DNA of 64,000 nt. Origin: Bacteroides sp. An322 (GTDB taxonomy: Bacteria > Bacteroidota > Bacteroidia > Bacteroidales > Bacteroidaceae). The DNA is taken from the NCBI RefSeq assembly GCF_002161765.1, contig NZ_NFIN01000003.1:62001-126000 (forward strand), written 5' to 3'. Positions 1-64,000 of the stretch are shown piece after piece. The position numbers and the translations under genes were made by a program. The stretch's first letter is position 1, and each line of letters starts with the position of its first letter. The notes under the pieces are model-generated. The model was given only the letters and a program-made list of their open reading frames with translations, was not told where the DNA came from and made no database searches.

Positions 1-1484
1 AGCAACAAGCAATTGTTACAATCCACGCAGACCAAGGAGAACAAATTATCCCGAAAGAAATTTACGGACAGTTTGCCGAACATCTGGGAACGTGTATTTA
101 TGGTGGCTTATGGGTAGGCGAAGATTCTCCTATCCCTAATACAAATGGCTATCGGAACGATGTGCTTGAAGCTTTGAAGAAGCTGAAAGTACCCGTATTG
201 CGCTGGCCCGGCGGATGTTTTGCCGATGAATACCATTGGATGGACGGAATTGGTCCAAAAGAAAATCGTCCCCGCATGGTAAACAATAACTGGGGAGGTA
301 CGGTTGAAGACAACAGTTTCGGTACTCATGAATTCTTGAATCTTTGCGAAATGTTGGGATGTGAGCCGTACATTAGTGGAAATGTAGGCAGTGGAAGTGT
401 AGAAGAAATGGCAAAATGGGTGGAATATATGACATCCGAACAAGGCAGCCCGATGGCTAAATTGCGTAAAGAGAATGGACGCGAGAAACCTTGGAAAGTC
501 AAATATTTTGGCGTAGGTAACGAAAGCTGGGGATGCGGCGGAAGTATGCGTCCGGAATATTATGCGGATTTGTATCGCCGTTATTCTACTTATTGCCGTA
601 ATTACAATGGCAATGTTTTGTTTAAGATTGCCAGCGGTGCCAGTGATTATGATTATAACTGGACAGAAGTGTTGATGCAGAACATCGGTCATCGTATGGA
701 TGGAGTATCTTTGCATTATTATACTGTTCCGGGTTGGACTGGAAGCAAAGGCTCTGCAACCAAATTCTCTACGGATGACTATTATTGGACAATGGGCAAA
801 TGCCGCGAGATAGAAGATGTGATGAAACGCCACATTGCTATTATGGATAAATACGACCCAAAGAAGCAAATCGCGTTGATTGTAGACGAGTGGGGTACTT
901 GGTGGGATGAAGAACCCGGAACAGTGCCCGGACATTTGTATCAACAAAATACCATGCGTGATGCCTTTGTTGCTTCTTTGTCGTTGGATATTTTCCATAA
1001 ATACACTGACCGTGTGAAGATGACGAATATCGCTCAAATTGCCAATGTACTCCAGTCTATGATTCTGACAAAAGAGGATAAGATGGTGTTGACTCCGACT
1101 TATCATGTCTTTGAGATGTATAATGTACATCAAGACGCGACATTCTTGCCGGCTGATTTGCAATGTGCTTATAAGAATGTGCGTGATGCGCGTAATGTGC
1201 CGATGATTAGTTCTACAGCTTCGCGTGACAAAGAAGGTCGTATTCATGTATCGCTTTCGAATATCAGTTTGACCGAATCAGCTGACGTAACCATTAATTT
1301 GGAAGGTATAAACGGCAAGCAAGTTTCAGGACGTATTCTAACTGCTGATAAGATTGATGATTATAATACGTTTGAAAATCCTGAAGTCATTGCACCGAAA
1401 GCATTTAAGGATGCAAAGATACAGAAAGGTGCATTGTTGGTGAAGATTCCTGCTAAATCAATTGTTGTATTGGAAATTAAATAA
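1..1484 (+). CDS. GH51 alpha-L-arabinofuranosidase, 5' end outside window
   Basis: Exo-acting glycosidase predicted to remove terminal alpha-L-arabinofuranosyl units from arabinan or arabinoxylan. The frame is open from base 3, so the N-terminus lies left of the window; the conserved [16 protein letters not shown] segment is already present at bases 80-115. GH51 hallmarks are visible: the [11 protein letters not shown] strand, the acid/base Glu in GVGNESWG (about base 520) and the nucleophile Glu in IVDEWGTWW (about base 885), followed by a C-terminal beta domain. It lies 7 bp upstream of a second GH51 gene, so the two form an arabinan-utilisation operon. Family assignment is firm; substrate detail is inference. 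Confidence 0.93.
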
Positions 1485-1491
1485 TTGAACC

Positions 1492-3465
1492 ATGAAAAAA
1501 ACAACTGTTTTTAGTTTGATGCTGTCAGCTTGCTGTTTTGCAGGATTGTCTGCACAAGAAGCCAACCATTTTGTGGTAAAGGCTAATAAGTTGGGGGCGG
1601 AAATACAGCCAACTATGTATGGACACTTTTTTGAAGACATCAATTATGGTGCTGATGGAGGTCTGTATGCTGAGTTGATAAAAAACCGTTCGTTTGAGTT
1701 TCCGAATCGTTTGCAAGGTTGGAAAACTTTCGGCAAGGTAGCAGTGTTAGATAACGGGCCGTTCGACCGTAATCCTCACTATGTACGCCTTTCTAATCCG
1801 GGGCATGCACACAAGCGTACCGGACTGGAAAACGAAGGCTTCTTTGGTATCGGTTTGAAGGCGAATGAGAAATACCGTTTTAGCGTATGGGCAAAAGGAA
1901 ACGGTCAGAAAATATTGGTTGAATTGATTGATCCGGCTTCGATGGGCGAGACTCAGGTAATGGTTTCGGGCGAAATCGAAATCAATTCTGCCGACTGGAA
2001 GAAGTACGAATTGGTGCTTACCGCTCCTCAAACCTTTGCTAAGGCGCATCTGCGCATCTTCTTGGCATCAGGCGGTGATGTGGACTTGGAGCACGTTTCT
2101 CTTTTCCCGGTTGATACATGGAAAGGGCGTGAGAACGGTTTGCGTAAAGACCTTGTGCAAGCATTGGTTGATACGAAACCCGGTGTGTTCCGTTTCCCGG
2201 GCGGCTGTATTGTAGAAGGAACGGAAATTGACGACCGTTACCAATGGAAAAATTCAGTTGGTCCGGTAGAAAACCGTCCGTTGAACTCAAACCGTTGGGA
2301 ATATACCTTCCCGCACCGTTATTATCCTGATTATCATCAGACATACGGTATGGGATTCTACGAACTTTTCTTGCTTTCAGAAGATATGGGGGCAGAACCG
2401 CTTCCGATTGTCAATGTAGGTTTGGCTTGCCAGTATCAGAATGATGACCCGAAAGCGCATGTACCCGTAGACCAATTGGACAGCTATATCCAGGATGCGC
2501 TCGACCTTATTGAATTTGCTAATGGTGACGAATCGACTGAATGGGGAAAATTGCGTGCCGATATGGGACATCCGGCACCGTTTAATCTGAAGTTTATCGG
2601 TGTGGGCAACGAACAATGGGGACCTGAATATCCCGAACGCTTGAAATATTTTGTTGATGCTATCCGTAAGGCATATCCAGACATTCAGATTATCGGTTCA
2701 TCTGGTCCTAACTCAGAAGGTAAGGATTTCGATTACTTGTGGCCGGAAATGAAGAAACTGAAAGTGGATTTGGTAGACGAACATTTCTACCGTCCGGAAG
2801 ATTGGTTCTTGAAATCAGGAAACCGTTATGATAATTACGACCGTAAGGGACCGAAAGTATTTGCAGGCGAATATGCTTGTCACGGAAAGGGCAAGAAATG
2901 GAATCATTTCCATGCTTCTTTGCTCGAAGCCGCTTTCTTGACAGGGGTAGAACGCAATGCTGATGTGGTTTATATGGCTACTTACGCTCCGCTGTTGGCT
3001 CATGTAGAAGGCTGGCAATGGCGTCCGGACTTGATTTGGTTCGATAACTTGCGCAGTGTACGTTCTTGCAGTTGGCATGTACAATATTTGTATGGTCACA
3101 ATAAGGGAACACAAGTAGTACCTTTGTTAATGGACGGAAAAGCAGTAAGCGGACAAGCAGACCAGAATGGTTTGTTTGCTAGTGCCGTTTGGGATGAACC
3201 GACAAAGAGCTATATAATTAAGGTAGTGAATGTATCGGATAAGGCACAGCCGGTCAGCATCGAGTTTGACGGATTGAAGAAGAAGAAATTGGCAGAACAA
3301 GCTACTTGTATTCTTTTCCATTCGGATGAACCTGATGCAGAAAATACATTGGATAACCCGAATTTGATTGTTCCGAAAGAAAGTAAAGTATCGGTAGAAG
3401 GAAAGAATTTGCAGGCAGAAATTGGTGCACAGACTTTTGCTATCTATCGGATTGCTGTACAATAA
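1492..3465 (+). CDS. GH51 alpha-L-arabinofuranosidase with N-terminal carbohydrate-binding region
   Basis: 657 residues. The first 21 or so residues (MKKTTVFSLMLSACCFAG) form a signal peptide, so the enzyme is exported. Residues about 60-220 look like a CBM4/9-type beta-sandwich inserted before the catalytic barrel, as in the longer GH51 subgroup. The acid/base Glu is in GVGNEQWG (about base 2608) and the nucleophile Glu in FAGEYACHG (about base 2870). It follows the previous GH51 gene by 7 bp and is followed by two strong hairpins. The two enzymes differ in length and in the extra domain, so they probably act on different arabinan structures (inference). Confidence 0.93.
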   Translation: MKKTTVFSLMLSACCFAGLSAQEANHFVVKANKLGAEIQPTMYGHFFEDINYGADGGLYAELIKNRSFEFPNRLQGWKTFGKVAVLDNGPFDRNPHYVRLSNPGHAHKRTGLENEGFFGIGLKANEKYRFSVWAKGNGQKILVELIDPASMGETQVMVSGEIEINSADWKKYELVLTAPQTFAKAHLRIFLASGGDVDLEHVSLFPVDTWKGRENGLRKDLVQALVDTKPGVFRFPGGCIVEGTEIDDRYQWKNSVGPVENRPLNSNRWEYTFPHRYYPDYHQTYGMGFYELFLLSEDMGAEPLPIVNVGLACQYQNDDPKAHVPVDQLDSYIQDALDLIEFANGDESTEWGKLRADMGHPAPFNLKFIGVGNEQWGPEYPERLKYFVDAIRKAYPDIQIIGSSGPNSEGKDFDYLWPEMKKLKVDLVDEHFYRPEDWFLKSGNRYDNYDRKGPKVFAGEYACHGKGKKWNHFHASLLEAAFLTGVERNADVVYMATYAPLLAHVEGWQWRPDLIWFDNLRSVRSCSWHVQYLYGHNKGTQVVPLLMDGKAVSGQADQNGLFASAVWDEPTKSYIIKVVNVSDKAQPVSIEFDGLKKKKLAEQATCILFHSDEPDAENTLDNPNLIVPKESKVSVEGKNLQAEIGAQTFAIYRIAVQ

Positions 3466-3485
3466 GTATAAAACTATACATTTAA

Positions 3486-3523
3486 ACGAAGCAGGCTTCA
3501 TCGGTCATCGAAGCCTGCTTCGT
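3486..3523 (+). terminator. Terminator hairpin after GH51 operon
   Basis: Perfect 14-bp inverted repeat (3486-3499 with 3510-3523, loop ATCGGTCATC) just after the stop codon of the second GH51 gene. The downstream T-tract is weak. Confidence 0.7.
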
Positions 3524-3532
3524 TGCTTATTA

Positions 3533-3564
3533 CATACGGCTTCATCGGCAGATGAAGCCGTATG
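3533..3564. repeat. Second 14-bp hairpin sharing a core with the first
   Basis: Perfect inverted repeat 3533-3546 with 3551-3564, loop GGCA. Both this and the preceding hairpin contain GGCTTCATCGG, so the two look like related tandem stem-loops; together they probably stop read-through into ligA. Confidence 0.6.
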
Positions 3565-3591
3565 CGTATAAAAAGAAGCCCAAATGAATGA

Positions 3592-5670
<2,079 letters not shown>

Positions 5671-5674
5671 TATA

Positions 5675-5801
5675 TTATCAAACGCAGAGGCGCAAAAACG
5701 CAAAGTTTTCAATTTAGAGAAAGCAAAGGGCGCATAAAACTTTGTAAACTTTGTCTTCTCAAAAATAGTCCTCCGCGTCTTTGCGTCTCTGCGTTTGATA
5801 A
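5675..5801. repeat. Long imperfect inverted repeat between ligA and dapA
   Basis: The 27-nt arms (5675-5701 and 5775-5801) match at about 25 positions; the core reads AAACGCAGAGGCGCAAA. The centre also contains a shorter repeat around AAAGTTTT/AAAACTTT. It looks like an interspersed repeat that would fold into a long hairpin and may also end ligA transcription. Confidence 0.75.
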
Positions 5802-5833
5802 AATGGCGCAATATATAAATAATTAATAGCATA

Positions 5834-5867
5834 TTTGTCATTTGAAAAGAAAATATTCGTACTTTTG
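5834..5867 (+). promoter_or_regulatory. Bacteroides promoter for dapA
   Basis: TTTG at 5834-5837, a 22-nt spacer and TACTTTTG at 5860-5867. The predicted start of transcription lies about 25 nt before the dapA ATG. Confidence 0.65.
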
Positions 5868-5898
5868 CGAAAAGAATGTAGCATTTATAGTTTGATTT

Positions 5899-6792
5899 AT
5901 GATACGAAAGAGACTGAAAGGAATGGGAGTGGCATTGGTCACTCCTTTCAACGAAGACGGGAGCGTGGATTATAATTCACTGCTCAGACTGGTGGAATAC
6001 CAAATACAGAATGGAATTGATTTTCTTTGTGTATTGGGAACGACCGCCGAAACACCGACATTGACTTCCGAAGAAAAACAAAAGATAAAACAAGTCGTTA
6101 TCGAACGGGTAAACGGACGGGTGCCTATCCTGTTGGGAGTGGGCAGCAACTGCACGCAGACGGTAGTCGATACATTGAAGAATGACGATATGACGGGAGT
6201 GGATGCCGTATTGGTAGCCGTACCTTATTATAATAAGCCTTCGCAGGAAGGTCTTTACCAGCATTATAAAGCCATTGCTCAAGCTACGGACTTGCCTATT
6301 GTGCTTTACAATGTGCCTGGACGCACTGGAGTGAATATGACGGCAGAAACCACTTTGCGTTTGGCACGTGATTTTGAGAACATTGTGGCTATCAAGGAAG
6401 CATCGGGCAACATTACCCAAATGGACGACATTATCAAAAACAAACCTGCCAACTTCGATGTCATTTCGGGAGATGACGGCATTACGTTCCCGCTTATCAC
6501 TCTTGGAGCTGTGGGTGTGATTTCGGTTATTGGAAATGCCTTTCCGCGTGAGTTTAGCCGAATGGTCCGTTTGGCATTGGCTGGCGATTATCCTAGTGCA
6601 TTGGCGATTCATCACCAATTCACTGAACTCTTCAAATTGCTTTTCGTCGACGGCAATCCAGCGGGAGTAAAGGCGATGCTCAGTATGATGGGAATGATTA
6701 AGAACCGTTTGCGTCTTCCATTAGTTCCTACCCGCATTACTACGTTCGAAGAGATGCGTCGCATCCTGAACGAACTACAGATAAAGTGCTGA
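5899..6792 (+). CDS. dapA: 4-hydroxy-tetrahydrodipicolinate synthase
   Basis: 297 residues, the usual DapA length. It condenses pyruvate with L-aspartate semialdehyde in the first committed step of lysine and diaminopimelate synthesis. The Schiff-base lysine is Lys166 in AIKEASG, Tyr137 is in LYNVPGRTG, and the GTTAE segment of the barrel is at residues 47-51. It is transcribed alone from the promoter at 5834-5867 and faces the MBL gene across a bidirectional terminator. Confidence 0.96.
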   Translation: MIRKRLKGMGVALVTPFNEDGSVDYNSLLRLVEYQIQNGIDFLCVLGTTAETPTLTSEEKQKIKQVVIERVNGRVPILLGVGSNCTQTVVDTLKNDDMTGVDAVLVAVPYYNKPSQEGLYQHYKAIAQATDLPIVLYNVPGRTGVNMTAETTLRLARDFENIVAIKEASGNITQMDDIIKNKPANFDVISGDDGITFPLITLGAVGVISVIGNAFPREFSRMVRLALAGDYPSALAIHHQFTELFKLLFVDGNPAGVKAMLSMMGMIKNRLRLPLVPTRITTFEEMRRILNELQIKC

Positions 6793-6805
6793 AAGGTTAT
6801 TGTCA

Positions 6806-6861
6806 AAAAAGGGGCTGTATCAAAATAAAAATCCACTTTCATTTTGATACAGCCCCTTTTT
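6806..6861. terminator. Bidirectional terminator between dapA and the MBL gene
   Basis: Perfect 21-bp arms (6806-6826 and 6841-6861) with A5 on one side and T5 on the other, so it works as a terminator for both convergent genes. Confidence 0.9.
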
Positions 6862-6884
6862 GTATGCATTTTTATGTTATAGGA

Positions 6885-7691
6885 TTATTCGAAACAATAG
6901 AGTTCGGAGGGTAATGTTCGTTTTAGTGGTATGATTTGCACATCTCGTCCAGCTATGATTTCGTGTTCGCGCAAAGCCAATTCTACTGTCTTGTAAGCCA
7001 ATTCGGGGTGATTATTGTCTTTACTCAAGTGGCATAGCCAAACGTATTTTAGGTTAGGCGGGAAATGTTCAGCCAAGAATTGGGCTGTTTCCCGATTGCT
7101 CATGTGCCCGTTGGCACCGGCGATACGTACTTTTAAATGGGGTGGGTAAGGACCCATTTGCAACATGGCATCATCGTAATTCGCCTCTATAATGAGGTAG
7201 TCGGCTCGCGCTATATAAGCTGCAGCTGTAGGTGTAATATGCCCCATATCGGTGAGGAATGCGAATGTTTTGCCGTATACTTCAATGCAATAGCCTACAT
7301 TGTCAGTACCGTCGTGGGGTACTTCGAAACATGTGATATTGAAATCTCCTAATTGTATGTCTTTTTCTTTCTGAATCAAGCACGTATGTTCTGCTGCGAG
7401 TTTTTCCGTCATACAATAGCTTCGTTGGATGCCTTTGTGTATTTCTTGTGTGGCATAAACGGGGATATTGTACTTTTTTGATAAGTTGCCTACCGCTTTG
7501 ATGTGGTCTGCATGGTCGTGTGTGATTAAAATTGCTTTAATCGTTTCCAGTTCTAAGTTGTATTCTTTGAATATCTTTTTTATTGTGCGGATACCTATGC
7601 CGGCATCTATTAATATACTGTATGTTTCAGTAGCAAGATAATAGCAGTTTCCACTGCTTCCGCTACCTAAACTCATAAATTGTACCTTCAT
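6885..7691 (-). CDS. MBL-fold metallo-hydrolase (WalJ/YycJ type)
   Basis: 268 residues. The zinc-binding motif of the metallo-beta-lactamase fold is plain: HDHADH at residues 58-63, followed by further His/Asp ligands (VPHDGTDNVGY, LTDMGH) and a late His (WLCHLSKDN). The N-terminus MKVQFMSLGSGSSGNC is typical of the WalJ/YycJ group, predicted cytoplasmic phosphodiesterases or nucleases. A TATCTTTG box lies 31 bp upstream. The exact substrate cannot be read from sequence. Confidence 0.88.
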   Translation of the reverse strand: MKVQFMSLGSGSSGNCYYLATETYSILIDAGIGIRTIKKIFKEYNLELETIKAILITHDHADHIKAVGNLSKKYNIPVYATQEIHKGIQRSYCMTEKLAAEHTCLIQKEKDIQLGDFNITCFEVPHDGTDNVGYCIEVYGKTFAFLTDMGHITPTAAAYIARADYLIIEANYDDAMLQMGPYPPHLKVRIAGANGHMSNRETAQFLAEHFPPNLKYVWLCHLSKDNNHPELAYKTVELALREHEIIAGRDVQIIPLKRTLPSELYCFE

Positions 7692-7721
7692 GCTTTTCTA
7701 TCTTTATATTTAAAAGGAATG

Positions 7722-7729
7722 CAAAGATA
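7722..7729 (-). promoter_or_regulatory. -7 box (TATCTTTG) for the MBL gene
   Basis: Minus-strand match to TAnnTTTG, about 31 nt before the MBL start at 7691. The -33 element is less clear. Confidence 0.55.
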
Positions 7730-7740
7730 CGAAAAAGAAA

Positions 7741-7765
7741 GAAGTCCGCCAAGCAAGCGGACTTC
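7741..7765 (-). terminator. Terminator after uxaC
   Basis: 9-bp stem (7741-7749 with 7757-7765), loop CAAGCAA, followed on the minus strand by TTCTTTCTTTTTC. Confidence 0.75.
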
Positions 7766-7794
7766 TCTTATAGAATCTGATAATGAAAAAACGA

Positions 7795-9201
7795 TTAGAA
7801 ATTGAAGAATCTCTTTGCGTTGTTGTAGCAGATGTCTTCTACCATTTGTTGGATACGCGGCATTTCTGATTCTGGAAGTTCACCGTTTTCAACATCGTTT
7901 CCTAATAAGTTGCACAATGTGCGGCGGAAATATTCATGGCGCGGATAAGACAAGAAGGAGCGTGAATCAGTCAGCATACCAACGAACCGGCTCAACAAGC
8001 CCAGTAATGAAAGGGCGTTCATTTGTTTTTCCATACCGTCTTTTTGGTCAAGGAACCACCAGCCTGAACCGAACTGGATTTTTCCGGGGATTGAACCGTC
8101 TTGGAAGTTACCCAGCATTGTAGCGATTACTTCATTGGCGCATGGGTTCAGGTTATACAAGATCGTTTTGGTCAGCTTGCCTTCAGAATTCAAGCGGTCA
8201 AGATATTTAGACATAGCTTTGGCTGTATTGAATTCGCCGATTGAATCAAAACCGGTATCAGGACCTAATAGCTTGAACATCTTGCTGTTGTTGTCGCGGA
8301 TAGCACCATAGTGGAATTGTTGTGTCCAGCCTGTTTCCCAATCCATTTCACCAAATACAACCAACATAGCCGACTTGAATTTCAGGATTTCTTCCTTAGT
8401 CAATTCTGTGCCGCCATATACTTTATTAAAGATGGCACGGATTTCGGCATCAGTATAGTCTTCTGCATAGAATTCTTCAATACCGTGGTCAGACAATTTA
8501 CAGCCTTGTTCAGCAAAGAATGCATGGCGTTTACGCAGTGCTTCAACCATATCGTCAAATGAAGAGATATTCACACCGCTCACTTCAGAAAGTTTTTCGA
8601 TGTAACTACGGTAGTTAGCCGGAACTTCTACAGCCATGGCTTTGTCGGGACGCCATGTCGGCAACATCTTGATTTCGAAACCGCTTTCGCGTGTTGCGAT
8701 ATGATATTCTAGTGAATCGACTGGGTCATCTGTCGTACATACGGTTTCTACGTGATAACGGCGCATCAAGTTACGTGCTGAATATTCGGGAGTAGCAAGT
8801 TTTGCGTTACATTCATCGAAGATTTCACGTGCTGTAGAAGGGTTCAGGATTTTGTTGATGCCGAAAGCGGTTTTCAGTTCCAAATGTGTCCAATGGTACA
8901 ACGGATTACGGAATGTATAAGGAACTGTTTCTGCCCATTTTTCAAACTTTTCCCAGTCGGTAGTGTCTTTGCCTGTGCAGTAGCGTTCATCTATACCATT
9001 GCTACGCATTGCACGCCATTTATAGTGGTCACCGCCCAGCCAAATTTCTGTGATTGACTTGAATTGATAATCATCAGCTACCATTTTTGGAATCAAATGA
9101 CAGTGATAGTCGATAATCGGCATTTTAGCTGCGTGGTTGTGGTACAATTCCTGTGCTGTTTCTGTTTTCAGCAGGAAATTTTCGTCCATAAATTTTTTCA
9201 T
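7795..9201 (-). CDS. uxaC: Glucuronate isomerase
   Basis: 468 residues, standard length for UxaC. It interconverts D-glucuronate/D-fructuronate and D-galacturonate/D-tagaturonate in uronate catabolism. The metal-binding N-terminal motif PIIDYHCHL is at about residues 28-36 and the downstream region carries the RxxDSRSFLSYPRHEYFRR-type segment near the C-terminus. It is divergent from uxaB, which encodes the next enzyme, across a 331-bp intergenic region. With the nearby arabinofuranosidases this fits pectin side-chain and backbone use (inference). Confidence 0.96.
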   Translation of the reverse strand: MKKFMDENFLLKTETAQELYHNHAAKMPIIDYHCHLIPKMVADDYQFKSITEIWLGGDHYKWRAMRSNGIDERYCTGKDTTDWEKFEKWAETVPYTFRNPLYHWTHLELKTAFGINKILNPSTAREIFDECNAKLATPEYSARNLMRRYHVETVCTTDDPVDSLEYHIATRESGFEIKMLPTWRPDKAMAVEVPANYRSYIEKLSEVSGVNISSFDDMVEALRKRHAFFAEQGCKLSDHGIEEFYAEDYTDAEIRAIFNKVYGGTELTKEEILKFKSAMLVVFGEMDWETGWTQQFHYGAIRDNNSKMFKLLGPDTGFDSIGEFNTAKAMSKYLDRLNSEGKLTKTILYNLNPCANEVIATMLGNFQDGSIPGKIQFGSGWWFLDQKDGMEKQMNALSLLGLLSRFVGMLTDSRSFLSYPRHEYFRRTLCNLLGNDVENGELPESEMPRIQQMVEDICYNNAKRFFNF

Positions 9202-9532
9202 AAAGCTTTGTTTTTGGTTTATGTTTTATGTTTTTTTGTTAGGTATTTTCATGTTAAATCGATAATCGAGTGATTTTTTATGTTGAAGAACACAAATATC
9301 GTTTTATTTATCGTTATCGAACACGAAAGTAGAAATTTTATTTGGAATAACAAAATATTTCGTATATTTGCAGCGAATATTTAGTAAAATTAATCACTTC
9401 AATAATTGAATTAGAAAATAAGTGTCAATATTTATTACTGCTTTCCTATAAGGGGTCGTATAAGTGTTGTTGCTGATATATGATTGCTAATTAAAGAATA
9501 TCAAAATACAGAACTTTAAAAATATTATAAGT
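9202..9532. promoter_or_regulatory. Divergent uxaC/uxaB control region
   Basis: AT-rich 331-bp region. A good plus-strand promoter is TTTG at 9341-9344, an 18-nt spacer and TATATTTG at 9363-9370, giving uxaB a leader of about 155 nt. For uxaC the best minus-strand candidate is GATATTTG at 9293-9300, a poorer match. No tRNA or obvious riboswitch is visible; a uronate-responsive operator probably lies here but I cannot pick it out. Confidence 0.6.
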
Positions 9533-10972
9533 ATGAAACCATTAAACAAAGAAACTGCGAACAAGCCTGTTCGTCCTGAAAGAATCATTCAATTTGGTGA
9601 AGGTAACTTCTTGCGTGCATTTGTAGATTGGATTATCTACAACATGAATCAAAAGACCGATTTCAACAGCAGTGTAGTTATCGTGCAGCCGTTGGGCAAG
9701 GGTATGATTGATACATTGAACAATCAAGACTGTTTGTATCACGTTAATTTGCAAGGACTTGATAAAGGTCAAGTGGTAAATAGCCTGACATTGATTGATG
9801 TAGTAAGCCGTGCCTTGAATCCATATTCTCAGAATGATGAATTTATGAAATTGGCTGAACAACCCGAAATGCGTTTCGTTATCTCAAATACGACAGAAGC
9901 CGGTATCGCTTTTGACCCCGCTTGCAAATTGGAAGACGCTCCTGCTTCTTCTTATCCGGGCAAACTGACCCAATTGTTGTATCATCGTTTCAAGACATTC
10001 AATGGCGATATGTCAAAAGGTTTGATTATTTTCCCATGTGAATTGATTTTCTTGAACGGGCATAAGTTGAAAGAAACTATTTATCAATACATCGATTTGT
10101 GGAACTTGGGCGAAGATTTCAAGAATTGGTTCGAAAATGCTTGCGGTGTTTATGCGACATTGGTAGACCGTATCGTTCCGGGATTCCCGCGCAAGGAAAT
10201 CGATGCCATTAAGGAAAAGCTCCAATATGATGATAATATGGTAGTTCAGGGAGAAATCTTCCATTTGTGGGTAATCGAGGCTCCGCAGGAAGTTGCAAAA
10301 GAATTCCCGGCAGATAAAGCAGGCTTGAATGTATTGTTCGTTCCGTCTGAAGCTCCGTATCATGAAAGAAAAGTTACTTTGCTGAATGGTCCTCATACCG
10401 TATTGTCGCCGGTCGCTTACCTGTCAGGAGTTAATATCGTTCGCGATGCTTGCCAGCATCCGGTTATCGGTAAGTTCATCCACAAAGTGATGTTCGATGA
10501 ATTGATGGAAACCTTGAATTTGCCGAAAGCCGAATTGGAACAATTCGCCCATGATGTATTGGAACGCTTCAACAATCCGTTCGTTGACCATCAGGTAACT
10601 TCTATTATGCTGAATTCATTCCCGAAATACCAGACTCGTGACCTGCCGGGCTTGAAAGTATATTTGGAACGTAAAGGTGAACTTCCGAAAGGTTTGGTAC
10701 TGGGCTTGGCTGCTATCATTACTTATTATAAAGGTGGTGTACGTGAAGACGGTGCCGAAATCGTTCCGAACGATGCTCCGGAAATCATGGATTTGCTGAA
10801 ACAATTGTGGGCTACAGGTGATACACAAAAGATTGCAGAAGGTGTATTAGGCGCTGAATTTATCTGGGGTGAAGATTTGAATCAGATTCCAGGATTAACC
10901 GCAGCTGTAAAGGCGGATTTGGATAGCATTCAAGAAAAAGGCATGTTGGAAACTGTAAAGTCTATTTTGTAA
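9533..10972 (+). CDS. uxaB: Tagaturonate reductase (altronate oxidoreductase)
   Basis: 479 residues, a member of the polyol/mannitol dehydrogenase family. It reduces D-tagaturonate to D-altronate with NADH. The N-terminal Rossmann strand reads IIQFGEGNFLRAF (residues about 19-31), and the catalytic lysine region HERKVTLLNGPHTVLSP (about 276-292) is typical of the family. It sits next to uxaC, the preceding step, and is read divergently from it. A hairpin terminator follows. Confidence 0.95.
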   Translation: MKPLNKETANKPVRPERIIQFGEGNFLRAFVDWIIYNMNQKTDFNSSVVIVQPLGKGMIDTLNNQDCLYHVNLQGLDKGQVVNSLTLIDVVSRALNPYSQNDEFMKLAEQPEMRFVISNTTEAGIAFDPACKLEDAPASSYPGKLTQLLYHRFKTFNGDMSKGLIIFPCELIFLNGHKLKETIYQYIDLWNLGEDFKNWFENACGVYATLVDRIVPGFPRKEIDAIKEKLQYDDNMVVQGEIFHLWVIEAPQEVAKEFPADKAGLNVLFVPSEAPYHERKVTLLNGPHTVLSPVAYLSGVNIVRDACQHPVIGKFIHKVMFDELMETLNLPKAELEQFAHDVLERFNNPFVDHQVTSIMLNSFPKYQTRDLPGLKVYLERKGELPKGLVLGLAAIITYYKGGVREDGAEIVPNDAPEIMDLLKQLWATGDTQKIAEGVLGAEFIWGEDLNQIPGLTAAVKADLDSIQEKGMLETVKSIL

Positions 10973-10996
10973 TTAATTGTTAGAAATTCCATAAAG

Positions 10997-11047
10997 GAAG
11001 GAGAAGAAGCTGTTGGAGAATCCAATGCTTTTCTCCTTCTTTTTTTA
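10997..11047 (+). terminator. Terminator after uxaB
   Basis: Imperfect stem AGGAGAAGAAGC with GCTTTTCTCCT capped by the inner stem TTGGA/TCCAA, ending in a run of T. Confidence 0.8.
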
Positions 11048-11102
11048 TGCCTGCCGTTTCAATATTTTGTATTAATTTTGCTGTCGAAAAAAGAATATTG
11101 AT

Positions 11103-12431
11103 ATGAAGCCACAATTTCTAATAGGATCACCTACTTCCGGATGCGGGAAAACAACTTTTATGTTAGGGATGTTGCGTGTATTGCAACGGAAAGGCGTAAA
11201 AGTACAGCCATTTAAGTGTGGTCCCGATTTTATTGCTCCACAGTATCACGCTATTGCTTGTGATTATGAATCGGTGAATTTGGATGCTTGGCTGGCTTCA
11301 CGCACACATATACAGTCAGTCTACAATCATTATGCCGAACAAGCTGATGTATGTATAATAGAGGGAAACAGGGGATTGTATGATGGGTATAACCGAATGG
11401 AAAACAGTAGCGCGGCTTTATCGCGGATGCTGAATGTGCCTGTCGTATTGATTGTAAATGCACGTGCTGTTGGCTATGCTATTGCTCCGGTTTTGTTTGG
11501 GATGAAGCGGTTCAATCCTTCAGTTCGGATAGCTGGAGTGGTCTTTACCCAAGTTGCTTCTCAGTCACATGAAGTTTCTTTGCGTGAAGCTTGTGTAGAT
11601 GCAGGAATGGAATGTTTAGGATGCTTGCCTGTGGCAGAGGATATCCGTTTGCCTCAACGGCATCAGGGATTGACTCTTTCGGTTAGGCGTTCGTTTAGCG
11701 AATTGATAGATAGAATTGCTGATTTGGTAGAAGTACATATTGATGTAGATAAACTTTTGAACTTGTGTACACGTATTTTCCCTTGTCCTTATACATTGCC
11801 TTACACGTCAGAAGTAGGTATTGAGATGATACATCGCTCTGATAAGCAGTTGCATATAGCCATAGCTCGTGATCCGGCATTTTCTTTCTTATATCGGGAA
11901 AATTTGGATAAATTAGCCAGCATTGGTAAAATCAGCTATTTTAGTCCTGTGTATGGAAGTGATTTGCCTGAAGCTGATTATGTTTATATTCCGGGAGGAT
12001 GTCCGGAGTTGTTTGCTCGCCAGCTTCATCGAAGAAAACGTTTGATGGGGCAATTGCGTGAATATGTAGAAGCAGGCGGGTATTTATTGGCAGAAGGTGA
12101 GGGGATGACTTTGCTTTCGCGTTCTTTGACTGTACGTCAAGGGGGGACTGCATACGATATGGCTGGAATTTTGCCTTTCGATTGTACATTGGTAGATGCT
12201 AATCCAAGCAATGGTTATCGTTTCATTCAATGTGGAAATGATACATTCAAAGGATATGAAAACCATTATTCAGTGTTGGCAACGTCATCGGATATGCAGA
12301 TTCCTTCGATTGCTTTATATGGGCTTAGAGGAACAGAAACCGCTACACAAATCTTCCGGTATAAGAATCTGATTGCCGGATACACTCATTTGTATTGGGG
12401 GGAAAATGATATTTTTTCGCTTTGGAACTGA
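11103..12431 (+). CDS. CbiA/CobB-like cobyrinic acid a,c-diamide synthase, usual GATase cysteine absent
   Basis: 442 residues, normal for CbiA. CbiA amidates the a and c side chains of the corrin ring in cobalamin synthesis using glutamine and ATP. The N-terminal P-loop-like segment GSPTSGCGKTT (residues 8-18) and KCGPDFIAPQYH follow the family. In the C-terminal class I amidotransferase domain, the strand that normally reads AECGG with the nucleophilic cysteine reads AEGEG here, and PGGYPE is PGGCPE; the histidine region ENHYS is kept. Transferase activity with free ammonia, or a diverged role, is possible. It is monocistronic (TAATTTTG box at 11073-11080). Family is firm, catalytic status open. 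Confidence 0.8.
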   Translation: MKPQFLIGSPTSGCGKTTFMLGMLRVLQRKGVKVQPFKCGPDFIAPQYHAIACDYESVNLDAWLASRTHIQSVYNHYAEQADVCIIEGNRGLYDGYNRMENSSAALSRMLNVPVVLIVNARAVGYAIAPVLFGMKRFNPSVRIAGVVFTQVASQSHEVSLREACVDAGMECLGCLPVAEDIRLPQRHQGLTLSVRRSFSELIDRIADLVEVHIDVDKLLNLCTRIFPCPYTLPYTSEVGIEMIHRSDKQLHIAIARDPAFSFLYRENLDKLASIGKISYFSPVYGSDLPEADYVYIPGGCPELFARQLHRRKRLMGQLREYVEAGGYLLAEGEGMTLLSRSLTVRQGGTAYDMAGILPFDCTLVDANPSNGYRFIQCGNDTFKGYENHYSVLATSSDMQIPSIALYGLRGTETATQIFRYKNLIAGYTHLYWGENDIFSLWN

Positions 12432-12457
12432 AAAATCGAATATTTGATTCGATTTTA

Positions 12458-12489
12458 TTTGATTATTTCATAAATAAGGCTTATTTTTG
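12458..12489 (+). promoter_or_regulatory. Promoter of tRNA-Gly
   Basis: TTTG at 12458-12461, a 20-nt spacer and TATTTTTG at 12482-12489, ending 22 nt before the tRNA. Confidence 0.75.
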
Positions 12490-12511
12490 TGCCCCGAAAG
12501 GAAAATCAAAT

Positions 12512-12584
12512 GCGGCAGTAGCTCAGTTGGTAGAGCATCAGCTTCCCAAGCTGAGGGTCACGGGTTCGAGTCCCGCTTGCCGCT
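12512..12584 (+). tRNA. tRNA-Gly (anticodon CCC), probable prophage attachment site
   Basis: 73-nt cloverleaf. Acceptor GCGGCAG pairs with TTGCCGC (last pair G-T), the D-arm has GCTC and GAGC flanking AGTTGGTA, the anticodon stem TCAGC/GCTGA encloses loop TTCCCAA (anticodon CCC), and the T-loop is TTCGAGT. The discriminator is T and CCA is not encoded. A tyrosine recombinase gene starts 165 bp downstream, the usual arrangement when a phage integrates into a tRNA 3' end; the second copy of the tRNA tail would be outside this window. Confidence 0.95.
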
Positions 12585-12749
12585 CAAAGGAAAGGAGGAA
12601 TTTCAGCAATGATCTTCCTCCTTTTTATTTTGTATCAGGCATTTATGGAAGGAACCAATAAAAAGTATTGCAAAATTGTATTTTTACAAGTAGTATTTTT
12701 AGTATACAAGTAACTGTAAAATGTTTTAGCATTGTTTTAACTTATCGAT
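12585..12749. other. Probable attL side region with repeated integrase-binding candidates
   Basis: Between the tRNA and int. TACAAGTA occurs at 12685-12692 and 12705-12712 (20 bp apart), interleaved with GTATTTTTA at 12678-12686 and 12693-12701. Such short direct repeats beside int are what arm-type sites look like. The core crossover should lie in the tRNA 3' half; without the other end it cannot be defined. Confidence 0.45.
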
Positions 12750-13964
12750 ATGGCTACGTTTAAACCGACAATATTTAAAGACAGGCAGCGTGAAGATAAA
12801 ACATGGAATGTAACGATAAGATTCACGCATGACAGAAAGACAAGGTATCTTTCCACAACAATGTATGTAACGAAAAAAGACCTTACCGCAAGTCTCAAGA
12901 TAAAGAACCAACAGATTCTCGATAGGTGCGATATGCTTATAAGAGAATACAGAAAAAAGATAGACGGGCTTTTTCTTGAGGTGAACGATATGGACATAGA
13001 TTCCATCATTGAGGTTATGAAATCTGATAAAGGGAATAAGTCTGAAATTGATTTTGTGGAGTTTTCGCATAAATGGTTTGACAAGCACAGCGAACTGAAA
13101 GGGTTGAAGAATTACCGCAGTGCATTGAACTCTTTCTGCCTATTTATGGGAAGAAGCATTATTTATTGTAGCGAGATAACGGCAAAGACGATGAAGTCCT
13201 ATGAAGAGTTTCTGTCAGGGAAAGAGCGCGCTAAATCATTATATATATCGAAGATAGTCAAACTTTTTAATGAAGCGAGAGAGTATTACAATGATGAAGA
13301 AAATGACATTATCAGAATCAAGAACAGTCTTTCAAAATACAAACCTCCTAAAATGAACGTGGCGGAGAAACGTGCATTAACAGTTGATGACATACGCCGG
13401 ATTTTTGCCTTGCCGTATTCGGGCATAAAGGTAAAGGGGAAACAATGCCGCCGTGATTTGGCTTTGGATTGTTTCAAATTGTCGTTCTGCCTTATGGGAA
13501 TGAACTCTGCCGACTTGTACAATGCCACGGATTATGACGGTGAATACATCACTTATTGTCGTACAAAGACCAAAGACCGCCGGAATGATCATGCAAAAAT
13601 GGTTGTCAGGGTACATCCTATGATTAAGGAGTTGGTTGATAAATACAAAGGAGAGGAGAGGGTTTTCAATTTCCATGAACGGTTTTCTTCTATGGCAGAC
13701 CTTAACCGCTCAATCAATATAGGATTAAAAGAAATAGGGAAGGAACTTGGAATTGAAAACATTCAGTTTTATTCGGCCCGACATTCAATGGCCACGATAG
13801 CGATTAATGATGTCAGGATAGACAAATGGACGGTAAATGAAATGCTTTGCCATACGGACTTGTCTATGAAAGTTACTGATCTTTATATAAAAAAAGACTT
13901 CACTCCGATTAATGAGGCTAATTTTAGACTGTTAGAGTATATGTTCTCTTGTGAAAAGAAGTAA
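12750..13964 (+). CDS. Tyrosine recombinase / phage integrase
   Basis: 404 residues. It has an N-terminal arm-binding region, a SAM-like core-binding domain (about 100-200) and a C-terminal catalytic domain. Visible catalytic residues are Arg344 in YSARHSMAT, His368 in CHTDLS and the nucleophile Tyr379 in TDLYIKKD. The first catalytic arginine, normally in a G-L-R-x-S-D motif, is replaced: the motif reads GMNSADL with Asn252. Bacteroides integrases such as IntDOT also lack this arginine (Ser there), so the enzyme is probably active. It is on the opposite strand to most phage genes and marks the left prophage end. Confidence 0.92.
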   Translation: MATFKPTIFKDRQREDKTWNVTIRFTHDRKTRYLSTTMYVTKKDLTASLKIKNQQILDRCDMLIREYRKKIDGLFLEVNDMDIDSIIEVMKSDKGNKSEIDFVEFSHKWFDKHSELKGLKNYRSALNSFCLFMGRSIIYCSEITAKTMKSYEEFLSGKERAKSLYISKIVKLFNEAREYYNDEENDIIRIKNSLSKYKPPKMNVAEKRALTVDDIRRIFALPYSGIKVKGKQCRRDLALDCFKLSFCLMGMNSADLYNATDYDGEYITYCRTKTKDRRNDHAKMVVRVHPMIKELVDKYKGEERVFNFHERFSSMADLNRSINIGLKEIGKELGIENIQFYSARHSMATIAINDVRIDKWTVNEMLCHTDLSMKVTDLYIKKDFTPINEANFRLLEYMFSCEKK

Positions 13965-14058
13965 ACGAATTTACAGAGAACCTCCTTCCGGAATGCCGTT
14001 CGGTTGGAGTTTCGTTCTGATAAAGCGATTTCTACAGACACAGAGATACTTGTCTTTC

Positions 14059-14529
14059 TCAAAAGTTCCACAAATTCCAGTTCACGGTCACGGACAGCAC
14101 GGGAGTTAGCCCGCTCTTACCCACACCATATCCGGCACTCAGACCGATGCCGAACCGCTTGGGCTTCGGCTGATGGACGACATCACGGTAGATATATCTG
14201 TCAACATACTGCGTCTGTCGGTATGTCCGGATGCTGTCGAGCGAAGGGCGCACGCCGCTCACCCATGCCGTGTAGGTGGAATCATCGGTATACATCTTCG
14301 CCTCCTTCAGGTGCTTGCATCCGTCCACCTCTATCGTATCTCCCGGAAGCCAGGCGATGTAAGGCATTGGCGAAAGCATCAACAGCGTATCGACCTTTGT
14401 CTGTGTGACCACGATAGGCGGTGCCTGTATCGTATCGGTCTTTACCGCCGGTTGCCTGCCTGTCGGACGGACGAACCAGCCCAAGACGAAACAGGCTATA
14501 CCTATAATTATATAAGGAAGTGCTTTCAT
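14059..14529 (-). CDS. Membrane-anchored lysis-region protein (DUF6808-like)
   Basis: 156 residues. An N-terminal transmembrane segment (residues 4-21, IIIGIACFVLGWFV) is followed by a soluble, Asp/Thr-rich region with VSGVRPSLDSIRTY and a glycine-rich end (GIGLSAGYGVGKSG). This layout resembles the DUF6808-type proteins of Bacteroides phages. It overlaps the endolysin stop by 4 nt, so a spanin-like or other envelope role in lysis is plausible, but that is inference. It is the last gene of the late operon before int. Confidence 0.65.
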   Translation of the reverse strand: MKALPYIIIGIACFVLGWFVRPTGRQPAVKTDTIQAPPIVVTQTKVDTLLMLSPMPYIAWLPGDTIEVDGCKHLKEAKMYTDDSTYTAWVSGVRPSLDSIRTYRQTQYVDRYIYRDVVHQPKPKRFGIGLSAGYGVGKSGLTPVLSVTVNWNLWNF

Positions 14530-14969
14530 AGGTCGGAGTATTCGGTTTTTGCATCAAAGCACGGGCACTCCTTTATCCGCTCCCAGCTGTCAACAACACC
14601 GTTGCCGTTCTTATCGGGCGAAAAGTCCCGGTGTCCCTGAATCACTGCTGCCGGGTATTTCTTCTTCAGGTTGCCAAGCAATTGGCGTAACGCCTTTTTC
14701 TGGGCCTCCGTGCGGTTATCCACGCCTTTCCCGTTGGAATCGATACCACCGATATAGGCTACGTTCACCGATACACTGTTGAAGCCTTTCACCCCGTTGC
14801 TCACCCTGTCTTCGTCGAGTAACTGTGTAATATTCCCGTCCGGAGCCACTACGTAATGGTAGCCCGGATTCTTCCAGCCTTTGCGGCGGAACTCCGCCTG
14901 AAGGTCGGCGATTGTCTGCGTCTGCCTTCCCGCCGTGCAATGGACGGCTATGTACTTAATATCTCTCAT
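14526..14969 (-). CDS. Endolysin, N-acetylmuramoyl-L-alanine amidase
   Basis: 147 residues, the amidase_2/PGRP (T7-lysozyme-like) fold. Zinc ligands are His10 in AVHCTAG, the His of IQGHRDFSPD and the Cys of CPCFDAK. It cleaves the amide between muramic acid and the stem peptide to lyse the host. There is no signal peptide, so export would need a holin; a holin-like gene is at 19204-19509. The start ATG overlaps the stop of the short frame upstream. Confidence 0.93.
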   Translation of the reverse strand: MRDIKYIAVHCTAGRQTQTIADLQAEFRRKGWKNPGYHYVVAPDGNITQLLDEDRVSNGVKGFNSVSVNVAYIGGIDSNGKGVDNRTEAQKKALRQLLGNLKKKYPAAVIQGHRDFSPDKNGNGVVDSWERIKECPCFDAKTEYSDL

Positions 14970-15157
14970 GCTGCACCTCCTTCCACCTTTTCCAGCAGCG
15001 ACAGCAGTTCCGTCAGGTCAGCATCGTAACCTACGATAGAGTCGGTCACGCATTTGTATGTCACTCCGTATTGCGTATAGTATTTACCTTTCTCCAATTC
15101 CATATTGTTGTTGTACGGTATCGGGTCTTCCAATGTTCCGTCTTTGTGGCGAACTTT
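14966..15157 (-). pseudogene. 3' remnant of a phage tail-associated protein
   Basis: An open frame of about 63 codons closed upstream by TGA at 15158-15160. From the only ATG (15103) it encodes 45 residues (MELEKGKYYTQYGVTYKC...). The part before the ATG still reads RHKDGTLEDPIPYNNN, which joins naturally to it, so the ATG is internal to a formerly longer protein. From memory, Bacteroides phage tail-region proteins end in this way. The 5' part has been lost at the junction with the AT-rich fibre gene. The stop overlaps the endolysin ATG, so translation of the remnant may still feed the endolysin. Confidence 0.6.
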
Positions 15158-15247
15158 TCAGTTTTTACCTTCTTGTTTTCGCCTCCCTTTCCTTTTTTTG
15201 TTTAAACTTTCCGAGTTATTCTACAATCTCAATACTTTGTGTCTTTG

Positions 15248-15270
15248 GGAACTTTAATAGTATTAGTTCC
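15248..15270. repeat. Hairpin in the AT-rich gap after the SGNH fibre gene
   Basis: GGAAC at 15248-15252 pairs with GTTCC at 15266-15270, with inner TAATA/TATTA. There is no clear T-tract. The rest of the 15158-15314 gap is T-rich and holds no convincing gene. Confidence 0.4.
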
Positions 15271-15314
15271 ACTTTTTATCTTTGATGTTTTCATTATAAA
15301 ATTTGTTTGATATT

Positions 15315-17564
15315 CTACGAGTTAAAAGATTTGTATATTTGAACCAATTGCTTTAGAATTACTTTTAGCATCAACTTCCATCCTAATTGTTCAGGATGTG
15401 TACGGTCACACATTGTAGCATATTCACCGTCTGCTATCCAAATATTTTCGCTTGCTTCTATCACAGTGCCGTCTACATCTTCACTACCTGGATGTACTGA
15501 CACTCTTATATATTTAGTGTCTTCTGTGAGTTGAGCAAGTGTAGGGTGAGAAACATAAGTGTTTGTGATGTCAATATGACTTTTAATGAAAGATTTATTA
15601 GCATTGTAAAGTGCTACATTCTTTGTAAAACTAGTACTCCTATAAGTCTTATTATTATCGACCTGAATAAAGTCCGTGTAGTATGCCCCTTCTTCTGCCA
15701 CTTCAGAGCCATTTTCGTCTAAAACATATCCTTTAGTAATAGTATCTTTAACATAAAGGTTATTATATCCAGTCATATTTTGAGCGGATATACCACACCC
15801 AGTTATGTCAATGAAATGCACTCCAGTCACCATACACGCCTTTCGTGCACACTCATTAAAAGCACTGCGATAGAATGTTTTATCATAGCTAAGACCTCCA
15901 TCTAAGAATAGGTCTCCTTCGGGAATACCAATAAGGCATATTATTTTGTTCGGGTATTTATACTGTAAAATTCTGCATAGATTAACATACCTTTGAATTA
16001 TGGTTTCACTACCGACAGATGCACCCAATTCTCCGAAGTTGTTAATATCTTCCCAATCTCCCAATTTAGTTATAGAATAACCCTCATACTTTGGATTGTT
16101 TATTCTATAAAAATCATTAGAGCCAACCATCGCTGATACTATGTCATTATCTCTATTATAATCGTAAGAGCCTGGATTGTTTGGGAAATTACCATTATTC
16201 AGTATATCTGAAGCGATAGCATCAATTGTTCCGCCGCCATGCCCAAATGAATTTGTATCAAAATAATATCCGTCATATTGCAAGTCAATAGATTGGGAAC
16301 CATCTTGTATTCCGCTTAGTATTCCATAATACAAGCTATTTGCTAACGAATCTCCGCAATGCTTCCATTTTATAATTTTATTGCCTGTAGGTATAGAATT
16401 TTCTATAAAATATAAAGCCTTAGACCCATCAATACTTGATTGTGCTGGTTTTTTACCCTCTAATATATCATTGTAAGCAGGTTGATAATTCTTCGTTTCT
16501 GCACTTAATACAATGTATGACAATACTTGTATCTCAGCATTTAATGCTGCTCCTGAAGTATTTATAATATCCAAAATGAAAACAATATTGCTCCCGTTTG
16601 GCGTTACTTCCTTTTCTACTGTAATAATACCAGTCTGATTAATTTCAGTATTTAGGCAAGTAAATGTTCCGCTTAATGACTTGACATTTAAACGTGCTAT
16701 GATAACATATTTATTGTTGTTTTCAATATTTACATAATCTGTTAAGTTTATATAAGAAAATCCACCTGATGTTTGATTCGTGACAGTCAATGTACCTTGT
16801 ACATATTTCAAGCTACTCATTGTAACCTGTCCAGATATATCTGTCTTCGTAACATCTTCACATAAATTTTCAAATTCAGTAACAGCGGATTGCTCTTCAC
16901 TTTCTGTAGACTCTGGTATGGAATTTTCTATTTCTTCTATCTTTTTGCCTTTTGTATTAATACCATACCCTTTAAATATGTCATCATATATATTATCGTA
17001 TATCAATTCTGCGGGAATTATATTCAAATATAATACTTCAAATACATCTCCAACATTATTGTTAAAGATTCCGAACTGAACTGTTTGTAGAGTATCTGAT
17101 GCTTTAATAGAATAAGCAATATAAGCATAGCTATCACTCTTTTTAAAAATCGTTTGAGTTAAATCGCCAGAAAAAAGTAAATTCAGTCTACTTTTATCAG
17201 CAGAAACATTATTAAACCTCACTACAGACAGTATCACATACTCATCATCTACGTGGGAATTTTTAAAAGTTTCATCTATATAATCATTAAAACGGAAATA
17301 AATGCCTGAATTAGACTGAGTAGTAACAACTCCTTTTGCCAATGTATTGCTTGATTGAAAAGATTTTATATCTATCAGGCGAATATCCGACATCTTTTCA
17401 TATTCAAGAATTTGTAATTCGTTGATATAATCTTCTAGCTTGGAAAGTTTATTGTCAAGATTTCCACTACCGTCAGACATACCGACTGCTGCGCTTGATG
17501 TTACTGGGTATTCTATTTCTCCAGTAGAGGGGTTTTTTCTATATACTATATTCTTTTTTGCCAT
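15315..17564 (-). CDS. Tail fibre with SGNH/GDSL esterase domain
   Basis: 749 residues, much more AT-rich than its neighbours. The N-terminus (MAKKNIVYRKNPSTGEIEYP) looks like a tail-attachment segment, followed by two beta-rich repeats. The SGNH hydrolase blocks are visible: CGDSLANS near residue 404, VGSNDF near 483 and DRTHPEQLG near 721. About 100 residues inserted before the last block (YYTDFIQVDNNKTYRS...) look like a carbohydrate-binding insert. It probably deacetylates host capsular polysaccharide during adsorption (inference). It sits at a recombination boundary: a truncated gene follows it, as expected for an exchanged host-range cassette. Confidence 0.8.
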   Translation of the reverse strand: MAKKNIVYRKNPSTGEIEYPVTSSAAVGMSDGSGNLDNKLSKLEDYINELQILEYEKMSDIRLIDIKSFQSSNTLAKGVVTTQSNSGIYFRFNDYIDETFKNSHVDDEYVILSVVRFNNVSADKSRLNLLFSGDLTQTIFKKSDSYAYIAYSIKASDTLQTVQFGIFNNNVGDVFEVLYLNIIPAELIYDNIYDDIFKGYGINTKGKKIEEIENSIPESTESEEQSAVTEFENLCEDVTKTDISGQVTMSSLKYVQGTLTVTNQTSGGFSYINLTDYVNIENNNKYVIIARLNVKSLSGTFTCLNTEINQTGIITVEKEVTPNGSNIVFILDIINTSGAALNAEIQVLSYIVLSAETKNYQPAYNDILEGKKPAQSSIDGSKALYFIENSIPTGNKIIKWKHCGDSLANSLYYGILSGIQDGSQSIDLQYDGYYFDTNSFGHGGGTIDAIASDILNNGNFPNNPGSYDYNRDNDIVSAMVGSNDFYRINNPKYEGYSITKLGDWEDINNFGELGASVGSETIIQRYVNLCRILQYKYPNKIICLIGIPEGDLFLDGGLSYDKTFYRSAFNECARKACMVTGVHFIDITGCGISAQNMTGYNNLYVKDTITKGYVLDENGSEVAEEGAYYTDFIQVDNNKTYRSTSFTKNVALYNANKSFIKSHIDITNTYVSHPTLAQLTEDTKYIRVSVHPGSEDVDGTVIEASENIWIADGEYATMCDRTHPEQLGWKLMLKVILKQLVQIYKSFNS

Positions 17565-17578
17565 ATCTGATATTTTTT

Positions 17579-17935
17579 TTAAATTACTACTTCGTCTGTT
17601 TCTTTTACAATCTGTGTTGTATTATCCAACATTTCCTTTGTGGCGAAACTTTCTTTATCAGAGTTGTATGTTGAAATGTCTAATTTAGTACCTAATTCAG
17701 TCTTCGTGGCAAATGTAGCCTTGTCCGAATTGTACGTCTCGGTGCTTACCTTTTCGTTCACTTCGTTTTTGGTAGCATATCCCGACAACTCCGGCTGCAC
17801 GAACGTTTTAAGCGTAGACGCCTTTACATGTTTCGTCCCTTCTGTGTCTTGCAACAATAACGCTTCCGTCCCATCCAACTGTGTTTTTTCGGGGCGCTGG
17901 TTTATCGTCTCTCCTTGTATCTTTATCTCTGCCAT
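17579..17935 (-). CDS. Tail fibre-associated protein with short repeats
   Basis: 118 residues from ATG 17935 (an upstream in-frame TTG is less likely). The middle contains the repeat TYNSDKATFATK / TYNSDKESFATK, typical of trimeric fibre shafts or collar segments. The N-terminus IKIQGETINQRPEKTQLDGT is a common phage baseplate-proximal sequence. It probably links the fibre to the tail tip; no enzymatic motif is seen. Confidence 0.65.
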   Translation of the reverse strand: MAEIKIQGETINQRPEKTQLDGTEALLLQDTEGTKHVKASTLKTFVQPELSGYATKNEVNEKVSTETYNSDKATFATKTELGTKLDISTYNSDKESFATKEMLDNTTQIVKETDEVVI

Positions 17936-17952
17936 AATCAATCATTTTTTAA

Positions 17953-18174
17953 TCAGTTATAAACTATCGGTGTCCCGTCCTCTGTCAGAAGAACGGTATC
18001 AGTCGTATCCAACAGGATGGCATTCTCCAATATATACACGTCTTCCGATGGGGAAGGGGTGATTACACCCGTGTCCCTCACCTCGATGGATGCATTGAGC
18101 ATCGTGTAATTAAGCACCACGATGTTCAGCCTCGATGCGTTCAGGTCCTCCATGTTAAGTCCTTCCCGTGCCAT
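17953..18174 (-). CDS. Small tail-region protein, unknown
   Basis: 73 residues (MAREGLNMEDLNASRLNIVV...), hydrophilic and without a recognised domain. Its start is 2 nt past the preceding stop, so it is translationally linked to 18176-18472. Its place among fibre genes suggests a structural or assembly role. Confidence 0.6.
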   Translation of the reverse strand: MAREGLNMEDLNASRLNIVVLNYTMLNASIEVRDTGVITPSPSEDVYILENAILLDTTDTVLLTEDGTPIVYN

Positions 18175-18175
18175 G

Positions 18176-18472
18176 TCAAGCCCCCTCGTTTATCTCGGCC
18201 ATTGTCACCTCACTACCGCTTTCGAAACGCAGGTGTATGCCTCCGCTCGGATATACACCGTGCCCGAAGGCGTAGTCAATCACCTGCCCCGCATCATACA
18301 CTATTGAAGCAGGCAGAGGGGAGCACGCCTTGTACTGACCGCTGGAAGTGCTGCGCTGATAAATGGAGAAAGATCCTCCACTTGCCCTTTCTACGTGGAG
18401 GATATAGTCCTTGTTCACTGTGGATTCAGCTACCCATTTGTCCCCGTTCTTCGTAAAATTCAATGTTGCCAT
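18176..18472 (-). CDS. Small tail-region protein, unknown
   Basis: 98 residues, beta-rich (MATLNFTKNGDKWVAESTVNKDY...), with alternating short strands and glycines suggesting a compact beta domain such as a tail-tip or fibre-base subunit. No motif identifies an activity. Confidence 0.6.
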   Translation of the reverse strand: MATLNFTKNGDKWVAESTVNKDYILHVERASGGSFSIYQRSTSSGQYKACSPLPASIVYDAGQVIDYAFGHGVYPSGGIHLRFESGSEVTMAEINEGA

Positions 18473-18492
18473 AATATTTCCCTCCTTTAAAA

Positions 18493-18864
18493 TTAATAAT
18501 CACTTGGCGGAACACGGCCTTTGCATCCTTTCACCTGACACTCCTTGATACGGAGTGAAGTGTTCTCAAGGGCAAGTGTCGTATTTTTCTCCTGCAGTTC
18601 GCGTATGCGTTGCCGGTCTTCCTCCTTCTCCTTATAGAGCTGGTCTATCTTGGCATTCAGCTCGTCCACCCGCTTGTCCCGCTGCTCGTAAAGAGCTTTC
18701 CATTCATCGGCATACCCCGTCAGATTTTCCATTTCCGCCCGGCGTGCCTCGGCATTCGCCTTGCGCTTCTTGGAGTCATAGAAAAGGAAAACTCCAAGAA
18801 GCGGAAGCGCTACGGAAGACACCAGCGAGCTGATGATGGTCACCACTGTTTGAAAATCATTCAT
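18493..18864 (-). CDS. Membrane-anchored coiled-coil protein, spanin-like candidate
   Basis: 123 residues. One N-terminal transmembrane helix (about residues 8-28) is followed by a long charged coiled coil (about 32-105) and a short Cys-containing end (CQVKGCKGRVPPSDY). An inner-membrane anchor plus periplasmic coiled coil is the architecture of an i-spanin; a lipoprotein partner is not obvious. It overlaps the HExxH gene by 4 nt. Confidence 0.6.
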   Translation of the reverse strand: MNDFQTVVTIISSLVSSVALPLLGVFLFYDSKKRKANAEARRAEMENLTGYADEWKALYEQRDKRVDELNAKIDQLYKEKEEDRQRIRELQEKNTTLALENTSLRIKECQVKGCKGRVPPSDY

Positions 18865-19199
18865 TCAGCACCTCCTTTCAGGTACATGAACCAAGCGTAA
18901 CGCCCTCTGACTTGCAGGTAGCTCATGCTCCCTTGGTTCATGTACGCCTCACGCTCGAACGATATGTTCCGGTATGCCGTGTGTGCGTTCCGGTACATCA
19001 CCAGCCTTACAAGCCACTCGATGACGTACCATAGGTAGAAGAACACGTACAGCGTTTCCTTCATCTGCTCGGTGTGTATAGCCTCGTGGTTGATGTCTAT
19101 ACTGCTTATCACTGCGTCACCCCTTACGAACAGGATGCCGAAAATGTTAATTGCCTTGTACCCCTTGAAGGGGATGATGTTGTTCCTTACTATCTTCAT
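18861..19199 (-). CDS. HExxH zincin-like protein in the lysis region
   Basis: 112 residues from ATG 19199 (a longer frame exists but the conserved part begins at MKIVRNNIIPFKGYK). NHEAIHTEQMKE near residue 48 is an HExxH zinc motif; the following hydrophobic helix (YVFFYLWYVIEWLVRLVMYR) and ISFEREAY supply a likely third ligand Glu. Similar small proteins occur in Bacteroidetes genomes. Its position between holin-like and spanin-like genes suggests a role at the envelope; proteolysis is unproven. Confidence 0.65.
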   Translation of the reverse strand: MKIVRNNIIPFKGYKAINIFGILFVRGDAVISSIDINHEAIHTEQMKETLYVFFYLWYVIEWLVRLVMYRNAHTAYRNISFEREAYMNQGSMSYLQVRGRYAWFMYLKGGAE

Positions 19200-19203
19200 A
19201 CCC

Positions 19204-19509
19204 TCACTCCGATAAATAATTAAACAATGTGCCAATGGCAAAAGCCAGCCATACAGGGACAAAGCCCAGCACGGTAGCCAAAAGGTCCTTCTTGTCGACA
19301 GAAGAATCAAAAAACCGCTCCTTTACCCATGCCGCAAACAAGGCGACAATCAGCCCTGCCAAAGGAACAAGCAGCGTCCGCCAGCTTGTAATGCCCTCCT
19401 GAACGTCCATTACGATTGACACTACGGCACAAATCAATGCGCCGCCTAAGAAGTGCAGAACCTTGTCCGCACCGAACTTACTGATGATTTTGTCTGTAAA
19501 TGCTCCCAT
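19204..19509 (-). CDS. Three-helix membrane protein, holin candidate
   Basis: 101 residues with hydrophobic segments at about 18-34, 45-60 and 80-97 (FLGGALICAVVSIV, LVPLAGLIVALFAAW, VLGFVPVWLAFAIGTLF). Size, helix number and position beside lysis genes fit a holin, but DKVLHFLGGALI also resembles small integral membrane families of unknown role. Confidence 0.6.
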   Translation of the reverse strand: MGAFTDKIISKFGADKVLHFLGGALICAVVSIVMDVQEGITSWRTLLVPLAGLIVALFAAWVKERFFDSSVDKKDLLATVLGFVPVWLAFAIGTLFNYLSE

Positions 19510-19510
19510 A

Positions 19511-19576
19511 TCAAATATCCACTACTGTTATGTTAAACTTTCCACTTGGTTTTATATAAATGTCTATATTCTCCAT
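19511..19576 (-). CDS. Possible 21-residue leader peptide
   Basis: ATG at 19576 to TGA at 19511 encodes MENIDIYIKPSGKFNITVV plus two residues. It fills the gap between the tail-tip gene and the holin-like gene almost exactly, ending 1 nt before the latter's ATG, so it may couple its translation. Short and unproven. Confidence 0.3.
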   Translation of the reverse strand: MENIDIYIKPSGKFNITVVDI

Positions 19577-19586
19577 ATATCTTTAT

Positions 19587-22500
19587 TTACCAATTAAAAT
19601 CATGCTCCGAGATTACAATTTGATTTGCACCCAAAGTGGAAGAAGCCACTGACGGCTCCACCCATGCTGATGGTATAGCCTGCACTATTATACTACCACC
19701 CCCTTGAACTGCCACAGCATGTCCATTTACATAAATGTATGATCCACTACTAGCACCGTCATTTGCATGAATGACAAATACCCGTTGCGTAGGACCAAGT
19801 TCAAGTTCATAATAGTATGAACCGCTGTTAGACAAGACTATCGTATCAACGGGCATACCTGCAATATTATCAGGTGTACCAACCGAGCCTCCGTAACACG
19901 GGATAGAGTAGTAACGTTGCCCGGAAGTGGATGTCTTCGCGGTCATATTATATATTGTACTCGCCTTGTCTGTACCGTTAGGATAGTAGTACACTGAGTT
20001 AGTCAATACACGCGCGGTTATCCGACTGTATGCTCCGAACTGATTACGGCACCATATTGAGCTTGAGTAGAATCTGAGGGGTCTTCCGTCTACTGTGCCC
20101 TGATTCTGTAGGTCAATGCCATTAAACCAAGCCTTATCGGCGTCTAAATCTATCTCACCGCCTGCTGTCTTTAATGATTCAAGCGTTCCGGCAATAACGC
20201 CTTCAAACCTTCCGTTTTGTGCAATAAGGTTTCCTTCTTCGTCTACACGGAAAGGCGCGCTGTCCGGCTCTTCTGCTCCAGCCCAAAAGCGTATCTTATC
20301 CCCGGATGTGCTTCCAGATATGCCGGCTGTAATCGTACCGTCATCTTTCTGTATCAACAACCGATTACCTTGCATGAACTGCAACTGCGCATTTTTCGCA
20401 ATTATAAGGTCTGTAAGTATCGCCGTGACGTTCTGCGAGAACTCTAACCAGTAAGTAGTGTTGCTTACGCCTATGCTCGAAGATGAAGTATGAGTTCTTA
20501 AGCATAGGTATGCCCGCCATCCGGTCGAATAGCTGTTATTCCGAACCATTGCCACGTCAATATACCGGATTACAGAGTCATCGTTAATAGCACTATCATT
20601 CCGGTATTCTCGCCCGGTAGTCCAAATGGATGTGCGTATCACGCAACCCTGTATGCCCTGCTTTCCGTCCGCTCCGTCAGAACCCGGTCTGCCGTCAGAA
20701 CCCGGTCTGCCGTCCTGCCCGTCTTGACCGTCCTTCACTACAGGCACCGTTTCCATATCTGCCAGAACATTGTCTTTGTATAGTTTAAATGTCATTTTAG
20801 ATGACACGCTAGTTGTGCTTATGGAGTCTCCGGGACCTATCTGAGTTTCTGAACTACTGTTGTCCCTTTTGTATGCCATTGTCATGCCGGAAGGCAAAAC
20901 AGTCACCGTCGAAACAGTACCTCCGTCATTCTTTGTCACGCCACAGGAAATGGAAGAATTGACATAAATGCCGTTCTTGTTCACTTTGATGACGTTCAGC
21001 GAAGGCATAAGCTGGTAGATGACGGCGTTTTCCCCGTCTTTCCCATTTTCCCCGGCTTGTATCTTCAATATCCTGAATACCGCCTTACGTTCGTACGTGT
21101 TCCCTTCATGCGTTCCTTTTACATTATATTCCAATTCGATAGTATCCGGTGCGGAACTGCTAATGCTTGTAATTGTAGACCTTGACCCCGATGCACTATT
21201 TGTAACACCCACTCCGGTTACATGGCTATTTGTAATCGAAGTAATCTCCATCTCCTCCGTACCGAAGTACATGGAGAAGTTCACTGTGATGGGCAGCCCG
21301 TTTACTACATTTCCTTCTGCATCACACGCAACGGAAGCCATTTCATTATCAAGGTCAAGCGTTACTGAGCCTAGCCCGTCTAGTCCGTCATGGACTACAG
21401 GAACGGTTTCTTCGTCCATAATTTCCGAGCCTTTTATAAGCTGGAAACCTACCGACTGCATCGCATTATTCACGCTTGTAGTTACAGGCAATTTGGTATA
21501 TATGCCAATGGACTCACCGTCTATGTACATACGTATGGAATACCCTTCAGGCAGCGATTCAATCACAGACGAGCTATTACCGTCTGTCTTCTTTACGTTA
21601 CAAGACACGGAAGATGCAGATAAATCTCCATTCTTATCCACCTTTATTGCGGACGGCTCCACAACAAGACTATATATTACCGCATTCTCTCCGTTAGCAC
21701 CCGGCTTGACCTTGTTTATCTTTATGTAGGCTGTTCGTTCATAACTCTGTCCGTTATATGTGCCAGAACAAGTTACAGGTACGCTAATCACGTCTGGCGC
21801 ATAACTAGCTATAGCTTTTATAGTAATCTGCCCAGTCCCTTTATTTACGCTTACCTGTGTCACTCCTGCGGGCGGGTCTACGTCCAATGAATCTAACACT
21901 AGTTTCTCTGTTCCATAATATAGGCTTGCAGTAGATACAATCGGAAGTCCTGCGGTTACTTTTCCTTCCGCATCACACGCCACGGACGCCATTTCGTTAT
22001 CGAGGTCAAGTGTTATTGAGCCTAGCCCGTCTAGTCCGTCAGCCACGAAAGGGACGGTTTCCGCATCAATCAGGACATCGCCCTTTTTCAGCCGGAACTC
22101 GACCGACCGCACAATCCCGCCGGTCACGATGTCATCGTTCAGCGAATAGGCGGTTTCCGCCAGCCCGTCCTTGCGCACCGTCATCGTAAACCCTTCGGGA
22201 AGCGCGGACAGGGTTTCCATTTCCTTGCCGTTTATCCTGCTGGCAGAACAAGCCACGTAGGATTCGGAATAATTGCCTTCCTTGTCTATCTTGACGACAT
22301 TCACGCTCGGAACCAGCCTGTACAGCGTGGCGTTCTCCCCGGCTTTCATCTTCAGTACGGTCATCACCGTGCTTCTCGTCACCGGCATGCCGTCATCGTC
22401 AGCCGTTACCGTCACCGTAATGCCGAAACTCTCCGCCACGTCCTTGCCGACGGCGGAGACCGACAGCACGTGCGTCTCTCCGTCCACGCTGCACGTTACC

Positions 22501-25448
22501 CCTTCGGGGGCATCCGTCACCACGCTGGAGATGGCAAGCGACTTCGTGCCCTTGTAGAACGCCACGCCCGAAGTTACCGGCAGTCCTGCGGTCACGTTGC
22601 CTTCGGTGTCGCAGGCTACGGAAGCCATTTCGTTGTCAAGGTCTATGGTATAGGCGTCCGCCCCGTCACGGATGATGGAAACCGAGAAACGCTTGTCGAA
22701 GACAACGTTCCCCTCACAATTCACTTCTATGTCAACGTAGCACCCGTTGTAGTCCGTAATTGAATCGATTATAACAGAACCGGCATCAATATGAGCCGTA
22801 CATCCATGCGCATTCAGGGAAGCTATGTATTTGCCCGGCTCAACGCTCGTTGAGTATAGCAATTCCGTCTCGCCTTTAAACGCCTGTATGTGTGTTGAAA
22901 TTGTAAACTCGGAAGTGACCAAATTCTCATCAACTTTCACGGTGCGTTCATAAGAGGACAGTGATACATTATAAGCGTCTTGTCCTTTCAACGCTTCTTC
23001 GGTGTCCGGAGTGAACTGGATGTTCACGCCCGTAAAGTAGCAGTTCTCTTGGAATGTGCCGTAGCCGTGCATCACCATGCCGCCAATAGTAAGCCCTTCG
23101 AGCAGCCCGTCCTGCATGGATATATTCTTTGTGGGGTCTATCACCCACGTGTTCACGTCCTTCAACCGACGCGTGTAATATCGTGTCTCGTAGGTTATCG
23201 ACTGGCGTGTCTTGTCGGTGAAGTTGCCGTAGGCGAAGAAGTTCATGCCCTTCATCGGATGTACCGACGTGCCTGCCTGCAAGGCGTAACGGAACACCAT
23301 TCTACCCGGCTCGTTCGTAATAATTTCAGTAGGCGTGAAGTAAGAAGTGGAGAATCCGGCATATCCGTAGAACCCGTTATCATCCTCCATATCATCCTGC
23401 TGGTTGCCTCCGTCAAGGTTATGGAACACGCCACGGCAGATGTCATCCACGTGCAATGTACCTGTCTGGTCTTCCAGCAAGTCCAGTTCAGCGGTCTTGT
23501 TATCTGTATCCACTGACTTGATTGTACCGAAAGCGAAGGTGTTCGCCTTATCGCCCGAAATGACATCAATGCAGTTGAACGTAATCTTCGGCACAACCAG
23601 TTCGTCACGCAGATAAGCCCCGTCCGCCTCCATATAGGTCTTACCAGCAGCATTCTTGTAGAAAGCCGCCCCGCTTCCGCCTATCATGCCCTGAACAAAC
23701 GGGAAGAAATGCGCGCCACCCAGCATGCGGAGCAGGTAGTTGGTACTGTCTTCCTTGTCCTTTCGGAGGAATGTAGCCAATGAACGCAACGCAGAGAACA
23801 CATTCGTGTCCGATGCCGGAGTTGAATCGTTGGTCTTGATAACATAAACTCCTGACCCTCCTCCCGTTCCCTGATAGGTCTGACCGTTGAACGTGAGCGA
23901 ATCCACCTTGTCCTCAATCTCGTTCAGGCGCGAATATTGCGCACTCTCGCCAATGGTGTATACAGGGTTGTCATAAGGAATGTCAAGGCACATTTCCCAG
24001 CCTATCACACGTGATATGCGGCCTTCCTCCCCGAAGAAGCCGGGGTTTACAAGGTTTATTTTCTGACCTACATCGAACGTGCGGCTTATCATGTCCTCCT
24101 TTACCCAGCTCCATCGCAGAGTGACGGTGTATGTACCGTCATCCACCTTGGTCTTGTCAACGTACTTCTGTGCGTGCTCTTTTAACTCCTGTTGCGCTTC
24201 GGGGATATACAGGTCTGACACCATCTTGATATTGAATCCGTAGAGGATATACTTGTCTCCGTCCTCCGGCTTCATCACCTCATCGGGAAGTCTTCTGCCG
24301 TAGTCCTCGTTGGCTTCTATTTCCCATATCTGGCTTCCTTCCGCCGTACCTTCCGGCTCGAATATCACCCCGAAGTCCAGCCCGTTCAGCTTGCCCGACT
24401 GGAATACAATGCGAAGCTCCTTGCCTTCAAGTATGTACTTCTCATCGAACGTCAGTCCCGTGTCCTTATATTGATAAGCCTTGAATGTCCCGGTCTGTTC
24501 TCCGCCTTCACCCTCAATGGCTCTGTCTACGGGTTTAACGTCCGAAAGCGTGCCTATACGTTTAGGATAGACATCATCGAAGACAACCACGGCTTCTACC
24601 ACCTCAAAGGGGTGCATGTCCGGGTAAGCGTCTATGTACGGGGTATCCTCCGGCATCATCAGCCGTTTCTGGACTATGCCGTTGACAGTAAGGTCAGGAT
24701 TGTTGGTTTCCCTATAGTTCTCAGGTATGTTGCGGTCGGAGCCGAACGCATAGATACGGGTGGCGAACGTGCCTTTGCTCTCGTTCCGTGTCATGTCCGA
24801 TGCTTCCACGCCGATTTCAATCTTCACCGCATCGCCGTGCTCGCAACGTCCGAAGTGAATCACGTTCTCCGTGACCCACACGTCGCAGTCCCATGCGTTC
24901 TCGCCGCCCATCGAAAACAGGGCGTCCAACAGGCGTGTGTTGTCGTACGTCATCGCCACCGCCTTGTTCTCTACTGTGGAATCTATGCTGTATTCGTAGG
25001 GGACGCCGTTGTACGTGAACCCCAGTTCGGAAAGGTTGCGGAGGAACACTCCAAGCTGCACGTCAAGCGGGGCGGTAAGGCTCCATGACGCTTCTCCGGC
25101 TGTCGATTCGGGAGTGTACTTGAAGATGAAGTTGTTCCACAGCCAGTAGTATGCGTTCAGCCTGAGCTGGTACTCGTACGCGCCGGTAGACGTGTTGTAT
25201 GACGGGTTTTGAAGCTCCGTCACGTAATACATCTTCGCCAGCTTGCCGCCCAGCGCATCATCGAACACGCCCCGCAAGTCCACGTACGAGCCTATCTTGA
25301 AATCAATAGGCGTGCGCAGCTTGAACGGGAGCACGATGTAGTCGTGCTGCATCAGGCTGTAGTAGCCTTTGGCTCCCTCGTTGATTGAAGTGGAGAGCAG
25401 GGTGGTTCCGCCTGCGGATTTTATGTCGATTTTAGCCTGTGTTGCCAT
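19587..25448 (-). CDS. Giant tail-tip / central fibre protein with Ig-like repeats and collagen-like stretch
   Basis: 1953 residues, the largest gene in the window. The N-terminal 500 or so residues (DYIVLPFKLRTPIDFKIGSYVDLRG...) look like a baseplate-hub fold. Residues about 900-1620 hold three copies of a roughly 215-residue module, each containing LDNEMASVACD followed by a variable beta domain; the copies start near 22640, 22010 and 21350. A collagen-like GQDGQDGRPGSDGRPG segment near 20690 precedes a C-terminal shaft and tip. It follows the distal tail protein, as tail-tip fibres do. It probably contacts the host surface; the modular repeats suggest length and affinity variation (inference). 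Confidence 0.85.
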   Translation of the reverse strand: MATQAKIDIKSAGGTTLLSTSINEGAKGYYSLMQHDYIVLPFKLRTPIDFKIGSYVDLRGVFDDALGGKLAKMYYVTELQNPSYNTSTGAYEYQLRLNAYYWLWNNFIFKYTPESTAGEASWSLTAPLDVQLGVFLRNLSELGFTYNGVPYEYSIDSTVENKAVAMTYDNTRLLDALFSMGGENAWDCDVWVTENVIHFGRCEHGDAVKIEIGVEASDMTRNESKGTFATRIYAFGSDRNIPENYRETNNPDLTVNGIVQKRLMMPEDTPYIDAYPDMHPFEVVEAVVVFDDVYPKRIGTLSDVKPVDRAIEGEGGEQTGTFKAYQYKDTGLTFDEKYILEGKELRIVFQSGKLNGLDFGVIFEPEGTAEGSQIWEIEANEDYGRRLPDEVMKPEDGDKYILYGFNIKMVSDLYIPEAQQELKEHAQKYVDKTKVDDGTYTVTLRWSWVKEDMISRTFDVGQKINLVNPGFFGEEGRISRVIGWEMCLDIPYDNPVYTIGESAQYSRLNEIEDKVDSLTFNGQTYQGTGGGSGVYVIKTNDSTPASDTNVFSALRSLATFLRKDKEDSTNYLLRMLGGAHFFPFVQGMIGGSGAAFYKNAAGKTYMEADGAYLRDELVVPKITFNCIDVISGDKANTFAFGTIKSVDTDNKTAELDLLEDQTGTLHVDDICRGVFHNLDGGNQQDDMEDDNGFYGYAGFSTSYFTPTEIITNEPGRMVFRYALQAGTSVHPMKGMNFFAYGNFTDKTRQSITYETRYYTRRLKDVNTWVIDPTKNISMQDGLLEGLTIGGMVMHGYGTFQENCYFTGVNIQFTPDTEEALKGQDAYNVSLSSYERTVKVDENLVTSEFTISTHIQAFKGETELLYSTSVEPGKYIASLNAHGCTAHIDAGSVIIDSITDYNGCYVDIEVNCEGNVVFDKRFSVSIIRDGADAYTIDLDNEMASVACDTEGNVTAGLPVTSGVAFYKGTKSLAISSVVTDAPEGVTCSVDGETHVLSVSAVGKDVAESFGITVTVTADDDGMPVTRSTVMTVLKMKAGENATLYRLVPSVNVVKIDKEGNYSESYVACSASRINGKEMETLSALPEGFTMTVRKDGLAETAYSLNDDIVTGGIVRSVEFRLKKGDVLIDAETVPFVADGLDGLGSITLDLDNEMASVACDAEGKVTAGLPIVSTASLYYGTEKLVLDSLDVDPPAGVTQVSVNKGTGQITIKAIASYAPDVISVPVTCSGTYNGQSYERTAYIKINKVKPGANGENAVIYSLVVEPSAIKVDKNGDLSASSVSCNVKKTDGNSSSVIESLPEGYSIRMYIDGESIGIYTKLPVTTSVNNAMQSVGFQLIKGSEIMDEETVPVVHDGLDGLGSVTLDLDNEMASVACDAEGNVVNGLPITVNFSMYFGTEEMEITSITNSHVTGVGVTNSASGSRSTITSISSSAPDTIELEYNVKGTHEGNTYERKAVFRILKIQAGENGKDGENAVIYQLMPSLNVIKVNKNGIYVNSSISCGVTKNDGGTVSTVTVLPSGMTMAYKRDNSSSETQIGPGDSISTTSVSSKMTFKLYKDNVLADMETVPVVKDGQDGQDGRPGSDGRPGSDGADGKQGIQGCVIRTSIWTTGREYRNDSAINDDSVIRYIDVAMVRNNSYSTGWRAYLCLRTHTSSSSIGVSNTTYWLEFSQNVTAILTDLIIAKNAQLQFMQGNRLLIQKDDGTITAGISGSTSGDKIRFWAGAEEPDSAPFRVDEEGNLIAQNGRFEGVIAGTLESLKTAGGEIDLDADKAWFNGIDLQNQGTVDGRPLRFYSSSIWCRNQFGAYSRITARVLTNSVYYYPNGTDKASTIYNMTAKTSTSGQRYYSIPCYGGSVGTPDNIAGMPVDTIVLSNSGSYYYELELGPTQRVFVIHANDGASSGSYIYVNGHAVAVQGGGSIIVQAIPSAWVEPSVASSTLGANQIVISEHDFNW

Positions 25449-25607
25449 GCTTCGAAGTTATCTATAATCTTCATAGGGTTGTGGAGATTCCACATCCCCT
25501 GTTTTCACCACAGCCCGTTGGTGAAAAATCTTTCCCAAAGTTCGCCAAACGGATCCTTAAACGCGAGAATCTTCACTTCCGATACGAAACAATGGAGGGA
25601 TTGTTCG
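25449..25607 (-). other. Gap between distal tail and tail-tip genes with short frames
   Basis: No standard-size gene. On the minus strand a GTG-started frame reads VKILAFKDPFGELWERFFTN and a few more residues; an ATG frame (MWNLHNPMKIIDNFEAWQ...) overlaps the start of the tail-tip gene. Either could be a small peptide; neither is secure. Confidence 0.3.
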
Positions 25608-26027
25608 TTATTCCCTGTCGGCAGGGTTCGGCTCCGTGCACTTCATCGTGAAATGTCCGAAGTCACGCCTCCTGCTGAGACCGTAGGATATGCTCTTTCC
25701 GGTATACACCATCTTGTACTTCTGCGTGCCGAGAGCCGGTATGCGTATGGTGAAAGCCCCCTTCTGCAGCTCCGTCTGGAACGCCGCCTTCTTGCTCCGG
25801 TATTCCGTCTCCGACGACCCCATGATGGTGAACCCGAGCGTTATCTCCCGTGAGTCCACTTTCGGGTTGCCCGTGTCTATCCTTATGCCGTCCTCCAGCC
25901 TGCTCTCGTCCTCCACATATTCTTTCATGGGAAGAGGCGCGTCTATCGCGTCAAGGAACCCTTCGCTCATGTTCACGCCCCATGTGGTGTATGCGTCCTT
26001 TTCGTTTATGAATAGTTCTCCTGTCAT
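25608..26027 (-). CDS. Distal tail protein (Dit-like)
   Basis: 139 residues (MTGELFINEKDAYTTWGVNM...). Size, beta-rich content and position between tape measure and tail-tip proteins match the distal tail adaptor that ends the tail tube. Its start overlaps the tape-measure stop by 4 nt. No single diagnostic motif, so the assignment rests largely on synteny. Confidence 0.7.
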   Translation of the reverse strand: MTGELFINEKDAYTTWGVNMSEGFLDAIDAPLPMKEYVEDESRLEDGIRIDTGNPKVDSREITLGFTIMGSSETEYRSKKAAFQTELQKGAFTIRIPALGTQKYKMVYTGKSISYGLSRRRDFGHFTMKCTEPNPADRE

Positions 26028-29000
26028 ATTCTTGATGTATTCTGTTTGACAATGGAAATGTCCGCCTTTATGTCCTTCAGGTACTTTGCAGAATCCCCGG
26101 TATTTTCACTTATCTGTTGCAGTTCAATGTACGATTGGGCGATGATGTTACGCATATCGTCGGCAATATCGCTGATTCCCTGCTGGATTGCCTCCTGCCT
26201 GAGCGAGCTTTCGTTGAGTGCTGTAAATCTTCCGTTAAGCTCCGATGCCTGGTCTTGCGTCATGGTCTCGTATCCTCCGGAAGATGCGGACTGCCGTTCC
26301 TTGGCCTCTTCGCCTATCTTGTCATATCCCGTAGCCGCCGCAAGCTGGTCACGGAGGTTCAATGCCTCGTTGACATATTTCATGTATTCGTTCGCAAGGG
26401 CATTCCTTTCCGATTCCGAAAGCTCGTTGTCTTCCATTGATTCTCCGAACTTCTTCCACCATCCTTCCAGCTTGTCATAGTACATTTCGCCTATTTTGTT
26501 GGAAAGCATCGCGCGCATGAAGTACTCGGATATATCGTCTGCAGCCGCTTCCGCATCATACTTCATGTCCATGAGGCTGTCTATGAAGCTGCTGTACATA
26601 GAATCGAATGAAATCTGTGTAAGACCTTCATACAGGTCATTCGTGATGTCTTCCAGTTTGCCCGCCTGTTTTATGTAGGCATCCAGCTTTTCCGTTACAC
26701 GTCCTCCATATCCTCCTTCACCGGCATTCTGCATTGCGGTCCATATTTCCACATTGCTTTTCAGCATCTGCATCTGTTCGGGAGTCCATGACCATAGGGA
26801 ATCGGTGCCTGAAAACGTTTCGTCTATATTTTCACGGATCCAGTCTATCCAGTCCTGCGACCATCCCATGTAATACTGCCATGAATGGTGCGAGTTGTGG
26901 TACCCAGCCTGTGCCCGTGCCATGTCAAGATAGTTCCGGTTCTGTTCCTTCTGGTATTCGTATGCCTGTCTTGACGCTTCAACGGAAATTGTTCCGCGTC
27001 CCTGCTTGATGGTATCGTTCAACGCGTCGATACTTCCCTGCAACGCTTCGTTCCTTTCCGTGAGCCTGTTGATTGTGTCGTTCACCTCCTTGGCATTGCC
27101 GTCGGTCCATGAAGAGAAACCTCCGAAAGTGATTGCGTCCCAAAATCCTCCGATTCCGTCACGGAGAGAATCGAACAGGGACACGAATATATCGCCGGAA
27201 AATATGTCTGAAACAGTATTGTTCAGCACTCCGAACACATTCCCTATAACGTCTTCTACAATTGGGCTGATGCCTTCTTTCAAAGCGTCAAGCGCGGAGA
27301 ATATTGCGCCAATAAACTCTACATCTCCCAATTTTTCAGCAGTTCCTCCGAATCCCTTGACGAGTTTCGTGATTCCCTGATAAAGGTTGGACAGCCCCCC
27401 GGAAGAAAGCTGCTGGAATCCCTGCGTCACGTTTTTCAGTTTTGCGTCAAGTGTCGTTACGGTACTGTTCAGCTGGTTGCTGCTGTTTCTGACAATGTTC
27501 TGCTGGTTTTCTACGTTCTTTGACGCGGCATCCGCCTTGTTCTGCGCATCGTCAAGGGCAAGCTTGGAAATGTCAATCTGTTCCTGCGTCCCGTCTTTCA
27601 GAGCCTTTTCATAATCTTCCTGAGCATTCTGCAGCTTCTCCACGGCTTCGGCTTCTTCCTCCTTGGCGGAATTGAGGTCAAGGACATTCTGTCGGAGCGT
27701 ATCAACCTGCTTCCCAAGATCGCTGAACTTGACCTTTCCAAGACCTCCGACCGATTCTTCCATGCGTGATATGGCCTTGATTACGCTTTGCTGGTCGGAA
27801 GCGTCAAGTCTCCTGAACTCTTCGGTCTTGGCATACTCCTTTATCTTATCAAGAACCGGCTTTATGACTTCCGAGAAAGTTCCGTCCAACTCGCTGAAAG
27901 CAGTGGCCCAGTCTATGTCCATTTTCAGCGCATTGGTATTTACTTGAGCAATGGCTGCATCTCGTTGCTTCTCCAGTGTTATCCTTTCACCTTCGCTCTG
28001 GGCTTTCGCTATCTTTTCCGCATATTCTTCGGCTATGGCCAGTTTCTGCTGCTGGAACGTGCCGTATTCCTGCAAGTAGTTGCGCATGGCTTCGCGTTCT
28101 GCCTTGTATACCTTATCCGATTGCTTATTGCGGCTTTCATTGTTAAGTTTGTTCGCCCGGTCTATTTCGGCTTGCTGTTCTGCAGTCAGTCCGTTTGCAT
28201 TTGTGCCTGATATTCCGGATTTTCTGTTCAGTTCGGCGAGTTCCCGCGCCTTTTTCTCTATCTCCGCTTTCTGCGATTCGTAGTCATCGTCTATCTGTTT
28301 CAGCTTTTTCGCCGTGCCTTCCTCCATGAGGGCAGTTTCCTGTTCTTGATTCTTCTGCCTAAGGCTGAGAAGCTCATCGGATACTTTCTGTTGGTTTTCT
28401 TTCTTTTTTTCGGCGTCCTTTTGTTGTTTGATTAGGGATGTTCCTGTAAGTCCTCCAAGGTTCTTGTATGCTTTTTCGGTGGTTTCTACCCGCTTCTTGG
28501 CATCTTCGTATTGCTTGCTGGTGAAATTGTCCTTGTCTGCTTCAATCTTTTCCAATTCTTTCTTTGCTTCCTCCCAGTCCTTGCGCGCTTGCTCATAATC
28601 CTCTGCATAGGTTTTCGGAGCTTCCTCTTTAACGGAAAGTTCTCTGTTTACATCTGTCAGTACCTCTTTGACCCATTTGGCACGTTCCTTCTGTAGTGAT
28701 TCAAGCTGTTCACGATATTTCTTTACACTTCCCCAATCTGAATTGGCCTTTGCTGTATTAAGGTTGTTTTGCGTAACTGCTATTTGGGCGTCAATGTTTT
28801 CAACCATCCTTTGTTTGGATTCTCGGCTTGATACGGATGCTTGGTCGTTGTATTCCTTCCATAATTCTATCAGGTCGGTTATATGCCCTTTTTCGTCAAC
28901 ATATTTTTTGAAAATGTCAGGATATTCACTTTTCAGCTTATTTAAAGCATCCGCTCTCGCTACGGTTGCAGTAGTTTCGTCATTGATGGTGCTTATAAGG

Positions 29001-30565
29001 CTTTCAAGGCTCTTTTTGCGTTCTTCTTCCTTATTTTTCATTTCGGACGATTTTTGGCTGAACCTTTCCTGAGCCTTTTCAGCCGCTGTAGTACTGTCAG
29101 ACAATGCCCACATGGTTGCCACCAGTCCGGTAATCACCGTAGCTACCGCCACATACGGATTGGTCAGCATAGCGGCGTTAAGCAATAATTGAGCCTTCCG
29201 GGCAATAACCCTCGCATTTGTCAAAGCTACTTCTGCGATGGTGTGTTTGCTTGTAGCAATAGTAGCCAACATGACAGCCGTTCGATATGCTCCGTAAGTG
29301 GCGACAAGTCCGACTAACACCTTCCCTACCGTTTCGTAATTTTGAATGAGCGTTGTAGTAAGCTGTATGCCTTCCATGATTACCCCCTCAGATGCTTGTC
29401 CCATTTCGTTGAAGGCGTTGTCCAAGGCATCCTGCATCATGGATAGTTGTCCGTTGATAGTCTTTGAGGCGTTTTCGGACATCTGGTAGAACTTACCTCC
29501 TGCGCTGGTGGCGTCAATAAATGCTTGCTGTACCATCTCGGCAGAAACGGCTCCTTTTGACATCTCGTCTTTGAGCGTTGCGATGGATTTTCCTGTCTTT
29601 TCAGCGATGATTTGCAGAGGATTGAATCCGGCGTTTATCATTTGATTCAAGTCCTGCCCCATGAGTTTTCCTGCGGCAGACATTTGTGAAAACGCAAGTG
29701 TAAGAGACTTGAATTTAACACTGTCTCCCATTGATATATCGCTCAATGCCTGAAGGTATCGTACCGTGTCTTCCGCTTGGATATTGAAGCCAAGCATCAT
29801 CTTTTCGGCATTCACCATGTCTGTAAGTGTGAGCGGGGAAATCTTTGCCATCTCTTTCAGTTGAGTCATCAACCCAGAGGCTACATCCTTACCCACCATC
29901 GTTTCAATGGCCGTCTGCATAGACTGGAACTCTCCACGGACACGGACAATCTGTGAAGCCAATGATTTCAATGCCGTAGCTCCGCCGATTATACCAAGCA
30001 TCTTTCCCAACGACAGAGAAAGCCCGTTGTTTGTTTTGATGGTTTCTCCCGCTTCCTGTTTGTAAAGAGAATACTCATCCCTAAGCTTTTTCACCGAAAG
30101 CCGAGCTTCAGCTTGTTGCTGCGTTAATCCAAACAATGCCGCTTTCTCTTCATCGAGTGCCTTGCGGGCAGCGTTGTATTCTGCCAGCTTGCCGGATGCT
30201 CCTATAGGATTATTCTTCAAAGCCGTGCGATAAGCGTCCCCAAGACGTTTCACATCAAACTCTATGTCCTTGATGACAGCCCGTTGGGCAATAATCTTTT
30301 CGGATAATCCGTTCACCGTCAGTGAGGCATCATATATTTTCTTCTTGAAGCCATTCTCAATCTCAGCTCCGGCCTTGGCTGCTTCGGTTACCAGCCCCAT
30401 CATCTGTTGTTTAGTAGACGCAAGTTGCGTTTCAAGCGTTTTTGTAGCCGCTGGAGCACTCCTTGAGTCCATCTTCTTCAGTTGGGTTTCCAACTTCTCG
30501 CACTCTTGGCGGAGTTTTACAACTTGTTCCCAGTCACTCGATACCTTGAAATATAGTGTTGCCAT
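26024..30565 (-). CDS. Tail tape measure protein
   Basis: 1513 residues. It sets tail length and travels down the tube during DNA ejection. The N-terminal 150 residues are coiled coil; residues about 190-430 form the tape-measure domain (FQSMQTAIETMVGKDVASG, GQDLNQMINAGFNPLQ); a hydrophobic segment lies near 440-490; then come long Lys/Glu/Gln-rich coiled coils and a Ser-rich C-terminus. By the usual 0.15 nm per residue, the tail would be about 225 nm, a long-tailed siphovirus. It is directly preceded by the frameshifted chaperone pair. Confidence 0.95.
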   Translation of the reverse strand: MATLYFKVSSDWEQVVKLRQECEKLETQLKKMDSRSAPAATKTLETQLASTKQQMMGLVTEAAKAGAEIENGFKKKIYDASLTVNGLSEKIIAQRAVIKDIEFDVKRLGDAYRTALKNNPIGASGKLAEYNAARKALDEEKAALFGLTQQQAEARLSVKKLRDEYSLYKQEAGETIKTNNGLSLSLGKMLGIIGGATALKSLASQIVRVRGEFQSMQTAIETMVGKDVASGLMTQLKEMAKISPLTLTDMVNAEKMMLGFNIQAEDTVRYLQALSDISMGDSVKFKSLTLAFSQMSAAGKLMGQDLNQMINAGFNPLQIIAEKTGKSIATLKDEMSKGAVSAEMVQQAFIDATSAGGKFYQMSENASKTINGQLSMMQDALDNAFNEMGQASEGVIMEGIQLTTTLIQNYETVGKVLVGLVATYGAYRTAVMLATIATSKHTIAEVALTNARVIARKAQLLLNAAMLTNPYVAVATVITGLVATMWALSDSTTAAEKAQERFSQKSSEMKNKEEERKKSLESLISTINDETTATVARADALNKLKSEYPDIFKKYVDEKGHITDLIELWKEYNDQASVSSRESKQRMVENIDAQIAVTQNNLNTAKANSDWGSVKKYREQLESLQKERAKWVKEVLTDVNRELSVKEEAPKTYAEDYEQARKDWEEAKKELEKIEADKDNFTSKQYEDAKKRVETTEKAYKNLGGLTGTSLIKQQKDAEKKKENQQKVSDELLSLRQKNQEQETALMEEGTAKKLKQIDDDYESQKAEIEKKARELAELNRKSGISGTNANGLTAEQQAEIDRANKLNNESRNKQSDKVYKAEREAMRNYLQEYGTFQQQKLAIAEEYAEKIAKAQSEGERITLEKQRDAAIAQVNTNALKMDIDWATAFSELDGTFSEVIKPVLDKIKEYAKTEEFRRLDASDQQSVIKAISRMEESVGGLGKVKFSDLGKQVDTLRQNVLDLNSAKEEEAEAVEKLQNAQEDYEKALKDGTQEQIDISKLALDDAQNKADAASKNVENQQNIVRNSSNQLNSTVTTLDAKLKNVTQGFQQLSSGGLSNLYQGITKLVKGFGGTAEKLGDVEFIGAIFSALDALKEGISPIVEDVIGNVFGVLNNTVSDIFSGDIFVSLFDSLRDGIGGFWDAITFGGFSSWTDGNAKEVNDTINRLTERNEALQGSIDALNDTIKQGRGTISVEASRQAYEYQKEQNRNYLDMARAQAGYHNSHHSWQYYMGWSQDWIDWIRENIDETFSGTDSLWSWTPEQMQMLKSNVEIWTAMQNAGEGGYGGRVTEKLDAYIKQAGKLEDITNDLYEGLTQISFDSMYSSFIDSLMDMKYDAEAAADDISEYFMRAMLSNKIGEMYYDKLEGWWKKFGESMEDNELSESERNALANEYMKYVNEALNLRDQLAAATGYDKIGEEAKERQSASSGGYETMTQDQASELNGRFTALNESSLRQEAIQQGISDIADDMRNIIAQSYIELQQISENTGDSAKYLKDIKADISIVKQNTSRI

Positions 30566-30571
30566 ATTTTA

Positions 30572-31152
30572 CTATTCATCAAATTTTCTGTTCTTGAAAA
30601 ACTCTGCGTCCGTCACTTCCTGCATGACATCCCCGTAAGCGGCACGCAGTTTATCTTTTTGCATGATTACCAGATTGCGATACGGAATTACATCCACTAC
30701 TTCCATGTACGTCAGATGTAAATTTTCCATGAACGACGCAATCTGACCCAATAGGCAGTCGTTTCCTATTGCCGTTGCTTTGCTGTCAGGCTTGCTACGT
30801 TCTTCGCTAAAACTGACAGCCTCAAAAAATTTTTAGTAGACAGTAAGGAGTAAGCTGATTCAAGACCGTCTATAACTTCGTTCAGTGTCCCGTTTGACAG
30901 CTCTTCAAACAGGCTGTCATTACCTTGAATAAACCATGAAAGGGCGTGCGCCAATGGTTCTACATTGTTGATGGAGGCAAGCAGTTCCTTTATGTTCTTT
31001 CCATCTTTCACGTCTGACAGCCAATAAGCCGCTCCAGCTATCTTCTTGATGGTAGGCGGGGTTACTATGTATGATTTACCATTCACAATTACCACCTTGA
31101 AATCCATGCCAAGGATGGCACTGCTTACTATTTTTGCTGCGTTCTGTTCCAT
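30572..31152 (-). CDS. Tail assembly chaperone pair with programmed -1 frameshift (gpG/gpGT-like)
   Basis: The zero-frame product ends at 30766 (128 residues, MEQNAAKIVSSAILGMDFKV...). A slippery A-AAT-TTT at 30826-30832 would shift ribosomes to the -1 frame after codon 109, adding 84 residues (FEAVSFSEERSKPDS... to KFDE) and ending at 30572, 7 nt before the tape measure. The -1 frame has a TAA immediately upstream of the slippery site, so it can be entered only there. Position, size and two-frame layout match the conserved lambda gpG/gpGT arrangement, in which the longer form recruits tail tube subunits onto the tape measure. Confidence 0.85.
30826..30832 (-). promoter_or_regulatory. -1 ribosomal frameshift heptamer A-AAT-TTT
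   Basis: Minus-strand X-XXY-YYZ heptamer in register with zero-frame codons AAT TTT; after slipping the tRNAs re-pair with AAA TTT. It is followed by a T and then GAGG. Confidence 0.8.
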
Positions 31153-31162
31153 ATCCTAAACC

Positions 31163-31192
31163 AAAAAGGCGGTGAGCAATCCACCCACCGCC
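31163..31192 (-). terminator. Intra-operon terminator after the tail tube gene
   Basis: 7-bp stem GGCGGTG/CACCGCC (31186-31192 with 31168-31174 on the minus strand), 11-nt loop, followed by TTTTT. It probably lowers expression of the chaperone and tape measure relative to the abundant tail tube protein. Confidence 0.7.
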
Positions 31193-31220
31193 GTCCTGAA
31201 AACAATCAAATTCACCAATT

Positions 31221-31763
31221 TTATCCCCCAACTCCGGCAGCATCCACTTTCGCCCCGTCAAAGAGGTAGTCGGATTTTACACCTTCATTCGGGTTACTCA
31301 TGGCTACAGCCGTAACGCCTAAACCGATGTTCTTTTCCACTTGATTCCCTTTGCCTATAACAGCCGCATTGGTGAATACTACATAGTTGCCGGTTTTTGT
31401 CTTTCCAACAATACCCTTGTTAACAATACTCGGTGTATCGGAAGATTCCCAACCGTCATCCGTACCGACTTTCTTTCCTCCTTGCAGGGCAACCTTGTCA
31501 TCAAATGACCATTCACCCATAGTGAAAGCGATGGTTTTCGCTCCCTTTTGGGTTACATCACGATAATAGATTTCTCCGTTCAACTCATTAATGTAGTCGG
31601 TATAGGTAGGGTCGTCTTCCGTGTACTGCCATGTGTCTTGATGGGAGTTCTTAACTTCGGTAGCAGTTCCCAGCCAAGTTTTCAATGAAGCTGCCGTGAC
31701 AGCCGCATCAAAAACATCTCCATACCAAATTTGGCTGATTCCTATAAATGGTTTAAGTGCCAT
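31221..31763 (-). CDS. Major tail tube protein
   Basis: 180 residues (MALKPFIGISQIWYGDVFDA...). Beta-rich, moderately small and located between the tail terminator-like gene and the chaperone pair, as tail tube proteins are. A terminator just after it fits a product needed in many copies. No catalytic motif. Confidence 0.8.
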   Translation of the reverse strand: MALKPFIGISQIWYGDVFDAAVTAASLKTWLGTATEVKNSHQDTWQYTEDDPTYTDYINELNGEIYYRDVTQKGAKTIAFTMGEWSFDDKVALQGGKKVGTDDGWESSDTPSIVNKGIVGKTKTGNYVVFTNAAVIGKGNQVEKNIGLGVTAVAMSNPNEGVKSDYLFDGAKVDAAGVGG

Positions 31764-31764
31764 A

Positions 31765-32193
31765 TCATTTTACATTTAATACTTGAAACAATAATCTTAC
31801 ATTCACATAGTGACACTTCAAAGCTGTGTCCGCTTCCGTTCCGATCTGGTCGATTTGATAGAGATAACTGCAACCTTCGTATTCTCCGGTTATGCCGTCA
31901 AGCAGCTCCAAAGCCTTATGTTCCAACTCTTGCATACGAATGCAGTTTGCCCTGTTCTGTATGCGTGGAACTTGGATATTGACCTCATTGAAGTTCTTTA
32001 TCCAGTAGGTGCCAGGTTGCTGTCGTTTGACATAAACAACAATCCTTTCAGTCTGTAGTCCTTTCTTTGAATCAACAGCAGGAATTTCATCACTATTACC
32101 TTCGTCCCCCTCAAAGACTACATGGACTTCATCTATACCGAAAGCCTTGCAATCTCGATACAGAATGTTCCTTATGTCTTGCGGTGTTATCAT
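31765..32193 (-). CDS. Tail terminator / neck protein candidate
   Basis: 142 residues (MITPQDIRNILYRDCKAFGI...). Placed between the gp10-like protein and the tail tube, the slot of the tail-completion protein in siphoviruses. Assignment by order and size only. It overlaps its upstream neighbour by 4 nt. Confidence 0.6.
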   Translation of the reverse strand: MITPQDIRNILYRDCKAFGIDEVHVVFEGDEGNSDEIPAVDSKKGLQTERIVVYVKRQQPGTYWIKNFNEVNIQVPRIQNRANCIRMQELEHKALELLDGITGEYEGCSYLYQIDQIGTEADTALKCHYVNVRLLFQVLNVK

Positions 32194-32507
32194 TCTATTT
32201 CTTCTTTCAATCGTTTCTCCGCGAACAAAGCCGCGCCACTTAATACTTCATAACCCTTGCTTTCCACATTCGAGGCATAGTTATAACCTTCAGGACTTTT
32301 AGCGTCATTCTTCAGTTCCAAACCTTCGTCTGATACAGAGTATCTGTTTGACTTTCGGAGCGTCCCTGTTCGGTTCTGATAACTGCCATGCTGTACCGCA
32401 TAATCAACAGCCTCTTTGCCGACCTTTCCCTCAACTTCCTTGACCTCGCTTTCGCCCTGTTCAAAGAAATTATCCACGTCCGAAAAGTCAAAATCTACTC
32501 CAGCCAT
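32190..32507 (-). CDS. Head-tail joining protein (HK97 gp10-like candidate)
   Basis: 105 residues from ATG 32507 (MAGVDFDFSDVDNFFEQG). The central region GKEAVDYAVQHGSYQNRTGT and NRYSVSDEGLELKNDAKSP resembles the HK97 gp10 family (loop followed by beta strands). The start overlaps the previous stop by 13 nt. Placement in the connector block supports it. Confidence 0.7.
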   Translation of the reverse strand: MAGVDFDFSDVDNFFEQGESEVKEVEGKVGKEAVDYAVQHGSYQNRTGTLRKSNRYSVSDEGLELKNDAKSPEGYNYASNVESKGYEVLSGAALFAEKRLKEEIE

Positions 32508-32836
32508 ATATCGCAACGTCCTTTCAGTTCCTCCGAATAACACTCTGCATTTTTGATTACTTTGCCTTCCCCGACAACTTCTTCCGTCACCTTGTCAATG
32601 CACCTAATCATCGTGTCCAATGCTATCTTTTCTCCCTCATATACTACATGGAAAGAATAAACCCACAGCTTGCCATTTACAGACACTTCCTTTTGCTGGG
32701 AGTTGTCGTGACAAAAACACTCTGTAAGGTCGTTCCATTGCTCTCCTCCGGAACCGGGTATCGGTCGCCCGTACTCGTCATTCTCCGGCGGCGTAATTGT
32801 TCTTACTTGCAATATATGAGGTGCTTCTTCTAACAT
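32495..32836 (-). CDS. Head-tail stopper/connector candidate
   Basis: 113 residues (MLEEAPHILQVRTITPPEND...). Small beta-rich connector between the adaptor and gp10-like genes; compatible with a head-closure (stopper) protein. Evidence is mainly gene order. Confidence 0.6.
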   Translation of the reverse strand: MLEEAPHILQVRTITPPENDEYGRPIPGSGGEQWNDLTECFCHDNSQQKEVSVNGKLWVYSFHVVYEGEKIALDTMIRCIDKVTEEVVGEGKVIKNAECYSEELKGRCDIWLE

Positions 32837-33165
32837 TACAAAAACTTGATTTTAGGTTTGTCGGCGTTCAGTTCATCGTCCAGCCCGTATTTCCTGCATA
32901 AAAAAGCGTAATACTCCTTAATGCCCGAAATGTCCCAAGACTGGGATTTGGAATGTCCGTTCTCTGAAACAGATTTGGAAGTAGCACGGAGCAACAGGGA
33001 TGGGATGAAACCAACCATGGAAACCGACACGAGGCCGATATTCTCACCCGTCAGTTCATCTTCCCCGTTAATCCCCGATGACAAGGACATTTCCAGAAGG
33101 TCAGCCTCCGACACCGTGATGCCGAAGGTCTGAAACTTGCCCCGTATGTAGTCCGCTACCGTCAT
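32836..33165 (-). CDS. Head-tail adaptor candidate
   Basis: 109 residues from ATG 33165 (MTVADYIRGKFQTFGITVSE), whose ATG overlaps the capsid stop as ATGA. Helical N-terminal half with SEADLLEMSLSSGI, as in gp6-type connector adaptors. A longer upstream frame is rejected because it lies inside the capsid gene. Confidence 0.65.
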   Translation of the reverse strand: MTVADYIRGKFQTFGITVSEADLLEMSLSSGINGEDELTGENIGLVSVSMVGFIPSLLLRATSKSVSENGHSKSQSWDISGIKEYYAFLCRKYGLDDELNADKPKIKFL

Positions 33166-34244
33166 GCGTTCATCGTCGAAAGGTCGAAGTTCACAATCAG
33201 GTTCGGGTTCGTTATCTGCGGAATCCACTCGGCGGTGTACTCCAGATAGCGTCCGTTGTCGTCTTTGTAGCCGCAAATCAGCATACCTCCGTCGGCACCG
33301 GAGTAGTTGCGCCCGGGCGTCGGGTCGGTAGCTTCATACGGAGTGTGCCAACGCATGTAGCCAATACGGTCTTGCGGCAAGAGGGTAATGCGGTCATCGG
33401 CATAGATGGCCACGTTCTTGCCCGTCTGGTCTTTCACGTAGTCTTCCTTGATTTCGATAGCCGGAAGCCCGATGCCGGTGAACACCTGCGATGCCAGTTG
33501 AGACGTAATCAGCCCAGTGGAGAGGTACATCTCATTGCCGGAAAGCTGCATCTTGAACTTGTCGCCGAACTCTGTCGAACCGATGATGTTCTTGACGAAC
33601 GTGCCACGGGACATAATCATCTTCGGGAACGTACCGTAATCCACACGCAGCGCATTGATTTGCTGTTGCAGATAGGTGATGAAATTCGTCTTGTCACCAG
33701 AAGTCGGAGTGATGACTTTGAACGGGAGTTCGATGTTCAGCAATTCCACTCCGGCGGCATTGTCGTCCTTGTTCTTCACCGTAGCTTTTCCGGTCATCAG
33801 CAACGAGCCTACCACGATGTCCATGCGCTTGTGGGCGGCAAGGAGTGCCTGGCGATAGTCATCATAGATGAAGTCCACGATGTCACGCATTGCCTGTACC
33901 TGGTCGGCTGTCTTGGCTGCGTTATATTTGTCTACCAAGTCCTGAAGGTCAGAAAGACGGTCGATGGAGATTTGGTAGCGGTCGCCCAAGTAGGCGATTT
34001 CACCATACCCCGAACCGATTTCCCTACGCTCACGGATAGGCTTAGCACCATAGCGTGAGTTGATAGAACCGGCCATCACGCCTGTTACCGTACCGATGTA
34101 ATCCTTGAATACACGGGTAGTTGTTCGGCGGAAGGCGAGATACTGTTGCCAGTAAATAGCATCCTTGCGGGTCTGAAGGACGCGCTGAATGACCGCGTTC
34201 ACGATGTTCGGGTCATTAAAAAGAGTATGAATGGTTAGCATCAT
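33162..34244 (-). CDS. Major capsid protein
   Basis: 360 residues (MMLTIHTLFNDPNIVNAVIQ...). Order (scaffold, decoration, capsid, connectors), length and features such as FPKMIMSRGTFVKNIIGS and the C-terminal region with YMRWHTPYEATDPTPGRNY support a lambda gpE-type HK97-fold capsid protein. It forms the icosahedral shell. The adaptor gene overlaps its stop. Confidence 0.85.
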   Translation of the reverse strand: MMLTIHTLFNDPNIVNAVIQRVLQTRKDAIYWQQYLAFRRTTTRVFKDYIGTVTGVMAGSINSRYGAKPIRERREIGSGYGEIAYLGDRYQISIDRLSDLQDLVDKYNAAKTADQVQAMRDIVDFIYDDYRQALLAAHKRMDIVVGSLLMTGKATVKNKDDNAAGVELLNIELPFKVITPTSGDKTNFITYLQQQINALRVDYGTFPKMIMSRGTFVKNIIGSTEFGDKFKMQLSGNEMYLSTGLITSQLASQVFTGIGLPAIEIKEDYVKDQTGKNVAIYADDRITLLPQDRIGYMRWHTPYEATDPTPGRNYSGADGGMLICGYKDDNGRYLEYTAEWIPQITNPNLIVNFDLSTMNA

Positions 34245-34258
34245 AATTCGTGTCCTCC

Positions 34259-34849
34259 TTATTCGTTAAATTGGAAATAAGGCATGTTGGCCTTGTCCTT
34301 CGCATGGAAGGGAATGGCCAATTTAGCCGGTTCAATCTCAAAGGCTCTCATCAGAAGAGCTACCAGCACAATGCCGTTTTCAATCTTCGCACGTTCGTAA
34401 AGTGCGGAGTTGGCAGTTACTTTAGGAGTCTTGCCGGTAGCTGCGGTCGCCTCAAAAAGAACTGTTCCAACTTCCAATGTCGCACCAAAGTCTGCTGCAA
34501 GAGTGAGCGTATCATAATTAGGGTCAGACTTATCAATGGAATTGACTGTCGCCCCGTTAGAACCGTTACCCAAGTGCATTCCTGCATAAGCGAACGATTT
34601 TTTCTTGATTTTAAGCGTTGTGTTACTTCCGGTCGTGAATTTTTCAGCCACTTCTACACGGATAGCTACTTGCGCTGTTTTCTTCTTCAAGTCAGCCGCA
34701 ATGGGCGTGAATGAAGGCAAATACTCACCGACGGGAAGGTTTGCCGTGTCGAGCTTGTACGGGCCACGTCTGCGGCGTCCGGTCTCGACATCATAGCGTT
34801 CCTCCTTGACTTCTTCGGGAGTAAGGTTGTAAGTAAATCCTGCTGCCAT
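34259..34849 (-). CDS. Head decoration / head fibre protein
   Basis: 196 residues (MAAGFTYNLTPEEVKEERYD...). Located between scaffold and capsid, with a compact region KTPKVTANSALYERAKIENG seen in head-decoration proteins of similar phages. It probably trims or stabilises the capsid surface. Function by synteny and general resemblance. Confidence 0.65.
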   Translation of the reverse strand: MAAGFTYNLTPEEVKEERYDVETGRRRRGPYKLDTANLPVGEYLPSFTPIAADLKKKTAQVAIRVEVAEKFTTGSNTTLKIKKKSFAYAGMHLGNGSNGATVNSIDKSDPNYDTLTLAADFGATLEVGTVLFEATAATGKTPKVTANSALYERAKIENGIVLVALLMRAFEIEPAKLAIPFHAKDKANMPYFQFNE

Positions 34850-34852
34850 AAA

Positions 34853-35506
34853 TTACTTCTTTTGTTGTTCTACAATCTGTTTCGTGTCGTTCTCAATCAT
34901 CTTTGCGAACTCACTTGTCTCTTTCTCCAGTTTCTGCTCGGCAGTTTCTGGGGATTTGTTGAACTGGAATCCCGCGTTGGTCATTTCCTGCTTCACGTCC
35001 TTCATGTAGGTGTCCAAGTCCGTGTTTTCGGGGATTGTGCGGTCTTTCAGCATGAAATCGGGAATACCGTACTTCTTGGCCACCGATGAGATTTGCGCCA
35101 TGCGTTGTGCTTGTGCCTCTTTGGCTTCAAAAGCCGCCAGCTTGTCGGAGAAAGGCTTGATGCCTGCGGCGATGCCGTCGGCTATCAGCTTGGCGATGTC
35201 CGGCTTTTCGTCCGGCTTTGGTTCAGGTTTCGGTGGTTCGGGTTTCGGGTTCTCGATTGGCTTTCCGTCCTTCAGTCCATGCTTCTTCTCGTAGTTGGCT
35301 ATCGAAGAAGTTTGCGCTTGTCCTGCGCGGAAATCGCCGTAGTTTTGCATCACGTCCTGAAAGCTGATACCCTCCACGATGGAGTTTACCTTCGTTTCAT
35401 CCGTTACACCCTCCGCCTTTTTGGTGGCGATTCGGGTAAGTGTGGCAGTGTCCACCCCAGAAAACTTTTGTTGTAGTCCTGCCAAGATTTGTTCAAAGAT
35501 TGTCAT
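34853..35506 (-). CDS. Scaffolding protein
   Basis: 217 residues, highly charged, with a proline-rich linker PKPEPPKPEPKPDEKPD (about 87-103) followed by coiled coil and a Lys/Glu/Gln-rich end. This composition and its place upstream of the capsid genes fit the internal scaffold that guides prohead assembly. No protease domain is seen. Confidence 0.75.
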   Translation of the reverse strand: MTIFEQILAGLQQKFSGVDTATLTRIATKKAEGVTDETKVNSIVEGISFQDVMQNYGDFRAGQAQTSSIANYEKKHGLKDGKPIENPKPEPPKPEPKPDEKPDIAKLIADGIAAGIKPFSDKLAAFEAKEAQAQRMAQISSVAKKYGIPDFMLKDRTIPENTDLDTYMKDVKQEMTNAGFQFNKSPETAEQKLEKETSEFAKMIENDTKQIVEQQKK

Positions 35507-35638
35507 ACCGTATGTTCTTGATTGATAAATTCATACGGTAAAGTTACGGATATGTATATGCGAGATGAAATTTTAGGGGATGCGATACGAAACAATTAGG
35601 GGAATGTTTGTTTTTATCAGATTTAAGGCAAAAAGAAA
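35507..35638. promoter_or_regulatory. Gap upstream of the scaffold gene
   Basis: AT-rich, no gene. The capsid unit needs a promoter here because a terminator precedes it; the best match is TAACTTTA near 35540 on the minus strand, one base off TAnnTTTG. Low confidence. Confidence 0.3.
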
Positions 35639-35662
35639 GCGCGAAACCGGGTGGAATCGCGC
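35639..35662 (-). terminator. Terminator of the moron cassette
   Basis: GCGCGA/TCGCGC stem (35639-35644 with 35657-35662), 12-nt loop, followed on the minus strand by TTTCTTTTTG. Confidence 0.75.
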
Positions 35663-35679
35663 GTATTTATTAGAGAATA

Positions 35680-36375
35680 TCACAAGAGTTTTTTCTTCTT
35701 TACTTCCTTTATAGACCCAACAGTCAAAGCTATTATTGGGATAAGATTTATTATTAATTGTAAAGTATAATTTATATAGGCTCTATTAAGTATAACAGGA
35801 ATCAACCCCAATATCCACTGAGTTATCCATATAAAAAATACTAATATACCAAGTCCAATTATAGTTCCTAATATAGTAGCAATTTTATTCTTCTCAACAA
35901 CAAATGGTGCAAAAATTAGGTATAATGACAATAAAGCTAAAAAAATAATCCATAAAAGAGATGAGGTTATCGTATGCCACATTTGATTCCTTTCAACTTC
36001 TGGAAACCATTTCTCCATTTTAGAGAATATATTCTCATTTAAATTTGTGTCATCGGGTTCTTTAGCATCTTCAAGTTTTGTATTTTTAAACAATGAAGCA
36101 AACCATTGAAATATATTTTGCCGATTTATAGCATTTGATATTTTTTCATCAAAATAAGCCACTAGTACAGAATCAGATTCGCAGATTTTTTTAGCTTCCT
36201 CAACTTTAACAATATAATCTGTTTCCATTTTATTTATCCAATAATACGATGTTCCAAAGATATTATCTAATAATAGAATGATCAATATTACTAATAATGG
36301 AATACCTATTTTTCGAGAGATGGAAATTCTGTCATTTTCCAGAAAGCCAATGAACTTTTTTATTATCTCCTCCAT
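35680..36375 (-). CDS. Multi-pass membrane protein in the moron cassette, unknown
   Basis: 231 residues from ATG 36375 (an overlapping GTG at 36384 is possible). Very AT-rich. Hydrophobic helices lie at about 25-42 (IPLLVILIILLLDNIFG), 138-160, 165-187 and 195-222, with a large loop between the first two. It is the last gene before the cassette terminator. Location and composition suggest a lysogenically expressed gene, possibly a superinfection or membrane-level defence protein (inference). Confidence 0.65.
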   Translation of the reverse strand: MEEIIKKFIGFLENDRISISRKIGIPLLVILIILLLDNIFGTSYYWINKMETDYIVKVEEAKKICESDSVLVAYFDEKISNAINRQNIFQWFASLFKNTKLEDAKEPDDTNLNENIFSKMEKWFPEVERNQMWHTITSSLLWIIFLALLSLYLIFAPFVVEKNKIATILGTIIGLGILVFFIWITQWILGLIPVILNRAYINYTLQLIINLIPIIALTVGSIKEVKKKKLL

Positions 36376-36380
36376 AAATA

Positions 36381-36743
36381 TCACATCTTAACTTCTAACT
36401 CTTTCCCAGTTAAATCAAAATATAAATTCTGAAGCTGATGTAAATATTTTACTTCTATATTATAACCAACTACCTTTAAGTGAAAATTGGCATCAAGTTC
36501 CATTAATGGATTATAATAAATAACCGTATCACCAGATTCTTGTTTTACAAAGTTACATTTACTCAATATATCTTCGGTTATTTGAATAGGTTCAAGTAGA
36601 TGATAATCGTATGGATTATTATTATCATTAACACTAACTAAATATCTATCAATTGCAAATATTGTTCCGATTTTAGACTCTCTTCCACTATCATTTTTAG
36701 GCCAAACATAATTACCTATTCTTAATTCCTTAATCTCTATCAT
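36381..36743 (-). CDS. Bacteroides-phage protein of unknown function
   Basis: 120 residues (MIEIKELRIGNYVWPKNDSG). It has a recognisable layout common in Bacteroidetes prophages: an N-terminal ELRIGNYV strand, a middle LLEPIQITEDILSKCNF and a C-terminal YLHQLQNLYFDLTGKELEV. The function of this group is not known. It sits between hicB and the membrane-protein gene with 2-nt spacings, so it is cotranscribed with them. Confidence 0.75.
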   Translation of the reverse strand: MIEIKELRIGNYVWPKNDSGRESKIGTIFAIDRYLVSVNDNNNPYDYHLLEPIQITEDILSKCNFVKQESGDTVIYYNPLMELDANFHLKVVGYNIEVKYLHQLQNLYFDLTGKELEVKM

Positions 36744-36745
36744 AA

Positions 36746-37150
36746 TTACAACAAATTTATAGCTGCCAGTTCCTCTGTCAGTGCGTTAATACCTTTCTGT
36801 ATTTTCTCTAATTGTTGCTTGCGAGGCTTATGTACCCCAGCCGCATAGTGCCACAACTGGCGTTCATTGATTCCGGTTATACGACTCAAAGCTGCCTTTG
36901 TGAAGATGCTGCTGTAATAGTTGATAAAGGTTGCCGCATCTATCTTGAACTTCAAAGTAAATTCCCCCTGTAACATTTCTGCCGGGGCGATATTCATCTC
37001 CTTGCATGACTCCAGATAAAGTTCTACGGCTTCCTGCATATTCTTTTCGATTTCCTTCACATCGTTGCCGGTAGTTATTACCGGAACACCTTCAATGTAA
37101 GCACTGAGATTATTCCCGGCATGTTCTACAATCACTTCAACGGTTTTCAT
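36746..37150 (-). CDS. hicB: HicB-type antitoxin
   Basis: 134 residues from ATG 37150, chosen because GGAGGG lies just upstream. The N-terminal partial RNase H-like HicB fold (VEVIVEHAGNNLSAYIEGVP) is followed by a C-terminal helix-turn-helix (AALSRITGINERQLWHYAAG) that would bind the operator. It neutralises HicA. The usual hicA-hicB order is kept but an extra 52-codon gene lies between them. Confidence 0.88.
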   Translation of the reverse strand: MKTVEVIVEHAGNNLSAYIEGVPVITTGNDVKEIEKNMQEAVELYLESCKEMNIAPAEMLQGEFTLKFKIDAATFINYYSSIFTKAALSRITGINERQLWHYAAGVHKPRKQQLEKIQKGINALTEELAAINLL

Positions 37151-37163
37151 ATAGCCCTCCTTT

Positions 37164-37322
37164 TTATTCATCTTCAACTTTGACAGATTCAATTCTTTCG
37201 TGAATAGGATTTATTCCTTTTAATAAATCTTGTTTGATTTTTTCCGCAATCTTCTGATTTATAAAGACATCCTTATTTTCGTAATCATACGATATAATTA
37301 TAGTTATTTTCTTCTTTTTCAT
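37164..37322 (-). CDS. 52-residue protein between hicA and hicB, unknown
   Basis: ATG at 37322 preceded by GGAGGT. It encodes 52 residues (MKKKKITIIISYDYENKDVF...), starting with a short basic segment and a hydrophobic strand, then a helix (NQKIAEKIKQDLLKG). Clear ribosome-binding sites for this gene and for hicB support a real third gene in the toxin-antitoxin operon. Confidence 0.65.
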   Translation of the reverse strand: MKKKKITIIISYDYENKDVFINQKIAEKIKQDLLKGINPIHERIESVKVEDE

Positions 37323-37361
37323 ACTGACCTCCTTCTTTTAGTTAAACAAAAGAGGCGGGGG

Positions 37362-37550
37362 CTATTTTAGCCCCGCTTGCCTCAGAATGTTGTAATAAGT
37401 GCCTTTCTCAACGCCTTTCTTGCCGTGGTCGGGTACAACAACGATATGTGTACCGTCAGTATAAACCATGTGGCTACCTTTTTGCCTCACGAACCAAAAG
37501 CCATTTTCAGTAAGCAGCGTTACAACGTCTTTAACTGATTTGTAGCTCAT
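37362..37550 (-). CDS. hicA: HicA-type mRNA interferase toxin
   Basis: 62 residues from ATG 37550. Double-stranded RNA-binding-like fold with the catalytic histidine in QKGSHMVY (His27) and the family end VEKGTYYNILRQAGL. It cleaves mRNA in a translation-independent manner. Preceded by a strong promoter and operator-like palindrome, as expected for an autoregulated pair. Confidence 0.92.
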   Translation of the reverse strand: MSYKSVKDVVTLLTENGFWFVRQKGSHMVYTDGTHIVVVPDHGKKGVEKGTYYNILRQAGLK

Positions 37551-37574
37551 AGCGTTTACGACTTTATTACGGTG

Positions 37575-37605
37575 CAAATATAGTAATTTTATGAATAATA
37601 ACAAA
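37575..37605 (-). promoter_or_regulatory. Promoter of the hic/moron cassette
   Basis: Minus strand: TTTG (37602-37605), a 19-nt spacer and TATATTTG (37575-37582); one of the best Bacteroides promoter matches in the window. Confidence 0.85.
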
Positions 37606-37610
37606 GAAAG

Positions 37611-37633
37611 TATTCATGTTTTTACTATGAATA
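37611..37633. promoter_or_regulatory. Operator-like palindrome upstream of hicA
   Basis: TATTCAT (37611-37617) and ATGAATA (37627-37633) separated by 9 nt, abutting the -33 element; likely HicB binding site. Confidence 0.6.
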
Positions 37634-37640
37634 TAAAAAA

Positions 37641-37666
37641 TAGCGATACCCGAAAGAATATCGCTA
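37641..37666 (-). terminator. Terminator after the portal gene
   Basis: TAGCGATA/TATCGCTA stem (37641-37648 with 37659-37666) followed by TTTTTTATATTC on the minus strand. Confidence 0.85.
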
Positions 37667-37693
37667 TACCTTGTATGAAAATGTCCCAGGAGA

Positions 37694-39202
37694 CTATTTG
37701 TTCATATTCCTACTGTTGAACTTTGACAGTTGTTCCTGCTTGGAGATTTCATTTTGCTGTTTCTCGGCTTGCTCCTCCTTTATCTGCTCGACCTCCTCCA
37801 GCACATTATCTACATTTCCAACGGAAGTGATTGCGCGCTGCTGTGACCATAGTTCTCCGTTCTTGGCTTTCAGTGCTGTATCTATCTTTTCGGAGAGGTC
37901 CTCCAAACGGTAAGGTTGCATCTGTACATCAATGTCTATCGTCTCGGAGGCTTCTTCAAGGTTAGAATTGAGCGATCCGAGGGCGGAAACAAGGAAGTTC
38001 ACACGCCGCTGCATGAACTCACCGACAGTTTCATTCAAGTTCTCCACGTTAAGGTGGGTGGACATGAAGACGTAATCGAATGCCACGCCACTGACAGCGT
38101 TCCCCGTTCCCTTCAGGCTATCAAAAGAGATGCGCGGCGTGTTGGTCAGACCGTAGATTTGGGAAAGCAAAGTTTCTACCTCGAATTTAACTGTCTCTGG
38201 TACCTGATTCCAGGTAAGATATTGTGCGTTAGCACTCATACCGGTAAGCTGCACAATACGGTTCTTCAGTTCACCGCTCAGTTGCTGCACATCACCAAAC
38301 AACATCAGGATGGGAAAGAAATGATAGTCAATGCAATCGGCATAATTGGATAAGAGTTTCTCCAGCCGGATGCGGAGCGTCTTAATCTTCTCGCAATAGG
38401 CTTCGGAGCGGTACATATAGATGACTGGCATTTTCTTGAACCCATGACGGAACGAGGCGGTTTCCTGCCAGCCGTTCGTCTGCTCCCACTGATAGACCAT
38501 ATCTTTCGTAATGGTCATAAAGCAGGTAATCTCCATGTCATTTAAATCTTTCTTCTTATACTCACGCGAGAGAGCCACTAAATCACCGTTATCATTGAAA
38601 AACGGGTAGAGTTTATCCCCTCGAAACGGAGACCATAGTACGCTTTTCAATCGGTATTCGGGCATAGATTTTCCAAATATATCCGCCACCTTGCGTTTCA
38701 GTTTCGCCCAGAAACCATCATCTTTCACCACATACCAATACTCGGCCACCTCCTGCTCGGCCAGCCACGAGCGCACGGCTTTTTTGTTCTGGTACTTGAT
38801 TTTGTTCTTCTTGAACACCTGCTTCAGCGCTGACAGCAAGCCTTCTTCCGACTGTTCAGGTTTGCAATCAAGTATAGGCTCAGTTCCTACGGTGAAAGCC
38901 GTCTGAATATTCACGATGTCCTGCTCAATAGGTAGGGCGATGCGGTTTGGGTCTACCAGCTTCTTCTGCTCCGGCTCCACATGTTCCTTTCCCGTGGTGG
39001 GGTCGGTGAATCGTTGCTTCGGCTTTAATGTGACCTTGATTTTCGGATATTTCTCTTCATCGGTGATAATCTCATGGCGGTTGGGATTCCAGTCGTTGTA
39101 GAGCTTCACCGCGTCGGGAAGGTCTGTCTTGCGAGCCTTCTTCAAGTAGTATATCTTTTGGTCTGTGTCTTGCAGGGCAAGAACTTTTGCTAATGTTCTC
39201 AT
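37694..39202 (-). CDS. Portal protein (SPP1 gp6-like)
   Basis: 502 residues, the usual size. It forms the dodecameric ring through which DNA is packaged and ejected. Mixed alpha/beta core with DPNRIALPIEQDIVNIQTAF, KAVRSWLAEQEVAEYWYVV and a Gln/Glu-rich C-terminus (EQIKEEQAEKQQNEISK). It lies 12 bp after the terminase, in the order small terminase, large terminase, portal. Confidence 0.88.
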   Translation of the reverse strand: MRTLAKVLALQDTDQKIYYLKKARKTDLPDAVKLYNDWNPNRHEIITDEEKYPKIKVTLKPKQRFTDPTTGKEHVEPEQKKLVDPNRIALPIEQDIVNIQTAFTVGTEPILDCKPEQSEEGLLSALKQVFKKNKIKYQNKKAVRSWLAEQEVAEYWYVVKDDGFWAKLKRKVADIFGKSMPEYRLKSVLWSPFRGDKLYPFFNDNGDLVALSREYKKKDLNDMEITCFMTITKDMVYQWEQTNGWQETASFRHGFKKMPVIYMYRSEAYCEKIKTLRIRLEKLLSNYADCIDYHFFPILMLFGDVQQLSGELKNRIVQLTGMSANAQYLTWNQVPETVKFEVETLLSQIYGLTNTPRISFDSLKGTGNAVSGVAFDYVFMSTHLNVENLNETVGEFMQRRVNFLVSALGSLNSNLEEASETIDIDVQMQPYRLEDLSEKIDTALKAKNGELWSQQRAITSVGNVDNVLEEVEQIKEEQAEKQQNEISKQEQLSKFNSRNMNK

Positions 39203-39214
39203 ATCTCAATATCT

Positions 39215-40483
39215 TTAATGTCCGAATATTCCTGAATAATCTCTCGGTTTCAATATACGCCCAAGCAGGACTGATAAGACATAATACCGTGCCGCGTCGA
39301 TGGCGTGATTATCTTTGTCCACAGGCTGGTTGATATAGTTCCCGTTCTTGTCCTTATCCCATACATAGTTACGCAGTTCTTTCTGCAAGTTGTATGACCT
39401 CCGAGTAACGAATATCTCCATGTCTTTCATCTTATCAATACCCGCCAAGATAGAGCCTTGTCCTTTCTCGGTGGCGTATATGTTCACCCCTCCGTTGTGT
39501 ATCTCCTGAATGAGGCGAGGGTCTGCACTGTCTGCATAGACATTCAATCCCCACGGGCGGAGCGACTTTACTATATCTGATGAAAGCAGGTTGGTACGGT
39601 AGTCTATCTCGTCTAAATAAAGAGCGTTATCTATTATTCCACAACGGACTGCGGCGGTACTATCGACACTATAGCCGAAGTCCAGCCCGATACCCACTTT
39701 CTTGCACCACTGGGGGAATTCATCCACAATGCCCCACTTCTTGAACACAGCACCCTCCGCCACGTCCGCCCAGCGACCTATCACCGTGTGGGCGTACTTT
39801 TCGGGATTGTCCTTTTTCATCTGCTCCACCTCTTTCAGGAACTCCGACGAAAGGTGGTCTAAGTTGTCGAAGTAGGTCGTATGGATATGCAGCACGTTGG
39901 GATGCGTGGATATTTGCACGGGAACGCCGTCAATCTCCACCAGCTTGTGCGTGTTCTCGATATACTTCTTGTAGATGAAGTGGTTACTATCCGTTGGGTT
40001 CATTATGATAATGATGCGGTTCTGAATACCCTTTTGACGGATGGAGAGCATGATTTTGTCAAAGTCCTGCTCGTTTGTCCATTCCTCCGCTTCATCGCAG
40101 ACAAAAGTCGTAATGCCGTGGATGGATTTCAGCTTTGCCGTTTGATTCCCTGATGAAGTTTTTATACCCCGGAACATAATACGCCCACCGCTTCTTCGAT
40201 TGATGATGTCCGTCTTGGTGGCACGGAAGTATTTGCCAGTTCCGTCCATCTCTATCTTCTCCATCATTTCGGGGATAATACTCATGTGGGCGGAAACCAT
40301 CGTATAACGGGAGTAAAGGATAGTGTGGGCAAACGACCTGTCAAGTGACTTCTCGAATGTTAGTCGCTCAATGAAGGCGGAAGCGTTGAAAGACTTTCCA
40401 CTGCCACGACCTCCCGTGATAAGTATGATGAATTTCTCCTTATCCGTGTAGAGTGGGGTGTATATAGCCTGGGGTTTAATCAT
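39215..40483 (-). CDS. Terminase large subunit
   Basis: 422 residues. The packaging ATPase has Walker A GGRGSGKS at residues 24-31 and Walker B TTFVCDEAEEW near 127-137; the nuclease half has GIGLDFGYSVDSTA (about 268) and DKDNHAIDAARY near the end. It belongs to the PBSX/headful-type family. It overlaps the small subunit by 8 nt. Confidence 0.95.
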   Translation of the reverse strand: MIKPQAIYTPLYTDKEKFIILITGGRGSGKSFNASAFIERLTFEKSLDRSFAHTILYSRYTMVSAHMSIIPEMMEKIEMDGTGKYFRATKTDIINRRSGGRIMFRGIKTSSGNQTAKLKSIHGITTFVCDEAEEWTNEQDFDKIMLSIRQKGIQNRIIIIMNPTDSNHFIYKKYIENTHKLVEIDGVPVQISTHPNVLHIHTTYFDNLDHLSSEFLKEVEQMKKDNPEKYAHTVIGRWADVAEGAVFKKWGIVDEFPQWCKKVGIGLDFGYSVDSTAAVRCGIIDNALYLDEIDYRTNLLSSDIVKSLRPWGLNVYADSADPRLIQEIHNGGVNIYATEKGQGSILAGIDKMKDMEIFVTRRSYNLQKELRNYVWDKDKNGNYINQPVDKDNHAIDAARYYVLSVLLGRILKPRDYSGIFGH

Positions 40484-41018
40484 TGGTGTTGTCGTTTATC
40501 CATTTCTCGATGTCAATACTTCCATTGGAGGACACATCTTCATCGTCCTCTTGCTTCTTCTCAACCTTGCGCCATTCCTCATCATGGTGGTACAGCCAAG
40601 TGGAGAGAGCCTGCATATTCGGCGGCAGTTCGGTTTCACCCTCGGTGGTTTGTATCTCTTCATCTTCGGTATAAACGCCGTCTATTTTCAGCTTCCGGGT
40701 GGTTACGGTCTTGTTCTTGATTTTCTTGCCACCCAAAGCCGCTTTGAGATATGCACCACGCACGATGGAGTTGATTTTTCGGCGACCGCGCGCTAAGACT
40801 TTAGCTAATCTGGCAGACCTGCGTTCGTTTTCCTCATCCGACCACTTATCATAGTTGCCGTTCTTCATGCAATTAAACACTTCGGGAGACAGCGAAACGC
40901 CGAACTTATCATCCAGCGCATCCGCTATCTCCGCATCGGTCAATCCCTGCATGGAGAGTGCAAGGATTTCGTCGTAGAAATCATCACTGTCGTAGTCGAA
41001 TTTCTTGGGTCTTGCCAT
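40476..41018 (-). CDS. Terminase small subunit
   Basis: 180 residues with an N-terminal helix-turn-helix-like region (EILALSMQGLTDAEIADALD) for DNA recognition, a helical basic middle and an acidic C-terminal tail that would contact the large subunit. Directly upstream of the large subunit. A small reading frame without a conventional start (41025-41306) ends 6 nt before its ATG. Confidence 0.85.
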   Translation of the reverse strand: MARPKKFDYDSDDFYDEILALSMQGLTDAEIADALDDKFGVSLSPEVFNCMKNGNYDKWSDEENERRSARLAKVLARGRRKINSIVRGAYLKAALGGKKIKNKTVTTRKLKIDGVYTEDEEIQTTEGETELPPNMQALSTWLYHHDEEWRKVEKKQEDDEDVSSNGSIDIEKWINDNTND

Positions 41019-41024
41019 AAATTG

Positions 41025-41306
41025 TTATCCGTTATTTAATCCCATGTATTGAGAGCGGGAAAATCTTATATTTGCGCTATTCTTTAAAAGAGTTTCCATC
41101 TCTTGTGTTCTCCCTTGTGCCCTTAAAGAAAGAGCCTGGCTTCTCGCGTCTCTTATTGTTCTGCTCGTCCTTATATTTTGAGCATATCTATTAAATGTAT
41201 CATTAGCTCTATTCAAACGACTATAGGTGCCCTGCAATGTTGAAGCCTGAGCATTAATTCGATTGATTTGATTTACTAAATCATTATAAGATTTACTTCT
41301 TCTGAC
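41025..41306 (-). CDS. Small basic protein A, apparent GTC start
   Basis: 93 residues if read from GTC at 41306 (VRRSKSYNDLVNQINRI... ending QYMGLNNG). There is no ATG, GTG or TTG at the conserved 5' end: the frame is closed by TGA directly before the GTC. A perfect AGGAGG (41315-41320) sits 8 nt upstream of the GTC. The protein is Arg/Asn-rich and related to frame B at both ends. It stops 6 nt before the terminase small subunit ATG. Start at GTC is my inference, tied to the GAC-anticodon tRNA-like RNA at 43540-43613; an internal TTG at 41237 would miss the conserved N-terminus. Confidence 0.65.
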   Translation of the reverse strand, partial: VRRSKSYNDLVNQINRINAQASTLQGTYSRLNRANDTFNRYAQNIRTSRTIRDARSQALSLRAQGRTQEMETLLKNSANIRFSRSQYMGLNNG

Positions 41307-41333
41307 TCAGCATTCCTCCTAAATTTTAAGTTA

Positions 41334-42083
41334 TTATTCAATTCTTTCTATTTGTTCGTCAAACAGTTCTCCTTTGATAAACTTCTGATAATGGTCATAC
41401 CCGAACCGCTCACAGAAAGCCGCCTTAGCCTCCCATGTGTCAAAGGACAGCATCAGGTAAGCATCCATGTTGGCGGCTGTTTCCTGCGCCTGTTCCTTGA
41501 CCTGCTGCTTCACGTCTTTCATGTGGGCAACCTTTTCGGCACGCTCCAACTGACGGGCTGCTTTCTCGGCTTCCTTCTGCTCTGTGACGGGCTGCATCAT
41601 TTCTTCCAATGCCCCAGCTAAAGAGTTTTCTTCTTCGGTCTGCAAAAGGAAATCACAGCCTATCATGTTCAAGTCCGCATCGGTCAGACCTGCATCCTTG
41701 TAGTCAATATCAGGAACGAGACGAGCCAAAGCGTCGTAATCCCACTGACCGCCGATGTTCGGATTATTTAGGGCTATATTCAAAGACTTCTCGGTCTTTT
41801 CATCCACGTTGATAAGCTCCACACGAAGCGTGTAGTCATTCTCGTGCGTGACTTCATTGTATTTGTTCAGCTCATCCAATACAGAAACTTTTTGATGGCC
41901 TCCGACAATGGTGTAGCCCGTTGCTTGGTTTACGACTATGCCGCCGACAACGCCATACCGTTTTATGGAACGCTTCAACTGCTTGCGCCCCTCGTCCGAT
42001 ATGGTACGCGGATTGTAAGACGCTGGCTTTATCTGCGAGCGTCTTAGCTCCACCGACTTGCTGTTGAAATACTTATTATCCAT
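41334..42083 (-). CDS. ParB/Srx-like N-terminal domain protein (IbrB-like)
   Basis: 249 residues. The N-terminal ParB-like fold is seen in ELRRSQIKPASYNPRTISDE and GGIVVNQATGYTIVGGHQKV (about residues 45-66); the C-terminal half is charged coiled coil plus a small domain (MLSFDTWEAKAAFCERFGY). It is two genes from a PAPS-reductase-like gene; the same two families occur together as ibrA/ibrB in an E. coli prophage. Role unknown, perhaps regulation or DNA modification. Its ATG is overlapped by the stop of small frame B. Confidence 0.8.
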   Translation of the reverse strand: MDNKYFNSKSVELRRSQIKPASYNPRTISDEGRKQLKRSIKRYGVVGGIVVNQATGYTIVGGHQKVSVLDELNKYNEVTHENDYTLRVELINVDEKTEKSLNIALNNPNIGGQWDYDALARLVPDIDYKDAGLTDADLNMIGCDFLLQTEEENSLAGALEEMMQPVTEQKEAEKAARQLERAEKVAHMKDVKQQVKEQAQETAANMDAYLMLSFDTWEAKAAFCERFGYDHYQKFIKGELFDEQIERIE

Positions 42084-42285
42084 TACTCAATCCCATATAC
42101 TGCCGACGGGTGTATCTTGTACTGGCATTACCACCGTCATTAATTCTTGATATATTCAAAGAATAATTGGTATATGCTCTGTTAGCTACGCTGGCACGTC
42201 TTGAAGAAACCGAAGTATTTGCCATTATTCGGTTATATTGATTTCTCAAATCATTTTGACTTTTTGTTCTAACTCGTGTTCTAAC
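42076..42285 (-). CDS. Small basic protein B, apparent GTT start
   Basis: 69 residues if read from GTT at 42285 (VRTRVRTKSQNDLRNQYNRI... ending RQYMGLSNG). AGGAGG lies 8 nt upstream. No AUG-type start exists before an internal ATG about 20 codons in. GAGTTAGAACA occurs twice in frame (GTT at 42285 and 42273). It aligns with frame A at the N-terminus (KSxNDLxNQxNRI) and at the end (QYMGLxNG). Its stop overlaps the ParB-like ATG, so translation of the two is probably coupled. Confidence 0.6.
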   Translation of the reverse strand, partial: VRTRVRTKSQNDLRNQYNRIMANTSVSSRRASVANRAYTNYSLNISRINDGGNASTRYTRRQYMGLSNG

Positions 42286-42300
42286 TCGGCTTTCCTCCTA

Positions 42301-42975
42301 TTAGTTTTGTTTGTTATGATACTCCCATAATATCCGCTCTGAAAGCGGAAACACTTTGTAAATACGTTGCAAGTCCTGCGGATAGTTCTTCTCCAGCCAA
42401 AGCATACAATCGAGGTTAAATCCGACGCCTGAACTGGCTTTGAGTGAGTAACGTACCGGTTCGGGAAGATTGTGCTGCTTCATGTATGATAGCACGTCTT
42501 TCTGGGTCCAGTCAGCCAAGGGGTAGCACATTCCGTTGTTCTCGTACCCATTGGCTTCATATCCTTTCAGCATCAAACGCCTGTTCATGCCATCGGCTTT
42601 CTTCATGCCCAAAAATGCGTAATGTATGCCGTATTTAAGCTGCATCGCATTGACCACATCCGCCAGCTTCAACAGCTTCACCTTTGAATTAGGCACGCAA
42701 TACAAGCCACTGCGAAGAATGTAAGTCAGGTTCCAGTGCGGTACTTCGACAAACTCAATCTTCGGGTATCTGGCTTTCACCCATCCAATCCAGCGGTCTA
42801 TGTGTTCAAGATGTTGAACAAAGAACATAAACACGCACACTATGCGTTCAAATTTCGGATAAAGCATATCAAGCAAGACCAAACTATCCTTACCAAGAGA
42901 GCAAAAGAGTATCGCGCTGTCAGACTTACACCTGATAGCGTCAATACTCTTGTATGTTCTTTCTTGCAGCGTCAT
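42301..42975 (-). CDS. PAPS-reductase-family (PP-loop) protein, IbrA-like
   Basis: 224 residues. The nucleotide-binding PP-loop is FCSLGKDSLVLL (Ser26-Ser31), with GMKKADGMNRRL and a CYPLADWTQKDVLSYM segment typical of the phosphoadenosine phosphosulfate reductase superfamily. The family covers sulfate reduction, tRNA thiolation and DndC-type DNA phosphorothioation; no 4Fe-4S Cys cluster is evident. Paired with the ParB-like gene, as in ibrAB. Small frame C ends 2 nt before its ATG. Confidence 0.85.
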   Translation of the reverse strand: MTLQERTYKSIDAIRCKSDSAILFCSLGKDSLVLLDMLYPKFERIVCVFMFFVQHLEHIDRWIGWVKARYPKIEFVEVPHWNLTYILRSGLYCVPNSKVKLLKLADVVNAMQLKYGIHYAFLGMKKADGMNRRLMLKGYEANGYENNGMCYPLADWTQKDVLSYMKQHNLPEPVRYSLKASSGVGFNLDCMLWLEKNYPQDLQRIYKVFPLSERILWEYHNKQN

Positions 42976-42977
42976 GG

Positions 42978-43136
42978 TTAGCCACCCGATAAGCCTAAAC
43001 CTGTACGAATGTTGCGATACTGCTGTTGTCGGGTGATGTAACGTCCACCCTGCGATAATCTGCCGGTAGTGGGGTCTGTCAAACCTTGGCGACCACCACG
43101 ATAACCGCTGCTTGAATAAGTAGTCCTTCTTCTGAC
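42978..43136 (-). CDS. Small basic protein C, apparent GTC start
   Basis: 52 residues from GTC at 43136 (VRRRTTYSSSGYRGGRQGLT... ending GLGLSGG). Sixteen bases at its 5' end, 43126-43141, are identical to those at 41296-41311 of frame A (minus strand: GCTGAGTCAGAAGAAG). A TGA lies directly before the GTC in both. The Shine-Dalgarno match here is weak (GAAGG). It is followed within 2 nt by the PAPS-reductase-like gene. Confidence 0.55.
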   Translation of the reverse strand, partial: VRRRTTYSSSGYRGGRQGLTDPTTGRLSQGGRYITRQQQYRNIRTGLGLSGG

Positions 43137-43155
43137 TCAGCCTTCAAATTAAAGA

Positions 43156-43515
43156 TTAAACATGTTTATCTATCACTATGCCCAAGTCGTAAACGACCTG
43201 CGCTGCCAAATATGGTTCACCGTTATACTCGTACTCGATGAGGTTGTGATTTTCGTCCTCAAAGAGTTCTATGCGTGCATCTTTGACTTCTACCAGTGCG
43301 CTTGCCCTGTCTTTGTTGTATCCAACATAGAACCGGATAGCGTCATACTTGCGTGGTATCAAAATACCATCTTCTTCTTTGCAGTAGCCTTCTTCGTCCA
43401 GTTCGCAATACTTCTTCTGTGTATTTGGACGAATCTCACGAAACTCTTGTGTTTTCGTGCCTGCTAAGATTTCATCAAAATACTTCTGTTTGATGATGAG
43501 TGTCAAAATGTTCAT
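43156..43515 (-). CDS. ASCH domain protein
   Basis: 119 residues. The ASCH (PUA-like) fold is indicated by ILTLIIKQKYFDEILAGTKT followed by EFREIRP and the strand YDAIRFYVGYNKDRASALVE. The family is thought to bind RNA or modified nucleosides; some members are nucleases or deaminases acting on nucleosides. It begins 24 nt downstream of the initiator-tRNA-like RNA, with the recurrent ACACGATT-ATG start context, so an action on that RNA is an attractive inference. Confidence 0.82.
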   Translation of the reverse strand: MNILTLIIKQKYFDEILAGTKTQEFREIRPNTQKKYCELDEEGYCKEEDGILIPRKYDAIRFYVGYNKDRASALVEVKDARIELFEDENHNLIEYEYNGEPYLAAQVVYDLGIVIDKHV

Positions 43516-43539
43516 AATCGTGTCAAATTAAAAATCTTG

Positions 43540-43613
43540 TTGCGGGGGCTGGCTCTGCCCCAGCGGTCTCTACCAAGTCAAAGTAGCGAGATGACTGACT
43601 TCTCTACCCCGCG
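43540..43613 (-). tRNA. Initiator-tRNA-like cloverleaf with GAC anticodon
   Basis: 74 nt, all four stems form. C1 is unpaired opposite A72, the signature of bacterial initiator tRNA; GCGGGG (2-7) pairs with CCCCGC; U8 and A9 follow; the D-stem is GAGA/TCTC with loop AGTCAGTCA; the anticodon stem is CTACT/GGTAG with loop TTGACTT (anticodon GAC, reading GUC and GUU); the variable loop is AGACC; the T-stem is GCTGG/CCAGC. Oddities: the T-loop is GGCAGAG rather than TTCRANT, the D-loop lacks GG, position 37 is U, and the three G-C pairs of initiator anticodon stems are missing. It could instead be a tRNA mimic in the ASCH leader. The structure is firm, the role is inferred. Confidence 0.8.
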
Positions 43614-43626
43614 ATAATACATGCCT

Positions 43627-43652
43627 CAAAGTTACTTCTACGAACAAAGATA
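43627..43652 (-). promoter_or_regulatory. -7 boxes upstream of the tRNA-like RNA
   Basis: TATCTTTG (43645-43652) and TAACTTTG (43627-43634) on the minus strand both match TAnnTTTG and lie 14-40 nt before the RNA. Clear -33 elements are lacking. Confidence 0.5.
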
Positions 43653-43661
43653 GCGAAATAA

Positions 43662-43694
43662 ATCCAGCCTTTCGCTTTCACTAAGGCCGGATTG
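43662..43694 (-). terminator. Hairpin ending the upstream transcript
   Basis: Imperfect inverted repeat AATCCGGCCTT ... AAGGCTGGATT followed by TTATTTCG on the minus strand; separates the amidotransferase block from the tRNA-like unit. Confidence 0.5.
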
Positions 43695-43717
43695 TGAAAC
43701 ATTCACCGGATTGTTTG

Positions 43718-43942
43718 TCATTTGCCACTTAATTGATTAAACAATCTTTCTGCTGCCTCATAGCTTTCTGTTGGCAGAGCAAAACAGTCACCATTATCTG
43801 TATAGAATCCAAGTTCTTCGTTATAGTCCATCTTCTCAACAACGATGCTCAATGAACGCAATATTGCATTTGCTTCATCTTCTGTCAAGTTGCAGATAGA
43901 AAAACGTTTTGTCTTATGGTTGTAATTCAGTTTCATAGCCAT
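43718..43942 (-). CDS. Small protein of unknown function
   Basis: 74 residues (MAMKLNYNHKTKRFSICNLT), with EDEANAILRSLSIVVEK and a C-terminal helix. Overlaps the amidotransferase gene by 10 nt, so it belongs to that operon. No recognised domain. Confidence 0.65.
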   Translation of the reverse strand: MAMKLNYNHKTKRFSICNLTEDEANAILRSLSIVVEKMDYNEELGFYTDNGDCFALPTESYEAAERLFNQLSGK

Positions 43943-44436
43943 CTTAAATTAGAATAATAAATACCGTCTAAAATCCTATAATCGCCATATAATCTCACTT
44001 CACCCTTATACATCATTGCAAACCGAGAAAAGCCACATATCTGCCTTATCGCCCAGTCTGCTTGCGAAGATCCGTATCTGTATTTCAGTATGGTAGGGTA
44101 AATCTTTGCTCTAAAGGCCGTTTCGCTGTCAGTCATATCACCAACAGGACAGATTGGCAAAATGCCGTTGTGGGCAAAATAAATACCATCTAAGCTGAAT
44201 GGGTGACAGTTTGCCCTACATATTGAGCCATGCGTGGCCAGCCTGAAATGAATGATGCAATCTTCATCGTCACTCACCTCTGATAAATGGCATAAGAAAG
44301 TACGATAATCCAAGCCCTTATGAAAATGATTTGTCGAAACAAAGCCATAACCGTTATGATTCAACCTTTTTATTTTTCCAAGAATATCCCGGCTTGGCAT
44401 CGGGACATTCTTGGGTTTATAGATGATGCAGCACAT
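43933..44436 (-). CDS. Class II glutamine amidotransferase-like protein
   Basis: 167 residues. After Met removal the N-terminal Cys2 (MCCIIYKPKN) would be the Ntn-hydrolase nucleophile; HFRLATHGSICRANCHPF (about 62-79) and IYFAHNGILP (about 84-93) supply the conserved Arg, Asn and Gly positions of the glutaminase domain. It would release ammonia from glutamine for a partner ligase. It follows an amidoligase gene; this gene pair is known in bacteria and phages and has been proposed to modify peptides of the cell surface. Confidence 0.82.
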   Translation of the reverse strand: MCCIIYKPKNVPMPSRDILGKIKRLNHNGYGFVSTNHFHKGLDYRTFLCHLSEVSDDEDCIIHFRLATHGSICRANCHPFSLDGIYFAHNGILPICPVGDMTDSETAFRAKIYPTILKYRYGSSQADWAIRQICGFSRFAMMYKGEVRLYGDYRILDGIYYSNLRWL

Positions 44437-44438
44437 AG

Positions 44439-45304
44439 TTATCGAAGTATTTCAGCACGCTGTTTGAAGAATGATTTTTCTTTCGTTGTCAAGAAAGGTA
44501 TCTCATCTATCGAAGTGACTTCTGCCTGTAGTACATTCTTTTTAGACCACGCAACCAACTTAGCACAGAAGTTCACCCAATTAGAAATCTTCTCGAAGTC
44601 TGTGCTACCCTGGTGCTGTCTGAACTCTATCGTTCTGTGACGTGAGTAAGAACAAGCGTTTACTTTGTAATACCTGTTGCCACTCATTACGTCATAGACA
44701 TCATTCTTGCTCGTGCAAAATGAAAAGTCTTTGCCTTGCAGACTTCTGCACCACTGACTGTTATTCTCGCGTCTTGAACGAGCCATGAACGTATCTATCA
44801 CCTTCTCTAACTTCTGATAGTTCTTGAATACGTTCACATAGGCTTCATCTGACAAATTTTGCGCACCAATATGCACATGCAGGCCAGTTGATACGTTTAC
44901 TTGCGCATTAGCCTCATCAATGCCTTACAGCAATTTTCAAGACTTTTCATACCCACCTTACCAGTCAGTACAGGCGATACGCATTCGATAGGATTTTCGC
45001 CTCTGATAGAACTGTCAGAGACAAATTTGTAATAGTGATTGTTGTCTTCGTGATTGTACCCCTCATACTGAAAAGGCATTGCGTTTCTCGTAGCACATTC
45101 ACGCATCACGCTTGAAGCTACCAGGCATTCAATTTCAACGCCAAACGTGAACTTAAATCGTTCTGTAACTTGCTTAGGCAGGTCAGACAGAATGATGTCA
45201 ATCTCATGCTTGCGCAGCCCCAGTTTTATAAGGGCTTCTTTCTTTGATGTCTTAGAACCTTTGCCAGTCTTGATGTCTTGAATTTCTTCGTTTAAACTCT
45301 TCAT
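44439..45304 (-). pseudogene. Amidoligase (ATP-dependent COOH-NH2 ligase), split by a 1-nt frameshift
   Basis: The N-terminal part (45304-44897) has KFTFGVEIECL, the start of the Amidoligase_2 fold; the C-terminal part (44876-44439) has TIEFRQHQGSTDFEKISNW, the family's end. The frames meet near 44920: restoring one base there (reading GCA ATT GAT GAG) joins KALIDEANAQVNVSTGLHVH-type sequence through the break. Complete, it would be about 288 residues. There is no slippery heptamer, so a mutation or sequencing error is more likely than recoding. The enzyme should form amide bonds using ammonia from the adjacent class II amidotransferase. Confidence 0.8.
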
Positions 45305-45370
45305 AATCGTGCTCTTTATAAAGTTAGTAATCGTGTAAATTATGCAGGGCTTTCGCCCTGCCGGTTAAAC
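45305..45370 (-). other. Leader with GAAA-tetraloop hairpin and repeated CACGATTA
   Basis: GCAGGGC-GAAA-GCCCTGC hairpin (45341-45358) followed by two copies of CACGATTA (one ending in the amidoligase ATG). No T-tract, so more likely mRNA structure than terminator. Confidence 0.5.
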
Positions 45371-45658
45371 TTATTTGTGTGACTCTCTGAAATCAAGTTC
45401 TACAATCTTGTGATATTTGTGAATGTCGTACAGCCCACCTGCACACCCCATCGCTGATGCAAGTCTTACGATTTCTTCTACAGCATTCATAAGGTCTATG
45501 TTCGCATCTTTAGCCTCATTCTGTGCCTTCTCGTAGTCCCTGCAATTTCTTGCTGCACATTGCGTCTTTTCAGCTTCTTCAACACGCTTCATAGCTTCGT
45601 TGATAGACTTGATTTCAGCCCTAATCTCTTTGATGTAATCACTACTTGTTGTCTTCAT
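45371..45658 (-). CDS. Small coiled-coil protein, unknown
   Basis: 95 residues (MKTTSSDYIKEIRAEIKSIN), largely helical with a coiled-coil first half and two Cys (CAARNC). First gene of the minus-strand unit diverging from the XRE gene at 45830; start context ACACGATT-ATG. Confidence 0.65.
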   Translation of the reverse strand: MKTTSSDYIKEIRAEIKSINEAMKRVEEAEKTQCAARNCRDYEKAQNEAKDANIDLMNAVEEIVRLASAMGCAGGLYDIHKYHKIVELDFRESHK

Positions 45659-45706
45659 AATCGTGTATCTTTAATCGTTATTACTTCTTGTTTGATGATG
45701 CAAAGT

Positions 45707-45811
45707 AAAAGTAAATACTTTAATAAAACAAGTATTAATAAAAGAATATACTTATATTTTACAAAGATTAACAAAGTGTATGCTTATATATAAATAAAAG
45801 TATTTACTTTT
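45707..45811. promoter_or_regulatory. Divergent promoter-operator region of the lysogeny switch
   Basis: AAAGTATTTACTTTT at 45797-45811 is repeated as its exact inverse at 45707-45721. The right copy contains TACTTTTG (45805-45812), a -7 box for the XRE gene; the left copy faces the minus-strand operon. A repressor binding the shared sequence would control both directions. Confidence 0.65.
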
Positions 45812-45829
45812 GTGCTAAAATTGATTTTT

Positions 45830-46150
45830 ATGATAAATAGGACAAGAGAAATTATAGAGCAACTAAACCTTAAAAAGGTAGATATTGCAGAAAAATTGGG
45901 TATTACTCCTGTAGGACTCAATCAATTACTTAATACAGAGAAGCCCAAACTTGAAACGTTAGAAAAATTGTCAAAAGCTGTTGGTGTACCTGTATGGAAA
46001 TTAATTCTTAGCGATGATGAAATTAAAGAGGTCAATATATTAGAAGAAAAAGATTTAAGCGAAGTAAACGGCTACGTGAAAGTAAAAGGAACTATTTATG
46101 AAATACACTCATTTGAGGATTTAAGGAGATTAATAGAAATGGATGTTTAA
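45830..46150 (+). CDS. XRE-family repressor-like protein
   Basis: 106 residues from ATG 45830. The N-terminal helix-turn-helix is KKVDIAEKLGITPVGLNQLL (about residues 16-35); the C-terminal region (VNGYVKVKGTIYEIHSFEDL) is small and has no peptidase motif. Divergent from the minus-strand operon across a symmetrical promoter region, so it is a candidate lysogeny regulator of that switch. Confidence 0.8.
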   Translation: MINRTREIIEQLNLKKVDIAEKLGITPVGLNQLLNTEKPKLETLEKLSKAVGVPVWKLILSDDEIKEVNILEEKDLSEVNGYVKVKGTIYEIHSFEDLRRLIEMDV

Positions 46151-46165
46151 CGTAATAAAAAAGTT

Positions 46166-46762
46166 ATGAGAAAAGTTATTCCTATATTATTTTTGGTACT
46201 GTCTTTTTCTGTTGCTTGTTCCAATAAAAACAGTTCTAAGCAAGAGGTAGAAACTCCAAAAGAAAAATACACGCAGGAACAAGCATTGAAAGCATATAAA
46301 GATATGTATTTTGGTATGGATATAAAATCAATATTAGAACTTGGATATGTATCGGAAAAGGATACGTCCAAATGGGTAATAGACTTGAAATATAAAAATA
46401 TTGGCCATGAGGAATTTGAAGATGCCAATATTATGACATACAAAAACAAACTCTTTATGGTTAATTTCCATAGCTACGTTGATGGATTAAATAACGCATT
46501 GGATTTATTGAATGGTACTAAAGAAGTTTTCTCTGCAAAATATGGAACTCCCGAAATAGAAAATAATATAAATAAAGATAGTATTGAAATAGATAAAGAT
46601 TATATAGTCTATCTATGGAACATAAGGAATAAACAGATTAGCGGAAAATTGAATAAGTCTGGACAGGATGATATGTATTTTGTAGATGTGTTTATAGAAG
46701 ATACAATAACTCGATATATTAAAGATTCTGTCGCATTATCTTATCAAAGCAAGGATATATAA
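46166..46762 (+). CDS. Prophage lipoprotein, unknown
   Basis: 198 residues. Signal peptide with lipobox ending at Cys18 (MRKVIPILFLVLSFSVAC), then a Ser/Lys-rich linker and a globular domain of unknown family. It follows the XRE gene by 15 bp and ends in a terminator, so it should be made in the lysogen. Surface exclusion of other phages, or an altered host surface, is a reasonable but untested guess. Confidence 0.75.
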   Translation: MRKVIPILFLVLSFSVACSNKNSSKQEVETPKEKYTQEQALKAYKDMYFGMDIKSILELGYVSEKDTSKWVIDLKYKNIGHEEFEDANIMTYKNKLFMVNFHSYVDGLNNALDLLNGTKEVFSAKYGTPEIENNINKDSIEIDKDYIVYLWNIRNKQISGKLNKSGQDDMYFVDVFIEDTITRYIKDSVALSYQSKDI

Positions 46763-46768
46763 TATTTC

Positions 46769-46800
46769 ATCCCCGTTCCTTCCGGTTCGGGGATTTTTTA
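46769..46800 (+). terminator. Terminator after the lipoprotein
   Basis: ATCCCCG/CGGGGAT stem (46769-46775 with 46788-46794), 12-nt loop, T6 tail. Confidence 0.9.
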
Positions 46801-46811
46801 TGCTCAAAAAG

Positions 46812-46842
46812 TTGTATTATTGTATAACTTTCCGTATCTTTG
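46812..46842 (+). promoter_or_regulatory. Promoter of the higBA-like pair
   Basis: TTG at 46812-46814, a 20-nt spacer and TATCTTTG at 46835-46842, directly before the toxin ATG at 46847; short leader. Confidence 0.7.
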
Positions 46843-46846
46843 CACC

Positions 46847-47179
46847 ATGAGAAAGATAGTCGCATACAAGAATTATTTCAGTGACTTCATAAAGAAGCTG
46901 TCAGCAGACGAGATAAACAAGATTCGCCGTGCGTTGGACTTGTTCAAAGTGGAGGATAGGATGCCGAGACATTTCATAAAGTTCATACGTGACGGCGTTT
47001 ATGAATTTCGTGTGAATTATGGAAATAATGAATTTCGTATCTTTTTCATATATGATGGAGATGCCGTCGTTGTTCTTTTTAACGCTTTTAAGAAGAAAAC
47101 GCAGAAAACACCTGACAATGAAATAAAAAAAGCTATAAAGTTAAAGGAGGAATATTATGAAGCTAAAAGAAATCAGTAA
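46847..47179 (+). CDS. RelE/HigB-family toxin
   Basis: 110 residues from ATG 46847. The RelE/ParE-like fold shows in MPRHFIKFIRDGVYEFRVNY, NNEFRIFFIYDGDAVVVLFN and a Lys-rich end (FKKKTQKTP), as in phage-derived Gp49/HigB toxins that cut mRNA on the ribosome. It overlaps the antitoxin gene by 23 nt. Confidence 0.88.
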   Translation: MRKIVAYKNYFSDFIKKLSADEINKIRRALDLFKVEDRMPRHFIKFIRDGVYEFRVNYGNNEFRIFFIYDGDAVVVLFNAFKKKTQKTPDNEIKKAIKLKEEYYEAKRNQ

Positions 47180-47462
47180 AGACATCTACGATTTGGACGC
47201 ATGGCTGGATGAAGGGCTTGGAGCGGAAGGAACTCCTGAACGTGAAAAGAACCGCGAAAAGGCATGGGAGGAATACAATGCCCAAATCTTATTGGAAGCG
47301 CGAAAAAACGCACACCTCACGCAAGCAGAACTCGCAAAACGCATCGGTGCGGACAAAGGGTATATATCAAGGGTGGAGCGTGGGTTAACCGTTCCTACAG
47401 TCGCCACACTTTATAAAATAGCCTCTGCAATGGGATTGACGGTAGAATTGCGCCCCATTTAA
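47157..47462 (+). CDS. HigA-like XRE antitoxin
   Basis: 101 residues. A C-terminal helix-turn-helix (LTQAELAKRIGADKGYISRV, about 54-73) follows an N-terminal toxin-binding extension (LKEISKDIYDLDAWLDEGLG). Toxin-first order is the rule for higBA. Translationally coupled to the toxin by overlap. Confidence 0.88.
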   Translation: MKLKEISKDIYDLDAWLDEGLGAEGTPEREKNREKAWEEYNAQILLEARKNAHLTQAELAKRIGADKGYISRVERGLTVPTVATLYKIASAMGLTVELRPI

Positions 47463-47509
47463 GCAAATCGCCACCATAAACAGAACTCTTTGGTAAGCCC
47501 AAAGAGGGG

Positions 47510-47563
47510 GTGATACATTGCCCCCATTGCGGGAAAGAGATAAAGTTGAATCCGGAAGTTTAA
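47510..47563 (+). CDS. Possible 17-residue zinc-knuckle remnant
   Basis: GTG-started frame reading MIHCPHCGKEIKLNPEV. The CPHCGKEI knuckle resembles the N-terminus of small Bacteroides zinc-ribbon proteins, so this may be a truncated gene. The rest of 47463-47580 holds nothing clear. Confidence 0.3.
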   Translation: MIHCPHCGKEIKLNPEV

Positions 47564-47580
47564 TTAAAAAAAATAATATT

Positions 47581-47781
47581 ATGAAGACGATTTATTTTCA
47601 TCCTAACGGATATACACAAGTTCCTGTAACTTCATTAAATGACATCATTCAATACTGTGCAAGAATAGGACATAGATTGTCAAATGTGGAAATTGATTAT
47701 AGAAATGGTAAATATTTAGTGCTTACATCTTTTCAAGGTTCTTATGTTTGTATTGGATATGTTGATGATATGATAGATTAA
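47581..47781 (+). CDS. Small protein, unknown
   Basis: 66 residues from ATG 47581 (MKTIYFHPNGYTQVPVTSLN). Compact alpha/beta composition, no known motif. In the same direction as higBA and 11 bp before the next small gene. Confidence 0.6.
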   Translation: MKTIYFHPNGYTQVPVTSLNDIIQYCARIGHRLSNVEIDYRNGKYLVLTSFQGSYVCIGYVDDMID

Positions 47782-47792
47782 AATATATTGAT

Positions 47793-48047
47793 ATGGAAAA
47801 GCATTTTATAACAGAAGATGAATTATTAAAGCGAGGGTATAAGAAAAGTGCTGATGGAACTAAATATAGAAAAAGATTAGGTAACAAAGATTTTGATTTT
47901 ATTCCTAATGGAAGAGGGCTTTTACCTAAATCGGAGCTAGATGACCCTCAAAAGACAAGACATTTTGAACAAATAGATACTTTGGAAGAATTGGAGAATT
48001 TTGAAAAGTTTGCACGTGAAGGATTCAAACAAAAGCCGGAAGCATAA
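47793..48047 (+). CDS. Small charged protein, unknown
   Basis: 84 residues (MEKHFITEDELLKRGYKKSA...), Lys/Glu-rich with a C-terminal helix LEELENFEKFAREGFKQ. It ends in a terminator shared with the convergent ImmA-like gene. Confidence 0.6.
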   Translation: MEKHFITEDELLKRGYKKSADGTKYRKRLGNKDFDFIPNGRGLLPKSELDDPQKTRHFEQIDTLEELENFEKFAREGFKQKPEA

Positions 48048-48060
48048 CGCTTCCGGCTTT
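48032..48060. terminator. Bidirectional terminator
   Basis: 12-bp stem AAAGCCGGAAGC/GCTTCCGGCTTT (48032-48043 with 48049-48060), loop ATAAC, between convergent genes. Confidence 0.9.
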
Positions 48061-48064
48061 GTTA

Positions 48065-49129
48065 TTATCTTACAATTTTTAATCGAAACTTTTTCTTATC
48101 TTTTTCACAGAAATCTTGAATTATATCAATAGGAAGTTTAAAAGCTTTAGACAAATCATTCATTGTATATCCAAGTTCTGTTTTAAATAAAGAATAGGCC
48201 TCATAAAAAACAGATGGTTCATCTATCTCTACATTTATAGGTTCATGCTTAGTATAACCTCTCCTGCTAAGTTCTATATAGAAATACTTATATTTATTTT
48301 CATCTATACATGCTAATTCTTTGGCCCTTCTAATAATTGAAGCCATTGATGTAAGCCAATATTCTTTCAATGGAGCCAAATAGTTCAAACGTAAATTTCT
48401 AAGAGACGGCTTGATTGATTCGGAAGGCATTAAAAATTCTGCAGCAAATCTAAAAGCCTCATTCTCTTTGTCTCTATAATCTGGAATTGGATAGTTAGGA
48501 GACAAATGCATGATAATATGTCCTAATTCATGTGCTATTGTCAATCTTTTATGGTCATTGCTAAAATTCTTATTTAATACTAATACAAATGCTCCTTTAT
48601 CAGTTGTGAATGACACTCCATCAAAAATATCTTCGTCATAGTCTTTTTCTACTATAATAACGCCATATTTTTCCAATAAAGTACAGATGTCCTTTACCGG
48701 TTCTGAATCCGGAATTCCCATATATCTGCGTGTAAATTTCGCTGCAGACTCAGGAGTATAACCTTCTTCAAGGTCAATAAATCTTAGATTCATTTCAGGA
48801 AATTCAATAGAATCAGACATTTCATCTACTAAATATCCAATAATTTTATTTGAGTAATCGATGTGACAACGATCCTTTTTACTGATTCCGCTTTTTCTTC
48901 TATAGTGGGCATTATCGACATTATTACCTATCTTTACATTGTAAAATTCTTCAGGAAAGCCCAAAAAGTCAATAATCCGTTTCACAACATCAGCAGATAA
49001 TATTCCCAATCCTTTTTCAAATTTAGACAAATTGGATTGCGATAAGCCCGGAATTTTTGATGCTAATTCTGTTTGTGAATAGCCACGATATTCCCTGACA
49101 AATGTTAGCTGCTTATAATTGAAATTCAT
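48065..49129 (-). CDS. XRE-ImmA/IrrE metallopeptidase regulator
   Basis: 354 residues from ATG 49129 (context ACGATT-ATG). N-terminal helix-turn-helix YSQTELASKIPGLSQSNLSK (about 18-37) fused to a zinc peptidase with HELGH at 200-204 and a downstream ENEAFRFAAEFLMP. ImmA-type proteases cleave phage repressors on DNA damage; XRE-ImmA fusions also serve as antitoxins. It lies 90 bp after a 204-residue gene in the same direction, which may be its partner. Confidence 0.88.
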   Translation of the reverse strand: MNFNYKQLTFVREYRGYSQTELASKIPGLSQSNLSKFEKGLGILSADVVKRIIDFLGFPEEFYNVKIGNNVDNAHYRRKSGISKKDRCHIDYSNKIIGYLVDEMSDSIEFPEMNLRFIDLEEGYTPESAAKFTRRYMGIPDSEPVKDICTLLEKYGVIIVEKDYDEDIFDGVSFTTDKGAFVLVLNKNFSNDHKRLTIAHELGHIIMHLSPNYPIPDYRDKENEAFRFAAEFLMPSESIKPSLRNLRLNYLAPLKEYWLTSMASIIRRAKELACIDENKYKYFYIELSRRGYTKHEPINVEIDEPSVFYEAYSLFKTELGYTMNDLSKAFKLPIDIIQDFCEKDKKKFRLKIVR

Positions 49130-49218
49130 AATCGTATGTTTAATTTCCAATTTAAGACTATGGTCTTAAATATTATTACTATAAAAACATCCAGTGGCAG
49201 ACGGGTTAATAATTTATG

Positions 49219-49833
49219 TTATTTATTCTCGGCTGTTTTGGCTTTATTAGCACCTTTCAGTGATACAGATGCTGCAGGAACAGACGGTTTCAAAACAACT
49301 GTCGGTCTCAAACCTTCTGTAGCAGGTTTGTTTATAGCCCATTTAACCTTGTTTTCATCTATATAAACCAGCTTTGGGTCAACTAATTCACCAAATTGAT
49401 TCTTTTTGTAACCAAAAAACAAAATAGGAGCTGTTGGGTCCTCGTCGTCCTGAAACAATCTCCCTTGCAATTGGTTCTCTATCGAATCAGTCATTTTTGT
49501 ACGTATGTTCATCGGCATATCATTCTTATCCAATTTCTTGAACAGAATTATATATCCCTTCACATAAAGCATGAATCTACCATACTTTCCAGTTTTCCAA
49601 TCTCTACAAAAATACTTCTGTATTGATTGTACTATTTTGACATTCAACAAGTGTGCTTCAAATCCTCTCATACGAGCTTCTGGAGGAGTTAGCACTATCT
49701 CTTTATTATACTGTTTTACTGCATCTTCGTATGCTTCAAACAGTTTTGTGAGAATTGAACCTAGTTCAATTTCACATTCTTTTGCGCTAATTATACGCTT
49801 CCTCTTTTGTTTTTCTGTAAATTTGCAATTCAT
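49219..49833 (-). CDS. Unknown protein upstream of the XRE-ImmA gene
   Basis: 204 residues (MNCKFTEKQKRKRIISAKEC...). Basic N-terminus, then helices (GSILTKLFEAYEDAVKQYN), a beta-rich centre (GRFMLYVKGYIILFKKLD, APILFFGYKKNQFGELVDP) and an Ala/Lys-rich tail. It has its own promoter and a 5' hairpin. Gene order suggests it is regulated by, or is the target of, the XRE-ImmA protein; a toxin or signalling role is a guess. Confidence 0.65.
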   Translation of the reverse strand: MNCKFTEKQKRKRIISAKECEIELGSILTKLFEAYEDAVKQYNKEIVLTPPEARMRGFEAHLLNVKIVQSIQKYFCRDWKTGKYGRFMLYVKGYIILFKKLDKNDMPMNIRTKMTDSIENQLQGRLFQDDEDPTAPILFFGYKKNQFGELVDPKLVYIDENKVKWAINKPATEGLRPTVVLKPSVPAASVSLKGANKAKTAENK

Positions 49834-49872
49834 TAATTAATAAAAAAATTATGTCCACCACTGGACTTGAAG

Positions 49873-49913
49873 AAATCTCTGTTGCAGCAGAGATTTTTTC
49901 TCCAGCAAAGATA
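49873..49913 (-). promoter_or_regulatory. Promoter with 5' stem-loop for the 49219-49833 gene
   Basis: TATCTTTG at 49906-49913 (minus); just after the expected start comes AAATCTCTG/CAGAGATTT (49873-49881 with 49888-49896, 6-nt loop), placing a stable hairpin at the extreme 5' end of the mRNA. The rest of 49834-49994 is AT-rich without a gene. Confidence 0.6.
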
Positions 49914-49994
49914 TATAATTTTTCTTGAAAGTTGTATATAATTATCTCGAAAAATTGTATTTTACATCTTGGCGGTAGTAATATCATTCCACTT

Positions 49995-50432
49995 CTACTT
50001 GATTAGTCCTTTGACCTTCAACCTTTCTACAATCTGATTGTAAAAATACTCTATATCCTGACGAAAATCCTTATACTGCTGGTAGATAAAGGAAACATCG
50101 GATATATTGTTTGAAATAACGCAAGGAGAAACATCTGGGAATATTTTCGATAGTTCCGCACGTATTCCATTAGGTAAACGACCCCCAGCTAAGACACTTG
50201 GAGCGAACAAAAATAAAGATATAAATAAAAACTTTTTTCGTTGGTATACGCTATCAATTTTAGGAGCACAGTCCCTTTCCTCCAAAGCGTCACAGAATAG
50301 AGAGTAAATTTCAGGAAGTAAATAAATGTCAGATAGGATAGGAGAAGATAGCTCGTTTTCTCGTTCTGACAATCTTGATTTCTGTTCACGGATTGTTCTT
50401 AGCTCAATTATTGAAGAAAATTCTTTTCCCAT
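49995..50432 (-). CDS. Phage protein of unknown function
   Basis: 145 residues (MGKEFSSIIELRTIREQKSR...). The middle KKFLFISLFLFAPSVLAGGR is hydrophobic and could be a buried helix or membrane segment; LPNGIRAELSKIFPDVSPCV follows. Similar proteins are common in Bacteroides prophages, function unknown. Confidence 0.65.
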   Translation of the reverse strand: MGKEFSSIIELRTIREQKSRLSERENELSSPILSDIYLLPEIYSLFCDALEERDCAPKIDSVYQRKKFLFISLFLFAPSVLAGGRLPNGIRAELSKIFPDVSPCVISNNISDVSFIYQQYKDFRQDIEYFYNQIVERLKVKGLIK

Positions 50433-50519
50433 AGCACAATAATAAAAAATATTTTAGTATATTTGCGGCATAATCGTGTATGGGGAATTGGCTTGATCGT
50501 GCGGGCTGGTTCCCTGTTT
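50433..50519. other. Short gap with hairpin and orphan start-context motif
   Basis: On the minus strand GGGAA and TTCCC enclose CCAGCCCGCACGATCAAG, then ACACGATT-ATG leads into a 5-codon frame. On the plus strand TATATTTG (50458-50465) matches a -7 box, so a small plus-strand RNA is possible. No gene. Confidence 0.35.
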
Positions 50520-50816
50520 TTATGAATAATCCTTGTCTTTCATAAACCTTTCAATTTCTTTCAATTCTTCATCTATGACTTTCTTCATCCTTTCCGCATC
50601 CTCGTACATTTCATTTTTGACAAAATACTGCTGTATAGAATAGAGCATTGATATGTATGTGGTGTCATGCCTTGCTTTCACCCATTTCATAAAGCCCATG
50701 TTTCTGTCCAGCTTGGTTTCCAGTTTTTTTATCATCGCCACTACAATGCAGGAAACTGCAAAAAATGAAGCGGTACTGATAAGGCATATAATTTCAAGCA
50801 TATTGGTTTCTTCCAT
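50520..50816 (-). CDS. Small membrane protein with coiled coil
   Basis: 98 residues. One hydrophobic helix (LEIICLISTASFFAVSCIVV, about 7-28) followed by a charged helical tail (EDAERMKKVIDEELKEIERF). Single-pass anchor with cytoplasmic coiled coil; function unknown. Confidence 0.65.
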   Translation of the reverse strand: MEETNMLEIICLISTASFFAVSCIVVAMIKKLETKLDRNMGFMKWVKARHDTTYISMLYSIQQYFVKNEMYEDAERMKKVIDEELKEIERFMKDKDYS

Positions 50817-50819
50817 ATA

Positions 50820-51215
50820 TCATTTGCTGATTAAGTCGCACCATTTGTATGATTCATTCTCGTAGAACCACTGCCAGCCGTTCTTTGGCTGCCTGATTCT
50901 GCCTTTCAGATACCGCCTTGCGGTGGCGTAATTGATGCCAAGCGACATTGACGCGTCTATGACGGAATCGAACCTTCCCAGCAGCTTCCCTTGGTGAATC
51001 ACCACGCAGGACTTTGCGGCAGCCCTCCGGTTTGACCAGTACGGATGCCCTTTCAATGCCTCGCTGTGTCTTTTCCTTATCTCCTTGGCGCGTTCCTCGC
51101 CGTAGTATTCTTCGTAGGTCTTTCCGCGAAGTCCGTGGCGGTATCCCTTGTTGAACACGTTGTGCCCGTTGACCACACGTGTCACCGGTATGATGGGGTC
51201 TAAATGTAGTTCCAT
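50820..51215 (-). CDS. NUMOD-type DNA-binding protein
   Basis: 131 residues. GKTYEEYYGEERAKEIRKRH resembles the NUMOD3 motif and VVIHQGKLLGRFDSVIDASM with ATARRYLKGR resembles NUMOD1/IENR1, the DNA-binding modules of homing endonucleases. No GIY-YIG or HNH nuclease is present, so it is a stand-alone recognition module, possibly a reduced homing enzyme. Confidence 0.75.
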   Translation of the reverse strand: MELHLDPIIPVTRVVNGHNVFNKGYRHGLRGKTYEEYYGEERAKEIRKRHSEALKGHPYWSNRRAAAKSCVVIHQGKLLGRFDSVIDASMSLGINYATARRYLKGRIRQPKNGWQWFYENESYKWCDLISK

Positions 51216-51234
51216 GGATTCAGTTTTTTAATGA

Positions 51235-51774
51235 TTAGTATCTTTTGCCTCCGTGGTGGTAGCCACGCAGGCGGTTATAGTTCATTTTAGTGTGGATGAA
51301 GAAATCAATGTCAATGGCTGTCAATTCACAGTATTTGAGCACAACCGCAATGATTGCAATTACCTTTTCTTCGGTGGAATCATCGCAGGTGGATATTCCG
51401 GAGAGGGCATAGCATAAATCAATGAAGCCCTTTCCTTCCTTTATGCTTTCAGCCATTTCCATAAGGGCTTCCACTTCTTCAAGGTCAAATCTCCGTAGTC
51501 CGGCTAAATCCAAGCACCGTATCACCACATCGCAAAGCTCATCTTCCACCGTGTTCTTGATTTGCCGCTCGAAGTTTTCCTTGAAGTCTATGATTTCTTC
51601 GTATTTCTTGAAGGCTTCCACGTGGGCGTGCAGGTTCTTACGGCCTGCTTGTACGGCTTCTGCTATCTCGGTTATGATTAACATCAGCCAATGGCTATCA
51701 CTGTGTTCTTCTTCGTGCCATCCGTTTGCCTTGGCGATAGAGTAGGCTTCGTCTCGTAGTTCGTTGAGGTTCAT
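51235..51774 (-). CDS. MazG-like nucleotide pyrophosphohydrolase
   Basis: 179 residues, all-alpha. The EEHSDSHWLMLIITEIAEAV segment (about 22-41) with ENFERQIKNTVEDELCDVVI (about 67-86) supplies the ExxE...ExxD metal-binding residues of the MazG/dUTPase superfamily. It would hydrolyse NTPs or dNTPs, or lower alarmone levels during infection. It overlaps the gene upstream by 4 nt. Confidence 0.8.
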   Translation of the reverse strand: MNLNELRDEAYSIAKANGWHEEEHSDSHWLMLIITEIAEAVQAGRKNLHAHVEAFKKYEEIIDFKENFERQIKNTVEDELCDVVIRCLDLAGLRRFDLEEVEALMEMAESIKEGKGFIDLCYALSGISTCDDSTEEKVIAIIAVVLKYCELTAIDIDFFIHTKMNYNRLRGYHHGGKRY

Positions 51775-52178
51775 TGTTCGTTGTCTTGTTCAATTAGGTA
51801 TTCTTTGTTGAAATGTCCGTTTCTGATTAGCCACCAGATACACTCAATAGCATTGTCGAAAATGTCCGTCCGATTAAACATCACATAGCTTTCTTCTTCA
51901 CTGAAGCACCAATACTGGATAACCGGAGGGGTGATTTGAAAGACTGCGGAGCAATAGTCGTTCTCAATTTCAGTAGGCATCATCTCCAGCAGGCGTGCGA
52001 GGCTCCATGAAGGAATGAATTTTTTATCTTTAAATAAGTTCGCTCCGCGATGGTTTACATCAAGTGGGATGCTTACAAAATAGCAGTTATAACACATGTC
52101 CGCCGTTTCGGGCTTCAGTCCCAGTGCAAGCAGCCTTTCCGACTGCTCACGGGTGGTTGAGATTTTGGTTTTGAGTTC
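51771..52178 (-). pseudogene. Bacteroides-phage protein with start codon lost by 1-nt deletion
   Basis: The open frame upstream of the only in-frame ATG (52097) reads ELKTKISTTREQSERLLALG..., the N-terminus typical of a common Bacteroides-phage family (function unknown). At the expected start the sequence is TATGAACTC; one added G (ATG GAA CTC) would restore initiation at about 52180. The ATG present there is out of frame and stops after 22 codons. Translation could still begin at 52097, giving a 108-residue truncated form. Confidence 0.65.
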
Positions 52179-52184
52179 ATAATC

Positions 52185-52610
52185 CTATTCACAATTTAGT
52201 TTTTCCATCATAGAAAGCGTTTCTTCGGTTACCGCTTTCCTGTCCCAATCATATTTGTTGTCGCCCCAATGCGCGGTGTCAAAACCGAAAATCCACCAAT
52301 CATCGCCTATCTCTGTATTTTCTGTGATAAATTCGGCTTTTTCCAAAAGTTTGTTTCTTTTACCAACGTACTCTTTCATGATTTCCATTCCGTTCATTTT
52401 ATCAGGATATGTTGCTGGCTCTGAAAGAGTAATTCCACCATGCACTTCAAAATCTTCCATATCTTCAATGCTTCGACCATGATATTTATTTTGAGGAGGA
52501 ACAGCAACATATCCGTTGTGCGTTCCGTGTTCAAATTCATATCCGGATAAATCAAAGTCTACATCCAAAAACGATGTCGGTGTTATAAATGCTACTAATT
52601 TGTTTTCCAT
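52185..52610 (-). CDS. Phage protein of unknown function
   Basis: 141 residues (MENKLVAFITPTSFLDVDFD...). Recurrent motifs of the group are EDFEVHGGITLSE (about 52-64) and DDWWIFGFDTAHWGDNKYDW (about 103-122), seen in small proteins of phages and plasmids. Function unknown. Confidence 0.7.
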   Translation of the reverse strand: MENKLVAFITPTSFLDVDFDLSGYEFEHGTHNGYVAVPPQNKYHGRSIEDMEDFEVHGGITLSEPATYPDKMNGMEIMKEYVGKRNKLLEKAEFITENTEIGDDWWIFGFDTAHWGDNKYDWDRKAVTEETLSMMEKLNCE

Positions 52611-52626
52611 AATCCTATCATTTTAT

Positions 52627-52854
52627 CTATTCTAAATTGTTAATCGAGTAATTCCACTCTAAACCGTCTTCTTCTCTTACGTACGTTGAAAGCCAATCCA
52701 AAGCAGTTGCTTCTTCGCTTTCTGAACTGAAACAATCTTGAGTGCTAATCTCGTCGTTATTCTCCAATGCTTCATATACCTCATCGGAGACCTCTATATC
52801 GCATAATGTAACCTCGTAAGTCACGCTTACATTTAGTTCTTTTATCTTCTTCAT
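52627..52854 (-). CDS. Small acidic protein, unknown
   Basis: 75 residues, strongly acidic (EALENNDEISTQDCFSSESE). Acidic small proteins of phages often mimic DNA or block host enzymes, but nothing specific supports that here. Start context AGGATT-ATG. Confidence 0.55.
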   Translation of the reverse strand: MKKIKELNVSVTYEVTLCDIEVSDEVYEALENNDEISTQDCFSSESEEATALDWLSTYVREEDGLEWNYSINNLE

Positions 52855-52859
52855 AATCC

Positions 52860-53234
52860 TTACTTTTTAATCAGTTTAATTGCTTCACGTAAGCCGTCCT
52901 CAATAGCTTGTTCGTAACTATCAAATCCTATTTCAAAGTTCTTGCAATATTCATAGTTAGAACTCTGAATATAATACCCCCAACTAAACTTATCTAAGGC
53001 ATATTCGTAAGTTCTCTTCGCGAATACATGTAATTTATACACCTCGCGTAGCCACCTAGCCGCTAAAGCCTGAGTGGGGCGGGAAAATAAGGATTTGCAG
53101 GAGTTATAGTTTACTCGACTTAAGTTATCCCATCCAAATCCGTTATCAGTATATTGTGACGTACATGGTACATCAAACCCTGCCTCTTTCAGCATCTTCG
53201 CGGTTTCGAACGAAACATAACTTTCTTTTATCAT
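52860..53234 (-). CDS. Bacteroides-phage protein, unknown
   Basis: 124 residues (MIKESYVSFETAKMLKEAGF...). TQALAARWLREVYKLHVFAK and the end FDSYEQAIEDGLREAIKLI are typical of a widespread prophage family with no known function. In the early gene string with 2-5 nt spacings. Confidence 0.7.
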   Translation of the reverse strand: MIKESYVSFETAKMLKEAGFDVPCTSQYTDNGFGWDNLSRVNYNSCKSLFSRPTQALAARWLREVYKLHVFAKRTYEYALDKFSWGYYIQSSNYEYCKNFEIGFDSYEQAIEDGLREAIKLIKK

Positions 53235-53236
53235 AG

Positions 53237-53428
53237 CTATTCCTCCTTTAATTCAACAGGTTCATCTTGCCATGTGAGGTCTCTACCTATAAGTTTCTTA
53301 ATTGAGCCTTTAGGTAAAGCCATACACATACTATATTCATACAACGGTATAAACTGATTATTTCCTCTTTTAGGACGGAACTGATAAATACACTCTCTAC
53401 CATCTTTGTCTACTGCTACCCATGCCAT
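53237..53428 (-). CDS. Small protein, unknown
   Basis: 63 residues (MAWVAVDKDGRECIYQFRPK...), short beta-rich composition with KGSIKKLIGRDLTWQDEPVE near the end. Tightly packed between neighbours; no motif. Confidence 0.6.
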   Translation of the reverse strand: MAWVAVDKDGRECIYQFRPKRGNNQFIPLYEYSMCMALPKGSIKKLIGRDLTWQDEPVELKEE

Positions 53429-53429
53429 G

Positions 53430-54300
53430 TTATTCCTCCCACTTAATTATATCAGTCGCAACATAGTTATCTCTATCAATTATTTGCGCAGACGAGATTG
53501 CGGCATCCTTTGAAGAATAAATGTTATCATCCTTGGTTATGTTCACTCCATCACAATCGCGATACACATTCACCCACCCCTCTTTCTTTTCGGGGAGCAT
53601 CATAAGGTCATCTTTGTGTTCCGCGCCTTCTTTGATTAGAACCTTACCTTTTTCGGTATATCCGCATACATCATCTTCCCCGTCAGAGCATTCCACCAAT
53701 GCAAGTATTGGAAAACTTTACATTTTTGTAAAAAAATCGTCTATCAAAGCAAATAATCCTCGCCTTGCGTCCGTCACGTGTGCAGACTGGCTTGCCCTGT
53801 TTCGCCAACTCCAAGGAAAAGGAGTTAAGGTTATTCTTATTATAAGGATATTCATCGGACATTTCCTTTATAGACCTTATCAGTTCCTTGTCCGAAATTT
53901 TCTCATTTACATAAGCGTAAACTGTCCTTGTAAGTGCATTATCCTCTTTTGGAAATATTGTTTTATTTTCTTCCATATCTTCTTTGGTTTGTTTGATTTC
54001 TATTGCAATGAGTCTTTGCTCGTTATTTATTAGTGTAAAAACATCTTTTGGCGGAACAGACACTGCTGTTTCTAAAAGATAATTTTGTACAGTCTTATCA
54101 ACAAAAGTAGTATAAGGCTCTCCGACCTTTTCAAGTTTCTTGAAACACGCTAATTTCTTATCGTTTCTATAAGCGCAATATGGATTTCCAATAAATTTAC
54201 AAGTTCCTACTTCATCAAAGCTACATTGATTGCAATGCCCTATAATACACTGATACCACTCACCGTTGTACTCGAATATTTCTCCTATCTTGCGTTCCAT
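53430..54300 (-). pseudogene. Bacteroides-phage Cys-rich protein split by a 1-nt insertion
   Basis: The first frame starts at ATG 54300 (MERKIGEIFEYNGEWYQCII) with a cysteine cluster CNQCSFDEVGTC and ends at 53683 in ...FSNTCIGGML. The second frame (53699-53430) begins VECSDGEDDVCGYTEKGKVL and ends VATDIIKWEE. Removing one base from the A4 run at 53712-53715 (plus strand) fuses them as ...KFPILALVECSDG..., a continuous protein of about 288 residues, as in intact relatives. So this is one gene broken by a homopolymer indel, either real or a sequencing error. Function unknown. Confidence 0.75.
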
Positions 54301-54302
54301 AA

Positions 54303-54452
54303 TCAAATTACTATTACAGGGTAATCACCGTACCATTCGATATCATTAATTTCATAAACAAAATCATTGTCAGCGTCTCCTTTAATAACATTTACGATTG
54401 CTGACTTATCTTCCACTTTCATAAGTTCATCAATCAATTCCTGTACTGTCAT
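54303..54452 (-). CDS. 49-residue acidic protein
   Basis: ATG 54452 to TGA 54303 (MTVQELIDELMKVEDKSAIV...). It overlaps the upstream zinc-ribbon gene by 23 nt and ends 2 nt before the next start, fitting the tight packing. It belongs to a recurring type of phage protein beginning MTVxELIxEL, function unknown. Confidence 0.65.
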   Translation of the reverse strand: MTVQELIDELMKVEDKSAIVNVIKGDADNDFVYEINDIEWYGDYPVIVI

Positions 54453-54657
54453 TTCTTAGTTTCTTTTTCGGTTTATATTCATTCGTTTCTTTATCGTACT
54501 CGTAGCAGTCTGGGCAGTAGTTCAAATTGTCAATTTTCACCCAGTTCTCATCGACTTCAACACATATATCAACGAAGTCTCTTGTCTTATACTTCGTGCG
54601 CGAACTCTTTCCGCACCTGTCGCACACTGCTTCGTACATCTTCACTTCGCGTATCAT
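54430..54657 (-). CDS. Zinc-ribbon protein
   Basis: 75 residues. Two CxxC pairs (CDRCGKSSRT and YCPDCYEYD) form a zinc ribbon; the rest is charged. Possible nucleic-acid or protein binding. It overlaps the upstream gene by 4 nt. Confidence 0.7.
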   Translation of the reverse strand: MIREVKMYEAVCDRCGKSSRTKYKTRDFVDICVEVDENWVKIDNLNYCPDCYEYDKETNEYKPKKKLRNDSTGID

Positions 54658-54923
54658 AACAATCCTTTATGTTTGAGTTTAACAATAGCATCTTTACGGG
54701 AATATGCTTCAATCTCATGTCCTTTGATGACAAATTTGAACAATGGCTTTTCACCGAATCTTTTTCTGTTTATCTCACCCATTCTCTTGGCATTGGCTTC
54801 TTTTCGCTTACGATGTTCCTCATTCTCGCGTCTTACACGTTCTTGATGGTAAGGATTATGCACATCGTCAACCGAAACCATTGCCGCAGCCATTTGGAGC
54901 AAGAATAATCCTTTTGTGCTCAT
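54654..54923 (-). CDS. Small basic protein, unknown
   Basis: 89 residues from ATG 54923 (MSTKGLFLLQMAAAMVSVDD), preceded by GGAG. Arg/Lys/Glu-rich helix (HQERVRRENEEHRKRKEANA) and a C-terminal IKGHEIEAYSRKDAIVKLKH. No known domain. Confidence 0.65.
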   Translation of the reverse strand: MSTKGLFLLQMAAAMVSVDDVHNPYHQERVRRENEEHRKRKEANAKRMGEINRKRFGEKPLFKFVIKGHEIEAYSRKDAIVKLKHKGLL

Positions 54924-55231
54924 TTCGTTTTCTCCTTTCTCTCTGGCAATAAATCTATTACATACGCCCATTTCAGAACAACATTCTTCAGCAAGTCGTA
55001 ATTTTCTCCGAAGTTCACAGAATACCCTCTTCCGTATGTTTTTCTACATTCAAATACTACAAGCTGATTCTTATCCGGTTTTTCGCTTGCACAGTGCCAC
55101 ACCGAGTTGATGCGCCACTGTGCGCCGGCTATAAATCCTTCTTTTGCGGCTATTGATTCCATTAGTGGGCTTATTCTTGCATTTGGCATTACATAGTCCT
55201 TTGCCGCCTTTTCAATCTGTTCTCTTGTCAT
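54920..55231 (-). CDS. Bacteroides-phage protein (DUF551-like C-terminal half)
   Basis: 103 residues from ATG 55231. MTREQIEKAAKDYVMPNARI and EGFIAGAQWRINSVWH form a conserved N-terminal helical part; VWHCASEKPDKNQLVVFEC resembles the DUF551 opening. Function unknown; frequent in Bacteroides prophage early regions. Confidence 0.7.
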   Translation of the reverse strand: MTREQIEKAAKDYVMPNARISPLMESIAAKEGFIAGAQWRINSVWHCASEKPDKNQLVVFECRKTYGRGYSVNFGENYDLLKNVVLKWAYVIDLLPERKEKTK

Positions 55232-55418
55232 AATCAATATCTTCTTTAAGTTCCACCAATTCTTCCAAAATCTCATTAAACGGGACGCTCATCAGGTATT
55301 CAGCCAGCCAGCACGCTCCTGCCTTGAAATCTTCATCGCAGTGCGACTTGCGGTCTTGGTAATGCCTTATCCCTTCCTTGTGCCGGAGACCGGCCTCTTT
55401 TATCGTTTCCATTTTCAT
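55212..55418 (-). CDS. Small protein, unknown
   Basis: 68 residues from ATG 55418 (MKMETIKEAGLRHKEGIRHY). Contains FKAGACWLAEYLMSVPFNEI, a short hydrophobic helix. Overlaps its downstream neighbour by 20 nt; no motif. Confidence 0.6.
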   Translation of the reverse strand: MKMETIKEAGLRHKEGIRHYQDRKSHCDEDFKAGACWLAEYLMSVPFNEILEELVELKEDIDYDKRTD

Positions 55419-55630
55419 ATTCCTAACTTCTCCTTCCTGTACTTTTCCGCATATTCCTCGTTGCACTTCTCCGGCTTGACCAGAATGACCGTGTTCCGGC
55501 TTATGCGGAGCGGCATTAACGACTCTTCGTGCCTGTAATACTTCCTTATCTTCTCGTTCAGCCCCTTGCTGTTCTCGTCCACCGACGGCTTCCTTTCCAC
55601 CATCGGGTCTTTGATTCTTGCTACGCTCAT
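55415..55630 (-). CDS. Small basic protein, unknown
   Basis: 71 residues (MSVARIKDPMVERKPSVDEN...), Lys/Arg/Glu-rich. Start preceded by AG-rich sequence; overlaps the next gene by 4 nt. No recognised domain. Confidence 0.6.
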   Translation of the reverse strand: MSVARIKDPMVERKPSVDENSKGLNEKIRKYYRHEESLMPLRISRNTVILVKPEKCNEEYAEKYRKEKLGI

Positions 55631-55647
55631 ACTTTCTGTTTTAGTGG

Positions 55648-56280
55648 TTATGCCGATATTGCCTTGGCGATTAATCTTGCGTCGCAGAGCTTCGCCGAAA
55701 GGACGTTGACCGCCGCACGGCAGGTGTCCGTGTCAAGGTTGATCGTGCAGGGTATTCCCATTGTGCGCATCAGCCTGTCAAGCTCCTTGTGGAGTGCGGC
55801 CAGACGCAGGTATCCGATGTTGGAACGCCTGAAACGGGAGTCGACCTGCCTTAGTTCTTCTTCGCGCTTGTCCAGCTGGATGCAGGAGAACTCGCACATC
55901 GTCCTTGCCAGCTCGCACCGTGCAAGCAGGGCGGAATCTTCCAGCCTCGCCTTGTCGAACACCCCCTTGATGCTGTAGTAGAGGATGTCCACGTGTTTCT
56001 GGATGTCTTCAAGGAACGTCTCGTTGGCGTCCGCGAAGAATCCGCTGCGGTCTCCTATGACCTCGAAGAGCATCTTCTCGTACTTTCCACGTAGCCTGTC
56101 TATCACGTTTGTTATTCTTTTTGTCTCATGCCTGTAACGGTCAGACTTCCTTACCGCTTCCACCGCCTCGATAACGGTTGTAATTGCGATGTCGTTTGTG
56201 AACAGGATGTTGTATGTGCATCCTATCACGGCTGGAGCGTGCTTGTCTATCAGCCGGTTCATGAATTCAATCTGTGTCAT
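55648..56280 (-). CDS. Helical protein, unknown
   Basis: 210 residues, almost entirely alpha-helical (MTQIEFMNRLIDKHAPAVIG...; QVDSRFRRSNIGYLRLAALH). Overlaps the methyltransferase stop by 4 nt. No catalytic motif; perhaps a structural partner of a replication or methylation protein. Confidence 0.65.
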   Translation of the reverse strand: MTQIEFMNRLIDKHAPAVIGCTYNILFTNDIAITTVIEAVEAVRKSDRYRHETKRITNVIDRLRGKYEKMLFEVIGDRSGFFADANETFLEDIQKHVDILYYSIKGVFDKARLEDSALLARCELARTMCEFSCIQLDKREEELRQVDSRFRRSNIGYLRLAALHKELDRLMRTMGIPCTINLDTDTCRAAVNVLSAKLCDARLIAKAISA

Positions 56281-57032
56281 GCGAATATTGTTTTTTGAAT
56301 CCTTGAAAGCACCAGTTTCTTGCTTTCACTGTAAAATTTCCTGTTGACTTCAAATCCGTAAGCTCTGCGCCCAAGCTGCGCCGCCGCAAGCAAGGAACTT
56401 CCACTGCCTGCGCATGGGTCTATAACCACATCGTCCTTGTCTGTGAAGATTTCAATAATCCTGCGCAATAAGGGAACAGGCTTTTGCGTCTCATGTATCT
56501 TGGGCGTATCGTTATCCCGCACCCAGTCAAAGCAGTTGAATATCATCCTTCCGTCATTGTTGAACTTCGGGAGCTTGTCTCTGTAAAGCACCAGCCCGTA
56601 TTCGCAGTTGCCGACAATCTTCATGTTGGCTTTGAGCACCTGTGCCGAAAAGTCTTTCCTGAACACAAGGTTGATGTATTTGTTCAGCCCGTATTTCTTT
56701 CCAAGCTCTATGTACTTGAATTGCTGCTCAAACTCGCAGAAAAGCACCATGCAGGGGGATTTACCTGTCCCTTTCGGCTCTTTCATGAGCATCTGTGAAC
56801 AGAAGTGCATGAACTCCGCCGGACGGAACTCGTTGTCATTGTAGAAAAACTGTTTCTTTGCGTATTCGCTTTCTCCCTTTCTGTTGTCTCCGTCATTGTA
56901 CCATTTCGGGTTGCTTGCGTATGCGTTGTTCCCCAACTGGTACGGAGGGTCGCTAAGTATGAGCTGCGCTTTCGGTATTCCGTATGTTTTCCAATTCTGG
57001 AATGAATCATTGAACAATTCGATGTCTTTCAT
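56277..57032 (-). CDS. DNA methyltransferase (N6-adenine/N4-cytosine type)
   Basis: 251 residues. Catalytic DPPY at 28-31 precedes the SAM-binding motif FxGxG, here VIDPCAGSGSSLLAAA (about 208-223), the order of beta-class amino-methyltransferases. HETQKPVPLLRRIIEIF before it is also characteristic. There is no endonuclease neighbour, so it is a stand-alone phage methylase that may protect against host restriction. Specificity cannot be read. Confidence 0.92.
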   Translation of the reverse strand: MKDIELFNDSFQNWKTYGIPKAQLILSDPPYQLGNNAYASNPKWYNDGDNRKGESEYAKKQFFYNDNEFRPAEFMHFCSQMLMKEPKGTGKSPCMVLFCEFEQQFKYIELGKKYGLNKYINLVFRKDFSAQVLKANMKIVGNCEYGLVLYRDKLPKFNNDGRMIFNCFDWVRDNDTPKIHETQKPVPLLRRIIEIFTDKDDVVIDPCAGSGSSLLAAAQLGRRAYGFEVNRKFYSESKKLVLSRIQKTIFA

Positions 57033-57214
57033 TTTTCGATTTTTCTAATTATCAGGAATTTTGTCTCTCCCTTCTTCAGTTGAGCCAGTGTTTCTTCGTC
57101 AACTTCAGCTTCGGTAAGCCCATTCAAGGTCATGTATTGTGGAAGTCTGTATTTCTCGCGTATTCGGTGAATAAGATTCCAATCCCGCGTGACCCAGTAA
57201 ATTGTGATTCTCAT
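57029..57214 (-). CDS. Small basic protein, unknown
   Basis: 61 residues (MRITIYWVTRDWNLIHRIRE), overlapping the methyltransferase start by 4 nt. A strand-helix pattern with DEETLAQLKKGETKFLII; no named domain. Confidence 0.6.
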   Translation of the reverse strand: MRITIYWVTRDWNLIHRIREKYRLPQYMTLNGLTEAEVDEETLAQLKKGETKFLIIRKIEK

Positions 57215-57215
57215 A

Positions 57216-57800
57216 TTATTTTCTCAGGCTTTCTCCGCTAAAGAGAACTGTTCTTGTTATCGCCTTTAGGCGGTCAATGGTTCTTTCTCCGTACTTTTCC
57301 CTCAACTCGTCTATTGACAGATTTGTAGTAATAATCAGGAGCTTCCCTTTTTTCTCTGTTTCATCTGCTAATTCAGCGAAAGCAAGCCTTTTCTCTCCGT
57401 ATTTGACACTAAGGCTCTCCGTGCCTATGTCATCCACATAGATGATGTGTTTTTGTTTTACATCGTCCAAATTGGCATTCATTTGCTGTGCGTCATAGCA
57501 ATTTATCACCTTACGGCAATAATGGTTTAAAACCAAAGGCAGGATCTTTCCGCAAATCAGAGTTTTCCCACGTCCGCAGTTCCCGAAACACAGAAGACCG
57601 CGTCCGCTATTGTCAGTCAGCCAGCCTACGACTTCATCGTATTCCGGTAGCCACCGGGCTTTATCTCTGGTGAAATACCTGATGCCGTTCCATAAGACAT
57701 TTTTTGCATCAGGGATTGACACCTGCACCGTGTTAGGGATAGGAGAGAACCCTGTGTCCTTTAGCCGTTCAATCGTCTGTTGAAAATTTATCTGTTCCAT
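57216..57800 (-). CDS. DnaC-like helicase loader ATPase
   Basis: 194 residues from ATG 57800. AAA+ ATPase with Walker A GNCGRGKT (73-80), Walker B HIIYVDDIGTE (about 121-131) and a sensor region LLIITTNLSIDELREKYGER. It would load the host replicative helicase at the phage origin. It directly follows the initiator-like gene, as P follows O in lambda. Confidence 0.88.
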   Translation of the reverse strand: MEQINFQQTIERLKDTGFSPIPNTVQVSIPDAKNVLWNGIRYFTRDKARWLPEYDEVVGWLTDNSGRGLLCFGNCGRGKTLICGKILPLVLNHYCRKVINCYDAQQMNANLDDVKQKHIIYVDDIGTESLSVKYGEKRLAFAELADETEKKGKLLIITTNLSIDELREKYGERTIDRLKAITRTVLFSGESLRK

Positions 57801-57801
57801 A

Positions 57802-58623
57802 TTACCAGCCTTTCTCTTTGTATTTTCCAATAGAATTGTCTTTCAATACCATGCCTGTATCTGCTTTAGGAGGCATCCGCTCCCGGTTAGCCCATGTAGA
57901 CAACCTTCTTGGCAATTCCCATGTTTTTTCAAGTTCATAGCGCATCTTGGTTCCTGACTTGTTTAGCTCGCTCCAATAATCGAAGAACGCCCTAATCATC
58001 TCTTTCGGGTATTTTCCGACAAAAGGAACTAATGATTGGTAGAAAGAATCTTTTCGAGAGAGAGTAGCAGCTTTAGCTGCGTCTTTCTTTACTACTACGT
58101 CAGTAGTAGTTTCTTTCATATCATTATTCCCTTTTATTTGTTTTGTGTCACCTGTGTGTCGCTTTTTCGGTTCTTTTGGTAACTGTGTCGCTTGCTGTGT
58201 CAGAAGTTGTGTCACTTGTTTGCGTAACTCGCTTATTTCCTGCATTATATCTGTGTCGCTTCTTGTGTCACTCTCTGTGTCGGAGAGCTTTCCGTTATAT
58301 TCTTCATATTTCACGAGCGTTATTACATTCATACCCTGTTCTTGTGAAATAGTTATCATGTTTTCTCTTTTAAGAAAAGCGAGAAATGTTCGTACTTTCC
58401 TTTCTGACCATTTCCAACGCTTGGATAAAAATCTTATGGATGCAGGATATTGTCCTCTTGTATAAGAGACTTCTCGACCTCCGATACTCTCCATACGGGG
58501 CGTTGCCTCAAATCGTGCCGACTGAATCAAGTCGAGCCACGCTTCGCAACTGCTAAAAGTCCGGGCTTCATTCCACATATCATTCGAGAAGAACTTGCGG
58601 CTTAGTTTTATATATCCTTCCAT
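57802..58623 (-). CDS. Phage replication initiator (O-like) with winged-helix domain
   Basis: 273 residues. The N-terminal part (MEGYIKLSRKFFSNDMWNEA, then FLSKRWKWSERKVRTFLAFL as the recognition helix, about 64-83) is a winged-helix DNA-binding domain like phage replisome organisers. A hydrophilic linker (SDTESDTRSDTD and TQLLTQQATQLPKEPKK, about 112-150) is encoded by the iteron array. The C-terminal part (YKPEMIRAFFDYWSE-like) probably binds the loader. Upstream of the DnaC-like gene. Confidence 0.82.
   Translation of the reverse strand: MEGYIKLSRKFFSNDMWNEARTFSSCEAWLDLIQSARFEATPRMESIGGREVSYTRGQYPASIRFLSKRWKWSERKVRTFLAFLKRENMITISQEQGMNVITLVKYEEYNGKLSDTESDTRSDTDIMQEISELRKQVTQLLTQQATQLPKEPKKRHTGDTKQIKGNNDMKETTTDVVVKKDAAKAATLSRKDSFYQSLVPFVGKYPKEMIRAFFDYWSELNKSGTKMRYELEKTWELPRRLSTWANRERMPPKADTGMVLKDNSIGKYKEKGW
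58116..58281. other. Probable phage replication origin: eight iterons plus AT-rich element
   Basis: Eight plus-strand copies of YTGTGTCRCT-like sequence: TGTGTC at 58144, 58155, 58184, 58196, 58208, 58252, 58264 and 58276, in groups spaced 11-12 bp. The copies fall in all three codon registers of the initiator gene, so the DNA motif rather than the peptide is conserved. An AT-rich stretch (58116-58146) lies beside the array. This is the lambda arrangement, with the origin inside the initiator gene. Confidence 0.65.
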
Positions 58624-58627
58624 AATC

Positions 58628-59797
58628 TTAAAATCTCACGTTGGTTAATTGTCTTCCGTTGGAGTAAACTGCCCACTTGCCGTTACCGCCATCCACAAGC
58701 CTCAAATCCTTGACTTCCCCAAACCGTTTGATGTTGCCACACAAATCCACAACCCAACCAGCTTCTTTATTGGGATGGGGTCTGATGGCTCTCCCGACTA
58801 TCTGATACCATAGGGCTAAGGACATTGTAGGGCGAGCCATGACAATAGTGTCCAACTCAGGGTAATCAAATCCGGTTGTAAGTACACCCACATTTGCGAC
58901 AACCGGTATTTCGCCGGATTTGAACGCTTCAAGGATATGCTCGCGTTCTTTCTTGGGCGTGTCTCCTGAAACGATTGCCGCTCCGGGTATAGACCAAGTA
59001 AGCCTTTCAGCCTCTTTCAGAAACCTTGTGAATACCAATATCCCTTTGCGCTTTATTCCGCTTTTAGGGTTCATGAGCCTTTGGACTATACTCACCAGAA
59101 ATCCGTAGAAGTCTATACGCTCATATTCTTTGACTACGGATTTATCAGTGTAGTCGGCACCAGTCGTATTCACCTTTAAGTTGAGTTCATTCCATCCAAT
59201 GGGATTCATCGGGTAATAGTTCAGCTTTGATAGGTACCCCATATCCAAAAGGGTGGAAATCTGCACCTGATAAATCACTTCCGAGAACACGCACGGGCGG
59301 GTACGGGTGATGAATTTCAGCATACTTCCGAAATCACGGCTTGAACTCAATCTGTATGGAGTTGCCGTCAGTCCAAGCACCTTGCATTTCAGCATCGAGA
59401 GGAAATCCCTGTACATTCCTTCCTTGGGGTTGACAAGATGGCACTCGTCAATGATGATGTACTGGAAATGCTGGAAGAGTTCCGGATGGTTCTTCACGCT
59501 GCCGATGGTGGCAAAGGTGATTCTTGACACCTCCTTGCGCCCGAATGACGCAGAGTATATGGAGCAATCCAGCACGCCGTAGGAACAGAGCTTGAGGTAG
59601 TTTTGCTCGAGGATTTCCTTGCTGGGCTGAAAAATGAGCGTATGCCCTTCAAGACGGCTGGCGATGTCGGCTATCACGAGAGATTTCCCCGCTCCGGTGG
59701 GCAACACCATGATGGCACTGTTCTTCTTCGCCTTGTTGTTGAAGAAGCTGACTGCCGCATCGCTGGCTTTCTGTTGGTAATCGCGTAATTTATACAT
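58628..59797 (-). CDS. DEAD/DEAH-box helicase (superfamily 2)
   Basis: 389 residues. Walker A LPTGAGKS (32-39), Walker B/motif II IIIDECHL (about 114), motif III GLTATPYR and the C-terminal motif VIVGRAIRPHP-like (QIVGRAIRPHPNKE, about 340). It unwinds DNA or branched structures in replication or recombination. It overlaps its upstream neighbour by 8 nt. Confidence 0.92.
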   Translation of the reverse strand: MYKLRDYQQKASDAAVSFFNNKAKKNSAIMVLPTGAGKSLVIADIASRLEGHTLIFQPSKEILEQNYLKLCSYGVLDCSIYSASFGRKEVSRITFATIGSVKNHPELFQHFQYIIIDECHLVNPKEGMYRDFLSMLKCKVLGLTATPYRLSSSRDFGSMLKFITRTRPCVFSEVIYQVQISTLLDMGYLSKLNYYPMNPIGWNELNLKVNTTGADYTDKSVVKEYERIDFYGFLVSIVQRLMNPKSGIKRKGILVFTRFLKEAERLTWSIPGAAIVSGDTPKKEREHILEAFKSGEIPVVANVGVLTTGFDYPELDTIVMARPTMSLALWYQIVGRAIRPHPNKEAGWVVDLCGNIKRFGEVKDLRLVDGGNGKWAVYSNGRQLTNVRF

Positions 59798-60131
59798 CGT
59801 CAGATAATTCTATATGTATTTCACCATTCTCTTTAAACAAGATTCTTTTAACAATACATACATCACTTAAATCAAAATCTTTTTTGAGTATCTCTTTGTC
59901 ACAAGAAAAAAGTTCGTCATAACTTAAATCAGAACTTTTTCCATACAGCCATTTTCTGTACCTCCCATAAAGATTATTTTTGTGAATTGTATTTATGAAC
60001 TGTTTTTCTGTTTCAGGACTTATCCAGAATGCGTTTCCGATGCTTGGCAAACATTGTAACATAATGTCCTTGCAAACCTCTTCATCCATATATTCATCGT
60101 AGTTTTCTATATGAATAGTAACCTTTATCAT
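59790..60131 (-). CDS. Small acidic protein, unknown
   Basis: 113 residues (MIKVTIHIENYDEYMDEEVC...). No known motif; it lies between NinG-like and helicase genes and overlaps both, so it is part of the replication-recombination operon. Confidence 0.65.
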   Translation of the reverse strand: MIKVTIHIENYDEYMDEEVCKDIMLQCLPSIGNAFWISPETEKQFINTIHKNNLYGRYRKWLYGKSSDLSYDELFSCDKEILKKDFDLSDVCIVKRILFKENGEIHIELSDDV

Positions 60132-60604
60132 AATCCTTTCTCCTTGCTTAGTTTATCTCCCAAAGCTTTGTAATACTTCGTGAGTTCGATTAATTCGAAA
60201 TCAGCCCATTTCTTTGTCTGCCCGGCTTTCCATGCCAGCTTGTCGAAGCGTTGCTGACCGATTTTTGATTTCAAGTTTTTCTCGTAATGTATCAGATGGT
60301 CTGCGCTGAAACGGTTGCACGACTTACATTCGGCATGTGCGTTGTCTTCGTCAAACCTTGTTGCCATGTGGCGGCGGGAGTGGAAGTGCCCGCAGTCCGC
60401 CTGCTCGTACGGCTTTATCTTGCCGCATGAGATGCAGCGGAAATAACCGTTCGGCATACAATCACGAAGCCGGATATAGCGGCTGAAAACTTTATCGAGT
60501 TTGGCGACTAAATCCGGCTTCTTCTTGATTTTTACTCCTGCCTTGTCAAATAACGGAAAAGGCTTTTCTTTCTTCTTTGGCTTTCGTTTTATGTAGTATG
60601 GCAT
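60128..60604 (-). CDS. NinG/Rap-like recombination protein
   Basis: 158 residues from ATG 60604. Zinc-binding CISCGKIKPYEQADCGHFHS (about 58-77) and HAECKSCNRFSADHL (about 91-105) follow the HNH-like NinG pattern. Lambda NinG (Rap) resolves recombination intermediates. Its ATG overlaps the previous stop as ATGA. Confidence 0.85.
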   Translation of the reverse strand: MPYYIKRKPKKKEKPFPLFDKAGVKIKKKPDLVAKLDKVFSRYIRLRDCMPNGYFRCISCGKIKPYEQADCGHFHSRRHMATRFDEDNAHAECKSCNRFSADHLIHYEKNLKSKIGQQRFDKLAWKAGQTKKWADFELIELTKYYKALGDKLSKEKGL

Positions 60605-61059
60605 CACTTAAATCCCCATTCTTTCATGTAATCGATGTTTTCAGGAAAACCGTCCACATACTTCGGGCTGAGAAATATGCGTTCGCTCTTTAGCTTGAAA
60701 CCTCCCCATTCTGTAGGTGAACACGTTTCGTATTCTTCTTTAGAAATTTCACTAACACTAAAGCGTGGCTGGAATCCATATCCTTGTACGCTTTCTCCTA
60801 AAAGGTGTCCAAACTTTCGCAATGCCCATTCAAAAGCAATATCTTCGTATAGGTAATGTTCAGAGAACACTGCCACGTATATCTTATGTTGGAAATATCC
60901 AGTTTCTGTCAAATCAGGGTTACAGTTGATACAAAAATACTTAATACGTGAAAGTGTTTCCTTGACGAATGTTTCGTACTTTTCACAATCTTCTTTCGTT
61001 AAAAACTCTTTTCCATCATTTGCGATGTAAATGGTTTTAGTGATTTCTTTCGTTTCCAT
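60604..61059 (-). CDS. Phage protein of unknown function
   Basis: 151 residues from ATG 61059 (METKEITKTIYIANDGKEFL). CEKYETFVKETLSRIKYFCI and a C-terminal GGFKLKSERIFLSPKYVDGF. Overlaps the DUF3268-like gene by 23 nt. No recognised domain. Confidence 0.65.
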   Translation of the reverse strand: METKEITKTIYIANDGKEFLTKEDCEKYETFVKETLSRIKYFCINCNPDLTETGYFQHKIYVAVFSEHYLYEDIAFEWALRKFGHLLGESVQGYGFQPRFSVSEISKEEYETCSPTEWGGFKLKSERIFLSPKYVDGFPENIDYMKEWGFK

Positions 61060-61519
61060 GCTCTTCAATTATTGGTTTACAGATTACAACAATTCTTTTA
61101 CAGTCTTCCACATCGAACATTCCGATGTGGCACATTTCCCTTGGTATGCCCATCTTCTTTGACAGCCATAGGTATGCCTTATTCCTATTGGATATTCCGG
61201 GTATATACCCATGCCAAATCTTGTTTATCAGGTTTGTCTTGGCTATCTGGTCAAAGTAGAAGTGAGCTTCTTTCTTGGCTTTCCTTAACTCAGAATTTGC
61301 CAGTCTGCCTAACGCTTGGTCTGTGCCCTTGTGAACTCCCACATAAGCCCTGCAATCTCGGCAGAGGTAAATCATGCCGTATGAGCGTCCGTAGATAACG
61401 GAACTGTCCACATATTCGGTAGGATTGCCACAATAGGGGCAGATCTTTCCTGATAGGATTTCATTCATTGGTTCATAATTTTGATTTGTGACATTTTCTT
61501 CGTTTTTATAGTATGGCAT
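61037..61519 (-). CDS. Zinc-finger protein (DUF3268-like)
   Basis: 160 residues. CPYCGNPTEYVDSSVIYGRS, then IYLCRDCRAYVGVHKGTDQA: two CxxC pairs with the conserved YGRSYGMIYLC strand, matching the DUF3268 zinc-finger family often found in prophages. Role unknown, probably nucleic-acid binding. Confidence 0.82.
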   Translation of the reverse strand: MPYYKNEENVTNQNYEPMNEILSGKICPYCGNPTEYVDSSVIYGRSYGMIYLCRDCRAYVGVHKGTDQALGRLANSELRKAKKEAHFYFDQIAKTNLINKIWHGYIPGISNRNKAYLWLSKKMGIPREMCHIGMFDVEDCKRIVVICKPIIEEHGNERNH

Positions 61520-61522
61520 CGC

Positions 61523-61684
61523 TTATCCTCCCATCAGTTTAAGTTTCACGTTCAGTATGTTGCTCTCCCGTATCAGTGCGTCCGCTTGCGGATTGAACAG
61601 GATATCTTCATTAAGAAGCTTTTCCCGTATCTCGGCAAGACGGTCTCTTATCATCTGCTTTTCTTCTTCGTTTGTCCTTATCAT
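61523..61684 (-). CDS. 53-residue helical protein
   Basis: ATG 61684 to TAA 61523 (MIRTNEEEKQMIRDRLAEIR... ending VKLKLMGG). Charged helix then an amphipathic segment. It overlaps the 3' end of the next upstream gene by 74 nt in another frame, an unusually long overlap. Confidence 0.6.
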   Translation of the reverse strand: MIRTNEEEKQMIRDRLAEIREKLLNEDILFNPQADALIRESNILNVKLKLMGG

Positions 61685-61850
61685 ACCTTATCTGTCTCTT
61701 TAGTTTTTTGCACAGCTTAGCGATAAAACGCTGCTGGTTGTCGTTTGCCTTGTCATTCTCAATCAAGACCTCGCCCACGATGTCCGATAGCCTGTCTTGT
61801 GCCAGCTTGCATAGCAATGCGGATTCACTGGCTGTCAATGTCAGTTTCAT
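61611..61850 (-). CDS. Small basic protein, unknown
   Basis: 79 residues (MKLTLTASESALLCKLAQDR...), with an extremely basic C-terminus (KLKRQIRYDKDKRRRKADDK) within the overlap. The helix SALLCKLAQDRLSDIVGEVL suggests a small helical protein; no motif. Confidence 0.6.
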   Translation of the reverse strand: MKLTLTASESALLCKLAQDRLSDIVGEVLIENDKANDNQQRFIAKLCKKLKRQIRYDKDKRRRKADDKRPSCRDTGKAS

Positions 61851-61862
61851 GATACCCTAAGT

Positions 61863-62084
61863 TTATTCCGGAATCCTGTTTCGGTCTATCATCCGGCAGC
61901 TTCCTTCCTCTACGTTCCGTCGGAGGGCGATGTGCTTCACGATTCCGAACTGTTCCTCTGTAAGGTCGTACAGAATGGCGTGCCTTTCCCTAAGAGCGCA
62001 TACCTTGTTGCAGACCTTGTATCCGCTGCTTTTTCTTATGCGGTCAAGTGCTTCTTTCATCCTGATTAATGTAAATGATTCCAT
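61863..62084 (-). CDS. Small basic protein, unknown
   Basis: 73 residues (MESFTLIRMKEALDRIRKSS...). Encoded 27 nt after the tRNA-like RNA at 62111-62191, which may form its leader. No recognised domain. Confidence 0.6.
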   Translation of the reverse strand: MESFTLIRMKEALDRIRKSSGYKVCNKVCALRERHAILYDLTEEQFGIVKHIALRRNVEEGSCRMIDRNRIPE

Positions 62085-62110
62085 AATTGTATATTTTTTT
62101 TGTTTATTGC

Positions 62111-62191
62111 CGGGCAGACCGGATTCGAACCGGCATCTTGTTCAACCTCGTAGGGTGGGACTGCCATTCTCCCATTACGAAACACTGCCCG
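62111..62191 (-). ncRNA. tRNA-like RNA with acceptor/T-arm minihelix and one extended arm
   Basis: 81 nt. CGGGCAG pairs with CTGCCCG (7 bp, 62185-62191 with 62111-62117). The T-arm GCCGG-TTCGAAT-CCGGT has a canonical T-loop. Between them there is no normal D/anticodon pair: TTTCGTA pairs with TACGAGG (7 bp including G-U) and encloses TGGGA-GAATGGCAG-TCCCA. So it has the upper half of a tRNA with a long arm replacing the lower half. It may be a degenerate tRNA or a structured leader of the 61863-62084 gene. No anticodon can be assigned. Confidence 0.6.
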
Positions 62192-62199
62192 TTTGCCAG

Positions 62200-62940
62200 T
62201 TATATTTCGATGATTACGATGTCAGGTGCAACACCTTTGATTGCTTCAATCTGTTCGTCAATAACCTTGTTCTTATATTCCTCGATAGTTTCATTAGCCC
62301 CGGCAGACACAAGAGAGAGGGATACGTCCCGACCGTCCACATCCGCGTAAATTTCGACTTCGATTTCTTCATTTGCAAAACCCTTGAACAGGGGTACGTT
62401 TAATTTGAATGATTTCGGGAGGTTGCTGTCTACCACTTGCGAGTAATTGTCAACCTTGCTTCCGTTTTCCTCCTTGCTGCGTTCGATGTCTTGGTTGACT
62501 TTCGCCTTGAAATTTTTCAAAGTGGAAACCAGCATCATGTTCTCGGATTTGTCCTTGAAAAAAGCGCGGTGCATCTTGAAGAACTGAGACAGCTTGATAG
62601 GCTCCCATTTCTTATCCGTGTTAATGCCAAATTCCTGCATTTCTTTTGAAGCCTGTAAAATACCGCTGATTTCAGTCTGATAGTAGTTGGTTTCATCAAT
62701 AGTTAATGCTAACCCCATCTTATCACGATTTACGATGATATTAGCCGATTTCTGATTAATCAGTTCGACACGTTTCTCCAACCATCTGAAAGGTGCGTCT
62801 ATTGTTCCATTGATAACTACTCTTTCCGGTTCTTTCGGGTCGAGTTCCTCGGATGCCTTACCCTCTCTCAATACGATTTCGATAGGTGTGCCATTATAAT
62901 TTTCAGGCACGACCACATTGATTTTGTTTTCTTTTTCCAT
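62200..62940 (-). CDS. Early phage protein, unknown
   Basis: 246 residues (MEKENKINVVVPENYNGTPI...). It has a middle segment LEKRVELINQKSANIIVNRD and a C-terminal acidic beta region. Layout resembles early proteins of unknown role found next to single-strand annealing and Nin genes; I do not assign a family. Confidence 0.65.
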   Translation of the reverse strand: MEKENKINVVVPENYNGTPIEIVLREGKASEELDPKEPERVVINGTIDAPFRWLEKRVELINQKSANIIVNRDKMGLALTIDETNYYQTEISGILQASKEMQEFGINTDKKWEPIKLSQFFKMHRAFFKDKSENMMLVSTLKNFKAKVNQDIERSKEENGSKVDNYSQVVDSNLPKSFKLNVPLFKGFANEEIEVEIYADVDGRDVSLSLVSAGANETIEEYKNKVIDEQIEAIKGVAPDIVIIEI

Positions 62941-62942
62941 AA

Positions 62943-63371
62943 TTAATCTGTTCCTGTTTTACGGTTAATACTGAATACTGTCTTTTGCATTTCTTGTGGC
63001 ATTATCGGGCGGCTGTAAACCAATTCCCCCAACTTGTTATAGAATCCTGCCATCTTTTCCTCATGATAGAGAATTTTGGCACATTCTTCATTTTCCACAA
63101 ATTCAGAACCTCTTTTGATATGGTCTAATAGTTCTTGCTTTTCTTCATTCAAAGGTTTAAGGCGTTCTTTAAACTCATCCATAGCCTCTTTCTTTTCAAT
63201 CTCTATATCATTGATTGTGATTGACACCTCGGCTAATGTTTCTTTCTTTTGCGCCAATTCTTCGGGTGTGAATCGGTGGGTATAACCGATTTTCTCTACT
63301 GCATCGGCATTGTCCTGAAGGAACTGCCACCGTTCCTGTTCAGGGATATCCTGTCCTAAAAATTTGTCCAT
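62943..63371 (-). CDS. Coiled-coil protein, unknown
   Basis: 142 residues (MDKFLGQDIPEQERWQFLQD...). Residues about 35-90 form a charged coiled coil (EKKEAMDEFKERLKPLNEEK). In the early operon 2 nt from its neighbour; function unknown. Confidence 0.65.
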   Translation of the reverse strand: MDKFLGQDIPEQERWQFLQDNADAVEKIGYTHRFTPEELAQKKETLAEVSITINDIEIEKKEAMDEFKERLKPLNEEKQELLDHIKRGSEFVENEECAKILYHEEKMAGFYNKLGELVYSRPIMPQEMQKTVFSINRKTGTD

Positions 63372-63372
63372 A

Positions 63373-63558
63373 TTACTTATACCTTTTTATTCCCGATTCA
63401 TCATAAAACTTTCTTGCAGTACCCATACCATTGTAAACTGGAATATAGCTTCTTTGAGAAGCTTTCTCTATTTGGTGAATGCCGCTGGATTTAGGGTTGA
63501 TTGATTTTTCAGGATGAAAGAATCTTGCTACATCTTGTGGAAATTTTCTTTTTTTCAT
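63373..63558 (-). CDS. Small basic protein, unknown
   Basis: 61 residues (MKKRKFPQDVARFFHPEKSI...), Lys/Ser-rich with no motif. The preceding GATT-ATG start context matches many of its neighbours. Confidence 0.6.
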   Translation of the reverse strand: MKKRKFPQDVARFFHPEKSINPKSSGIHQIEKASQRSYIPVYNGMGTARKFYDESGIKRYK

Positions 63559-63569
63559 AATCTCAATTT

Positions 63570-64000
63570 TTAAATAAAACCATTATTACGTTCTACTTCT
63601 TGTTGTGCGTAGATAAGCATCTGCTGTTCGTTTGCCGCAGGGAGGTAGATGCCCGCCACGGATGCGCTCCAGTTGCGGAAACGGTCAATGCTCAAAGTCA
63701 TTTCACCGGTGGTCAGCTCGGCTGAGCTTCTCAGGTAGGTTATTTCCTTGCCTTTCTTGTTTACCGTCTTTCTCTCGAACAAATCACGGTTGCAAGTCCT
63801 TTTGTAGAAATCAATTTTTACTTCTTCGAGGCTGCAACCGTATTCGCTGCCGAAATACCCTAAAAGAAGATGCAAGTAGCTGTTCTGGGCAAGCGTGCGG
63901 TTAGGCAGCTTTTTTTTCACTTCCACCACTGCACGCTCTCGGAACAGCTTGTTTACATAGTCCTTGAATTTGGGTATATCGTATTCATTTTTCAAATTGA
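63570..64000 (-). CDS. NinB-like recombination protein, 5' end beyond the window
   Basis: At least 143 codons; the frame is still open at the window edge. LPNRTLAQNSYLHLLLGYFG and ELTTGEMTLSIDRFRNWSAS with GIYLPAANEQQ resemble NinB-type DNA-binding proteins of lambdoid recombination regions (PF05772-like). A TTG at 63995 is the only in-frame start-like codon visible. It heads the early operon part seen here. Confidence 0.65.
   Translation of the reverse strand, partial: NLKNEYDIPKFKDYVNKLFRERAVVEVKKKLPNRTLAQNSYLHLLLGYFGSEYGCSLEEVKIDFYKRTCNRDLFERKTVNKKGKEITYLRSSAELTTGEMTLSIDRFRNWSASVAGIYLPAANEQQMLIYAQQEVERNNGFI

Follow-up and report, generated by a model that had tools for sequence, protein, structure and literature searches.

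A small RNA encoded in Bacteroides sp. An322 is very probably a phage-encoded second initiator tRNA, probably charged with valine and provided with a private start codon, GUC or GUU. It lies on the minus strand of the window (the whole stretch of 64,000 nucleotides that was analysed), upstream of a row of genes of which three, here called S1, S2 and S3, open with GTC or GTT (Table 1), and on comparison of the sequences it is a member of a conserved tRNA family of gut Bacteroides phages. From comparison across these phages come selection on the structure of the tRNA, the GTC and GTT starts (collectively GTY), purifying selection on the open reading frames that follow them, co-occurrence of tRNA and genes, and co-variation of anticodon and start codon. 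The sequence-only reading, which took the RNA for a strongly remodelled initiator, or a mimic of one, that would read GUC and GUU, is supported by the kept cloverleaf, the initiator marks and the restricted anticodon.

Table 1. Positions in the window of the tRNA, the upstream boxes and the genes of the row
Feature	Positions	Strand	Start and other properties
Second TAnnTTTG box, TATCTTTG	43645..43652	-	
TAnnTTTG box, TAACTTTG	43627..43634	-	21-14 nt before the tRNA 5' end
Initiator-like tRNA	43540..43613	-	Anticodon GAC at 43577-43579; C1xA72; discriminator A73; loop UUGACUU with U37; U31.G39
ASCH-like protein	43156..43515	-	ATG start; phrog_625, E 1.2e-21; Pfam ASCH, E 0.0086, below the Pfam cut-off
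S1, 52 aa Arg-rich protein	42978..43136	-	GTC start (43136) right after in-frame TGA; GGCTGA-GTCAGA
PAPS-reductase-domain protein	42301..42975	-	ATG start
S2, 69 aa basic protein	42076..42285	-	GTT start (42285), second GTT at 42273; AGGAGG 42299-42294; GCCGA-GTTAGA
ParB-like protein	41334..42083	-	ATG start
S3, 93 aa basic protein, predicted helical	41025..41306	-	GTC start (41306) right after in-frame TGA; AGGAGG 41320-41315; GCTGA-GTCAGA
Terminase small subunit	40476..41018	-	ATG start; phrog_309; next gene of the row
Terminase large subunit	39215..40483	-	74.2% identical in DNA to its annotated counterpart in phage BS-TP2

The tRNA and its relatives

Direct reading of 43613..43540 bears out the complete minus-strand cloverleaf, with C1 opposite A72 and the anticodon GAC, that had been described from the letters alone (CGCGGGG-TA-GAGA-AGTCAGTCA-TCTC-G-CTACT-TTGACTT-GGTAG-AGACC-GCTGG-GGCAGAG-CCAGC-CCCCGC-A-A), and the unusual D- and T-loops and the anticodon stem without GGG/CCC are likewise confirmed in the sequence. 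Taken alone the RNA is weak, as ARAGORN misses it, Rfam RF00005 gives no match to it even at E<=10 and its folding energy does not stand out (z -1.37; 21 of 200 shuffles equally good), so that it is through conservation in relatives that it stands out beyond chance. A model built from 22 copies scores it at 84 bits (E 1.7e-19), a value that is high by construction, since those 22 include the window copy. Among six relative loci given to RF00005, four matched at 50-57 bits and two (L246 and L313) were unmatched.

Structural conservation was assessed in an alignment of 22 distinct tRNA copies, picked by the author from unique sequences. Bases are paired in 438 of the 440 stem cells (99.5%), and two-sided changes occur in 12 of the 20 pairs and in all four stems; the covariation score is 0.552 vs 0.169 after shuffling, the observed value being reached by none of 500 shuffles and abolished by sliding the stem partners. 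Whether homologues keep the cloverleaf had been set as a test of the initiator reading, and in these 22 tRNAs they do so through compensatory changes. Conservation and covariation rule out a chance hairpin, and a decayed tRNA or integration remnant is ruled out by the synteny, the compensated stems and the kept starts of S1 to S3. Altered D- and T-loops are found among the 22 aligned tRNAs only in the window type and in L297, whose T-stems show a compensated difference (GCTGG:CCAGC in the window vs GCAGG:CCTGC); recurrence of the same loops beside a compensated T-stem led us to reject decay of the loops of the window copy. The remodelling noticed earlier is in part a trait of the family, namely the anticodon stem (U31.G39, with C30:G40 in the GAC group), and in part local, the D- and T-loop changes being limited to these two types.

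The pairs G2:C71, C3:G70, G4:C69 and A11:U24, which are formylation determinants of bacterial initiator tRNA, are present in all 22 tRNAs. Position 1x72 is unpaired in 21 of the 22 though its bases change: the expected C1:A72 is kept as C.A in most relatives, and C.U, C.C or U.U, or once a weak U-A (L319), stands in the others. A mismatch here, A11:U24 and the acceptor pairs of tRNA-fMet together make up the initiator design. U31.G39 and U37 are constant throughout (22/22), and the three consecutive G:C pairs 29-31:39-41 are lost from every copy, 30:40 being C:G in 19 and G:C in 3. Among the loci found the anticodon is not CAU, nor does it vary freely, as it might have done had the initiator reading been wrong: one group has GAC and a second has AAC.

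ARAGORN labels several relatives tRNA-Val(gac) or tRNA-Val(aac), a call that would suit a valine elongator or a decoy, supplementing the decoding of GUY codons or dodging tRNA-cleaving defences as has been proposed for other phage tRNAs; one report connects changes in the anticodon loops of phage tRNAs with evasion of defences that target tRNA (PMC10264068). We consider such a role very unlikely, since the 1x72 mismatch persists through base changes, with A11:U24 and acceptor pairs of the fMet type alongside it, and since an elongator or decoy predicts neither genes starting with GTC or GTT nor co-variation of anticodon and start codon.

The spread of the putative initiator was followed by pattern scans. 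A first scan with free loops gave nine viral contigs, all with the cloverleaf and seven with an ordinary TTCGA T-loop; later scans gave 16 and then 26 contigs with GAC, and 19 contigs of the second group with AAC. The anticodon loop was fixed in every pattern, and the contig lists of the scans overlap. The tRNA is also carried by the isolated phage BS-TP2 and by five contigs in a collection of one genome per species (84,980 species). Among the matches listed from the loci collected up to an anticodon-open viral scan, 83 have CGCGGGG ends, 53 of them with CTCATAA and 30 without; by reading, the GAC family accounts for 13 of those 30 listed matches (the copy in the window among them) and other CAT loops for 16, and one (L035) is ambiguous. 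A corrected anticodon-free pattern, which cannot match the window's own copy, matched three of 399 genomes of the bacterial family, two of them real (both GAC) and one by chance; as a measure of the chance level, a pattern one base short in the anticodon arm matched 17 viral stretches and 3 of the 399 genomes. With only two real matches in 399 genomes of the family, the tRNA is rare there and looks phage-borne, not a host gene.

Other tRNA-like sequences were seen in these phages. Some of the AAC phages carry a second tRNA-like RNA (L325:3942-4011, L321:6824-6890, L320:7205-7272), scored at 46-53 bits by the tRNA family model, in which the anticodon arm is a short hairpin (CCGC-ATA-GCGG, CCGTC-ACAT-GACGG) and the D-arm is similar to those of the window and L297 tRNAs. 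A weaker tRNA-like match (30.1 bits) lies in phage BS-TP2 at L372:13732-13813. A record titled as a Lachnospira MAG (L241) has the same tRNA and S1 as the viral contig L009 and is probably a mis-binned Bacteroides phage contig.

Genes that open with GTC or GTT

The ASCH gene follows the tRNA by 24 nt (43540 vs 43515), and from this placement directly before it the tRNA could well head, as its first cistron, the row that it serves. The TAnnTTTG boxes before the tRNA are presumably of the Bacteroides -7 promoter type, and TAnnTTTG occurs within ~60 nt in 27 of 36 unique upstream stretches vs 2.6 expected from mononucleotide shuffles. The three neighbouring GTC and GTT starts that the sequence-only reading had pointed out are present, and no in-frame ATG, GTG or TTG lies upstream of them. 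An AGGAGG stands 8 nt before the GTT of S2 and the GTC of S3, which is odd in a setting where ribosomes are described, in passages of a report on Bacteroidia, as not using Shine-Dalgarno sequences (PMC9976891). The AlphaFold2 model of S3, made from a 12-row alignment, is helical (pLDDT 82.3) and has no PDB and no BFVD match at E<=0.001, the best BFVD match being an uncharacterised siphovirus protein at E 0.014. Three S2/S3 proteins compared with phage records by tblastn gave nothing better than E 2, and the ASCH protein had no match among PDB sequences.

A search with one S1 protein was blind both to the tRNA and to the third base of the start codon; its query was of the L280 type and not the window's S1, which belongs to another subfamily. 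It returned 40 viral loci, all of which have a GTC or GTT start after GA and none of which has an in-frame ATG, GTG or TTG upstream. For L317, where the match set in downstream of it, the start was assigned by eye; this contig, as L245, reads ccga-GTC. The family model found the tRNA in 39 of the 40 loci, the exception (L311) having only 503 nt upstream, and by reading these tRNAs are 28 GAC and 11 AAC (L319-L329).

GA occupies positions -2 and -1 at 40 of 40 S1 starts vs 6 of 213 ATG-starting frames (2.8%), a set called mechanically at >=150 aa from 30 loci of these phages, BS-TP2 pieces included, in which the -1 base is T in 48% and A in 32%. As GA before the codon was itself a search condition in the counts of unique frames, of 94 loci and of pN/pS given below, only the 40-locus S1 search is free of GA bias. 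In the two S1 orthologues with an ATG start the -1 base is T. A pair between A at -1 and U37 of the tRNA is likely, because U37 replaces the purine of ordinary tRNAs; it would mirror the U-1:A37 pair discussed for normal initiation. An extension of the mRNA-loop pairing past -1 and -2 was considered and rejected: C is found at -4 in both groups and would face position 40, which is G in the GAC group but C in the AAC group, so that the claim is limited to A-1:U37 and perhaps G-2.U38.

The frames opened by GTY are, to judge from their coding constraint, real genes under purifying selection, with a median pN/pS of 0.225 over 80 pairs of the same length, >60% identical and with >=8 differences. 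Mean net charge per residue is +0.18 for S1 and +0.15 for S2/S3. In phage BS-TP2, gp53 (L246:6567-6761) is annotated from an internal ATG, and the conserved frame reaches back to a GTC after CTGA, so that the gene as deposited is apparently cut short. When BS-TP2 and the window were scanned blindly for long frames opening at a codon after GA, the result was unspecific (GTC 6 and GTT 4 vs AGA 13 and ATT 10), and the case thus rests on conservation.

This constraint bears on the idea that the RNA is a tRNA-shaped leader element for processing or regulation and that GTY belongs to a conserved RNA motif, the true starts lying elsewhere or being reached by frameshift. The short distance from tRNA to ASCH gene would fit a leader, as would the conservation of the start motif GCTGA-GTY past the codon. 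However, the constrained frames are those that open at GTY itself; in the GTT cases the frame of the preceding CTG, TTG or CCG meets a stop, the TGA before GTY becomes CGA or AGA in relatives, and the ATG-starting orthologue (L335 type) starts four residues before the aligned GTT start. A leader need not co-vary with codon position 3 either, and we regard this idea as the least probable of the alternatives considered.

Outside these phages, the gene row recurs in an outgroup, Riemerella phage CRP5, with a small basic frame in the place of S1, S1-like by position and with an ATG start, and 16.3 kb of its 46.7 kb gave no tRNA match. A second relative by terminase, MT835636, gave no tRNA match in 17.4 kb, and no S1-like frame was seen there. 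At L008 the tRNA is present and S1 absent; the sequence passes from within ASCH into terminase, so the intervening stretch appears deleted. The L008 tRNA is unmatched by the regular expression of the start-codon counts and was left out of them.

Anticodon and start codon together

By the decoding rules, GAC reads C and U in the third codon position and AAC reads U. In 94 tRNA-bearing loci, many of them overlapping and so redundant, GAC occurs with GTC in 59 and with GTT in 2, three further sequences (L222, L283, L244) ending too soon for a start codon, and AAC occurs with GTT in 24, with ATG in 6 and with GTC in none. Counted as unique frames, the GAC group has 43 GTC and 13 GTT and the AAC group 0 GTC and 9 GTT (Fisher p 1.6e-5, a value that ignores descent); among these 13, L292 at +1848 appears spurious and is left out of the pN/pS set. 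Two AAC-group frames begin with GTA (L319 at +1523, L335 at +2259) and were taken, without proof, as spurious, and one GTC under AAC (L324) is an inner codon with GTT ahead in a longer frame; the GTY starts of small genes in that group are GTT and never GTC. S1 starts with ATG despite the tRNA in 6 of the 19 AAC contigs (L334, L347; L335, L339, L343, L345), which represent two distinct genes; L335 and L339 hold another GTT frame, and L334 and L347 none in their short stretch.

On a tree of 40 ASCH protein rows the anticodon changes at least three times, with AAC rows in three places, on a topology whose bootstrap is not fully settled, in which L334, L335 and L341 sit on long branches and exchange between phages is possible. 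The 21 start contexts placed on this tree are 15 GTC, 5 GTT and the ccga-GTC of L317, and three small-protein families, defined by eye, occur with both anticodons. The phage contigs are related and the counts are thus not independent. Apparently, the phages have re-tuned anticodon and start codon jointly several times.

These patterns also weigh on the proposal that the GTY starts are real but are read as near-cognates by the host CAU initiator, the phage tRNA serving some other purpose. A precedent is the GTC start reported for Streptomyces sigR in an excerpt of PMC5472188, and an AGGAGG lies 8 nt before some GTY starts, those of S2 and S3 in the window among them. Initiation driven by AGGAGG is at odds with the reported lack of Shine-Dalgarno use by Bacteroidia ribosomes (PMC9976891, in part), and reading by the host initiator leaves unexplained the tRNA in 39 of 40 S1 loci, the absence of GTG at such starts, the shift between GTC and GTT with the anticodon and the -1 A opposite U37. 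We accordingly give this proposal very little credence.

A candidate second start system and its known counterparts

Transcription, charging, formylation, ribosomal use and regulation of the phage tRNA are steps that we infer. The tRNA would derive from a host-type initiator, retaining the tRNA-fMet body, with the anticodon arm rebuilt for GUC, and for GUU by wobble. It would be transcribed from its own promoter, heading the row ASCH-S1-PAPS reductase-S2-ParB-S3-terminase, and be charged by the host valyl-tRNA synthetase through A35, C36 and A73, which are present in 22 of 22 tRNAs, so that valine and not methionine is the likely amino acid. The determinants given for bacterial ValRS in parts of PMC9976931 are A35, C36 and A73 plus the acceptor pairs G3-C70 and U4-A69; the acceptor determinants are absent from the phage tRNAs, in which 3:70 is C-G and 4:69 is G-C. 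The Val-tRNA would then be formylated and carried to the P site by IF2, the anticodon would pair with the GUC or GUU that opens S1, S2 and S3, and the A before the codon could contribute a fourth pair through the unusual U37. Synthesis of the small basic proteins, with (formyl-)valine as first residue, would then be confined to cells that contain the phage tRNA. With moderate confidence we favour this complete scheme, a private second initiation code in which an operon-leading Val-tRNA, by four-base pairing (A-1:U37 plus GUC or GUU), would be the sole opener of the GUY genes and would gate S1 to S3, yielding fVal proteins.

If true, a natural non-CAU initiator that co-evolves with its start codon would mean that the initiation code is open to duplication and private use, and would provide a natural orthogonal start system comparable with engineered ones. 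It would account for genes missed or cut short by annotation pipelines, such as BS-TP2 gp53, and would allow direct tests, in Bacteroidia, of extended codon-anticodon pairing and of whether three G:C pairs are needed. To our knowledge natural initiator tRNAs carry the CAU anticodon, and a literature search among open-licence papers found no natural initiator of the present kind.

The phage tRNA is like bacterial initiator tRNA-fMet (CAU) in its 1x72 mismatch, in G2:C71, C3:G70 and G4:C69 and in A11:U24, and its overall sequence is close to that of the host's own initiator (CGCGGAGTGGAGCAGTTGGTAGCTCG-TTGGG-CTCATAA-CCCAA...), from the same stock. It differs from tRNA-fMet in having GAC or AAC, U37 in place of a purine, U31.G39 and an anticodon stem that lacks the three G:C pairs. 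In E. coli, C30:G40 or 3GC mutants are described as impaired in P-site binding (PMC2268962, in part), and C30-G40 as relaxing discrimination against a non-canonical start codon (PMC11497404, in part). According to the same passages of PMC2268962, an engineered E. coli initiator with the anticodon GAC, tRNA2-fMet G34C36, is aminoacylated by ValRS and starts translation at GUC, and thus resembles the phage tRNA in placing GAC on an initiator body and starting at GUC; it is, however, a laboratory anticodon mutant, whereas the phage tRNA is natural, has a rebuilt arm and lies adjacent to matching genes. Streptomyces sigR shares with S1 to S3 a natural GTC start of a bacterial gene and differs in its reported IF3-mediated repression, the excerpt of PMC5472188 mentioning no dedicated tRNA. 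Phage-encoded elongator tRNAs are also tRNA genes of phage genomes, to which the phage initiator-like tRNA adds initiator features and matching start codons.
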